Virus record (IMG/VR): IMGVR_UViG_3300031976_001312
Coordinates: 1-39,489 of that record
DNA: 39,489 nucleotides
Reading direction: 5' to 3' (one strand)
Source of the DNA: a virus
The translations under genes were made by a program, and so were the position numbers. The notes under the pieces are model-generated. The model was not told the origin of the DNA and did not search any database. It was given only the letters and a program-made list of their open reading frames with translations. Shown one piece after another: positions 1 through 39,489 of this stretch. Each line of letters begins with the position of its first letter. The first letter of the stretch is position 1.

Positions 1-231
1 ATGTCAGAGAAAACGTACCAAGCCCTGGTCGAGCGTATGAAGCGCAAGATCGGCAGCCCCGCCGCTCAGTCGAAGCACTGTTTGGAGATCCAGCGTCAGC
101 CCGACGACGCTGCAGAAGACTGGGCACAGCTGCTAACAGACCTGGGCACCGTGGAGAACGTGACGTTGATCCCCCTTGATGACACAGGCGAGTCTGTGCG
201 CTTACGCTGGAACCCTGCTGAGGCGATGTGA
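1..231 (+). CDS. DUF1654 family protein
   Basis: This 76-residue protein resembles the small DUF1654 proteins common in Pseudomonas and its phages. It shares the N-terminal YQALVERM...IGSPAAQ block, a central DDAAEDWAQLL segment and a C-terminal VTLIPLDDTG...LRW segment. The molecular function of the family is not established to my knowledge. It is the first gene of the window and its ATG is the first base, so its upstream signals cannot be seen. Its stop overlaps the next start (TGATG), which implies translational coupling. It points away from the integrase end, as accessory genes beside an attachment site often do. Confidence 0.7.
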   Translation: MSEKTYQALVERMKRKIGSPAAQSKHCLEIQRQPDDAAEDWAQLLTDLGTVENVTLIPLDDTGESVRLRWNPAEAM

Positions 232-524
232 TGGATGCGCGGTACCAAGCCACGGTATGGCGCAAGAAGCTGGAGCGCGGGCGCAACGGCTGGCGGCGCT
301 TTACCTCTGCCTCACTACCCCGCTGCGTGATTGAATTTCACATCATACACAATGGTTATCTCTATAGCGGGCGGCACGGCACTAGCTTTGATCCTAACGA
401 CTGCCGCACACCTGGCACCGCTGCTTATCTCATCACGCGGCGGGATTTGATGCGCGAAGGCGTCTGGCGAATGGCGCGAAAACCGGGCGGCGAATGGGGG
501 TTGGTTCGCCGTCCATGGCGTTGA
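231..524 (+). CDS. small basic protein of unknown function
   Basis: I do not recognise this protein of about 97 residues. It is rich in Arg and Trp and has a possible beta-rich middle (CVIEFHIIHNGYLYSG). The ATG at 231 overlaps the previous stop by one base. A GTG at 228 is also in frame and would add one residue. Coupling to the DUF1654 gene suggests a two-gene cargo unit. It converges with the minus-strand HEPN-like remnant, whose stop is only a few bases away, and I see no clear terminator between them. Confidence 0.5.
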   Translation: MDARYQATVWRKKLERGRNGWRRFTSASLPRCVIEFHIIHNGYLYSGRHGTSFDPNDCRTPGTAAYLITRRDLMREGVWRMARKPGGEWGLVRRPWR

Positions 525-530
525 TCTTAG

Positions 531-1053
531 CTAGAGCCGGCTCCCATGTTGTTGACGAGCACGTTCTCGGATGCTGTCAAACTCATGAATCCATGGGTCA
601 GCGCTCTGATTGGCCCTATGGATTTTCACCACGCGTGGTATCGCCTCGCCTGCAATTTCTCGCAAAATGCTAGATGACCCGACTCGGGCATATTCTTCAT
701 AAGAATATCGAAGAGAGGTGAACGCATCACCGCGCTTCTTCAACATATCCTGATCACCCTGATTAAAAATTTGATTTCTTATATCGGCTGGTAGCTGAGC
801 GGCTAATTCGTCAAGACGATGTGCTTGGTTCCCCAGCTTTTTTAAGAACAGGTCCCCGTTGATAACGAACATATGAGGTACCTGAGCCTGAAGACTCCAC
901 CAAAAAGAAACTCTTTATCAGGATTTCCAGTGATAGCGCTGCATTGACTTCAGCCACCCTCATTTCACCAGATGCCTCAAGGATGAAAGAAGAAAGGTAG
1001 TACCGCCATGCTTCCTCTACTGGCCACGCAGCATACGAAACGCTTTGATCCAT
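531..1053 (-). pseudogene. HEPN-like protein gene, frameshifted
   Basis: Two overlapping minus-strand frames together make one plausible protein. The first (start 1053) carries a helical segment, AALSLEILIKSFFL, typical of HEPN-type domains. The second continues with LDELAAQLPADI, also typical of that fold. The first frame runs on to 811 as low-complexity sequence, while the second is open down to 531. They fit together if the frame advances by one base near 870-890. No RX4-6H motif is obvious, so it is uncertain whether this was an active RNase. A real mutation, a sequencing error, or two separate short genes could explain the layout. Confidence 0.5.
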
Positions 1054-1132
1054 TGTTCATCCCAATAAGTAAATGTCCCTATTACATTAGAGCAAACGCC
1101 CTCCATGGCAAATTCCAGATTATTTCAGGCAC

Positions 1133-1153
1133 AAAAAACCGCTAATTAGCGGC
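1133..1153 (-). terminator. terminator of the leftward late operon
   Basis: A perfect 14-base palindrome, CCGCTAATTAGCGG, lies at 1139-1152. On the minus strand it is followed by six T residues (1133-1138), the form of a Rho-independent terminator. It lies just after the last tail gene (stop at 1180) and before the HEPN-like remnant, so it probably ends the long leftward transcript. Confidence 0.85.
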
Positions 1154-1179
1154 TTGTGTTCTGTTGCGTTTTGTTGCTC

Positions 1180-1815
1180 TTAGCCCTCCGTGCTAACCAC
1201 CTCGCTTGCTCTCCCTTCGGCAATTAACCCCGCCTGTTCCAACATCCCCACCCCCGTCTGAATATCAACGTCGTTAACATTAATCTGCGACGCCAGCTGC
1301 AGTAGCTCCCAAAAATCCAGTAGATCCTGACTCTCGCCACTATCCCGCGCCGCCCTTATCGCTGCCCGCTCAGCATCGGTAAACCGCCGCATGAACTGCA
1401 ACCGCGTCAGCACCGTATTGGGCGGGTAGTCGCTGGGCAAAATGTCGAGTCGGTAGCGGCGGATCTCTGCATCGTCGGTTAGCTGCTCGATGTACTGTTC
1501 AGCGCGATTGCTAGCCCGGCGAATAGCTTCACGTTCACGAAGCACATCAGCCTCGGTTTCGCCAGTCGCGCCAATTTTATCGCGTTCTTTTGCTCGTTCG
1601 ATGCGCCACTGTAGTGCGTCGATGCGGTTTGATGCTTCGACTTTCACGCGGTAGGTCGCGGCTGCTTTGGCGCCATGATCGCGCTCGATCAGGTTAGCGA
1701 GGATCGCCGGGGTGTAGTCGGCGGGTCGCAGCCTAGGTAACGCGCTGACCGTCAGGCCTGGGTGGGTGGCGGAGACCAGAGACACGGGGTGGTTATTTTC
1801 GATGAGTAGGTTCAT
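1180..1815 (-). CDS. distal tail protein with coiled coil, function unknown
   Basis: This 211-residue protein is the last gene of the tail operon. Residues about 55-115 are strongly charged and Ala-rich, as in a coiled coil. The C-terminal part (LQFMRRFTDAERAAIRAA, then LLDFWELLQLA and a hydrophobic end) resembles small proteins found after fibre genes in many siphophages. A role in fibre assembly or as a baseplate accessory is inferred from position only. Its ATG overlaps the stop of the fibre gene upstream (ATGA). Confidence 0.7.
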   Translation of the reverse strand: MNLLIENNHPVSLVSATHPGLTVSALPRLRPADYTPAILANLIERDHGAKAAATYRVKVEASNRIDALQWRIERAKERDKIGATGETEADVLREREAIRRASNRAEQYIEQLTDDAEIRRYRLDILPSDYPPNTVLTRLQFMRRFTDAERAAIRAARDSGESQDLLDFWELLQLASQINVNDVDIQTGVGMLEQAGLIAEGRASEVVSTEG

Positions 1816-3380
1816 GCGGCACCTCTAGGAATATATGTGACATCGGCAGATCCATCTAAGCCTGTACCATCACCCCGCGGAATCACCTCTAGCGTAGTCA
1901 TCCACTCTCCAAACGAGTATAGGCCACTGCTAGAAAAAGATCGGGTAGTGTCGCCAGACCTGAAGTAGCGCAAATAACCTCTATAGCTATTGTTAACGTT
2001 GTAAAAATATACACTAATTAACCAACAGGCCTTACTCTCTATTAGTGAATATTCGTTTGTGATGCTTACGCTTGCTGTTATGGCAAGCGGGGAGGTATTA
2101 AAACTTTCAATAGCGGCGGGACTGGCCGCAACCGCATCCATGGCCATTTGACTGGCCGCAACCGCATCCATGGCCATTTGACTGGCCGCAACCGCATCCA
2201 TGGCCACTTGACTGGCCGCAACCGCATCCATCGCCACTTGGCTGGCCGCAACCGCATCCATCGCCACTTGGCTGGCCGCAACCGCATCCATGTCGGCATA
2301 GCCCGTGGAATCCAAGCCAGCTAACCCTACCGCCAGCTTGCCAATAGCCATATTGACTACACTGACCGCATCCATCGCCACTTGGCTGGCCGCTACCACA
2401 TCCATCGCCACTTGGCTGGCCGCAACCGCATCCATCGCCACTTGACTGGCCGCAACCGCATCCATCGCCACTTGACTGACCACGACCGTATTTAGCGCGG
2501 TTGGGCTAGCGATTACCGCATCCATCGCCACTTGGCTGGCCGCAACCGCATCCATCGCCACTTGGCTGGCCGCAACCGCATCCATGTCGGCATAGCCCGT
2601 GGAATCCAAGCCAGCTAACCCTACCGCCAGCTTGCCAATAGCCATATTGACTACACTGACCGCATCCATCGCCACTTGGCTGGCCGCTACCGCATCCATC
2701 GCCACTTGGCTGGCCGCTACCACATCCATCGCCACTTGGCTGGCCGCAACCGCATCCATCGCCACTTGGCTGACCACGACCGTATTTAGCGCGGTTGGGC
2801 TAGCGATTACCGCATCCATCGCCACTTGACTAGCCGCTACCGCATCCATAGCCAACTGGCTAGCCACCAGAGTATCCATCGCCACTTGGCTAGCCGCTAT
2901 CGAATCCATAACCGTAGCGTTCCCGGCCAAAGCCTCCATCGCCGAACCGCTAGCAGCCACCCACCCCATCACTGTCGCACTGCCCACAAGCGTTGGCGTG
3001 GCAAACGCCCCAACGCCTATGTAGTTAAGCGCCGGGTCGCCACTAAATATCTGTATTGCCGCGATCTGAGAGCCCGCAATAGCGTTAACAAACGCCGTGT
3101 TATTGAGGATCAAGCTGCTAGCAGTGTCCGAATTAGCTAGCGCGCCCATCGGCCCTGCTAACGCCACCAGTGTTGCTACATCTTCTTCGTTTGCGATGAC
3201 CTGGTTAAACCCAGATACGTTCACCGGCTCTTGCAACCAGCTTTCCAGCAGTGGGCCATCCTGTGCGCCGGACAGACCCAGAACAAAGTTCCTGGCAATA
3301 TCGGCGGCGAAGGCTTCATTTAACAGCCCTTTAATGCCGAGCAGCTCATTATAGATCGGGGGTATTAATGCGGTGCTCAT
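1812..3380 (-). CDS. tail fibre protein with decapeptide tandem repeats
   Basis: This 522-residue protein has three parts. The N-terminal ~150 residues are non-repetitive, or weakly repetitive, and probably attach the fibre. A solenoid-like region at about residues 150-425 is built from 10-residue units of the form AVAASQVAMD. The ~95-residue C-terminus has a different composition (Ser, Tyr, Arg) and is the likely receptor-binding tip. Eighteen units keep the SQxAMD core. Two of the breaks are the same unusual segment containing KLAVGLAGLDSTGYAD. The gene lies among tail genes, and its ATG overlaps the upstream stop (ATGA) and follows GGAG. The fibre role is inferred from position and repeats. 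Confidence 0.75.
   Translation of the reverse strand: MSTALIPPIYNELLGIKGLLNEAFAADIARNFVLGLSGAQDGPLLESWLQEPVNVSGFNQVIANEEDVATLVALAGPMGALANSDTASSLILNNTAFVNAIAGSQIAAIQIFSGDPALNYIGVGAFATPTLVGSATVMGWVAASGSAMEALAGNATVMDSIAASQVAMDTLVASQLAMDAVAASQVAMDAVIASPTALNTVVVSQVAMDAVAASQVAMDVVAASQVAMDAVAASQVAMDAVSVVNMAIGKLAVGLAGLDSTGYADMDAVAASQVAMDAVAASQVAMDAVIASPTALNTVVVSQVAMDAVAASQVAMDAVAASQVAMDVVAASQVAMDAVSVVNMAIGKLAVGLAGLDSTGYADMDAVAASQVAMDAVAASQVAMDAVAASQVAMDAVAASQMAMDAVAASQMAMDAVAASPAAIESFNTSPLAITASVSITNEYSLIESKACWLISVYFYNVNNSYRGYLRYFRSGDTTRSFSSSGLYSFGEWMTTLEVIPRGDGTGLDGSADVTYIPRGAA
2105..2940 (-). repeat. 30-base tandem repeats with 294-base segmental duplication
   Basis: The repeat unit is 30 bases (10 codons) and stays in frame throughout the fibre gene. 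A higher-order copy also exists: the segment containing the SVVN...DSTGYAD break and the SPTALNTVVV unit occurs twice with a period of 294 bases. For example, the break starts at 2287 and again at 2581, and the GACCACGACC motif occurs at 2478 and 2772. Near-identity at DNA level indicates recent duplication and makes repeat-number change by slippage or recombination likely. Confidence 0.9.
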
Positions 3381-4468
3381 ACGCTCTCCGTGATGGCAGC
3401 GGAACTGCCACTTAATGTGCCGTTAGAATAGGTGTACGACTCCGTTCGGGTCAGGCCCTGATAGTGCGTCTCAGACTGAGAAATAACGCCACCGCCGTAG
3501 GTGTAACTGGTCACCCGCAGATCTCCGTCAACCACTTCTTCAATGCCTGTTATCGTTCCGTCTGTTGCGTGATTAAATACAATGCTTTCTGCCGGGCGCG
3601 TCCAAGGGTCGCCCTTTGGCTGGCTATCGATCTGTGCTTGTGTGTAGTAACGGTCATCGTGGGTATGCATCAACGCTGCTTTACCGTCTAACGCATCCTG
3701 CAGCCCAGCAATCGCGTCAATGTTAAGCGCGTCCAGATCAGCGCGGTTGAGCTTGATGTACTCGACGATCTCTTGGAGTTCATCAAGCGTTGTATCGTCG
3801 CTTTGTAAGAGCTCAAGCACGCTGTTTAGCGCCACTTTGGTCGCGTACTTCGGGTGCGGGTCATCTTCATCAACATGCACTTGCAGTGCGATTTGTGCCG
3901 ATGAAAGAGCGTCGGCCGCAGCGTCCAAGGCGGTTAGCGCCGCAACCTCCGCCGCTTCGCGCTTCTGATCTGCTGTCGTCGCAAACTCCCCAGCGCTGAG
4001 TGCCGCGTCTTCGGCCGCCTGAACGGCTGTCTGCAAATTGTCGGCACTTTCAGCGGCGGCTAGCTTTGAATCATTAGCAGCGCTGGCGGCACCCACGGCG
4101 TCCTCAGCGGCCTCTATCGCAGCATCAACCAACGCAGAGGCATTGCCGACGTTATCTGCAACGGCGGTAGCGGCGGCAGTGGCCGTGCCTGCCGCGCTTT
4201 CAGCGTCACTAACAGCTTGTGCCATGGCTTCCGCACTGGGGTACTCCGCGATCAGCGTGGCACTAGCGCCGTTACGCTGATACAGCCGCATGTACGCGCC
4301 GCTGCCAGCCACCGCGAAGAACCGCCCATCAGGCACGGATTGCCGCCCTTCAGTGACCGTGGCATAGATGTTATTCAGCCCCATTACCGAGTCACGCAGG
4401 CGCGTCACTTCATTAATGAGTGTCGCTATCTGGACATTGGCATTGGCGAGTTCCTGTTCTGCGCTCAT
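3377..4468 (-). CDS. tail fibre / tail collar-like protein
   Basis: This 363-residue protein has a short helical N-terminus, a long Ala-rich coiled-coil or triple-helix-like region (about residues 80-210), and then a DDPHPKYA motif. A helical linker and HTHDDRYYT follow. The HTHDDRYYT and DDPHPKY motifs are common in phage side-fibre proteins. The Thr/Ser/Gly-rich end is probably the surface-contact domain. The ATG at 4468 was chosen because AAGAGGT precedes it and it overlaps the upstream stop (ATGA). A longer frame to 4585 would lie inside the upstream gene. Confidence 0.8.
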   Translation of the reverse strand: MSAEQELANANVQIATLINEVTRLRDSVMGLNNIYATVTEGRQSVPDGRFFAVAGSGAYMRLYQRNGASATLIAEYPSAEAMAQAVSDAESAAGTATAAATAVADNVGNASALVDAAIEAAEDAVGAASAANDSKLAAAESADNLQTAVQAAEDAALSAGEFATTADQKREAAEVAALTALDAAADALSSAQIALQVHVDEDDPHPKYATKVALNSVLELLQSDDTTLDELQEIVEYIKLNRADLDALNIDAIAGLQDALDGKAALMHTHDDRYYTQAQIDSQPKGDPWTRPAESIVFNHATDGTITGIEEVVDGDLRVTSYTYGGGVISQSETHYQGLTRTESYTYSNGTLSGSSAAITESV

Positions 4469-4836
4469 AGCGACCTCTTGAACTGCTGGTAGATGGTGTG
4501 CATTTCGGCGGCAACTGCCGCTTTGCGTATTGCCTTTTTGGCTTTTAGGCGAGCCGCTTCTATCTGAGCGCCCAGCGCTTGCCAATGCTGGCGGGCCGTT
4601 AGCACAGAGTCGATTACCTCTTGTTGCGTCATATCCAACGCTTCAGCCTCGGCAGCAATCATCGGGCCACCACCCGCCAGCGCTTCCTGGTGCTTCGCTT
4701 CGTAGGTCATTGACTGGCCAGTGCCTGGAGTTAAGTGGCGCATACGCGCGTCCTCTGCAGCGTTGTCGACTAGCGAGAGATAGTGTTGCTCTGCATCAGT
4801 TCGGCTTTTAAAGGCGCTTACATTAAGGATCCCCAA
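4465..4836 (-). CDS. small phage tail-region protein
   Basis: This 123-residue, mostly helical protein resembles small proteins that sit next to fibre genes in siphophages; the block RMRHLTPGTGQSMTYEAKH is the most recognisable part. Its function is not known to me. The start appears to be TTG at 4834-4836, because the strong ribosome site GGAGGT lies five bases ahead and no ATG is better placed. It overlaps the upstream gene by 14 bases and the fibre gene by ATGA. Confidence 0.65.
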   Translation of the reverse strand: MGILNVSAFKSRTDAEQHYLSLVDNAAEDARMRHLTPGTGQSMTYEAKHQEALAGGGPMIAAEAEALDMTQQEVIDSVLTARQHWQALGAQIEAARLKAKKAIRKAAVAAEMHTIYQQFKRSL

Positions 4837-5197
4837 CGGTCACCTCCACTACCAGATCACGGTACTTAGGAGGTGGCATCAGCTTAATGACATGCACACC
4901 GGGCACCTCAAACGACACTGTTGTGTATTCCCCGCCATCAGACGACAACACAAATTCGCCGACTTCTACTCGAGTGCCATGAGGCAAATTATTGAACTGT
5001 ACATCAAGCCCCGTAACGACAAATTCGGCGTCCCACTGCAATCGCTCTAGCACTATTGGATCAGCCCCTGAGCGCTCAACATAATGAGACTCACCGCTAA
5101 GAAAGGCCGAAGAATCACTGACGGGCAAATAGAAATACGGCACGCTTTCAACGGCCTCTATGCGGCCCGATTCACGATAAACAACGTAACTATTCAC
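4823..5197 (-). CDS. tail-region protein, unknown function
   Basis: This 124-residue, beta-rich acidic protein is not one I recognise. Positions 1-40 (VVYRESGRIEAVESVPYFYL) resemble the opening of other small proteins placed between tip protein and fibre genes. The GTG at 5195-5197 is the likely start: GGGGAA lies six bases upstream, and the nearby ATG (5198-5200) is followed at once by a stop in its own frame. Its position directly after the J-like gene suggests a baseplate or fibre-attachment role, which is inference. Confidence 0.6.
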   Translation of the reverse strand: MNSYVVYRESGRIEAVESVPYFYLPVSDSSAFLSGESHYVERSGADPIVLERLQWDAEFVVTGLDVQFNNLPHGTRVEVGEFVLSSDGGEYTTVSFEVPGVHVIKLMPPPKYRDLVVEVTVGDP

Positions 5198-5217
5198 ATG
5201 CTTCCCCTTTAGCTGGC

Positions 5218-8200
5218 TTAGCGCTTAACCGCTATCAGTCCCAAATAACGATCACTAAAACTGAGTTCTATTGCCGTTTCGTCGGTGTAGCGAAACTGGA
5301 CGCTGTATGTCGCGTACCCATTGTGTGCGCCGGCTAGAAAGACAACCGTTGCCGGGCCATTGTTGGCTTGAGAAGCGGCCTGGGAGAAGATCATTCTAGT
5401 CTCTAGCACCACCCCTCCCCGTAGAAGCCTGATCCAGCCGCGGGCACTGCCATTTACGGCGGTGATAAAGCTGGACTGTGCAGAAAAAATCACCTGTACT
5501 GGCGCGCCCTCAGCGTTAAAACCAATGGATGCCGCCTCCGCCCAAGTCCCCTCACTATACTGGCCGAGCGCAACCTTCCCGCCTGCAAAGGCTGATGCCG
5601 GTATCGTGACCGCTTGCCCCTTGATTTGTAGGGTGTCGACATACGCATCGCCGGTGAAAATTTTATTCCCGTCTATCAGTGTGCTAGATGGCCGCGTCCA
5701 AGCATCCGCTTGGTCACGTGCATATAACGCTGCATTAGCAAGTTCGCTTGCATCGTTACCCGCAACCCGTGCTGTGTCATACGCGACGTTACTCCCGGTT
5801 TTATCCGCATCCGCGGGAGGCCCGCCTTGCACACTGCTAAAGCTAATCGGGAAGTTGATCTCCCCGCCTGTTGTTGTTAACCGCCAGCCAGCGGCACCCG
5901 GCTGATAATTACTGGACTGCCCTTGGCGCACCACCAGGTCATCAACGGCGATGTAGCTGGCCTGTAGCTTTCCATTAGCGAACACCAGGCTACCGTCACT
6001 ACTGCGCAGCTTCGTGAACAGCAGCTTGTTGATCAGCGCGTCGTTCATGATCACGCGGCCACCATCAAGCACCATGGGAAATACTTCATCGGTGCTGTTC
6101 GGGTGGGCAAAGTAGATGCGATCAGCGCGAAACCCCAGCAGGCTTTCAACGCCATCATCTGACAGCCCAAAACCAGAGACCCTCCCGCCGTTATCAATGC
6201 GCAGCGTCCACATCGCTTCCAGACGCTGAGTGGTCTGGTTGTACTGCACTTGCGTGGACTGCTGCACGCTCGCCAGTTCATCATCAAATTCCGCTTGCAC
6301 AGTGCTAATGAGTGACGCGAGCGCTTCGTCTTCGCTTGCACGGGTAGTCGCTTCAGACTGGATCGCAGCGGTGTTGCCATTTGACGTCGCAACGACAGAG
6401 TCAATGCGCGTCGCCAGCGCTTCGTCTTCACTCGCCCGCACATACGCTTCGTAGTTGATGGCTGCAGAGTTCGTATCCCCCGCTTCAACGACGATAGACT
6501 CAATCAATGTCGCCAGCGCGGTGTCTGCGTTGGCTCGGGCAGTCGCTTCGGACTGAATGGCGGCAGTGTTGTCGTTTGACGTAGCAACGACCGAGTCAAT
6601 CCGGGTTGCCAGCGCTTCATCTTCCGTGGCGCGGGCGGTTGCTTCCGACTGGATCGCGGCGGTGTTGTCATTCGACGTAGCGACGACCGAGTCAATACGC
6701 GTAGCCAGCGCTTCATCTTCTGTGGCCCTCACCGTCGCTTCGGCTTCAATAGCGGCGGTATTGGCCTGCCCCGCTTCCACCACCAATGAATCAATCCGCG
6801 TCGCCAGCGCTTCGTCTTCTGTGGCGCGGGCGGTCGCTTCGGACTGGATCGCCGCGGTGTTATCACTCGCAGTGGCGACGACAGTATCAATCCGTGTAGC
6901 CAGGGCTGCGTCTTCAGTGGCGCGCGCCGTGGACTCGCTTTCAATCGCGGCAGTGTTGCCGTTTGACGTAGCGACGACGGAGTCAATCTGAGTAGCTAGC
7001 GCTTCGGTCTCTGTTGAACGTACAAACGATTCGCTCTCTATTGCGGCAACGTTATCGTTAATCTGAGCAACTAAGCTCTCATTAACAACGGTCTGTGCTT
7101 CCCATTCAGTAGTGCGCGTTTCAACCGTGTACTGATACGACGCTGCGTTAACCCCTTTGGCGGCCACTAATATTCGGTTCAGCGCAGCGAGGTAATCATC
7201 CTCACTTTCGCGAATGAGGCGTTCTTCTTCCAGCGCTGCACCCGCACCTTCAAGTCCGTCGATTCTGGCCTGTGCCTCTTCCGCTAATGCCTGCGCCCTC
7301 GCTGCGGCTTCCTCAGCCAGCCCTTCCGCCCGGGCCTGCGATTCTTCTGACAATCGTTGGGCAACGCTGCCGTCGAGGGTTTCAGGGCCGTCGATTTTGT
7401 CGATGCGTTCTTGCAGCGCTTGGTCTAGCTCGGTTTCGCGGATTTGTCCGGTTAAGCCCTGCAGGATCTGCTCGACATCCTCAGTAGTAGCAGCAGACAC
7501 ATACAGCCACGGGCTAGCCCCATAGGCGTTTATGCTGCGCACGTAGTAGTGGTAGTCAGTGCCCCACGTTAAACCGGTGTGGGTGTAGCTCGCGCCTACG
7601 CTGAGGTACTCAGCACTGGCGGCCACTTGATTAAGCGGCAGCGGTGTTGGGTGCCAGCGGAATTCAAACTCTACGCGGCCATGGTCGCCACTTAGGCGAG
7701 GGGTTAGCGTGATGCTGTCATTGGCAGCTGAAACGCCCACGCTCTCCGGCATCGGCGGTACGTTAATGTTGAAGCTGATTACCGCCGGGGCAGACTGCCC
7801 GAGCCGACCGCGTGCCCGCACCTCTGCCGTGTAGCTGGCCGCTTCTAGCCCGCCTACGTCGCAGCGCTCAACGCCGCTAGGCACTTGGGCAGACTGTACC
7901 GCCACACCATCGCGCTTTATCACTACGTTGTAGTGCATCGCGGCGTCTACGGGGTTCCATACAAGACGCCCTTGAATCACCTCGCCTATGCTCTGGAGCA
8001 CATACTGCAGGCCGGTGGGCGAACCAATGCCACCGGCGGGCAGCTGGATAAAGCCAAACGGGTTGTAGGGCTGGCCTACGGCATCGTCATAGATCGCCGC
8101 GTCTTCTTGCTCAAGCGAGACCTTGCAGCCGTTATCTCCGCTGAAATCCCAATCAACGACCCGAAATTCGCCGCTGATATTCAGCGTGGGCAGACTCACC

Positions 8201-9369
8201 TGCACCACACGGCCAGGGCGGCAAGCGTAGCCACGGAAGTTCAGGGGTAGTTCCAGTGTTCCGCCTGCCCGCTTGCGGCGTAGCGCGATATTGGCAAGGC
8301 GCTGCGCTTGGTAGGGGCTGCTGACAAAGCGCAGGTCGAGGGTGTCCTCTATCTCTTCGCCGTCTTCGGTGATCCACTCGGCAACGCTGACCGCGGGGTA
8401 GTCGGTTTCGGTCCAGCGCTGCTCGGGGTCGATGAACTTGCCGCGCATGGTGTTCACGGCATCGGCGCGGGAAACTTCCGTTTGCCCGGTGACGGTGCCA
8501 ATCACCATGTCTTCATCGATCGTTAATTCATAGGGGCCATAGTAGGCGCCTACTTGCAGGCCGAACTTGCCTCCAATGCGAATTAACGTGCCGGCACAAG
8601 CTGCCTCCAAATCAGCCAGTACACGATCTTTGCGCTCGTCGGCTTTGAAACCTCCGGACACGGTGTAGCGTGGCTCGGTGCTTCCGTCCGGATTGGTGAT
8701 GATCTCCGCGCACACGTTGGCGGCATCAATGAAGGTATCCCACAGGATCTCATCATCGGGCACGTTCAAGCGGTGGCGGATATACCACAGGATCACCAGC
8801 GCGGCATTGTTGCTGTAACCGCTACCCAGTGTGCGCGGGTCGTAAATATCATTACGGGCGCGGTATTCAAACAGTAGGTCTGGAATGCCGCTGGCGAAGT
8901 AGTCCGGGTCGTACTTGAGCGTAACGCGCACCCACGTCAGGTTGCGGCCTATCTGGGAATTCTGCCAATCTGGCGAGTTTTCCAGCATGTAGGCGTCCGG
9001 TGCCGTGGCGCCGCTGATCAACTGGTACTGGATGCGATCGCCCGCGTTCGCTACCGGCTCTTGATCGACATAGATCTGATCCAGGCCTTGAATCGTGCCT
9101 TCCGTCAGCACATACACCAGGTGCAGGCGCTCGCCTTCGTCCTGATCGCCGGTTTGCTCTTGCGCCCACGCGAGCAACGCGCCGGTACCGGCACGGCCAA
9201 ACACGTAGCGGGCGGGCTCTTTCGAGCTACGAATGATCTGCTTTAATTCATTGCCGGATGACGTAGCGCCCGGGTTGGGCGGCTTCGGCATGAGCGCACC
9301 GAATAGCTTCTGTAGCGGCTTGGCGACAATGTTGAATACTTTGGTAACCGCTTTAACTGCGCTACTCAT
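5218..9369 (-). CDS. J-like tail tip (host specificity) protein
   Basis: This protein of about 1383 residues matches the lambda gpJ-type central tip protein in size, position and layout. The N-terminal ~450 residues are the conserved tip core (RADAVNTMRGKFIDP is characteristic). A fibronectin-III-like segment follows at about 535-640, then a charged coiled coil (640-735), eight 32-34-residue repeats (about 770-1030), and a DUF1983-like block (LRIDNGGRVSGFGL...FRADRIYF). The C-terminal receptor region is variable in type. The tip contacts the outer membrane receptor and starts DNA release. ATG 9369 is preferred over GTG 9378 because GGAG lies eight bases before it. The gene overlaps the DUF6950 gene by eight bases. 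Confidence 0.9.
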   Translation of the reverse strand: MSSAVKAVTKVFNIVAKPLQKLFGALMPKPPNPGATSSGNELKQIIRSSKEPARYVFGRAGTGALLAWAQEQTGDQDEGERLHLVYVLTEGTIQGLDQIYVDQEPVANAGDRIQYQLISGATAPDAYMLENSPDWQNSQIGRNLTWVRVTLKYDPDYFASGIPDLLFEYRARNDIYDPRTLGSGYSNNAALVILWYIRHRLNVPDDEILWDTFIDAANVCAEIITNPDGSTEPRYTVSGGFKADERKDRVLADLEAACAGTLIRIGGKFGLQVGAYYGPYELTIDEDMVIGTVTGQTEVSRADAVNTMRGKFIDPEQRWTETDYPAVSVAEWITEDGEEIEDTLDLRFVSSPYQAQRLANIALRRKRAGGTLELPLNFRGYACRPGRVVQVSLPTLNISGEFRVVDWDFSGDNGCKVSLEQEDAAIYDDAVGQPYNPFGFIQLPAGGIGSPTGLQYVLQSIGEVIQGRLVWNPVDAAMHYNVVIKRDGVAVQSAQVPSGVERCDVGGLEAASYTAEVRARGRLGQSAPAVISFNINVPPMPESVGVSAANDSITLTPRLSGDHGRVEFEFRWHPTPLPLNQVAASAEYLSVGASYTHTGLTWGTDYHYYVRSINAYGASPWLYVSAATTEDVEQILQGLTGQIRETELDQALQERIDKIDGPETLDGSVAQRLSEESQARAEGLAEEAAARAQALAEEAQARIDGLEGAGAALEEERLIRESEDDYLAALNRILVAAKGVNAASYQYTVETRTTEWEAQTVVNESLVAQINDNVAAIESESFVRSTETEALATQIDSVVATSNGNTAAIESESTARATEDAALATRIDTVVATASDNTAAIQSEATARATEDEALATRIDSLVVEAGQANTAAIEAEATVRATEDEALATRIDSVVATSNDNTAAIQSEATARATEDEALATRIDSVVATSNDNTAAIQSEATARANADTALATLIESIVVEAGDTNSAAINYEAYVRASEDEALATRIDSVVATSNGNTAAIQSEATTRASEDEALASLISTVQAEFDDELASVQQSTQVQYNQTTQRLEAMWTLRIDNGGRVSGFGLSDDGVESLLGFRADRIYFAHPNSTDEVFPMVLDGGRVIMNDALINKLLFTKLRSSDGSLVFANGKLQASYIAVDDLVVRQGQSSNYQPGAAGWRLTTTGGEINFPISFSSVQGGPPADADKTGSNVAYDTARVAGNDASELANAALYARDQADAWTRPSSTLIDGNKIFTGDAYVDTLQIKGQAVTIPASAFAGGKVALGQYSEGTWAEAASIGFNAEGAPVQVIFSAQSSFITAVNGSARGWIRLLRGGVVLETRMIFSQAASQANNGPATVVFLAGAHNGYATYSVQFRYTDETAIELSFSDRYLGLIAVKR
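6290..7060 (-). repeat. 32-34-codon tandem repeats in the tip protein gene
   Basis: Eight consecutive units encode variants of NTAAIQSEATARATEDEAL followed by ATRIDSVVATSND. Some neighbouring units are nearly identical, for example around 6540-6720. The heptad-like pattern suggests a trimeric coiled-coil stalk between the tip core and the receptor-binding end. Confidence 0.85.
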
Positions 9370-9769
9370 TCCCGACACTCCAGCAGATTAGCGGCTCTGC
9401 GCGCACGCGGTGCACGCCTTCATCGGTAACGGCCCAAATGGCGTTCGCCCACACCACGCCCACGCAGCGACCGTTCTCTGATTCAAACAGCACCACGTCA
9501 CCGCGCTGCCGCATGTTGATGGGCACGCGCTTAAAGTGGGCATCCCACGCGCCTTCTAGGCTGCCGTGGGTATTGCTCAGCACGCGCTTGGCTCCAAGCT
9601 CTGTGGTGTAGCGGCCCCGGTAATCGGCGGCAGGGTCTACGCCACAAATAGCGATGCAGCAGTCAGCGGCGAACAGGCAGCAGTCAAACTCACCCCATGA
9701 AAAAGGCCGCTCATTGGCGGCCTTGATCTGGGTATGTAGCTGGGTAGTCCAGTCTCTATAACGTGGCAT
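9362..9769 (-). CDS. DUF6950 / NlpC-P60-like tail protein
   Basis: This 135-residue protein has the family signature WGEFDCCLFAADCC at residues 25-36, followed by GVDPAADYRGRY and a RQRGDVVLF segment. DUF6950 proteins sit just before the tip gene in many siphophages, in the slot that lambda fills with gpK (NlpC/P60). Cys30 is the candidate catalytic residue; activity is not demonstrated by sequence alone. The likely role is local peptidoglycan opening or tail-tip assembly. A terminator-like hairpin is embedded in its early codons. Confidence 0.85.
   Translation of the reverse strand: MPRYRDWTTQLHTQIKAANERPFSWGEFDCCLFAADCCIAICGVDPAADYRGRYTTELGAKRVLSNTHGSLEGAWDAHFKRVPINMRQRGDVVLFESENGRCVGVVWANAIWAVTDEGVHRVRAEPLICWSVGNE
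9700..9724 (-). terminator. intragenic terminator-like hairpin
   Basis: AAGGCCGC and GCGGCCTT form a perfect 8-bp stem around a 6-base loop. Five T residues follow on the minus strand. It lies about 16 codons into the DUF6950 gene and encodes part of IKAANERPF. It could act only when translation is not following polymerase closely. Confidence 0.5.
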
Positions 9770-9772
9770 GGG

Positions 9773-10366
9773 TTACCTGTACGTGAAGTTGGGTGCGTCG
9801 CGTTTAGCCCCCCAGTAAATAGGCCAGTCGGAAAGCTGGGCCACCGCAAAAAAGAAGCGGTCATCTTGATGGCGAGAGCGGTGGTTCTCGTCTGTCCAGC
9901 GCTCGGTACCGCCGCGCTGCCAGTCCACCATGCGGTCGGTAATCGTCACGCTAATGGCGTTCTCGTCATCGGCACCGCCATAGCTCATGGTGGCCGCGTC
10001 CATCTTGCCGCTGAAAAGAATGTCTGCCGCGTAGGTGCCGTCTTCGTTATAGGCCACCACCATCAATTTACCGAAGCGCCCCCGGCAACGATCCTGCAGG
10101 GTGGAGGCGACAATGGTGGGATCTAACCCGGATAAAGTGAGCGTGACCGCTGCCGGAGAGCCGCTGTCTAGCTGCTCACGCGCGGGCGAAACATTGCCGA
10201 AATCACCCACGCCATCGTAGGTAAAGCCTTCAATCACTAAAGGGCCAATACCGGTATGCGCGCGGGCAATGCCGTTTTTGAAATGCAGCTCTGTGGCGTA
10301 GACCATGCGCACGGTTGGGCGTGCTAGTAGATCGACCACCGATTCACTAAAGGGGAACACTTGCAT
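9773..10366 (-). CDS. minor tail protein
   Basis: This 197-residue protein lies in the region between tape measure and tip. It is typical of the distal tail proteins found just before DUF6950 in siphophages. Recognisable blocks are TVRMVYATELHF near the start, IEGFTYDGVGDF, and TVTITDRMVDWQR followed by HRSRHQDDRFF. It probably belongs to the distal tail hub or tail-tip complex. ATG 10366 is chosen because GGGAGG precedes it and it overlaps the upstream stop as TAATG. A longer frame to 10384 lacks such a signal. Confidence 0.7.
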   Translation of the reverse strand: MQVFPFSESVVDLLARPTVRMVYATELHFKNGIARAHTGIGPLVIEGFTYDGVGDFGNVSPAREQLDSGSPAAVTLTLSGLDPTIVASTLQDRCRGRFGKLMVVAYNEDGTYAADILFSGKMDAATMSYGGADDENAISVTITDRMVDWQRGGTERWTDENHRSRHQDDRFFFAVAQLSDWPIYWGAKRDAPNFTYR

Positions 10367-10947
10367 TAAAAGGCCTCCCGGCACTCAAGGGTGCCGCTGG
10401 CGATAACGGCTTGCACGTCGAGCATTTGCTCATCTTGCATTAGGCGCATCACGGCATAGGGTTGTTGATAGTTAACGGTCGCACCGTTCGCGGGCGGGGA
10501 ACGTAGCCAGGGCGAGATCGGCAATATAGCGATGCCCTGGGCGTTGCTTGTCACGTCCTCGAGGACTTCCAAAAGCTGGTCGTTGACGGTGGCGTAATCG
10601 CCCATTCGTAAAACGATGGTGTTGGGTGTCCAGTTGCGGGTAACCAGCTGGCCGCCTGCTTGTCCACCACCATCCACCACAGCACTGCCCACCGCTGGCC
10701 CTGGTGGACGTGTCCATGGTCGTAGCTGAAACGTACCCGCCATGCCTTGTAGGCTGCCGATGAACGTAGAGAGCCTGCGTTCCTTCTCGCGGTTGAGCGT
10801 GGGGAAATTCAACGTGCATTTCCAGTAAGCGCCAGGTGCACCGACGATCTGTTGAGACTGGGAAAACGGCGACGTAAATGCCCGCGTGTTATAAACGCGC
10901 CCCCAGGACATGTTTCGAGGCTTTATTTCTGCTGGCCAGTTGATCAT
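10366..10947 (-). CDS. distal/minor tail protein
   Basis: This protein of about 193 residues is beta-rich, with WPAEIKPRNMSWG near the N-terminus and a middle of short Gly/Pro-rich strands. It is the first gene after the tape measure on this strand and probably acts as a distal tail or tail-tip adaptor. The start at 10947 follows GGAG with a 10-base gap. The longer in-frame start at 10983 has no better signal. Between it and the tape measure lies an opposite-strand gene, so it must be reached by read-through or from its own promoter, which I cannot identify. Confidence 0.7.
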   Translation of the reverse strand: MINWPAEIKPRNMSWGRVYNTRAFTSPFSQSQQIVGAPGAYWKCTLNFPTLNREKERRLSTFIGSLQGMAGTFQLRPWTRPPGPAVGSAVVDGGGQAGGQLVTRNWTPNTIVLRMGDYATVNDQLLEVLEDVTSNAQGIAILPISPWLRSPPANGATVNYQQPYAVMRLMQDEQMLDVQAVIASGTLECREAF

Positions 10948-11041
10948 GCCATTAAGACTCCAGATTAAGGTGGCTTTGCACAAGCACCCTTTGCTTAAAT
11001 GAGGGCTTCACCACCCACCCACGTGAAAAAGGAACAGCACC

Positions 11042-11266
11042 ATGGTAGAAATCGGCCAGATTTTCGGAGACGAAGTTCGTGTAAAGGTCAGCTTTGGCGA
11101 GCGTGGCGCTTATGAGATTAACTTCACCACAATGCTGCCTGCGCATCTCGACTCCCGTCAGGAAATTCGAGAGCTCGCTATTGCCGAAGCAAAAAAAGAA
11201 ATGCAGCGCGTAATCAATGGCGAATGCCTGCCGCTTGATGAAGCTATTAAGGGCAGTGGTTATTAA
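11042..11266 (+). CDS. orphan plus-strand small protein
   Basis: This 74-residue acidic protein is on the strand opposite to the surrounding tail genes. It has a clear ribosome site (AAGGAA about eight bases before ATG) and ordinary amino-acid composition: a beta-like N-terminus (VRVKVSFGERGAYEINF) and a helical C-terminus. Its stop shares the bases TTAA at 11263-11266 with the convergent tape-measure stop. I do not recognise it. A separately expressed moron, an anti-defence protein or a late-gene regulator are all possible. No convincing promoter is visible at 10948-11041. Confidence 0.6.
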   Translation: MVEIGQIFGDEVRVKVSFGERGAYEINFTTMLPAHLDSRQEIRELAIAEAKKEMQRVINGECLPLDEAIKGSGY

Positions 11267-13560
11267 CGCTGTTTAGTCACAAACCGATTAAGCGGGCCAT
11301 TAGTGTAAAATTCTTCCCTTACTAGCTGATGACCCCGCTTACCTCCCTCCTGAATAGCCTCTATCGCCATAGCGCGCATTCTATCCAGCATGTCTTGATC
11401 GGGCTTGCCTGAAATGTGGAAATGCACTTCGGCACTCCCACCACCACCGCCAGCCCCTGGTCGATTCATCTGGCTTTCAACTCGCGCCAGCGTGGCATCA
11501 AGCTTAGCGCTGGTTTCGGACGTGGTAACCCGCTCGCCTTTTTCTAGGAACCAGCTACCCGTTTCTGGAATTGAATCGATACCATCGTGGGCCATGCCGA
11601 TATTTCCGATCGCGCTGGCTTGCGCCACCTGGGCGGCGGCAGCCGTAGCGCCAGCCACAGGCGCCAGCGCTGGGCCAACGATGGGTATACCCACCACGGC
11701 CGCGTAGGCATCGGAGTAGGATTTCGGGGCATTGATCAGCGCCTTACCGATGGCAAAGGCTTTTTCAACGGCGAACAGGCTGCGGTAGATCCCGCTTTGC
11801 TCACCTGCGAAGGCAGACGCTAGGCCCGCTAAATCACCGAAAGTGCTTTCCGCTGCAGCCAGCTGAGCAACGTGGCGCGCCTGCTCGATGCGCATTAGTT
11901 CGTTTTGGTGCTCTTCATTGATGGCCCGTTCTTTTTCGTTCCAGGTTTCCATCATGTCCGCTTTGTCTTGGCGGTTTTGCTCTAGCTGCTCTAGTTGGCG
12001 GTCATACCACTGCTGCAGCTCCTGCTCAGCCTCTTCGATTTTGTTAAGCTCACCGAAAGCCCCGCCTATCAGGGCATCCAATCCGCTGTACTCGGGAGCA
12101 TCTTCAAATGATAGGCCGGCAATTTTGCCAGCAATCTCGGCGTATTCATCTGCCGAGACATTCGCAGCATCAAGCACCGCGAGCCGCTCATACATTTGGG
12201 CGGTGAGCTCTTCCTCAGTAGTGCGCAAGTCGGCAAGTAGCTGCTGGTAATCTTCAGCTGACTTTTCGCTGGCCTCGTAAGCTGAAATTGTTTCTAGAGC
12301 GGCGCTAGCCGCTGCCAGTTGAGAATCGGTAGCACCATCTTGAGCTAGCCCATAAAGCCGTATTTCGTCAGCGGTAAGCCCCAACGTGCTGGCTTGCTGC
12401 TCTAAGGCCAATATCTGGCCTGTTATCGCTTGAGCGGCCTTCTCTGCAGCACGTTGAGTTTCATCATTATCGTCATCGTCATCTTTCAGACGAGGAAGAT
12501 TTAATATCTCGGGCACCCCAAGCGAATCGCCAGAACTGCGCTCCAGCTCAATTCGCCGGGTTATCAACGCGTCATACTGGTCTTTCACTTCCTCAAGGGC
12601 GGCAATGCTGTCTTGAGCCTGGGCTGAGTCAGCACCAAACATATCGATACGCTGCTCAAGCCTTGCCTTGTTATCAAACACCCTGCCCAGTTCGGCGTTA
12701 ATGCCCTCTAAGCTTCGCTTGTTTTCATCGGCACGCAGATCATCCATGAACAAATTGAAACCGCGAGCAAGACGGTTTACTCCATCACTAATACCTTCCA
12801 GCGATGTTTTCATCAAATCATCAAACTGAGAAACCGCTCGTGCCGTTTCGGTTGTCAGTTGTTGCTCTAATTGCTGAAACTTTTGTCCCACTTCTTCTAA
12901 GCGCTCAACTTCCAATGTTGAAAGCACCGCATTAGCACGATTAGCCTCATTGGCCATTTGAGTAAAACCGGCACCTCCATTTCTAAGCAATGGAACAAGC
13001 GCCGTCACATCAGAGGCCATAGCCTCTAGATAAAAGGTCATATCTTTTTGTGACAGATTAGCCTTTTCTAAACTGTCATAAAAAAGCTGCAAGGCTTCTG
13101 GCCCAGATAGCCGCTGGAACTCGTCAGCAGTAACGCCCACCTTCGGAGCTATGTTTTCAAAGAAGTCGGCCATGGGGCCGCCGCCGGTTTGGACAAAATC
13201 ACCGATACGGTCATTTACATCTTTGTAAATATCGGCGAGTTTCTCGCCTTCAATTCCTACTGACTTCGACCCGTAAGATAGCCGCTGAAATTGCTCAATC
13301 GTGGTATTTGAAACATCCGCCATGTTTCTAATTTGACGAGCATTTTCAGCCGCAACTTTAGACATTGCCGATAACCCTACAGCGCCAGCAGAGGCAACTG
13401 CAGAGACCGCGGTGACTGCTTTCCCAATAGACAATAAGGAGGTTTTTATTTCTTGAGAGCGGCTTTTCGTATTTCGAGCAGCCTTATCCATTGGGCCCAG
13501 AAAGTTGCCCGTTTTTAGCACCATGTCTAGTGTCAGGCTGCCAAGCGATCTAACGGACAT
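11263..13560 (-). CDS. tail tape measure protein
   Basis: This protein of about 765 residues has the usual tape-measure features: long alpha-helical Ala/Glu/Gln-rich stretches, hydrophobic segments near the N-terminus (TAVSAVASAGAVGLSAMS) and near residues 640-680, and a Gly-rich linker before a folded C-terminal end. Its length sets tail length in siphophages. The start at 13560 (MSVRSLGSLTLD) follows GGAGA. A longer frame to 13590 would run through a terminator hairpin and is unlikely. It lies, as expected, downstream of the G/GT chaperone genes, here separated from them by two moron-like genes. Confidence 0.92.
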   Translation of the reverse strand: MSVRSLGSLTLDMVLKTGNFLGPMDKAARNTKSRSQEIKTSLLSIGKAVTAVSAVASAGAVGLSAMSKVAAENARQIRNMADVSNTTIEQFQRLSYGSKSVGIEGEKLADIYKDVNDRIGDFVQTGGGPMADFFENIAPKVGVTADEFQRLSGPEALQLFYDSLEKANLSQKDMTFYLEAMASDVTALVPLLRNGGAGFTQMANEANRANAVLSTLEVERLEEVGQKFQQLEQQLTTETARAVSQFDDLMKTSLEGISDGVNRLARGFNLFMDDLRADENKRSLEGINAELGRVFDNKARLEQRIDMFGADSAQAQDSIAALEEVKDQYDALITRRIELERSSGDSLGVPEILNLPRLKDDDDDNDETQRAAEKAAQAITGQILALEQQASTLGLTADEIRLYGLAQDGATDSQLAAASAALETISAYEASEKSAEDYQQLLADLRTTEEELTAQMYERLAVLDAANVSADEYAEIAGKIAGLSFEDAPEYSGLDALIGGAFGELNKIEEAEQELQQWYDRQLEQLEQNRQDKADMMETWNEKERAINEEHQNELMRIEQARHVAQLAAAESTFGDLAGLASAFAGEQSGIYRSLFAVEKAFAIGKALINAPKSYSDAYAAVVGIPIVGPALAPVAGATAAAAQVAQASAIGNIGMAHDGIDSIPETGSWFLEKGERVTTSETSAKLDATLARVESQMNRPGAGGGGGSAEVHFHISGKPDQDMLDRMRAMAIEAIQEGGKRGHQLVREEFYTNGPLNRFVTKQR

Positions 13561-13576
13561 ACTTTTCTCCAGGCTT

Positions 13577-13600
13577 AAAAAAACCCGCATTAGCGGGTTT
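13577..13600 (-). terminator. terminator between imm-like gene and tape measure
   Basis: AAACCCGC and GCGGGTTT form a perfect 8-bp stem around ATTA, and seven T residues follow on the minus strand. It lies between the superinfection-immunity gene and the tape-measure start. It would cut late transcription unless antitermination operates, or else it ends a separate transcript of the two genes upstream. Confidence 0.85.
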
Positions 13601-13616
13601 AGGCTTTAAAGGTCTT

Positions 13617-13799
13617 TTACTTTTCTTCTAAACAGGCCCATATGAGCGCAGCTAACCAGCCAAGCAACGTCCATCCTGCAAATAGATTAAGCATACTAAT
13701 GGCCAGCATGTTTCGCTTGTTTCTGACAACAGCAACTATGAGAGGCAAAAAGTACACGCCAATCAAAAGGGTAATTAACAGCGCGCCGCCTAAGTCCAT
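13617..13799 (-). CDS. superinfection immunity (Imm-like) membrane protein
   Basis: This 60-residue protein has two hydrophobic segments joined by a short basic loop (VVRNKRNMLA). The pattern YFLPLIVAV...NLFAGWTLLGWLAALIW matches the superinfection-immunity family named after phage T4 Imm. Such proteins sit in the inner membrane and block DNA entry of later phages; that function is known for T4 Imm and inferred here. ATG 13799 follows AAGG and starts just before the first hydrophobic segment. The terminator at 13577-13600 lies directly after it, and the HIRAN gene directly before it. Confidence 0.8.
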   Translation of the reverse strand: MDLGGALLITLLIGVYFLPLIVAVVRNKRNMLAISMLNLFAGWTLLGWLAALIWACLEEK

Positions 13800-13810
13800 A
13801 ACATTTCGCC

Positions 13811-14143
13811 TTACCAATCTGCCTCTATCACGAGTGAAACACGCGGGTGATTGCGCTCCATGTACATGCTTTCAACATGTGCAGAAAGCACTTTACCACC
13901 AACATCTATTTTTTTGGACATTGATGCCGCGCGTGACTTCTTTATATAGCCTATATGAACGGGCACTTCTTTGAACAGCGTGTACCAACGCCTCACTAGC
14001 ATATCTACCGCGATCGCGTTGGCATCGAACTGATTGTCCGGCTCTCGCCTTAACACCACTGGCATTCCTTTCTTAGCAAAGCGCCTTATGTACTGGTCGC
14101 GCTTCTCAAATCCAGTGCCAGCAACTATGACCCTTATCGTCAT
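13811..14143 (-). CDS. HIRAN domain protein
   Basis: This protein of about 110 residues looks like a stand-alone HIRAN domain. It opens with VIVAGTGFEKRD, then LRREPDNQFDANAIAV and a VHIGYIKKSRAASMS segment, as in that family. HIRAN domains in HLTF/Rad5-type proteins bind DNA ends, especially 3' ends of single strands. Small phage versions have no assigned role to my knowledge. ATG 14143 follows GGGGAT; the frame could extend to 14158 without a better start. It sits between the chaperone GT gene and the imm-like gene, outside the usual tail gene set. Confidence 0.8.
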   Translation of the reverse strand: MTIRVIVAGTGFEKRDQYIRRFAKKGMPVVLRREPDNQFDANAIAVDMLVRRWYTLFKEVPVHIGYIKKSRAASMSKKIDVGGKVLSAHVESMYMERNHPRVSLVIEADW

Positions 14144-14209
14144 TGTTATCCCCTGCATCTATGCAAATCCTAAGACTACTCAGAATGTAGGGATAATTCA
14201 CGCGGCCCA

Positions 14210-14862
14210 TCACCCCCAACGCTCCATCGCTTCTTCCAGCGTTAGCTCGGGCTTATCGGCATGGGGCATGAAGTCAGACAGCTCAAACGCGGGCACACCT
14301 TGCTTGCGGTGCATATTAGCTTGCTGGCAAACGATCATCGCCGCAGCGCGCTCGATGCGCATACCGGTGTGTAGCGTGCCGCGTTTTTGGCGGTACGCTA
14401 GCCAGCCTAGGAACTCTGGGTAGCTGAGGCGGGCTTGCGCTTCCTCGATCGTCCGGCCGCCGATCCCCGCGAGGACGAGCTCGTGCCAGACTTCGTCTTC
14501 TTCGCTGAGCTCGCCGGGCGCTTTCCCAACTTCGTCACCTTCCCGATCACACGCAGCAGCTCATGGGTCAGGCTATTGCTAAGCGGCCCTCGCTCGGGGT
14601 CGGCTTCGCCGGTCACGTCCTCAACGGTGAACACGCGCTGGCCTTCTTCATCCACGATGCAGTGGGCAATACGCGCAGCGAGCGGGTCGCTCTTTAACTG
14701 CGTGGCCACGATGTCGCTTTTTGCTGTCACGTAGGACAGCGGCAGCACATACACCGTGGCGGTAAATTCCTCGCCTTCGTCGTTGGTGATGGTGATCTCT
14801 TCGGGTTCCGGCTTGCGGGATACAAAGCCGCCATTGGCGGCTAGGGTTTCGATTAGGTTCAT
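14210..14862 (-). CDS. tail assembly chaperone GT fusion (-1 frameshift)
   Basis: The zero-frame G product (ATG 14862) reaches codon 114, where the slippery heptamer GGGAAAG (14521-14527) lies. A slip of one base back opens a frame that reads APGELSEEDEVWHEL, continues through SYPEFLGWLAYRQK and ELTLEEAMERWG, and stops at 14210. The fusion would have about 217 residues: 114 from G and 103 from the T part. This is the lambda-type G/GT arrangement, which chaperones the tape measure during tail assembly. The same heptamer is used in lambda. The T part is good protein-like sequence, whereas the zero-frame tail after codon 114 is low-complexity Ser/Lys. Confidence 0.88.
14407..14862 (-). CDS. tail assembly chaperone G (zero-frame product)
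   Basis: This 151-residue product is translated without frameshifting. Its first 114 residues are shared with GT and contain the beta-rich ITITNDEGEEFTATVYV core and a helical stretch ending at the slippery site. The last ~37 residues are Ser/Lys/Arg-rich low complexity, as expected for an out-of-frame extension. Its ATG overlaps the tail tube stop (ATGA). In siphophages G is made in excess over GT, and both bind the tape measure. Confidence 0.85.
   Translation of the reverse strand: MNLIETLAANGGFVSRKPEPEEITITNDEGEEFTATVYVLPLSYVTAKSDIVATQLKSDPLAARIAHCIVDEEGQRVFTVEDVTGEADPERGPLSNSLTHELLRVIGKVTKLGKRPASSAKKTKSGTSSSSRGSAAGRSRKRKPASATQSS
14521..14527 (-). other. -1 slippery heptamer GGGAAAG
   Basis: On the minus strand the heptamer reads G GGA AAG in the zero frame, at codons 113-114 of the G gene. 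It fits the X XXY YYZ rule and equals the lambda G-T slip site. The region just downstream is GC-rich and could form a stimulating structure, but I did not identify a specific one. Confidence 0.88.
14824..14842 (-). other. intragenic stem-loop in chaperone gene
   Basis: AGCCGCC and GGCGGCT form a 7-bp perfect stem around a 3-base loop, about seven codons into the G gene. Only a short T tract follows, so it is a weaker terminator candidate than the other intragenic hairpins described here. Confidence 0.35.
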
Positions 14863-15359
14863 GGTGTCGGAGTAACCTCTTTTGGTTTCCAGGCGCCGCG
14901 ACCGCTGCGCTGCAGCGAACCAGCAACGGTCACATTGGCATTAAGCTGGAAGTCGAACGGGAAGTCTGCGATGTAGGCTTGGAACGTGTACCAGGTGCGA
15001 GTAGTCGGCAACGTTACCTCCTCACCTGAAATGGTGGGTTCGGCTGTCTGCTTCCCTTCGGCATCGACCGGGCCGTCGCTCCAACCGACAAACCATTTGA
15101 GCGTGGGGGTCTGCCCCCCTTCGGCCATCTGCTGTAAAGCAATATGCGAAGGCTCGTTCGGGTCGGTATTAATCGCCAAGCTACCTTGCCCCGGCTGTGC
15201 CAAGCCAGCTTCGTACGTCATTGCCTGCGTCTCTTCCAGATCGGTGGTGTCGATCTGGCTCTTGGGACTCGAACCCGGATTGAACGCGGTCAACCTCTTG
15301 ACCCGGAGGATCTCGCCGGTGGGGGTCTGGAAAAAGACGCTGGTGCCTTTAGTGAGCAT
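14859..15359 (-). CDS. major tail tube protein
   Basis: This 166-residue protein has the tail-tube pattern: an N-terminal region ending in SPKSQIDTTDLEETQAMTY, a middle with GSLAINTDPNEP, and a beta-rich second half with FPFDFQLNANVTVAGSLQRSG. It would form the stacked hexameric rings of the non-contractile tail. Location before the G/GT chaperones and after the DUF3168 tail-completion gene supports this. AGAGGAAA precedes the ATG. Confidence 0.88.
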   Translation of the reverse strand: MLTKGTSVFFQTPTGEILRVKRLTAFNPGSSPKSQIDTTDLEETQAMTYEAGLAQPGQGSLAINTDPNEPSHIALQQMAEGGQTPTLKWFVGWSDGPVDAEGKQTAEPTISGEEVTLPTTRTWYTFQAYIADFPFDFQLNANVTVAGSLQRSGRGAWKPKEVTPTP

Positions 15360-15371
15360 GGTGTGTTTCCT

Positions 15372-15737
15372 CTACTGGGTGGTGTAGATCCAGCTCACGT
15401 CGAAGCTGGTCGTCTTAAGCTGGGTGGTGGTCTCAGTGCCGGTACCGCCCAGGCGAGTGATGTAGCAGTGCGGTTCTAGTGCTCGGCGCAGGGCGGCTTG
15501 CACTGCCTCTGCGCTCTTTACGTTATTGGCGTAAACATCGATCTGGATGTTCCATTCGTCTGTATCCGGCGGCTCATCCAAGTAGTTCTCGGGCAGGCCG
15601 TTAAGCACTTGAAATGTTGCATAAGGCTTGGCGCCATCTTCTGGAGCGCTACCGAACGGATACAGCCGGGTTTTTTCAGCGCCCAGCAACGCGGTGACCC
15701 CCGCGTTAGCGGCGCAAACAGCAAAGAGTGGGGGCAT
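15372..15737 (-). CDS. DUF3168 tail completion / terminator protein
   Basis: This 121-residue protein fits DUF3168: an N-terminal helix with VTALLG, then RLYPFGSAPEDGAKPYATFQVL, and a beta strand containing WNIQIDVYA. It ends in SFDVSWIYT. Members cap the tail tube and make the joining surface with the head. It sits between the HK97-gp10-type gene and the tail tube gene, the normal place. GGAG precedes the ATG. Confidence 0.85.
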   Translation of the reverse strand: MPPLFAVCAANAGVTALLGAEKTRLYPFGSAPEDGAKPYATFQVLNGLPENYLDEPPDTDEWNIQIDVYANNVKSAEAVQAALRRALEPHCYITRLGGTGTETTTQLKTTSFDVSWIYTTQ

Positions 15738-15752
15738 TGGCCTTGCTCCGGG

Positions 15753-16247
15753 TTAGCGCTGCCCGCGCTTGATCGCGCGGTCGAGGGCTTTGTTGTAATG
15801 CTTGATAAATTCGTCTGTCGCGGCTTGGACGTTTTCGGAAAGTGCGTTACGCATGAAGGGCTCTGCGGGGGCGTTGATGGTGCCAAACTCTTTGAACCGC
15901 CAGTGGTACGTATCCCCACCCGGGTTGGCCTTGCCCTTGCCTTGCACCTCACCGCTAGCCGCTGCAAAGCCACTGGCTCCCCCTAACACACCAACGCGAA
16001 ACACTAGGTTGCCGTTACGCTTGAAATCCTTGGGCGAAAAGCGCACCACAATATTTTTGAATATTTCTTCCGGCGTTGCTGGGTCATCGAATTTGCTGGC
16101 ATTCTCACTGGCTTTGTCGCGAATCAAGTTGGCAGCCTTTCGCATGGCGAAGCGCCCGCCTTTCTTGCGCAGGTCAAAGCTCATGCCTTCCATACGTCCG
16201 ACTACTTGCTCCAGGCCTTCAACGTTGACGGCGACAGGGTCAGCCAT
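15753..16247 (-). CDS. HK97 gp10-like head-tail joining protein
   Basis: This 164-residue protein begins with VNVEGLEQVVGRME and continues through KKGGRFAMRKAANLIRDKA, the usual opening of the HK97-gp10 family. WRFKEFGT and AEPFMRNAL near residues 120-140 are also typical. It probably acts in tail completion or head-tail joining. It overlaps the head-closure gene by eight bases. Confidence 0.88.
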   Translation of the reverse strand: MADPVAVNVEGLEQVVGRMEGMSFDLRKKGGRFAMRKAANLIRDKASENASKFDDPATPEEIFKNIVVRFSPKDFKRNGNLVFRVGVLGGASGFAAASGEVQGKGKANPGGDTYHWRFKEFGTINAPAEPFMRNALSENVQAATDEFIKHYNKALDRAIKRGQR

Positions 16248-16578
16248 CGTTTACGCCCTCGCTGTACGGAAGCGTTAAATACTCTTGCCCACTGCGGTTG
16301 TCGGGCAGCACGCCCTCAATGTTGTAGACCGTGCTGCCGTGGAGTACGCGCATCGTACTGTCAATCTTCAGCCCGGGCCGGTAGCGCATGACTAACTGCC
16401 CGGTAACCTCAGACTGCGCGGCGTTGGCGGCGATAAAGGCGCGAACGCTGAGCGGCTCAATCCCCATCCAGGCGGGCGTGACGACTTCCCAGCCTTCTAG
16501 CATTTCACCGGTGTCGGGATCCTGTTCATCGGTTGGTTTCTCGATGATGCAGCGGTGCCTTAACTTGCCAGCTTGCAT
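16240..16578 (-). CDS. head closure protein (SPP1 gp16-like)
   Basis: This 112-residue beta-barrel-type protein starts with MQAGKLRHRCIIEKP and ends after YNIEGVLPDNRSGQEYLTL, a pattern seen in SPP1 gp16/HK97 head-closure proteins. These seal the connector after DNA packaging and form the docking face for the tail. It overlaps the gp10-like gene, as is usual in this module. Confidence 0.85.
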   Translation of the reverse strand: MQAGKLRHRCIIEKPTDEQDPDTGEMLEGWEVVTPAWMGIEPLSVRAFIAANAAQSEVTGQLVMRYRPGLKIDSTMRVLHGSTVYNIEGVLPDNRSGQEYLTLPYSEGVNDG

Positions 16579-16595
16579 AGGCGCCTCTCTTAATA

Positions 16596-16772
16596 TTAAT
16601 CGTCAGAATCCAGGTAGACTTCTCCCGCAGCGCCGTCGAGGTCTTCCACCTGGTCTTGAATCAGGTAGTCCACCAGCGTGCGGTTGCTTTCTGCGAGCTC
16701 ACTGATCGCTTGGGTTTGGGCATTGATAGCTATAACAAGCTGCTGGATATCTGTTTGAGACGGTTCGGTCAT
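16596..16772 (-). CDS. small acidic protein in connector module
   Basis: This protein of about 58 residues is mostly one helix (QLVIAINAQTQAISELAES) with an acidic C-terminus (DLDGAAGEVYLDSDD). I do not recognise its function. The ATG at 16772 overlaps the stop of the connector gene (ATGA), which is stronger evidence than the longer frame to 16799. It may be a scaffold or accessory of the connector. Confidence 0.6.
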   Translation of the reverse strand: MTEPSQTDIQQLVIAINAQTQAISELAESNRTLVDYLIQDQVEDLDGAAGEVYLDSDD

Positions 16773-17083
16773 AGCGCGATGTCCAACCTGTAGGGCCACA
16801 TCAGGGATTCACTGGCTTGAGGTACCTTCGTTGCGATCGTACCTGTCACAACCTCTTCACGATTTGAATAAAGGTGACCAGTGATCAATAAGATGGCCGC
16901 CGTGATCGAAGGTGTGATGACCAGGCCCTGCTCTTCATCTTCAGGCACTTGGTCAACGTAGAGCTTGCGACCTATATAGCGCTCGGCGGCGTCAACGGCG
17001 GCAGCGAGGTAAACCTCTACCAGCGCATCTTCGTGATCGCCTTCCACGCGCAAATGCTGTTTGACGACGCCGAGCTCAATCAT
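16769..17083 (-). CDS. head-tail connector protein (gp6-like)
   Basis: This 104-residue helical protein has the signature of the gp6-like connector family: IELGVVKQHLRVEGDHED, then EVYLAAAVDAAERYIGRKL, and a C-terminal ITAAILLITGHLY...WPYR. It forms the ring under the portal in HK97-type phages. Its position between capsid and head-closure genes supports this. Confidence 0.88.
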   Translation of the reverse strand: MIELGVVKQHLRVEGDHEDALVEVYLAAAVDAAERYIGRKLYVDQVPEDEEQGLVITPSITAAILLITGHLYSNREEVVTGTIATKVPQASESLMWPYRLDIAL

Positions 17084-17403
17084 TTGGTGGCCTTTTCCTG
17101 TTTAGCTGCGGCTTCTTCTTTCGCCTTGGCTTCTTCCATGGCTTTCGCTTTAGCTTCTTCATCCGCTTTTTCGTTTGCGGCTGCCTTGGCCTTCAACGCT
17201 TCCTGTTCAGCAGCGGTTTTTGCCTGCGCTTCTTGATCGGCTTTAGTCAGCATTGCCGGGGCGGGTTTAACGTCGCGACGGCTTACTAAACCCTCACGCT
17301 CTAAGTCTTTCACGTAGTCTTCATCCAGATCAGGGCGGCTGCCTTGGCGAATCAATCCCGCTTTTCCGGTGAAGGTCTTCAGTGCTGTTACTTTCATAAG
17401 CAT
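17080..17403 (-). CDS. capsid-adjacent protein with Ala/Lys/Glu-rich tail
   Basis: This protein of about 107 residues has a small N-terminal globular part (VTALKTFTGKAGLIRQGS...YVKDLEREGLVSRRD) that resembles short domains in phage head-region proteins. About 55 residues of Ala/Lys/Glu-rich helix follow. The helical tail may bind DNA or other head parts; that is inference. ATG 17403 lies right after a stem-loop, and a second in-frame ATG is at 17397. It overlaps the connector gene by four bases. Confidence 0.65.
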   Translation of the reverse strand: MLMKVTALKTFTGKAGLIRQGSRPDLDEDYVKDLEREGLVSRRDVKPAPAMLTKADQEAQAKTAAEQEALKAKAAANEKADEEAKAKAMEEAKAKEEAAAKQEKATK

Positions 17404-17425
17404 CAGGCCGAGTTTCCCCGGCCTG
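17404..17425 (-). other. stem-loop before the gene downstream of capsid
   Basis: CAGGCCG and CGGCCTG form a perfect 7-bp stem with an 8-base loop. It lies between the capsid stop (17459) and the next start (17403). On the minus strand the loop holds a GGGAAA-type ribosome site, so the structure may limit translation of the next gene or protect the capsid mRNA end. It has no T tract. Confidence 0.5.
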
Positions 17426-17458
17426 CCTCAGACTGTTGGAGTGGCTCTCGAATAGCGC

Positions 17459-18700
17459 TTAAACGCCGCTGGTGTCGGGGAACGGCCCTGAAACAAACGA
17501 TTGCGGGCGATAGACCGCCATGGCCAGGCGCTCTTCTGCACGCACCGTCACCATGTTTTTCACGAAGTTGTCTCGGTCTTCGGTGGACACTTCCACAGTA
17601 GTGGTCTCGCGGTCGAAGATTTGCGCACCCATGTTGAAGGCGCCGGTCATGAACTCGCCTTCCGGCATGGCAGTGGTTTCCACTACCGGCAAGCCCCACA
17701 GGCGTGGTTGCGTCTGGTTGGTAGGGTTAGCGAACACGTAGGCGTTATCGTCCGTTTTGGTTAGCTCAATGGCTTCCCAATCCGCTGGATGCAAAATGAT
17801 GCCGCTAGCACGGTACTCAGCTAATCGTGTCTGCAGAATTGCATGGCGGATGATATCGATACGGGTATCACCTACTTTAGATAGCGCCGCATGGTTGTAG
17901 GCAGTTGCCTGAGGCATTAGGCCATAGAGGTTCTGTGCGGTGCCGTCACCCAATAGAAGCTGCTCATCCTCGACATAAGAGAGGCCATAACGCAGGCGGC
18001 CATCAATGTAGCTCGCCAGCTGTGGGGCATCGTCAAGGATTTGTTTCGTTGCAGGCAACCAGTGGGCAATGGTGCGCACGTTTGCAGTGGCCAGCTCAAA
18101 CGTAATGTTTGATTCAGGCTTGAGCGTATTCTCAGCAGTAGGCGCGGCGTTATTGGTGTAAAGCTTCTCTTTAACGTACTCAATGGCATTGGACGTGGTA
18201 CGCCCCGGCATGATCAGATCACGGATGGTTAGTACACGATCCGGTGCTGAGATAATGCCTGGCAGGCGCTGAGTTACAACCAAGTCACCGGCTGATTCAC
18301 CATCAGGCGCTGAGGTGATCGCTTTAACATCAACACGACCAGTGCGGCCAACACGGCCCTCAACCATTGATTTGAACGACTCAGCCTGGACAACGCTTTG
18401 CCCCCAGGTCTGAATCTTGGCTTTTTCACCACCGCGACGACTGCCCTTCTGCTCTAACTCAGTCAGACGTTCTTGCATCTCGGTGCCGGTTTTCGCCAGC
18501 AGCTCAAGGGCAGCTTTGGTGTCCTCAGCGATTTTGCCGGTGTCTTTGATCTCCTTCTGCGCGTTCTCACAGAATTTTTTGAGCTCGGCATCACGCTCAT
18601 TTAGCGCCTTGACTAGCCCCTTGATATCCATCTCTTCAGGGGTGCCGCCTGCGTTCTTACGTGCAAACTCGCCGCCTAGGTTGCGGTTAAAGTGGCTCAT
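17459..18700 (-). CDS. major capsid protein, HK97 gp5 family
   Basis: This 413-residue protein has a ~100-residue, coiled-coil delta domain at the N-terminus that the prohead protease would remove. An HK97-fold capsid body follows, with PGIISAPDRVLTIRDL, a P-domain/spine region, LLLGDGTAQNLYGL and YRASGIILHPADWEAIEL as typical blocks. WGLPVVETTAMPEGEF and the C-terminal VRAEERLAMAVYRP strand complete the pattern. The start overlaps the protease stop region (TAAATG) and GGAGAA precedes it. Only slight spacing separates portal, protease and capsid, as in HK97. Confidence 0.95.
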   Translation of the reverse strand: MSHFNRNLGGEFARKNAGGTPEEMDIKGLVKALNERDAELKKFCENAQKEIKDTGKIAEDTKAALELLAKTGTEMQERLTELEQKGSRRGGEKAKIQTWGQSVVQAESFKSMVEGRVGRTGRVDVKAITSAPDGESAGDLVVTQRLPGIISAPDRVLTIRDLIMPGRTTSNAIEYVKEKLYTNNAAPTAENTLKPESNITFELATANVRTIAHWLPATKQILDDAPQLASYIDGRLRYGLSYVEDEQLLLGDGTAQNLYGLMPQATAYNHAALSKVGDTRIDIIRHAILQTRLAEYRASGIILHPADWEAIELTKTDDNAYVFANPTNQTQPRLWGLPVVETTAMPEGEFMTGAFNMGAQIFDRETTTVEVSTEDRDNFVKNMVTVRAEERLAMAVYRPQSFVSGPFPDTSGV

Positions 18701-19408
18701 TTAGGATTCTCCAAAAGTGGGTAGCTTTAAGCCGCTTAGCACTTCGCCAAGGGCCTTGATATCCGCCGGGTCGGTTTTGCTATCCGTGCCCTCGGACTCA
18801 CTCCGGAGCAGGTGCTTCAGTCCACGGTTGGCGATGACCGCTGACTGTGACTTCGAGAAGCCTGCCTCACGCAGGAACCGCTCAAAGTCGGGTAGGGTTG
18901 GAACGGTGCCGTGGGCGATCGCAAACTTGACCGCCTCCACACGGGCTTCATCATTCGCTGGGAACGTCACTAGCGAGATCTCCATCAGCTCCAGTTGCTT
19001 CAGCGTTCGTACTCGCGTGGTTTCATCAAAGGAGTCGTCACGCACGTAGTAGCCGATCGACAAGCCAGAGACAGCACCAGCGGCCATCAACGCGTGGGCT
19101 TCACTTGCTTGGCGCACGCTGTCTTTCAGCAGCCGCCCTTCCACGTAGAGGCCGTGTTCGTCCTCTTCCATCTTGGTGTACACCCCAATGGGCTCGCCTT
19201 GGCGGTGCTGCCACAGCACTGGCACTGGTCGGCCACGCGTGACAATGGCAGCGAGGGAGTCAGCGAAGGCACCTGCGGCAACCACTTCGCGGTAGCTATC
19301 CACCACACCGAACACCGATCCATAGCCAGAAAAAAAGCCGTCATCATTGACGGCTTTAATTTGGAGATCGAAGTCTCGAATCTTTAATGCGGCATTCTTA
19401 CGTTTCAC
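18701..19408 (-). CDS. HK97-family prohead protease (U35)
   Basis: This serine protease cleaves the capsid delta domain and itself during head maturation. With a GTG start at 19408 it has about 235 residues. His68 in LWQHRQGEPIG, a serine in GAVSGLSIGYY (residues 114-117) and the Glu in LMEISLVTFPAN match the family's catalytic positions. GTG is preferred because GAGGAG lies about seven bases before it, inside the end of the portal gene. An ATG at 19423 would itself overlap that ribosome site. A strong terminator-like hairpin is embedded near codon 18. Confidence 0.9.
   Translation of the reverse strand: MKRKNAALKIRDFDLQIKAVNDDGFFSGYGSVFGVVDSYREVVAAGAFADSLAAIVTRGRPVPVLWQHRQGEPIGVYTKMEEDEHGLYVEGRLLKDSVRQASEAHALMAAGAVSGLSIGYYVRDDSFDETTRVRTLKQLELMEISLVTFPANDEARVEAVKFAIAHGTVPTLPDFERFLREAGFSKSQSAVIANRGLKHLLRSESEGTDSKTDPADIKALGEVLSGLKLPTFGES
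19331..19357 (-). terminator. strong terminator-like hairpin inside protease gene
   Basis: AAAGCCGTCA and TGACGGCTTT form a perfect 10-bp stem around a 4-base loop. On the minus strand the bases that follow extend the T tract to seven. This is as good as many real terminators, yet it encodes IKAVNDDGFFSGYG near the protease N-terminus. Confidence 0.6.
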
Positions 19409-20672
19409 GGGGTGGCTCCTCATCTAACAGCCACGCCTTTAGCGCAGCCTTGGCGACTTGGTCGCCGGTTTGTTGCCCCAGGCTTTTCAGGTTGATCAGG
19501 TTCGATTGCACAGTAAGCACGTCTCCACCTTCTACTGGGGGTAAGTTCTCCCGGGCGCGTATCTCGTTGCGGGTATTGATACCGTTCTGGGCATAGCTCG
19601 AATACAGCGCGGCGCGTCCTGCGCTGTCAGCACGTAAGAGCCCTTCCAGGTTGAACTCGGCAAAATAGCGTTTGCGCTCTACCGGGGTTAGCAGTTGCCG
19701 CTTGATGGCTTGTTCAATCCGGCTCAGGTAAGGGCGCAGCGCGTAAGTCAGAAACGCGATGTTGCCTTGCTCTAACCCTGTTCCCCAGCTGGTAGACTTT
19801 TCTGAGTGGCCGATCATCCAGGGGAAGACCCGGAACCAGCGGCAAACTTCCTCAATGTTGAAGCCACGTGATAGCAGCATCTGCGCATCTTCGGGCTTGA
19901 GCGAAAGGGGCTGGTAGGTAAAGCCACCTTCCAACAGCATCGTCTTGCCTGCATTCGATGAACCGGTGAACTGATTCAGCGCGGTATTGAATTTCTCACG
20001 CTGCTCTGTATTCAGCACCTTGTCTGCTTGCACAAAGCCAGCGGTTTGCATGCCGTTGGCGAACGTCTTACCCGCCGCTTCCTCAGTTGCAATTGAGATG
20101 CTGAATGAGTTGCGAGCAAAGCCGATAACCGACATACCCACACGGCCGTTCACCCCAAACCCTTTGACGTGGAAAACATCGCGCTCTGTCAGCTCTTCGC
20201 GGCCATGGGGGCCGTTATAAATAAACTGCAGGTTGCCGTCTTCGTCAGGCTCAGGGTCGTTCATGTGCTCTGGGTTGAGCGGTTCAAGCGCTACGATCGC
20301 GCCAGCGCCATTGCGGCTGATCCTGCTGTAGTGATTCCCCCATAGCGCTATGTGAGCAACGACCAGTTCCCAGTACTCTACTGCCGTGAGGTTGGCGTGG
20401 GGCTGGTCATGTAGAAGCCGATAAAGGGAATGATCACGCGCGGCATTCTTGCCCCCGCGGGCGTCATGCTCAAATATCCCAATCGGCAATGTGCCAACGG
20501 TTTCAGACAGCAAGCGGACGCAGGACCAAACGGCGGACAGCTGCAGCGCTGTTTGCGCTGTGACGCTCTTGCCGGTCACCGAATCGCCACCGTAGTAGGC
20601 GCTCCAAAAACCGGCATCCGTGAGCTTCAGCGTCTTACCTATCCAGGTACGCGTTGAACTTAGTAGCCCCAT
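19398..20672 (-). CDS. portal protein, HK97 family
   Basis: This 424-residue protein has the usual portal opening, with TALQLSAVWSCVRLLSETVGTLPIGIFEHD at residues 40-70. ALWGNHYSRISRNGAGAIVAL, VGMSVIGFARNSFSI and RVFPWMIGH...STSWGTGLEQGNIAFL follow. It forms the dodecameric DNA entry ring in the capsid vertex. The ATG overlaps the large terminase stop by one base (TGATG), and its own end contains the protease ribosome site. Confidence 0.95.
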   Translation of the reverse strand: MGLLSSTRTWIGKTLKLTDAGFWSAYYGGDSVTGKSVTAQTALQLSAVWSCVRLLSETVGTLPIGIFEHDARGGKNAARDHSLYRLLHDQPHANLTAVEYWELVVAHIALWGNHYSRISRNGAGAIVALEPLNPEHMNDPEPDEDGNLQFIYNGPHGREELTERDVFHVKGFGVNGRVGMSVIGFARNSFSISIATEEAAGKTFANGMQTAGFVQADKVLNTEQREKFNTALNQFTGSSNAGKTMLLEGGFTYQPLSLKPEDAQMLLSRGFNIEEVCRWFRVFPWMIGHSEKSTSWGTGLEQGNIAFLTYALRPYLSRIEQAIKRQLLTPVERKRYFAEFNLEGLLRADSAGRAALYSSYAQNGINTRNEIRARENLPPVEGGDVLTVQSNLINLKSLGQQTGDQVAKAALKAWLLDEEPPRET

Positions 20673-22405
20673 CAGCCGATCACCATGTTGTTGAGAAAGT
20701 CGTCGAGGTCTTCGTTCTCCTCGATCTCGCCTAGCGTTAGCGATGTCGCCATCACGGCAGCAACGATGCCGTCCACGCGGCCGGTGGATTTACGTTTATC
20801 AACTTTGCGGTTGCCCGCAGGGTCTTCCTGATACACCGCGTTAGCCGCGCACCAGGTCAGCACCGGATGCCCGGTGTGCCGCATTTCTACGTTGATTAAC
20901 CGCCGCTCGAATTCATCCACCGCCGGTGCCATGGTTTGAAAGCCTTGGCCGCAGCTGACCAACGGCGGCAGCGTGACGCCTTCGTCATCGATCAGCGAGT
21001 TGAGGTCTTCGATTCTCCAGCGGTCATAGCCGATGCCTTGCAGGTCGTACATCGCCGCGATCTCTGACAGCTGATGCAGCACGTGCCGCTTGTTGATCGC
21101 CTTGCCTGGTGTCGTGAGCAAGTGGCCCCGCTCTTGCCAGAGCGTGTAAGGCACGCGGTCTTTTTCCGCTTTGCGCACCAAGCCTTCTTCCGGCAGCCAG
21201 AAGTAAGGGATCATTCGCCATACCGGGTCATCCGGTACCGGCTCAAACAGCAGCACCAAGGCGGTTAAATCCTGGGTACTCGATAGGTCTAGGCCCGCGT
21301 AGCAGCGCCGGCCTAGCAGGCTATCCAAGTCGAACTCTTTATCTTGAGTGGCAATCCAGGCATCGCGACTGATCGCCGGGTTGTCTGCCTGCACCCACAT
21401 GCAGAAGTTGAGACGCTTAACCGTCGCTTCTTTACTGGGCATACCCCGCGCTTGGGTCACCTGCTCGCGCAAATACTTCAGGCCAGGGATGCCGTAAGCC
21501 AATGAAGGGTTGGCCTTGTACCAGCACTCTTCGTTATCAAAGGGGTCGTCTGTTTCATCCAGACAGCAGACGAAGCCGAAAAACGAATCGTCTTCCAAGC
21601 CTCCACTGGCGACCTTGAGCGCGTAGTCGTGGTAGTCCCAGCAAACTGAAAGCCGGTCGGTACCGGAGTTGGTGATCATGAAGATCAACGCTTGCTCGCG
21701 GCTCTTGGTACCGGCCCGCATCATCTCAACGACTAACGGGGTTTTGTGTTCGTGAATCTCATCCAGCAGCGCGACGTGTGGCCGGGGGCCTGATTGCCCA
21801 TCGTCAGCTGCCACCGTGCGAAAGAAGCTGCTCGTTTTGTGGAAGGCAAGGTTGTACTCCTTGCCCACCGCGCCTGACTTGACGATGCGTGTGGCGAGCA
21901 GTGGCGACTGATCGACCATGGCCACCGCGTCGCGGAACAGGATTTGTGCCTGGTCTTTCTTTGTCGCCGCTGCGTAGATTTCGGCGCGCTCTTCGCCATC
22001 AGCCACTAAGCCATAGAGGCCAACGCCAGCCGCAAGCGGTGACTTGCCAGATCCCTTTGCCGTTTCCACGTAAGCAACGCGGAAACGCCGCCAGCCATCT
22101 TCCGATTTCCAGCCGTAAATGCTACCGACGATGAACGCCTGCCAGGGCAGCAGGTGAAACGGTTCGCCTTCGAATCGTCCACCGTTGAGGCGCAGCACAT
22201 CTTCAAAGAATCCGATAGCGTGGTTGGCCGCCTCCAGATCCCAATACAGCCCGCGGGCTTCGCCTTCTTCCAGATCGCGCAGGTGCCGAGCGCAGGCATC
22301 GCGCACTTGGGGCCCTGCAATCAGCTCCTCATCAACTACCGCTTGAGCAAATGCCGTCGCCCGATCTTCACAGACCGTATTTGGCGGCGGTTTCTTTTTG
22401 CTCAT
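20672..22405 (-). CDS. terminase large subunit
   Basis: This 577-residue packaging motor has an N-terminal ATPase. The Walker A is VETAKGSGKSPLAAG (Lys121) and the Walker B is HVALLDEIHEH (Asp215, Glu216). The C-terminal RNase-H-like nuclease begins with CYAGLDLSSTQDLTALVLL, whose Asp is a likely metal ligand. It belongs to the Terminase_1 type that pairs with P27 small subunits. It cuts concatemers and pumps DNA through the portal. It overlaps the small subunit gene by 38 bases. Confidence 0.95.
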   Translation of the reverse strand: MSKKKPPPNTVCEDRATAFAQAVVDEELIAGPQVRDACARHLRDLEEGEARGLYWDLEAANHAIGFFEDVLRLNGGRFEGEPFHLLPWQAFIVGSIYGWKSEDGWRRFRVAYVETAKGSGKSPLAAGVGLYGLVADGEERAEIYAAATKKDQAQILFRDAVAMVDQSPLLATRIVKSGAVGKEYNLAFHKTSSFFRTVAADDGQSGPRPHVALLDEIHEHKTPLVVEMMRAGTKSREQALIFMITNSGTDRLSVCWDYHDYALKVASGGLEDDSFFGFVCCLDETDDPFDNEECWYKANPSLAYGIPGLKYLREQVTQARGMPSKEATVKRLNFCMWVQADNPAISRDAWIATQDKEFDLDSLLGRRCYAGLDLSSTQDLTALVLLFEPVPDDPVWRMIPYFWLPEEGLVRKAEKDRVPYTLWQERGHLLTTPGKAINKRHVLHQLSEIAAMYDLQGIGYDRWRIEDLNSLIDDEGVTLPPLVSCGQGFQTMAPAVDEFERRLINVEMRHTGHPVLTWCAANAVYQEDPAGNRKVDKRKSTGRVDGIVAAVMATSLTLGEIEENEDLDDFLNNMVIG

Positions 22406-22883
22406 TGGGGAACAACTCTCCTTGATTCACTTGTCCGGTACCGAGTTTGGCCCGGGCGCTGGGGTTCAAGCCGAACGAATCGCCCGCTTTGCGCATGCGT
22501 TCTTCAGCGCGGTTGGCCAACTGCATCCAGGCGCTCATCTGCTTGTAGCCGCTGGGGGTCACTTCGACCATGCCGCGGTCTTCCATCTCGGTGATTTTCT
22601 CGCGGGCTACCTTCCAATCGCCCCACGCCTGGCAGTAAACAGCCAGTTCAGCGCGGTCGACCTTGGTGATTAGCCCCAGGATTTCGAGGTCTTTAACGAT
22701 GCGTCGCCACTCTGCCTTGGCGTCTTTGGTCAAAAACGCGGGGCATGGCGGCGCTTCAACTTTTAACTGGGGAGCGTTGCCACCGTCTTGCAGATCGTGC
22801 GCGCCTTTCTTACTCGGATTGCCGCGAAGCATATGGACGTTCCCTGGCAGCGGGCGGCGTCCGGAGTTCTTATTGCCAGCCAT
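22368..22883 (-). CDS. terminase small subunit, P27 family
   Basis: This 171-residue protein starts with the P27 signature (NKNSGRRPLPGNVHMLRGNPSKK). APPCPAFLTKDAKAEWRRIVKDLEILGL follows, and the C-terminal part contains LANRAEERMRKAGDSFGLNPSARAKL. It recognises the packaging site next to its gene and hands DNA to the large subunit. GGAGG precedes the ATG. The 215 bases upstream hold no gene and are the natural place for a cos-type site. Confidence 0.93.
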   Translation of the reverse strand: MAGNKNSGRRPLPGNVHMLRGNPSKKGAHDLQDGGNAPQLKVEAPPCPAFLTKDAKAEWRRIVKDLEILGLITKVDRAELAVYCQAWGDWKVAREKITEMEDRGMVEVTPSGYKQMSAWMQLANRAEERMRKAGDSFGLNPSARAKLGTGQVNQGELFPNEQKETAAKYGL

Positions 22884-23098
22884 GGGAACCTCCAGAAATT
22901 GAAATTGGTCGGCATTAAACCGATGAAATGCTAGGCTTCAGATACCCCCACACCGATATACCCCCCTCCCATTTTTCCCGCTTGAACAAGAAGCGATGGG
23001 GGAACGGTCTAGAGCCGAAAAGCCCTGAACTTTCGACCCGCCCCCTCTTAAAAATGAGAAAAGCTATCATTTCGATCATTTTGGGCCGAAAACCGGGC
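22884..23098. other. non-coding region, candidate cos/packaging site
   Basis: No convincing gene lies here. The stretch has C-runs on the plus strand (ATACCCCC and ATACCCCCC), an AT-rich segment around 23048-23080, and the motif GCCGAAAA twice. HNH nuclease and terminase small subunit genes flank cos in many HK97-type phages, so a cos site is plausible, but the cut positions cannot be read from sequence alone. Confidence 0.4.
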
Positions 23099-23419
23099 TT
23101 AAGCCCAGTGGTGGTGCGGGTCGAGGGGCTGACCATCTGCATCGCAGCCAGGCAGCGCGCCACCCTTCTCTAAACGCTGCTTGTCGATGTCATGGCACGG
23201 CTTGCACAGGCTCTGCCAGTTCGAACGTCGCCAGAACAGCTTGAGGTCGCCCTTATGTGGCACGATATGGTCAACAACCGTAGCCGCCGTTACCCTGCCG
23301 CGGCGTTGGCAGAACACGCATAGTGGATGTTCGCGCAGATACTCTTCACGCGCTTTCTGCCACTTGTAGCCATAACCACGTTGAGTCGATGAGCCACGCT
23401 GCTTGTCGTAGTTACTCAC
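23099..23419 (-). CDS. HNH endonuclease
   Basis: This 106-residue protein has a full HNH motif: HPLCVFCQRRGRVTAATVVDH, then IVPHKGDLKLFWRRSNWQSLC and KPCHDIDKQ. The two CxxC pairs should bind structural zinc. HNH proteins beside the terminase are needed for cos cleavage in HK97-like phages, and the same role is likely here. The start is GTG at 23419, overlapping the Rz1 stop as GTGA. Confidence 0.92.
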   Translation of the reverse strand: MSNYDKQRGSSTQRGYGYKWQKAREEYLREHPLCVFCQRRGRVTAATVVDHIVPHKGDLKLFWRRSNWQSLCKPCHDIDKQRLEKGGALPGCDADGQPLDPHHHWA

Positions 23420-23694
23420 TGCTCACCAGCCGAACCCGGCTTGAGGAACAGCTGGTAGACCGATGCCCGGTCAGCATTGGCCCGCCTGCGCAGTGACTCA
23501 TAGTCAGCGAGCAATTGGAGTAGATCGCGGTTATGCGACACACGGCGAACCGGCTCACTGAGTGGCGTCACTAGATGCGCTGGCACTTCCGGCATCACTA
23601 GCACCGGAACTGTCACCGTCTTCGGGGAGGTCGAGCACCCAGCTGCTAACAGCATCAGGCACAGGCTGCCCAGCCCAGTCGCTAGTCGGCGCAT
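23416..23694 (-). CDS. Rz1-like outer-membrane spanin lipoprotein
   Basis: This 92-residue protein has an N-terminal signal with a lipobox, LMLLAAGC, giving a mature N-terminus at Cys20. Its start is inside the Rz-like gene in another frame, the normal layout for overlapping spanins. It would be a lipid-anchored outer-membrane protein that pairs with Rz to join the two membranes at lysis. It is longer than lambda Rz1 and extends beyond the end of Rz. Confidence 0.88.
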   Translation of the reverse strand: MRRLATGLGSLCLMLLAAGCSTSPKTVTVPVLVMPEVPAHLVTPLSEPVRRVSHNRDLLQLLADYESLRRRANADRASVYQLFLKPGSAGEQ

Positions 23695-23986
23695 CGTCTC
23701 TCTCCAGTTGCCGTGCCGTGTCGCGCATCATGCCGACCAGTTCATTGTCTCGCCGCAGCTGCTTGTCTCGGGTTGCCAGCACAGCGCTCAATGTCTCCAT
23801 CTGCTCACGCTGCCAGCGCTGGTGTTCCTGCAAGATCTCTACCTGATCGTGAGCCCGAGCCAACTCGCTCTCGGTGGCCGATAGCTGCATCGCATAATTT
23901 CGAGCCTGCATACCAGCAAAGATCGTGATGCCTAACAGCCCGGCGACCATCCAACCGGATAGGTTTCCCAGAATGCGCTTGATCAT
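23555..23986 (-). CDS. Rz-like inner-membrane spanin
   Basis: This protein of about 143 residues has one N-terminal membrane segment (WMVAGLLGITIFAGMQ), a periplasmic coiled coil (residues about 30-90) and an acidic, Ser-rich end. This is a typical i-spanin. The ATG at 23986 overlaps the holin stop (ATGA) and follows AGGTGG. The alternative GTG at 23995 would lie in the ribosome site. The partner Rz1 gene begins inside it. Confidence 0.85.
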   Translation of the reverse strand: MIKRILGNLSGWMVAGLLGITIFAGMQARNYAMQLSATESELARAHDQVEILQEHQRWQREQMETLSAVLATRDKQLRRDNELVGMMRDTARQLERDDAPTSDWAGQPVPDAVSSWVLDLPEDGDSSGASDAGSASASSDATQ

Positions 23987-24306
23987 TTCAGCCACCTGCC
24001 AACCAGCTTTTCGTAGAGTTCATCCGCACGATCGCCGAACCACTCAGTGCCTTTAAAAGCGATGATGGCACCGATAGATGCAGCCAACCCGCCAGGCAGC
24101 CCCAGATAGTGCAGAACAGGAAACAGCCCAAACGTGAGGCAACCGCACAATATGGCCTCTAACCAAGACTGCCTTGCCTTATTGCCTGCATGCAGACCAC
24201 GAATAAGAGCCACGACGAACGCCAGCCCTCCTGCATAAATCTGGGGCCAAACCAGCGCAATGTACGTCAGCACCTGTTGCCACAAAGTAGGATCGCGTTC
24301 CTGCAT
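23983..24306 (-). CDS. holin, phage holin family 3-like
   Basis: This 107-residue protein has three hydrophobic segments: VLTYIALVWPQIYAGGLAFVVALI, a central one with AILCGCLTFGLFPVLHYL, and GGLAASIGAIIAF. A charged C-terminus (WFGDRADELYEKLVGRW) follows. This is the layout of lambda-S-type (holin family 3) proteins that open the inner membrane for the endolysin. The gene lies between endolysin and spanin genes in the lysis cassette. Confidence 0.88.
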   Translation of the reverse strand: MQERDPTLWQQVLTYIALVWPQIYAGGLAFVVALIRGLHAGNKARQSWLEAILCGCLTFGLFPVLHYLGLPGGLAASIGAIIAFKGTEWFGDRADELYEKLVGRWLK

Positions 24307-24331
24307 GGGTAGACTCTTTGTTTAATGAATG

Positions 24332-24910
24332 TCACGCCGCCCGCGCCGCGTCCGCGATCACATCTGCCACCGCATCGACTAACGCCTGGTAGTTATCTTT
24401 AAACCGGCGGAGATCGTCAGCGTTGGATAGAAAGAACAACTCGAAGATAAGGCCCCCGCCGCCGCTAACGAACGCCAACCGTTCGTGGTACCCAGCGTTC
24501 TCAGGCTTAGCACCACGGTTAGCAATGCCCAACAGGTCAGCCGTCACACGGCAAAGCTCAGCACCCAGCGGCTTGTTATGAGCGCGGGATAATGTCTCCA
24601 CGCCGGTTGCACCATGGCCCCCACCGTTGGTATGGAATTCAATTGCAATCTCGAAGCCCTTAGCGATCTGCACTGCATCACGTAACGGCAGGTTCTCACC
24701 CGGCTCACCATCTAGCGCATGCTTGATGCCTAGGTGCTTCAGCCGATCGCTAACGTCATCACGGAACAGTTGAACGATATCGGCCTCTTTGTAGCCGTTC
24801 GCTACGATCCCCGGCACCGTGTCGCTATGCCCAGCAGAGAGCATTACCGTTGTGCTTTGAGGTGGCCGTTGGGGCACCGCGTTAACGTGATCAATCCACC
24901 GCATGCCCAT
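24332..24910 (-). CDS. endolysin, N-acetylmuramoyl-L-alanine amidase
   Basis: This 192-residue protein matches the Amidase_3 fold. The zinc ligands and catalytic residue are visible: His28 (LSAGHSD), Glu42 (NGYKEAD), His93 (IEFHTNGG) and Glu157 (LIFELFFLS). It cuts the bond between MurNAc and L-Ala in peptidoglycan. No signal peptide or SAR segment is present, so release depends on the holin. ATG 24910 follows GGAGG; a longer frame to 25006 has no signal and would begin next to the terminator. Confidence 0.9.
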   Translation of the reverse strand: MGMRWIDHVNAVPQRPPQSTTVMLSAGHSDTVPGIVANGYKEADIVQLFRDDVSDRLKHLGIKHALDGEPGENLPLRDAVQIAKGFEIAIEFHTNGGGHGATGVETLSRAHNKPLGAELCRVTADLLGIANRGAKPENAGYHERLAFVSGGGGLIFELFFLSNADDLRRFKDNYQALVDAVADVIADAARAA

Positions 24911-25004
24911 TGGCCTACCTCCAAAATTAAAATGCCCCGCATAACCGAAGCTATGCGAGGCACCGCCCACCACGGACGGGAGCACTGGTTGTCTAGCGCC
25001 CAAC

Positions 25005-25033
25005 AAAAAGCCCCAGCGGTTAGGCTGGGGCTT
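25005..25033 (-). terminator. terminator after putative late promoter (tR'-like)
   Basis: AAGCCCCAGC and GCTGGGGCTT make a perfect 10-bp stem with a 6-base loop, followed by five T residues on the minus strand. It stands just ahead of the endolysin gene and downstream of a promoter-like sequence at 25065-25093. That is the arrangement of lambda tR' under Q control. Confidence 0.85.
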
Positions 25034-25064
25034 CTAGGTGGCGCAATTACTAGACGGTAGCTGA

Positions 25065-25093
25065 ATAATGAGCCTCGACTCCGGTGGCATCAA
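25065..25093 (-). promoter_or_regulatory. candidate late promoter (PR'-like)
   Basis: On the minus strand TTGATG and CATTAT are separated by 17 bases. The downstream terminator (25005-25033) and the regulator gene just upstream support a Q-controlled late promoter. The -10 match is moderate. Confidence 0.4.
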
Positions 25094-25160
25094 GGGGTTG
25101 GTAATGCCAAACCCTCAATGTCACGTGTTCGTCCTGGCGTCATACAGACATAAGTGGGTG

Positions 25161-25538
25161 TCAGGCACGCTTATAGCGCTTGTGATTCTCTTTAAGCGTG
25201 TACTTAAGCTCATAGTGCATGCGGTGCAGGCGGTCATAGTAGGTGCTCTCAGCCATCCCCAAGCGCTCACCTTTCGCATCGTTATACCCATTCCACAGAT
25301 AGTGCTCGTGTGCCAGCACCTGGTACTCAGCGTTCAAGCAATTAACCGCTTTCTGCATTTCCCATGCCGCATCATCCATATCACCGATGCTCAGCAGATC
25401 ACGCGAGCCCTTAGGGCCACCGCTAGGCATCACACCGCCAAACTCGGCAAGGCGTCCCAGAGGAGAGCATTGACGCATTCCCCGGCCCATCAACTGATCG
25501 GCCCAATGCTGCAGCAGTTCGTCGATCTCTTTAATCAT
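25161..25538 (-). CDS. putative late-gene regulator (Q-like)
   Basis: This protein of about 125 residues has an N-terminal helical part (EIDELLQHWADQLMGRGM), a LGRLAEFGG block, and a C-terminal region that looks like a helix-turn-helix (RLGMAESTYYDRLHRMHYEL). Proteins of this kind in the same position, between replication and lysis genes, act as Q antiterminators or RinA/DUF1133-like late activators. I infer that role mainly from the HTH and location. ATG 25538 follows GGAG; a longer frame to 25562 lacks support. Confidence 0.6.
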   Translation of the reverse strand: MIKEIDELLQHWADQLMGRGMRQCSPLGRLAEFGGVMPSGGPKGSRDLLSIGDMDDAAWEMQKAVNCLNAEYQVLAHEHYLWNGYNDAKGERLGMAESTYYDRLHRMHYELKYTLKENHKRYKRA

Positions 25539-25590
25539 TGGTTTGCTCCGTGGTGGTGGCACTTCTCAACCCTAGATCAAATCACCTCAA

Positions 25591-25866
25591 CCCTAGACAT
25601 ACCCTAGACACTTAAAATCTTATTGATAACAACTATTTATTTAATACTGTCTAGGGTGTCTAGGGTGTCTAGGGTTATTCCCTTATAGGGGGGAAATTTA
25701 AAAGGTGTTGTGGATAACTGCTTATATAATCACGCACGTACACGCGCGCGGGCGCGTACAACCCTAGACACCCTAGACAGGTATGGATAACCATTTGTTT
25801 TATATTGGCTTTCATTGTCTACCCCTGGCAGTATTGACCCTAGACACACCCTAGCAACCCTAGACA
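25591..25866. repeat. CCCTAGACA iteron cluster, candidate replication origin
   Basis: Nine exact copies of CCCTAGACA occur in 276 bases. Two are forward (25591, 25602). Three in tandem are reversed (25648, 25657, 25666). Four more are forward (25762, 25771, 25838, 25858). Degenerate copies lie at 25849 and near 25566. A 37-base AT-rich stretch (25611-25647) sits between the first forward pair and the reversed triplet, as in a DNA-unwinding element between iterons. A DnaA box lies at 25709. This, together with its position beside the helicase, suggests an origin. Which protein binds the iterons is not known. Confidence 0.65.
25709..25717 (-). promoter_or_regulatory. DnaA box
   Basis: TGTGGATAA on the plus strand is a perfect consensus DnaA box (TTATCCACA) on the minus strand. 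A one-mismatch copy, TATGGATAA, lies at 25782-25790. Both are inside the iteron cluster, so host DnaA may help load the phage helicase. Confidence 0.65.
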
Positions 25867-27582
25867 CTAATCGAGCGGCGAGCCGCCATAGGGCTTGATC
25901 CACCCCTGGCACTTGTCCCACGTCGCAGGGTTCCAGCCCGCTTCTAACGCCTGGTCTCTAAACGCCTTAACCAGCGCACCCAGCTTCTTACCGTCGCCGA
26001 GGTCTACCCCATCTGGTGGGTCGGGGAGGAAGAAGATAGACCGCTTCCGATTGTTGTCCATGTCGTACCACCAATACTGCTTATCCGTTTTAGGCACCTG
26101 AGTGCTAACGAACAGCGAGAACTTAGTCTCACTCATCGTGTGCTCACGGTTCTTACTGCACCACTCCAGATAGAGATCGTGCACATCCTGCGTCCTGGCT
26201 ACCGTAAAGGGAACCCCTAATATGCCCTCCCGCCAAGCCACCAGGAAGTTCTCCCAGCTCGCACGGCTCAAGGCTACAAGCCGCTCGCGTGCCGGTGTCT
26301 TGGGTGGCCGAGTGCGTTCATCAAAGGTGCCGGTGTCATAGTTCAGCAGGTAATGATAAAACGTCTCAATGCCACCGTTCACCAGCTCCTTACCTACGGC
26401 TTGACTGGCTTCAGGGGGTAGTGTCTTTTCAGGCCAGATCACCAGCATGCGCCTATCGTGCTCACTGATCGGCCACGGCATAATCTCATTGGAGAGGAAC
26501 GCCGCGTTCATATAGTTGGCCTGTTCCCAACCGTTCATGAACTTAGCCTCCACGCGCATCGTCTTACCGGTGACCATATGCTTGATCTTGCCCACCTGGT
26601 TATAACGCTGGTCGCGGCTGACCACCTCCTCAAATACGCCATACAACTTGCTTTCCTGCCACTGGTTCCAGTTCATCTCAAGCTGCGCCTGGCCAACCGT
26701 GGCTGAGTACATGCCATAGATCGCACCCATCACATCCGAAAGCAGCAACGACTTACCCGAGCCCTCGATCGTTGAGTGGGCCAATACTGCAGTATCCAGC
26801 TTAGCGCCCAAATTCTGCAGCGGGTAAGCCAACCAGCAGGTCAGCCAATGCGTGGCCGCAGCATTGTTACTGCACAGCCACTGAATCAAATATTGAATGG
26901 ATTTACACCGCTGCGGCTCTGCGATCGGCTCTAGCGGCAAGCCCTCAAACGTATTGATGTACTCGCCCGGGCTCTGCGTCATGCGCGGGTCAAAGATCAG
27001 GCAATCATGGGGAATCTGGCGACGCTCAGGCGAGTTGATCCACAGCGACCACGCATCACCCAACGCCAACTGCACAGCACGAGCGGGCAACCGCTGCTTT
27101 AACTGCCTATCCCAGATCTCCTGGGTACCGTCTAAATACACGTAACGGTCAGTGGGTGCCATACCCAGCTTGCCCTGCCCGCCTTTCTGTTTACCTGCCA
27201 GCTTAGCTTCCGCCACCTGGTGCCTTGCCTGATCCGGGTCAATCAGCTTCTTATCGTGCCGATCTACCCACGCCTTAGCTAAAGACTTACCAACGTACGC
27301 CTCAAACGCACCCCACTTGATCAGCCGGCGTTTGACTAAATCGAAGACTTGCTTCTCACCTTCAAGCAATGCAAAGCGCCGGTGAACACTCTCATCAGTC
27401 CACTCTTGGCCCTCCCCCACGCCCCCCGTAGGTGCAGCAGCCATCGGCGGCGCCGGGGGCTGCCATTCAGAGGGGGCCGGGGGGAGTTCTTCGTCATTGG
27501 CGGCGTTAGCCAACTGCGCATTAATTTGGTCACGAACAGCCCAAAGACCACGGGCAACATGAAGATCATTCCAATCCGGCAT
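25867..27582 (-). CDS. phage SF3-type replicative helicase (D5/DUF5906-like)
   Basis: This 571-residue protein has an N-terminal linker, a central region, and an ATPase of the SF3/D5 kind. The Walker A is STIEGSGKSLLLSD (Lys277), followed by the acidic GVFEEVVSRD and the sensor-like MNAAFLSNEIMPWP. It would unwind the origin located right after its 3' end. Its first residues, MPDWNDLHVARGL, are a motif that in fused primase-helicases closes the Toprim part. The primase gene ends just upstream (TGATG overlap), so the two are coupled halves of what is often one protein. Confidence 0.88.
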   Translation of the reverse strand: MPDWNDLHVARGLWAVRDQINAQLANAANDEELPPAPSEWQPPAPPMAAAPTGGVGEGQEWTDESVHRRFALLEGEKQVFDLVKRRLIKWGAFEAYVGKSLAKAWVDRHDKKLIDPDQARHQVAEAKLAGKQKGGQGKLGMAPTDRYVYLDGTQEIWDRQLKQRLPARAVQLALGDAWSLWINSPERRQIPHDCLIFDPRMTQSPGEYINTFEGLPLEPIAEPQRCKSIQYLIQWLCSNNAAATHWLTCWLAYPLQNLGAKLDTAVLAHSTIEGSGKSLLLSDVMGAIYGMYSATVGQAQLEMNWNQWQESKLYGVFEEVVSRDQRYNQVGKIKHMVTGKTMRVEAKFMNGWEQANYMNAAFLSNEIMPWPISEHDRRMLVIWPEKTLPPEASQAVGKELVNGGIETFYHYLLNYDTGTFDERTRPPKTPARERLVALSRASWENFLVAWREGILGVPFTVARTQDVHDLYLEWCSKNREHTMSETKFSLFVSTQVPKTDKQYWWYDMDNNRKRSIFFLPDPPDGVDLGDGKKLGALVKAFRDQALEAGWNPATWDKCQGWIKPYGGSPLD

Positions 27583-28607
27583 CAGGCCACCTCGCCAAGC
27601 TCAGCGAATACCGCACGGCAGCCATACTCAAACGCCAGCGCCTCAGCCTTGGTTCTGCCAGGGTTGCCCTCAGTATCCACGTCATCATCACCGCAGATCA
27701 CCAGCTCAGCATGCGGATAAAGATCCCGCAACTGAGGCACCACCCGCGCAAGGTTACCAGCATCCAGCGCAACCGCCATCGGCCACTCCATTGCTTCATG
27801 CACGCTAGCACCTGTGGCATACCCTTCCACCACGCCGATCACGGTGGGCTGCTCTTGCCAAGCAATCCGATGCCAGCAACCACTCTTACGTCCAAACTTA
27901 GGAAAAAGCTTGGTGCCTTTTGAATTAATCACCTGCAGCGACCACAGCACACCGCCGCCATCATAAAGTGGCAAGATCGCGTCACCTTCACGCAGTCGAA
28001 ACAGATGCAAATGCTCAGGGCGCGGCTTGGGCAATTGATCAAAGAAATCTTTCACCTCACTGCCTACCCACACGCTGGCGGCTTCCACCTTCGCATCAAT
28101 GCTGACCAGCACCGCCCGCTTAACGAACAGCACGCCATGGGCACCCACGCCTTTATCGGTTAGATACGGCGCCGACCCCTCAGTGGTTAAGTGGCGTTCC
28201 ATGACCAACTGACAAGCCCGCGAAACTGCCTGCTGCATTCTCGCCAGCTTTGCCTTGTCGGCCTCAACGCTTTCCGCTGCTTTACGGCGGCGCTCTTCCT
28301 GCTCAGCCTTCAACCGCTTCCGATCGCCAGCGCTCATCTCCTTACGCTCACGCTTCCAGCCATGCTGACCCGCTAGTTTGATGATAGTGCCCAAACGCAC
28401 GTGACCAGGCTGCAAGCTTTTCCAAACACTCTGCGCATCCTTCGCATTGTAGCTATCACCACCCTGGCTCCATTCATCCCACGCAAAAAAGCCGTCATCA
28501 CCGTATTCGGTTTTGACGGCATTGCCGATGTTCACCCAGGTATCACGGTCATCGGCGGGGATATGCGTTAACGCCAGGCGCAGTTCATCAATAGAGAGTA
28601 AATCCAT
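27582..28607 (-). CDS. Toprim primase with PriCT-2 domain
   Basis: This 341-residue protein has an N-terminal PriCT-2-like domain (residues 1-85, containing AVKTEYGDDGFFAWDEWS), a charged helical linker, and a Toprim domain. Glu261 (VVEGYATG) and Asp307/Asp309 (VICGDDDV) are the likely metal ligands. It should make primers for replication. No CHC2 zinc finger is seen at the N-terminus. ATG 28607 follows GGAGGGG and overlaps the zinc-finger gene stop (ATGA). A terminator-like hairpin lies near codon 30. Confidence 0.88.
   Translation of the reverse strand: MDLLSIDELRLALTHIPADDRDTWVNIGNAVKTEYGDDGFFAWDEWSQGGDSYNAKDAQSVWKSLQPGHVRLGTIIKLAGQHGWKRERKEMSAGDRKRLKAEQEERRRKAAESVEADKAKLARMQQAVSRACQLVMERHLTTEGSAPYLTDKGVGAHGVLFVKRAVLVSIDAKVEAASVWVGSEVKDFFDQLPKPRPEHLHLFRLREGDAILPLYDGGGVLWSLQVINSKGTKLFPKFGRKSGCWHRIAWQEQPTVIGVVEGYATGASVHEAMEWPMAVALDAGNLARVVPQLRDLYPHAELVICGDDDVDTEGNPGRTKAEALAFEYGCRAVFAELGEVA
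28485..28520 (-). terminator. intragenic terminator-like hairpin in primase gene
   Basis: GCCGTCA and TGACGGC form a 7-bp stem with a 16-base loop, and six T residues follow on the minus strand (28485-28490). It encodes part of AVKTEYGDDGFF. The stem sequence is the same GCCGTCA/TGACGGC as in the protease gene. Confidence 0.4.
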
Positions 28608-28810
28608 CACCGCCCCTCCATCATCGACTGACACTGCACACAAAACTGCACTCCCGGCAGCGCATCACGCCGCGCCGCTGGGATCGGCTCATCACACTGC
28701 TTGCAAACCGCACGGCTGGAAAGCGAAGAAGGCGCGCACTGCTGGCGAGCCTTCAGCGCCTGCTCAGTACGCCACTCAATGTAATCGTTCGCGATATCGG
28801 CCTTATCCAT
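28607..28810 (-). CDS. TraR/DksA-type zinc finger protein
   Basis: This 67-residue protein has two CxxC pairs (VCKQCDEPIP and FCVQCQSMME) in the spacing of TraR/DksA zinc fingers. An acidic helical N-terminus (MDKADIANDYIEWR) comes first. Small TraR-like proteins can enter the RNA polymerase secondary channel and change promoter choice; that role here is an inference. ATG 28810 follows GGGGATG. It is coupled to the CII-like gene before it and to the primase gene after it. Confidence 0.85.
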   Translation of the reverse strand: MDKADIANDYIEWRTEQALKARQQCAPSSLSSRAVCKQCDEPIPAARRDALPGVQFCVQCQSMMEGR

Positions 28811-29312
28811 TGTTAGCATCCCCATCAAATCGCTGAGCGCTCACCAGCAGCCCTTGTAGAGCGCTGATCAACTGGCCTTTCAGCTTCTTAAGCTCCGAGA
28901 CTTCGCTAGCGGTATACACACCGTCTTTACGATGCTCGCTAATGCGGCTCAACAGGTCAGAGACACGGCTCGACATATCCGCCACCGACTCCATCAACTG
29001 CTGCTCGCTGCTGTCGTTAGTCGCCTCCTGATACTCAAACCAGTGAGCGCCCGGTACCAACGAAAGCAATGAATCGAGAATGCGCGGGTCGCGTGTAGCT
29101 TCCAGCACATACTCCAAGTCATCGATCGATAGCTTATGGGCTTCAGCGTTAGGGTTCAGGCTATGCTGCAGCGTGGTAGCAGGCACCCCATAGATAGCGG
29201 CAATGGCTTTGCCACCGCCCGGGTAATCACGCGCTGCATGATAAAGGGATAAATTGAGGGGCAGGATTTCGCGCTCAGCGCGATCTCGTGATGTGGGCCA
29301 GCGTTTAGACAT
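28803..29312 (-). CDS. CII-like regulator (Phage CII CP76 family)
   Basis: This 169-residue protein has an N-terminal DNA-binding part with AARDYPGGGKAIAAIYGVPATTLQHSLNP, the helix-turn-helix typical of the CP76-type CII family. A LSIDDLEYVLEAT helix and a C-terminal coiled coil (residues 105-155) for oligomerisation follow. It probably activates lysogeny functions early in infection. GGGAG precedes the ATG. It follows the Cro-like gene with about 200 bases between. Confidence 0.85.
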   Translation of the reverse strand: MSKRWPTSRDRAEREILPLNLSLYHAARDYPGGGKAIAAIYGVPATTLQHSLNPNAEAHKLSIDDLEYVLEATRDPRILDSLLSLVPGAHWFEYQEATNDSSEQQLMESVADMSSRVSDLLSRISEHRKDGVYTASEVSELKKLKGQLISALQGLLVSAQRFDGDANNG

Positions 29313-29422
29313 GGCATTACTCCCGTTCCTATGCCATGCGCAACAGCTCCCCAGTGGTGTATGATGGGAACTGTAGCGCAGGGGCTTTATTGGTTTGCTC
29401 TCTTGCGTTGCAACAAGTCCAG

Positions 29423-29454
29423 TGAGGGATCGGTCTGTGGTGGGCAGACCCTCA
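29423..29454. other. stem-loop between cro-like and cII-like genes
   Basis: GGTCTG and CAGACC (29432-29450) form a 6-bp stem with a 7-base loop. TGAGGG/CCCTCA around it can also pair. It lies in the ~200-base gap before the CII-like gene. It could be an antitermination or small-RNA element; there is no T tract to make it a terminator. Confidence 0.3.
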
Positions 29455-29512
29455 TTGGCATCCGCTGGGTAAGTTGCTTTCGAGCAGCTTATCCAGCACC
29501 TCTAGCGTATCG

Positions 29513-29716
29513 CTAAGCAGCTTCGCTGGTCTTACCTAGTGGCCGTATTTCATAGAATCTGTAGCCGTTAGGACTGTCTTTATCGGGCGCAACTCTGATA
29601 TCACGCTCGCTACGGGTCATCTGTGAAACAGCACCTTGAGTAACGCCCATCATTGCGGCAACAGTGAACTGTGAGTGCTGCTTAACAAATTCCTTCAATG
29701 TTTGATCGCTCTGCAT
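29513..29716 (-). CDS. Cro-like repressor
   Basis: This 67-residue protein has a helix-turn-helix (QFTVAAMMGVTQGAVSQMTRSERD) and a short C-terminal beta part (YRFYEIRPLGK), as in lambda-Cro-type proteins. It is the first gene of the leftward operon, diverging from cI across shared operators. ATG 29716 follows AGAGGG; a longer frame to 29779 would run into the promoter. Confidence 0.85.
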   Translation of the reverse strand: MQSDQTLKEFVKQHSQFTVAAMMGVTQGAVSQMTRSERDIRVAPDKDSPNGYRFYEIRPLGKTSEAA

Positions 29717-29745
29717 CTTAGAGCCCTCTGAATGAGCACAGAAAA

Positions 29746-29774
29746 ATAGTAGTCCAACTAATTTAAAACAGCAA
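29746..29774 (-). promoter_or_regulatory. leftward early promoter for cro operon
   Basis: On the minus strand TTGCTG and TACTAT are exactly 17 bases apart, ahead of the Cro-like start. The -10 lies inside the TAGTAGTC operator-like sequence, so repressor binding would block it. Confidence 0.65.
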
Positions 29775-29808
29775 CACATATTAGTAAATATAATTGAAAT
29801 GACTACTA
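29747..29808. promoter_or_regulatory. CI/Cro operator region
   Basis: TAGTAGTC (29747-29754) and its exact inverse GACTACTA (29801-29808) flank the divergent promoters. The first also sits in TAGT-N6-ACTA, a small palindrome. ACTAATTT (29757-29764) recurs at 30635-30642 in the other early promoter, which suggests shared repressor sites. Confidence 0.5.
29789..29794 (+). promoter_or_regulatory. -10 element of cI promoter
   Basis: TATAAT is a perfect -10 about 35 bases before the cI start. No good -35 lies 17 bases upstream, as expected for a PRM-type promoter that needs an activator. Confidence 0.45.
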
Positions 29809-29827
29809 CAAAATATAAGCTGTGCTA

Positions 29828-30565
29828 ATGAATATAAGCCCTGAAAAAATTCCCCGCGAAGTCGTCGACATTGAGGCAGCTGCCCTCAGGGAGATCTACG
29901 CTCAACGCAAACGTGAGGCTAAGGCAACAGGTCAAAAGCTAAGCCAAGAAGCGGTAGCTGAACGTTGCGGCTGGGCTGGGCAAAGCGCAGTAAGCCAGTA
30001 CATGACCGGTCGCATGCCGCTAAACATTGAAGCGCTTCTGAAGCTCTCCAAAGCTCTTAACTTCTTTCCCGCCCAGGTCAGTGAGCGCCTATCTAGAGAC
30101 ATGCCTACCCTCTACCTCTCCGAGGAGGCTGGCACCTACTCCGCAGAAAGAACCTCTAACGCAACACCCATAAATTTCACACGAGCCAGGCTACCAGTGA
30201 TCGGCCTTGCTTCTGCCGGAAAGCTGGAAGAACTTATCGAAAAACAAGAAATTGACGAATGGGTTGATGCTCCTGGTGCTACAGGGCCACGAGCGTTCGC
30301 ACTACGAATTGAAGGAATCTCCATGGAACCTAAGTTTTTGGATGGAGAGAAAGTCATCATCGATCCCGACCTGGATTGGTGCATAGGCGACTACGTTTTT
30401 GCCAGGCGCCTATCTACTAACACCGGCACTTTCAAGCAGATCAAGCGTGAAGGCGAAGACCTCTACCTATCCGCTCTTAATGAATATTTTGAACCTCGCT
30501 ACATCAAGCTGAGTGAAGACTGGATTATCGTGGGCAAAGCCCGCTGGAAGCTCACCGACCTCTAA
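29828..30565 (+). CDS. CI-type repressor with LexA-like S24 peptidase domain
   Basis: This 245-residue repressor has an N-terminal HTH (LSQEAVAERCGWAGQSAVSQ) and a C-terminal S24 domain. The catalytic Ser165 is in EGISMEPKF and Lys203 in TFKQIKRE. The cleavage site is Ala130-Gly131 in GLASAGKLEE. RecA filaments should trigger self-cleavage and so prophage induction after DNA damage. The ATG at 29828 is preferred; a GTG at 29822 would add two residues. Confidence 0.93.
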   Translation: MNISPEKIPREVVDIEAAALREIYAQRKREAKATGQKLSQEAVAERCGWAGQSAVSQYMTGRMPLNIEALLKLSKALNFFPAQVSERLSRDMPTLYLSEEAGTYSAERTSNATPINFTRARLPVIGLASAGKLEELIEKQEIDEWVDAPGATGPRAFALRIEGISMEPKFLDGEKVIIDPDLDWCIGDYVFARRLSTNTGTFKQIKREGEDLYLSALNEYFEPRYIKLSEDWIIVGKARWKLTDL

Positions 30566-30575
30566 CGAAAACAAC

Positions 30576-30609
30576 GCAGCTAATAAAAATAATAAAAAAT
30601 ATTAGCTGC
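30576..30609. repeat. perfect 10-bp inverted repeat after cI
   Basis: GCAGCTAATA and TATTAGCTGC flank a 14-base A-rich loop. It lies between the cI stop and the plus-strand early promoter. No T tract follows on either side, so it may be a protein-binding site as much as a weak terminator for cI. Confidence 0.45.
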
Positions 30610-30613
30610 ACTG

Positions 30614-30642
30614 TTGACTAATAAAAACATCTGGACTAATTT
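30614..30642 (+). promoter_or_regulatory. rightward early promoter (second operon)
   Basis: TTGACT and TAATTT are separated by 17 bases. GACTAAT occurs twice, at 30616 and 30634, 18 bases apart, covering both promoter elements, which suggests repressor operators. The start of the first small gene lies about 30 bases downstream. Confidence 0.65.
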
Positions 30643-30673
30643 TGTCGTATCCGCCCACCACCGGAACACGACA

Positions 30674-30865
30674 ATGCAAACCAATGCCCAACCATGCCGG
30701 GTGTACATGCACCCGGCCGCAGGTAACAGCCACATCGCCATTCAGGCCATGCAGCACGTCACCGGACGCGTTGCCGCCCGCTTGGCTGGCAAACAATCCC
30801 GCACCATCTATCTGCTCACCCCTGAAGAAGCGGCCCGCTATCGCCGCCAGGGCGGTGCAGCATGA
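30674..30865 (+). CDS. small early protein, unknown
   Basis: This 63-residue protein is the first gene after the early promoter. It has a helical middle (IAIQAMQHVTGRVAARLAGK) and a basic end. I do not recognise it. First-position early genes often encode host-takeover or antitermination proteins. ATG 30674 is used because CCGGAAC precedes it and the promoter lies upstream; the longer frame to 30614 would start inside the promoter. It overlaps the next gene by four bases. Confidence 0.6.
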   Translation: MQTNAQPCRVYMHPAAGNSHIAIQAMQHVTGRVAARLAGKQSRTIYLLTPEEAARYRRQGGAA

Positions 30866-31191
30866 GCACTATCGCCCACCTCCCCGCTACCAACGTTCTT
30901 ACTCAAGCGCACCGCGATGCCATGGCCTACATCCAGGACTTGGCGATCACGATCAGCCTGCAAGGTGCTTATGCCGTGTTTAGCGATTACGACGGCAATG
31001 TCCAATGGCTCGAAGTCAGGTGGCGCCGATGCGCAGAAATGAAGAACGGCAATTACCGTGCAGATAACAGTCACCGTATCGCGTTACCCGGGCAACACCC
31101 CGATCAGGGCCACGATGCCTTGCCGCAACTACAAGCACTCGCCCGCGAGCTAGAAGCCCTCCTAACCCCACCAACAGGAGACGCCGCATGA
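30862..31191 (+). CDS. early protein, unknown
   Basis: This 109-residue protein has a mixed N-terminus, a possible beta segment (YAVFSDYDGNVQWLEVRW) and a helical C-terminal end (LPQLQALARELEALL). I do not recognise it. ATGA couplings on both sides place it firmly in the early operon. Confidence 0.65.
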   Translation: MSTIAHLPATNVLTQAHRDAMAYIQDLAITISLQGAYAVFSDYDGNVQWLEVRWRRCAEMKNGNYRADNSHRIALPGQHPDQGHDALPQLQALARELEALLTPPTGDAA

Positions 31192-31508
31192 ACGCAACCC
31201 AACACCCACAGGCTGTCCGCGTACTCGGAAAGCGCTACTCGCTGAAAGAAGCCGCCGCGCTACTCGGTACCGGCCATATCACCCTATGCAAGCAGTTACG
31301 CGATATCGGCATGCTGGACGCCAACAACCTAGGCACCCGCCCGCACACCAGCAGCGGGCGCCTATGCGTTGAACTTAAAACCTTTGAGCACAGCGGCTTG
31401 GGTACTGAAAAGCCCTACGGCAAAACGCTGGTCACCGAGCGCGGCCTGCTCTACATCGCCAACCGCCTCAACATCTCAATCCAGCGCGAGGCCGCTAACG
31501 ATGAGTGA
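31188..31508 (+). CDS. KilAC-like antirepressor domain protein
   Basis: This 106-residue protein resembles the C-terminal KilAC/ANT domain of phage antirepressors: RYSLKEAAALLGTGHITLCKQLRDIGML, and then TLVTERGLLYIANRL near the end. The usual N-terminal Bro-N or KilA-N domain is absent, so it is either a stand-alone DNA-binding part or a truncated antirepressor. GGAG precedes the ATG. It overlaps the next gene by eight bases. Confidence 0.75.
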   Translation: MNATQHPQAVRVLGKRYSLKEAAALLGTGHITLCKQLRDIGMLDANNLGTRPHTSSGRLCVELKTFEHSGLGTEKPYGKTLVTERGLLYIANRLNISIQREAANDE

Positions 31509-31899
31509 GCCGATGCCCGAGTGGGGTGAAGCCCTACCCGACACCAGCACCGTGGGGCTGCTGTATCAACAGTTCGAGCGCGTCCTGATCCCCCTGGACG
31601 ATGTGCGCGTGGCCTACTTCCGCAACCTCAACTACGAGACGTTCCGGCGGGCGCTGCGCAGCTACCGCGTACCGTTGCCAGTGGTCACGCTAGACGACTC
31701 GGAAAAGGCCACGCCCTATATCTGCATTTATCAGCTAGCCGCACTGATCGAACAGCGCGCCGTGGCATCCGCACAGCAGCGGCGAGTGATCTTCACCACC
31801 ACTAGCGTTGATGCGCAGCTGCGCCAAAGCATGATCGACGCGGTACCCATTACCCAGTTTCGCGATTTGGCCACCGCCACACCGAAACCCCAGGCCTAA
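31501..31899 (+). CDS. PrtN-like pyocin activator family protein
   Basis: This protein of about 132 residues has the PrtN pattern: TVGLLYQQFERVLIPLDDV, then YFRNLNYETFRRALRSYRVPLPVV and YICIYQLAALIEQR. PrtN activates pyocin genes in Pseudomonas aeruginosa after DNA damage. Phage versions are usually small DNA-binding regulators of unknown target. ATG 31501 lies eight bases inside the KilAC-like gene end; a longer frame to 31369 overlaps that gene and has no support. Confidence 0.8.
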   Translation: MSEPMPEWGEALPDTSTVGLLYQQFERVLIPLDDVRVAYFRNLNYETFRRALRSYRVPLPVVTLDDSEKATPYICIYQLAALIEQRAVASAQQRRVIFTTTSVDAQLRQSMIDAVPITQFRDLATATPKPQA

Positions 31900-31934
31900 C
31901 GGCCAACACCACCACGTAATAGAGGAAACCAATC

Positions 31935-32294
31935 ATGTCCACTCAATCCACCAGCACCGATATCAACGCCCTGCTAGACGATCTAGACGCGGGCATCTTC
32001 CGCGAAAAGCTAGCCCGCGCCTTGAGTGATGCCGCCGCAGGCTGTGTCCAGCACGGCAAAGCTGCAGACGTCACTATCAAGTTCAGCTTGAAACAGATCG
32101 CGGACAGCTCCCAGGTCGATTGCGCCCACAAGCTCAGCTATGTGGTACCCACCGCCAAGGGCAAGCGCAGCGAGGAGAACACCACTAAAACGCCGCTGTA
32201 TGTCGGCAAAGGCGGCAAGCTCACGCTGTTCCCAGAGAACCAGGGCAAGTTCGACTTCCAGCCGGAAGGCCAGAGCAACACCCAGCGCGCCTAA
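31935..32294 (+). CDS. conserved phage protein upstream of DUF2303
   Basis: This 119-residue protein matches a type found next to DUF2303 genes in Pseudomonas-like phages: an N-terminal LLDDLDAGIFREKLARAL, then ADVTIKFSLKQIADSSQV and a KLTLFPENQGKFDF end. Function is not known. GAGGAA precedes the ATG. The pairing with the next gene suggests they work together, perhaps in recombination or DNA protection. Confidence 0.7.
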   Translation: MSTQSTSTDINALLDDLDAGIFREKLARALSDAAAGCVQHGKAADVTIKFSLKQIADSSQVDCAHKLSYVVPTAKGKRSEENTTKTPLYVGKGGKLTLFPENQGKFDFQPEGQSNTQRA

Positions 32295-32352
32295 CCAGCG
32301 CACTGGTACACCGAAAACCCACCAACGCAAACCAATGTATTAAGGAATCATC

Positions 32353-33153
32353 ATGGATCACCAAGCAATCGACAAAATCCAGCAGCTAGTCCACGCCGCC
32401 ATGATCGGCAACCCAGGCACCGACGTACCCACGCTGCTTGTACCGGATGGCTACTCGCTGGAGTCGCTGGAGAAATACCAAGAAAACCCATCCCGCTTCC
32501 GCGGCACGTTCTCGACCGAATCAATCGAGGACTATGGCAACTACGTTAACGCCGAAGATGAAGCCCGCGTGTTTGTAGATGTAGACGCGATGCGCGCCGC
32601 TGCCTTCTTTGACCTAGGCAACCCAAGCGCACCCGGCCACGGCGAACACCGCGCCTACCTCAAGCTGGAAGCGACCGGTGCCTATGTCGCCTGCCTAGCG
32701 GCCCACGACTCAAGCTTTGCGCAAAAGGAACTAGCCCACTGGATCGAGGACTGGCACCACTGCATCACAGGGATCGACAGCAACGGCGAAGACCTCACCG
32801 CTAAACAGCTCGCCAACGCCGTGCGCAAAATCGAGATCAAAGCGACCTCCGAACGCAGCCATGAAGATGGTGACTGGAACACCAAGCGCAGCGGCATGGA
32901 CGCACTGGATGCCAGCGCAGGCGATGCCACGCCGGATATCATCCGCTTCCACTGCGTGCCTTATGAGGGCCTAGCCTTCCGCACGTTTGAAATGCGCGTC
33001 TCGATCCTCACCGATGAGATCAAGCCCAAGCTAAAGCTTCGCATCATCGGGCTGGAAACGGCGCAGGAAGAAATGGCGAAAGAGTTCAAGCAAGTGTTAG
33101 CCGATGAGCTTGAAGAAAGCGCAACGCTCTTGTTGGGCTCATTTAGCAAGTAA
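32353..33153 (+). CDS. DUF2303 family protein (YfdQ-like)
   Basis: This 266-residue protein has the DUF2303 pattern: an N-terminal helical part, PTLLVPDGYSLESLEKYQ, then RVFVDVDAMRAAAFFDLGNP and a long C-terminal half with RFHCVPYEGLAFRTFEMRV. The E. coli prophage homologue is YfdQ; its function is not known. AAGGAA precedes the ATG. Confidence 0.88.
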   Translation: MDHQAIDKIQQLVHAAMIGNPGTDVPTLLVPDGYSLESLEKYQENPSRFRGTFSTESIEDYGNYVNAEDEARVFVDVDAMRAAAFFDLGNPSAPGHGEHRAYLKLEATGAYVACLAAHDSSFAQKELAHWIEDWHHCITGIDSNGEDLTAKQLANAVRKIEIKATSERSHEDGDWNTKRSGMDALDASAGDATPDIIRFHCVPYEGLAFRTFEMRVSILTDEIKPKLKLRIIGLETAQEEMAKEFKQVLADELEESATLLLGSFSK

Positions 33154-33173
33154 TAGCCACACCCGCAAGACCA

Positions 33174-33203
33174 CCCCGCCACTACCCACCACTAGCGGCG
33201 GGG
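33174..33203 (+). other. stem-loop between early genes
   Basis: CCCCGCC and GGCGGGG form a 7-bp stem around a 16-base loop, just after the DUF2303 gene. Only two T residues follow, so it is a weak terminator or an mRNA-processing structure. Confidence 0.35.
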
Positions 33204-33225
33204 TTCCACCACTAGGAGCAAACCA

Positions 33226-33876
33226 ATGCACGCACATCAAATTTTTGAGCACCCGTATTTTGAAGAACGGCCAGTAAAAGACATCCTGGAGCCCTTTGGA
33301 TTCGAGGTGCACCTCAACACCCACGAACTACCGATCGATGAACTCGATACAGACGAAGACTGCTCACTCTACTCAACCGACCCCAGCGCCTATATCGCAC
33401 AGTTAGAGAACACCGCCCCCAGTGGCTACAAAGAGATTGCCCGCTTCGAAAACGAAGATGGGATTCTTATCGTCTCCGTTCTCCCCAAAACACTCTTCGC
33501 CATGTACCTGTTAGGCGCCGATCCTCTCTACAGAGGCCCCTATACAGGCTCCTACGCCTCTTATACCGAGGTGTACCAAGAACGCATGCGGCAAATCTCC
33601 AGCGAAGGCTTCAGCAGTGAGCGAGACGGCAACTATATGAAAGGCGAGTTGGCCAGAGCAGCGGGCGCTTACGCCTCGATTGCAGGCAACGCCATTGAAC
33701 GAGGTGCCTCCGTTACGAGCAACATGCTAACAACCGATTGGCCGTTTGATCGCGCCTGGTGGAAACCCACCACTCCCCGCCGCGACTTGGTAAAAGCAGG
33801 CGCCCTGATCCTCGCCGAAATCGAACGCCAAGACCGCGCTGCAGCCTATGCTAAAGCCGGGGAGGACGCCGCATGA
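33226..33876 (+). CDS. early phage protein with conserved C-terminal domain
   Basis: This 216-residue protein has a variable N-terminal half. Its C-terminal half is widespread in phage early genes: RQISSEGFSSERDGNYMKGEL, then AAGAYASIAG and WPFDRAWWKPTTPRRDLVKAGALI. The function of this domain is not known to me; it appears fused to many different N-terminal parts. AGGAG precedes the ATG, and the stop overlaps the next start (ATGA). Confidence 0.75.
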   Translation: MHAHQIFEHPYFEERPVKDILEPFGFEVHLNTHELPIDELDTDEDCSLYSTDPSAYIAQLENTAPSGYKEIARFENEDGILIVSVLPKTLFAMYLLGADPLYRGPYTGSYASYTEVYQERMRQISSEGFSSERDGNYMKGELARAAGAYASIAGNAIERGASVTSNMLTTDWPFDRAWWKPTTPRRDLVKAGALILAEIERQDRAAAYAKAGEDAA

Positions 33877-34115
33877 GCACACAGCAGCAGCCCCAGGCAG
33901 TGCCGCAATATCCTCAGTTCAAGTTCGTTGAATTCAGCAAAACACGCCAAATGCGCGGCACCGAAGCGGCCCGTATCGAAATTGTTTATGCCGAAGGCGA
34001 CCACGATGAAATCTGGATGTCGGCAGGCGACCTGCACGGCAACCTCTGTACATGGGGACAACACGAAGCGCTCACCGAAGCCCTGAAGGCTTATGGGCAA
34101 GGGGGCCGGGGATGA
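33873..34115 (+). CDS. small early protein, unknown
   Basis: This 80-residue protein is acidic, with a beta-like centre (ARIEIVYAEGDHDEIWMS) and a helical end. I do not recognise it. It is bounded by ATGA overlaps on both sides and so is translated with its neighbours. Confidence 0.6.
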   Translation: MSTQQQPQAVPQYPQFKFVEFSKTRQMRGTEAARIEIVYAEGDHDEIWMSAGDLHGNLCTWGQHEALTEALKAYGQGGRG

Positions 34116-34639
34116 ACACACCAGCAATTGCACCTCGCGTGCTAGACCCAGCTTGCGGCAGCCGCATGATGTGGTTTGACCGTGGCCACCCTGATGCAGT
34201 TTTCGGTGATGTACGTAGCGAAACACTCTCCATAACTGACAGGAGCCACGGCCGCATCGACGGGACAAGGACGCTAACTGTTTGCCCAGATATGCAGATG
34301 GATTTTCGCGCCCTGCCGTTTAGTGATGACACCTTCCGCCTGGTCGCGTTTGACCCGCCTCACCTGGTGCGCGCTGGCCCGCGCTCCTGGCTAGCAGCCA
34401 AGTACGGAAAGCTCAGCAAGGATTGGCGCGACGATCTCCGCCAAGGCTTTGCTGAATGCTTCCGCGTACTGCACCCCGATGGCGTGCTGGTGTTTAAGTG
34501 GAATGAAACACAGGTGAAGCTGAGCGAAGTGCTGGCACTGACTCCACACCAACCTCTGTTTGGTAACACCAGCGGAAGGAAAGCGGGTACGCACTGGCTA
34601 GTGTTCATGAAGCCAAGCACTCAGGAGCTGACACCATGA
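34112..34639 (+). CDS. SAM-dependent methyltransferase
   Basis: This protein of about 175 residues has the Rossmann motif RVLDPACGSRMMWFD, then a motif of the GDVR type, MDFRALPFSDDTFRLVAFDPPH and RVLHPDGVLVFKWNE. The DPPH sequence resembles the DPPY/DPPW motif of DNA amino-methyltransferases, so DNA adenine or N4-cytosine methylation is possible, but the fold alone does not settle this. ATG 34112 overlaps the preceding stop; a longer frame to 34052 would sit inside the previous gene. Confidence 0.75.
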   Translation: MNTPAIAPRVLDPACGSRMMWFDRGHPDAVFGDVRSETLSITDRSHGRIDGTRTLTVCPDMQMDFRALPFSDDTFRLVAFDPPHLVRAGPRSWLAAKYGKLSKDWRDDLRQGFAECFRVLHPDGVLVFKWNETQVKLSEVLALTPHQPLFGNTSGRKAGTHWLVFMKPSTQELTP

Positions 34640-35331
34640 ACTACGAAGCCTGGCGTATCAGTTTTCAAGACAGCGAGCAGGCCGCGAAAGCGGCCTTTGA
34701 AGAGTCCCAGCGATATAAGCGAATGTTCGACATGGCGATCAACAGCGTCGTTGAACTGGCTGAAGCCGCGGGCATCCCTAAAGAAAATCAACTCACAGGC
34801 GGAAATTTCCAGGCGCTCAACGCGATTGAGAAGCTGAAGGAACGCCGTGAGAAATGGAAAGCGCGGGCACTCAAGGCCGAGAAAGACCGCGACGCTTACC
34901 TCATTGCCGAACAGCGGCAGATAGCGCTAAGGCAGAAGGTGGAAGCTGAGCGTGACGTACTTGCAGCCTACCAAACCGATCTAATCCGTGAGCTAACAGC
35001 GTGCCAATCGGTATTACATATGCTGGCACATGACCGGCAGGTAACGCCCGCCTACGCAAATGACGCTAAGGCTGTATTGAGGCGTGCACCGGAAGCCTGC
35101 CTTGCAAAACGCGATGCTTTATCGCAGTCAGAGGGACTGAAGAAAGCAGCGATATTTATAGAGCAGAAAGCCAATAGCTATGACGCTGAGCATGGCAAAA
35201 CAGACCCATCGACAAATCATCGCGAATATCCTGGGGATGGTGCTGAGTATTACAACGATCTGATGGAGCTAGCCGACGAACTACGTCGCCAAGCCAATGG
35301 TGAACCAGGAGGTGCTGCATGGACTTCCTGA
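34636..35331 (+). CDS. phage protein with coiled coil, Ead/Ea22-like
   Basis: This 231-residue protein has a long charged coiled coil at residues 65-120 and a C-terminal ~60-residue domain with QKANSYDAEHGKTD and YYNDLMELADELRRQ, a pattern I associate with small early phage proteins. A link to Ead/Ea22-type proteins is a guess. It overlaps the next small membrane gene by 13 bases. Confidence 0.6.
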   Translation: MNYEAWRISFQDSEQAAKAAFEESQRYKRMFDMAINSVVELAEAAGIPKENQLTGGNFQALNAIEKLKERREKWKARALKAEKDRDAYLIAEQRQIALRQKVEAERDVLAAYQTDLIRELTACQSVLHMLAHDRQVTPAYANDAKAVLRRAPEACLAKRDALSQSEGLKKAAIFIEQKANSYDAEHGKTDPSTNHREYPGDGAEYYNDLMELADELRRQANGEPGGAAWTS

Positions 35332-35531
35332 TTCTCAAAACGATAGCCATCTGCATTGTTGGCGGCGCCTTGATCTCATCGTTGTTCGTTGACGAACGTA
35401 GTCCAATCTTAAGCGATCGGCTGATTACCGCGGGGCTCGGAGCTTTCATCGGCTTGATCATCGCTGTCATTATCTTGGGCGGCTGGCACCTTGCGGCCCT
35501 GGTGTTCGCCATGATGGAGGGCACCAAATGA
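35319..35531 (+). CDS. small two-TM membrane protein
   Basis: This 70-residue protein has hydrophobic segments at residues 4-23 and 40-64 with charged DERSP between. GGAGG precedes its ATG, inside the end of the upstream gene. I cannot assign a function. Superinfection exclusion is a common role for such small phage membrane proteins, but nothing in the sequence proves it. ATGA overlap joins it to the methyltransferase gene. Confidence 0.6.
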   Translation: MDFLILKTIAICIVGGALISSLFVDERSPILSDRLITAGLGAFIGLIIAVIILGGWHLAALVFAMMEGTK

Positions 35532-37249
35532 AACGACAACCTCCCCACTGGCGCACTCAATACGCCCTCGACTACGAAGGTGAAATCAACGTCGATCTAT
35601 TCGCCGGCGGCGGCGGTGCCAGCACCGGGTTAGAGATGGGCCTAAAGCGCCCCGTGCACGTCGCCATCAACCACGATCCCGACGCGATCAGCATGCACAC
35701 CGCCAACCACCCCGGATGCGAACACTACCAAAGCGATGTCTACGAAGTAGATCCAATTGCCGCCACCCGCGGCCGCCCGGTGGGCTGGCTACACGCTAGC
35801 CCCGACTGCACCCATCACAGCCAAGCCCGGGGCGGCCAGCCCCGCAAACGCGCTATCAGATCATTGAGCTGGGTAGTCCACAAATGGGCAGGCCTGGTGC
35901 GCCCCCGCGTGATCTCACTGGAGAACGTCGAGCAAATACTGCAGTGGGGCCCACTCGTCGCCAAGCGCTGCAAAGAAACCGGCCGTGTTAATAAAATCGA
36001 CGGCACCGTAGCCGTTCCAGGCGAACAAACGCCGATCAATGAACAGTTCCTGGTACCGGATAAGAAACGCCGCAGCCAAAACTGGCGGCACTTCATCGGT
36101 GGCTTACGGGCGCTAGGTTATGAAGTGGAGTGGCGCACACTCCCCGCATGTGACTTTGGCGCCCCCACAACACGCAAACGTTTATATCTGATCGCCCGCC
36201 GCGATGGTCAGCCCATCGTCTGGCCTACACCTACTCACGCCCGCAAACCCGCCAGGGGCCAAAAGCGCTTCGCATCGGCGGCATCCTGCATTGATTGGTC
36301 GGATCTCGGTAAGAGCATTTTCAACCGCCCCCGCCCACTCGCAGACAACACAATGAAGCGAATCGCCAAAGGCATTGATAAGTTCGTGATCAATGCGGCT
36401 CAACCCTTCATTGTGCCCATCGCCAACTACGGTACCGGCGAAGTCGTTCAGCCCATCAGCGAGCCACTACGCACTATCACCGCATGGCCGAAAGGCGGCA
36501 GCTTCGCTGTGGCTTCACCCTGCTTGGTTCAGCTAGCCCACGGCCAGGGTAAGCCCGGGGGCGTCCAACGCTGGGGAATCGGCAGCCGCGACATTGAAGA
36601 ACCACTGAACACCATCACGGCCAGCAGTGGAATGGCGGTGGCCACCGCCTACATGGCGCAGATGAACGGCGGGTTCTACGAAGGTGCAGGCCGCGCCGCC
36701 GATGACCCGCTTAGCACGATCACCGGCCGCGGTACCCAGCAGCAGATCGTCACCGCTCACCTAATGGTACAGCGACGCAATCAGAACGGTGCCGACGTGA
36801 CCGCGCCGCTGCACACTATCACCGCAGGGGCCAATCACCACGGCCTGGTGCACTGCACGCTCTCCCAGCAGGTAGAAGAAAGCGCCCTGCAGGTCGCCGC
36901 GTTCCTGATGCGCTACCACAGCACCGGCGGGCAATGGGCAGACCTGCACGAACCGATGACGACGGTGACCACGAAAGACCGGCTTGCCCTGGTGACCGTC
37001 TACATCAAAGGCACGCCCTACGTCATCGTGGATATCTGCCTGCGCATGCTCAAACCCCGTGAGCTCTACCGCGCCCAGGGCTTTCCAGATTCCTACATCA
37101 TCGATCGCGGGCACGATGGCAAACCGTTCACGATCACCGCGCAAACCCGCATGTGCGGCAACAGCGTCAGCCCATTACCTATGGCCGCACTCGCCGCCGC
37201 TAATGATCATCAGGTAGTAGAGCTCAATCACATGGAGGGCGTGGCATGA
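35528..37249 (+). CDS. DNA cytosine-C5 methyltransferase (Dcm-like)
   Basis: This 573-residue protein has motif I DLFAGGGGASTGLEMG, the catalytic SPDCTHHSQARG loop (Cys94), ENVEQ (Glu132) and APTTRKRLYLIARR. It ends with motif X, CGNSVSP. Between motifs VIII and X, residues about 310-500 hold five spaced repeats of the form xPLxTIT, in the place where target-recognition domains sit. It probably methylates phage DNA against host restriction. It is larger than a plain Dcm because of this repeat region. Confidence 0.92.
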   Translation: MKRQPPHWRTQYALDYEGEINVDLFAGGGGASTGLEMGLKRPVHVAINHDPDAISMHTANHPGCEHYQSDVYEVDPIAATRGRPVGWLHASPDCTHHSQARGGQPRKRAIRSLSWVVHKWAGLVRPRVISLENVEQILQWGPLVAKRCKETGRVNKIDGTVAVPGEQTPINEQFLVPDKKRRSQNWRHFIGGLRALGYEVEWRTLPACDFGAPTTRKRLYLIARRDGQPIVWPTPTHARKPARGQKRFASAASCIDWSDLGKSIFNRPRPLADNTMKRIAKGIDKFVINAAQPFIVPIANYGTGEVVQPISEPLRTITAWPKGGSFAVASPCLVQLAHGQGKPGGVQRWGIGSRDIEEPLNTITASSGMAVATAYMAQMNGGFYEGAGRAADDPLSTITGRGTQQQIVTAHLMVQRRNQNGADVTAPLHTITAGANHHGLVHCTLSQQVEESALQVAAFLMRYHSTGGQWADLHEPMTTVTTKDRLALVTVYIKGTPYVIVDICLRMLKPRELYRAQGFPDSYIIDRGHDGKPFTITAQTRMCGNSVSPLPMAALAAANDHQVVELNHMEGVA

Positions 37250-38127
37250 AAGAACACGGCAAACTATTCAACACGGCCATGGTGCAGGCGTTCCTCGAGG
37301 CACGCAAAAACCAAACCCGCCGCGTGATCGATGCTCACAACTCCCTGGTCGATGGCAACGGCATCAGCAAAAAGCGCTGGGAGGCTGCAGGCTTTGACCT
37401 TGCCAACGCGACGATCGACAACGGCCCCTCGCCTGCAGGCAACCCAGGCCCTTACCTCAAAGCCACTTGCACGGAAGGCACCACCCACCGGATTTACTCA
37501 CGCGTGCAGCCAGGTGACCGGATATGGGTAAAAGAGGGTTACGCTGAAGAGCACCCGCTAGCAATACAAGACGGCCGATATTCGCAGCCTGGCTACGCCG
37601 GAATACCAGGGCCGCCACCCGTCAAATACCGGACGATATATAGAGCAGACGGCGAGCCTCGCCAAATATGGAGATGCCATACGGGCCACCCTTACTACAC
37701 AACAGAGGGCCCAGCGAACTCTCATGATGCTGAGTTCCCCACGGTCATGAGCAACTATACGCGAGCCAAAGGCGTCGGTATTCACTGGATGCCTTCAATG
37801 TTCATGCCCCGCTGGGCAGCTCGTCTAGTGTTCGATGTGGTGAGCGTTCGCCTTGAACGTCTGCAGGATATTAAAGCAGCGGATGCACGGCGGGAGGGTA
37901 TCTTCGAAGAGGAACACGACTGGCGAGAAAGTGAATTCTACCTTCCTCAAGTAGCTTATCGCTCAGTCGAAGGCGCTCGCTACCGCTACTCAGATCCACG
38001 CCAAGCCTTCCAGGAGCTATGGGAAACCATCAATGGCAAAGAATCCTGGCAGTCCAATCCATCGGTCTGGATCTACGACCTGCATCCCGTTGGCATTAAC
38101 AACGAAACGGTGCCAAGCCATGGCTAA
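37246..38127 (+). CDS. ASCH/PUA-like phage protein
   Basis: This 293-residue protein starts with GKLFNTAMVQAFLEARKNQTRRVI and contains RVQPGDRIWVKEGYAEE, MPRWAARLVFDVVSVRLERLQDI and WETINGKESWQSNPSVWIYDL. This is the layout of phage proteins with an ASCH-type (PUA-like) fold that are often labelled morphogenetic. The fold in other systems binds RNA or processes modified nucleosides. A place just after a cytosine methyltransferase suggests a nucleotide-related role, which is inference. Confidence 0.7.
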   Translation: MKEHGKLFNTAMVQAFLEARKNQTRRVIDAHNSLVDGNGISKKRWEAAGFDLANATIDNGPSPAGNPGPYLKATCTEGTTHRIYSRVQPGDRIWVKEGYAEEHPLAIQDGRYSQPGYAGIPGPPPVKYRTIYRADGEPRQIWRCHTGHPYYTTEGPANSHDAEFPTVMSNYTRAKGVGIHWMPSMFMPRWAARLVFDVVSVRLERLQDIKAADARREGIFEEEHDWRESEFYLPQVAYRSVEGARYRYSDPRQAFQELWETINGKESWQSNPSVWIYDLHPVGINNETVPSHG

Positions 38128-38332
38128 TCCAAATGTCCTATCCTGCGAAGAACTACGCGTGATTACCGGCTACCAGCGTCAAGCCGATATAGAGCGCTGC
38201 CTAATCGAGCAAGGCGTCAAAGTGTTCAGGGGCCGCCTTGGCCCCTGGACGACCATCGACCTGATCAACCAGGCTGGCGGCTTAACGACACGCGCTCAAA
38301 ACGACGACAGCTATGATCCCAGTATCCTATGA
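38120..38332 (+). CDS. DUF4224 protein, possible excisionase
   Basis: This protein of 70 residues matches DUF4224: LSCEELRVITGYQRQADIERCLIEQGVKVF, a winged-helix-like start. Such proteins are often found just upstream of phage integrases and may serve as recombination directionality factors. ATG 38120 overlaps the preceding gene, and the stop overlaps the integrase start as ATGA. Confidence 0.75.
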   Translation: MANPNVLSCEELRVITGYQRQADIERCLIEQGVKVFRGRLGPWTTIDLINQAGGLTTRAQNDDSYDPSIL

Positions 38333-39489
38333 CACGCCCCAAACAGAAGTCTGGCCGCAAGCGCGGCCACAACCCCCACATACCCAACCACATTAACCAA
38401 GCCAAACTCCCCGATGGCGTTTACTTCGACCACCGGGGCCGCGGAAACTGGTACACCCTGTTCTCAGATGGAGAAGCACGCCGCCGCAAAAACATTGCCA
38501 GCGCTGCCGCCTCCCTGGCCGATCTCTATCACCTAGTCGAACAGCTCAAACACGAAGACCCCACAAGTCTAGAATGGCTCTCCGATAAATTCATGGAGAG
38601 TGAGCAGTTCAAACGGCTCGCACCAAAAACCCAGAAAATCTATGAGTACTCACACAGCGTGCTCGAACGATTCAAAACCAAAGACGGGCAGCCATTCATT
38701 AAGCTAAACAGACATCGAGTGTCACCGGCTATCGTTCAACGACTAGTGGACAGAATCGCCGCAGAAGGCACTCCCGCAAAAGCCAACAAAGTAGCTGCTT
38801 ACCTGCGGCGTCTCTATCGCTGGGGGATTAACCGCGGTTACGCCACCAGCAACCCTGCCACCACCGTAGAAGTAGCCCAGGAGCGCAAGCGTCACCGCCT
38901 CCCCGATCGACAGCACCTGGCGGCAATCACCAACTTCTGCATTGAGAAAAGCCAAGGGCGCACCACCGAGACCGGAGCCATTGCGCCCTATCTATGGTGT
39001 CTTATTGAGATCGCGTACCTGTGCCGGCTGCGAGCGATCGAAGTGCTAACGCTCACAGAAGCGAATGCAAAAGAGGAAGGGGTTCTGACTAACCGCCGCA
39101 AAGGCTCACGCGATAATGTTGTTAGGTGGTCACCCAGGCTAAAAGCGGCATGGGATGCCGCCATTGCGACGCGCAACAAACGTTGGGAAAAGAGAGGCAA
39201 GGCGATCCCGCTAGACCCAGAGAAGCGCCCCATCTTCATCGGCACCACCGGCAACCCGATATCACGAGCAGGACTAGACAGTGCCTGGCACCGCATGATG
39301 ATGAGCGCAGTAGCCGCCGGCATTATTGAAGATGGCCAGCGGTTTGGGCTACACGACCTCAAACGCCGGGGTATAACTGACACGGTAGGAAACCGCCACG
39401 ATAAGCAAGAAGCCAGCGGCCATCGTAGCGCCTCAATGCTGGATGTTTACGACCTCAGCCTACCCGTTGTAGACCCCTCAAGCCTATGA
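38329..39489 (+). CDS. tyrosine recombinase (phage integrase)
   Basis: This 386-residue integrase has an N-terminal arm-binding/core-binding part (residues 1-180) and a catalytic domain. Arg235 (LCRLRAIEVL), Lys258 (NRRKGS), His342 (LHDLKRRG), His365 (ASGHRS) and Tyr374 (MLDVYDLS) are the expected active-site residues. The position usually taken by the second Arg in HxxR is Lys345, as in some related phage integrases. It is last in the early operon, coupled to DUF4224. The attachment site is probably just past the window. Confidence 0.93.
   Translation: MTRPKQKSGRKRGHNPHIPNHINQAKLPDGVYFDHRGRGNWYTLFSDGEARRRKNIASAAASLADLYHLVEQLKHEDPTSLEWLSDKFMESEQFKRLAPKTQKIYEYSHSVLERFKTKDGQPFIKLNRHRVSPAIVQRLVDRIAAEGTPAKANKVAAYLRRLYRWGINRGYATSNPATTVEVAQERKRHRLPDRQHLAAITNFCIEKSQGRTTETGAIAPYLWCLIEIAYLCRLRAIEVLTLTEANAKEEGVLTNRRKGSRDNVVRWSPRLKAAWDAAIATRNKRWEKRGKAIPLDPEKRPIFIGTTGNPISRAGLDSAWHRMMMSAVAAGIIEDGQRFGLHDLKRRGITDTVGNRHDKQEASGHRSASMLDVYDLSLPVVDPSSL

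Follow-up and report, generated by a model that had tools for sequence, protein, structure and literature searches.

What does a dense array of one short word, repeated in both orientations, do immediately behind the helicase gene of a phage, and which protein reads it? The window, by which we mean the whole stretch of DNA analysed (39,489 nt; IMG/VR record IMGVR_UViG_3300031976_001312, positions 1 to 39,489), carries the gene set of a temperate phage (terminase subunits, capsid, tail tip protein, endolysin, spanin, CI/Cro/CII and integrase). A halomonad host is likely because the relatives are prophages of Onishia taeanensis and Halomonas cerina and the Halomonas phage vB_HmeY_H4907 (OQ832096; L036; H4907 below), and we took the window to represent a temperate tailed phage whose host likely lies among the Halomonadaceae. 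Based on the comparison of related loci, we consider it highly likely that the segment in question is the replication origin of this Halomonadaceae temperate tailed phage, with the neighbouring helicase as its own initiator. The repeated words would very probably be the landing sites where the phage's helicase starts DNA copying. The elements of the locus are listed below in window coordinates.

25161..25562, minus strand: next gene, phrog_4300 (PHROG match)
25570..25610, plus strand: iteron group D, exact copies at 25591 and 25602 and degenerate CCCTAGATC at 25570
25591 and 25602, plus strand: exact copies of CCCTAGACA (exact-word count)
25611..25647, no strand: AT-rich gap, 37 bp, 84% AT, proposed melting element
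25648..25674, minus strand: iteron group C, three copies head-to-tail, facing group B
25648, 25657 and 25666, minus strand: exact copies of CCCTAGACA (exact-word count)
25675..25761, no strand: core between the two facing arrays (groups B and C), 87 bp
25709..25717, minus strand: exact DnaA box TTATCCACA, in the core
25732..25759, no strand: alternating purine/pyrimidine (Z-DNA-like) tract, CACGCACGTACACGCGCGCGGGCGCGTA (read from the sequence)
25762..25779, plus strand: iteron group B, two copies head-to-tail
25762, 25771, 25838 and 25858, plus strand: exact copies of CCCTAGACA (exact-word count)
25816..25824, minus strand: lone degenerate iteron GGGTAGACA, three mismatches, opposite orientation (read from the sequence)
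25838..25866, plus strand: iteron group A, CCCTAGACA at 25838 and 25858 and degenerate CCCTAGCAA at 25849
25867..27582, minus strand: D5/SF3-type helicase gene, 571 aa (DUF5906 ATPase and C-terminal Pox_D5-like winged helix), proposed initiator
26037..26259, minus strand: predicted winged-helix domain, residues about 442-516, recognition helix 485-493 with Glu485 (AF2 model)
27582..28643, minus strand: primase gene, 353 aa (PriCT_2 and Toprim; Pfam)

An ordered iteron array fills the gap behind the helicase gene

The array segment fills the intergenic gap between the helicase gene and the phrog_4300 gene; in H4907, the homologue of the latter carries the annotation antitermination protein. Nine exact copies of CCCTAGACA were found in both orientations between 25591 and 25866, compared to 0.18 copies expected in the whole window; none of 100 shuffles reached nine, and a chance cluster was therefore rejected. 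No further exact copies were found in the rest of the 39,489-base record. Including degenerate copies (two mismatches at 25570-25578 and 25849-25857; three mismatches, in the opposite orientation, in the slot of GGGTAGACA, where relatives have a better copy), the window holds approximately 12 sites in four groups (A-D), whose orientations read ---+--+++--- from the helicase stop codon onward. The last copy of CCCTAGACA abuts this stop codon, and groups C and D flank the gap at 25611-25647, which is 84% AT compared to 44% for the whole window. These results bear out the original prediction: the nine exact 9-base words run in both directions, exceed chance expectation by a wide margin, adjoin the 3′ end of the helicase gene and flank an AT-rich patch.

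A consensus DnaA box had also been predicted. One exact TTATCCACA is indeed present at 25709-25717, at a position conserved inside the window's own clade, but it is not a family feature, as TTWTNCACA was present in only 8 of 127 family origins. Allowing one mismatch, DnaA-like sites showed no excess over chance (5 seen versus 5.1 expected). Limited as it is to the window's clade, the box can have no more than an accessory role.

The array accompanies the helicase gene

A search of IMG/VR (2.9 million viral contigs) for the tandem word CCCTAGACACCCTAGACA, run without reference to the helicase, gave 16 hits. All 16 were located at the 3′ end of a helicase homologue (56-100% identity), one of them (the contig of L012/L022) being identical to the window across the shared genes and hence not independent. 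The same tandem word was found in 4 of 275 genomes of the host family, always at prophage helicase loci and with the helicase adjacent in all four, and a host-wide repeat was rejected on these grounds. The cluster was thus present beside the helicase in relatives, as anticipated, and in the host genomes it was absent outside prophage helicase loci. Among named phages, a DNA search with the 401-base array segment gave no match.

Named phages with helicases 30-62% identical to that of the window lacked CCCTAGACA and instead carried a different word in the same arrangement. The array word is CCCTAACCA in KT1, CCCAACACA in PG1, pAN, Turba, LPPA56, Lodos and Meadow, CCCTGCACA in Moraxella Mcat4, CCCGCACA in Stenotrophomonas S1 and TCAGACAGA in H4907. 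From loci of named phages, whole genomes and IMG/VR we assembled 127 non-redundant related helicases, a set in which some word calls were automatic. A significant word array was found within 420 bases past the stop codon for 111 of the 127 helicases, compared to 0 of 127 for an in-gene control stretch; the 16 helicases without a significant array were mostly the most distant ones or had degenerate words. Dozens of different words were seen across the arrays, and 37 different CCC-initial words occurred among the 91 loci alignable on that frame alone.

The layout varied far less than the word. Counting sites with at most one mismatch, loci had up to 12 sites (exactly 12 in 25 loci, 13 in a single one), and same-strand steps were most commonly 9 bp (266 steps), followed by 11 and 12 bp. 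In 104 of 117 loci, a core with a median length of 90 bp (IQR 82-95) separated two facing arrays. Near one end of the core, the alternating purine/pyrimidine run had a family mean of 17.0 versus 8.5 in shuffled sequence (the strict run at the window locus is 20 bases), and past the array at the other end lay the gap, with a median of 36 bp and a mean of 68% AT. Of 104 loci, 58 had the word AYGCG within the final 45 bp of the core, versus 5 expected. The alternating tract holds a conserved place in most origin cores, independent of the word. AYGCG is often seen as a T-rich stretch followed by CTCACGCGAGG, and is replaced in the window's clade. The family-wide element suspected from the degenerate copies was thus recovered in a stronger form: judged from these alignments, the layout is stable across related phages while the word changes together with the helicase.

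Helicase and array were exchanged as one block

The comparison with H4907 localized this change. The two phages align over the CI, Cro, CII and primase genes (window 30573 to 27545; 70% DNA identity) and again from 25538 to 22521 (81% DNA identity), whereas between the helicase start codon and the start of the next gene a 36-base piece alone aligns. The helicases share 30% protein identity and the arrays are wholly different, while the primases, which lie inside the 70% DNA match, are 60% identical in amino acids. This pattern indicates that helicase and array were exchanged as one block between the window and H4907 and that the primase was retained. Because the flanks were kept, the word appears to belong to the helicase rather than to the primase, repressor, Cro, CII or Q-like gene. 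Further locus pairs with related downstream genes, unlike helicases and unlike words (L315/L356, L217/L326, L084/L270 and L125/L227) suggest repeated cassette exchange. Taken together, the compared loci show the array to be a real element tied to the helicase gene, with a layout that is retained and a word that shifts along with the helicase.

The primase stop codon and the helicase start codon share a single base (window 27582). In several relatives primase and helicase form one fused gene (e.g. L011, with a fused frame of 920 aa, and L028), so that splitting or fusion may have happened more than once.

The helicase has a predicted C-terminal winged helix

The helicase matched PF19263 (E = 2.8e-17) and PHROG 2249 (E = 2.3e-81). 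Its closest solved relative by sequence is the NrS-1 phage polymerase (E = 1.5e-22), and fold matches included the NrS-1 CTR (6k9c, E = 2e-18), with the SaPI5 primase-helicase (7ola/7om0) among the top matches. In the AF2 model, residues 442-516 form an H-H-H-beta-hairpin with a pLDDT of about 92-95; a model of the C-terminal domain alone was of low confidence (47.5) and was left out of the analysis. Pox_D5 matched 13 of 14 family members (best E 3.5e-5), the match for the window's helicase being under the curated cut-off. According to these models, the protein is a Rep/D5-class helicase with a predicted C-terminal DNA-binding domain.

Glu485, the first residue of the predicted recognition helix (third helix of the winged helix), was present in 9 of 9 helicases with CCCTAGACA and in 0 of 30 others, which have Gln/His, Ala, Asp or Gly at this position. 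On an ATPase-only tree CCCTAGACA needs only three independent changes, over which Glu485 co-varies with it (sign test p = 0.25). An unsupervised scan along the helicase placed the two highest word associations at residues 481-493, and these were modest after correction for ATPase distance (partial r 0.25-0.26).

A helicase-loading origin and its alternatives

The best reading of the locus, by analogy, is a SaPI/PICI-like origin on which the C-terminal domain of the helicase would load rings on the iterons. The winged helix would bind the 9-bp iterons, and the opposed groups (up to 12 sites in the family) would set two helicase rings face to face, two hexamers being suggested because the 12-site ceiling and the facing arrays suit them. 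The 84% AT gap would then melt, the rings would be loaded and the partner primase would start synthesis, with replication probably bidirectional.

An alternative explanation is that the words are primase recognition (priming) sites of the NrS-1 or pRN1 type and not helicase landing sites. Primase and helicase are neighbouring or fused, the NrS-1 polymerase recognises an 8-nt motif (PMC8718748), and one primase column among 331 also separated the word groups perfectly (26 sequences, a smaller set). We nevertheless regard this as very unlikely, given that the word does not track the primase: H4907 keeps the primase while helicase and word have been exchanged. Moreover, the pairing of inverted arrays at a fixed distance is suited to the binding of double-stranded DNA, and the NrS-1 motif occurs in two copies only (PMC7102993). 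The words might also be operators through which a phage regulator (CI, Cro, CII or the Q-like protein encoded downstream) governs late genes, as the array is located just upstream of the putative antitermination gene and of lysis genes. This is extremely unlikely, because CI, Cro, CII and the phrog_4300 product are 63-78% identical in H4907 despite an entirely different word, the same word persists beside unlike downstream genes (L005, L007, L009 and L011), arrays are present without a phrog_4300 gene (L035 and L037), and a twelve-site inverted layout would be unusual for operators. The retention of these genes and of the primase in H4907 thus disfavours all of their products as the binder.

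Equally hard to credit is an origin opened by DnaA, with the iterons in an accessory role; the exact box in the core and its conserved position in the window's own clade would fit, but the rarity of the box elsewhere (8 of 127) led us to reject a DnaA-driven origin as a family rule. Finally, the array might serve in incompatibility, copy control or partition, bound by the helicase or by some other protein, and the true origin might lie at a different place, given that the iterons of plasmids and P4 act in copy control too. We consider this highly unlikely: the phage carries an integrase, no ParA/ParB-type match was found among the scanned window proteins, the paired arrays together with the AT-rich gap are in keeping with an origin, and the PICI counterparts at the same place are origins (PMC6092414).

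Relation to known replication systems

The helicase-loading origin favoured here has close precedents. PICI origins lie immediately 3′ of rep and contain AT-rich DNA with one set of iterons on either side, and rep and ori together drive plasmid replication (PMC6092414); the C-terminal domain of the SaPI Rep and of Cch2 binds iterons just downstream of its own gene, and the SaPI Rep apparently acts as two hexamers (PMC7581432). The window's locus resembles these systems (SaPIbov1, SaPI5 PriRep1 and EcCICFT073, also SCCmec Cch2) in the place of the proposed origin immediately 3′ of the putative initiator helicase gene, the two sets of short iterons around an AT-rich stretch (here groups C and D), the SF3/D5-type or related helicase with iteron binding by the C-terminal domain (here predicted) and the adjacent or fused primase. 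It differs in sitting in full-length tailed temperate phages, in a Toprim-type rather than AEP primase partner, in 9-bp iterons arranged in four groups with up to 12 sites, in a core that carries an AYGCG element and an alternating purine/pyrimidine tract, and in a very large word diversity on a constant layout. A SaPI/PICI satellite has an incomplete set of structural genes and parasitises a helper phage, while the window encodes terminase subunits, a capsid and a tail tip protein as well as lysis genes.

The P4 alpha protein is an initiator of the primase-helicase type whose C-terminal winged helix binds the origin, and its iterons lie in two places. P4 separates ori and crr, however, and its iterons differ from those here; a sequence search did not reach the P4 alpha C-domain structure. 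NrS-1, the closest solved relative in both sequence and fold, has an AEP-type primase-polymerase and two copies of its 8-nt recognition site with no iteron array (PMC7102993). For pRN1 and Bordetella phage BIP-1, an origin was proposed just 3′ of a primase-SF3 helicase-winged helix gene, similar to the arrangement here, but that study favours a large stem-loop and, for BIP-1, dismisses iterons (PMC4234260), whereas iterons dominate in the window's family. There, the final 42 bp of the core, the only stretch covered, held short hairpins that on average did not exceed chance (mean stem 3.9 versus 3.6 bp in shuffles). A conserved hairpin before group C, suspected by eye, was unsupported by this stem test, and only the AYGCG word was enriched.

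The suggestion that the element may be undescribed stands in part. An iteron origin 3′ of a self-loading helicase gene is known from SaPIs and PICIs (PMC6092414, PMC7581432), while the variant seen here (tailed temperate phages, Toprim primase, four-group 9-bp scaffold, alternating tract, rapid word turnover and cassette exchange) was not found described in the open-licence literature, which is weak evidence of novelty; the exact CCCTAGACA word gave chance strings only. We tentatively propose, as a possibility somewhat short of an even chance, a family-wide phage origin class, apparently undescribed as such, in which up to 12 sites form a fixed platform for a D5-type helicase double ring, the conserved alternating (possibly Z-DNA) tract and AYGCG are working parts, and the 9-bp word turns over rapidly via matched recognition-helix changes and helicase-origin cassette exchange. 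Many natural pairs of initiator helicase and word on one constant scaffold make initiator-origin specificity directly testable, as are satellites or incompatibility between co-resident prophages as causes of the rapid turnover. The arrays would also make origin annotation possible in many temperate phages without a recorded origin, and raise the question of the role of a conserved alternating purine/pyrimidine tract in a bacterial virus origin.

Nucleotide skew and further observations

GC skew was uninformative, showing no turn at the array, and a change in AT skew coincided with the change in gene direction. In H4907, the origin was placed by GC skew at the ends of the record (PMC10580944), away from the iteron array beside the helicase. 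The right arm of the prophage carries two DNA methyltransferase genes of different families (window 34052-34639 and 35528-37249).
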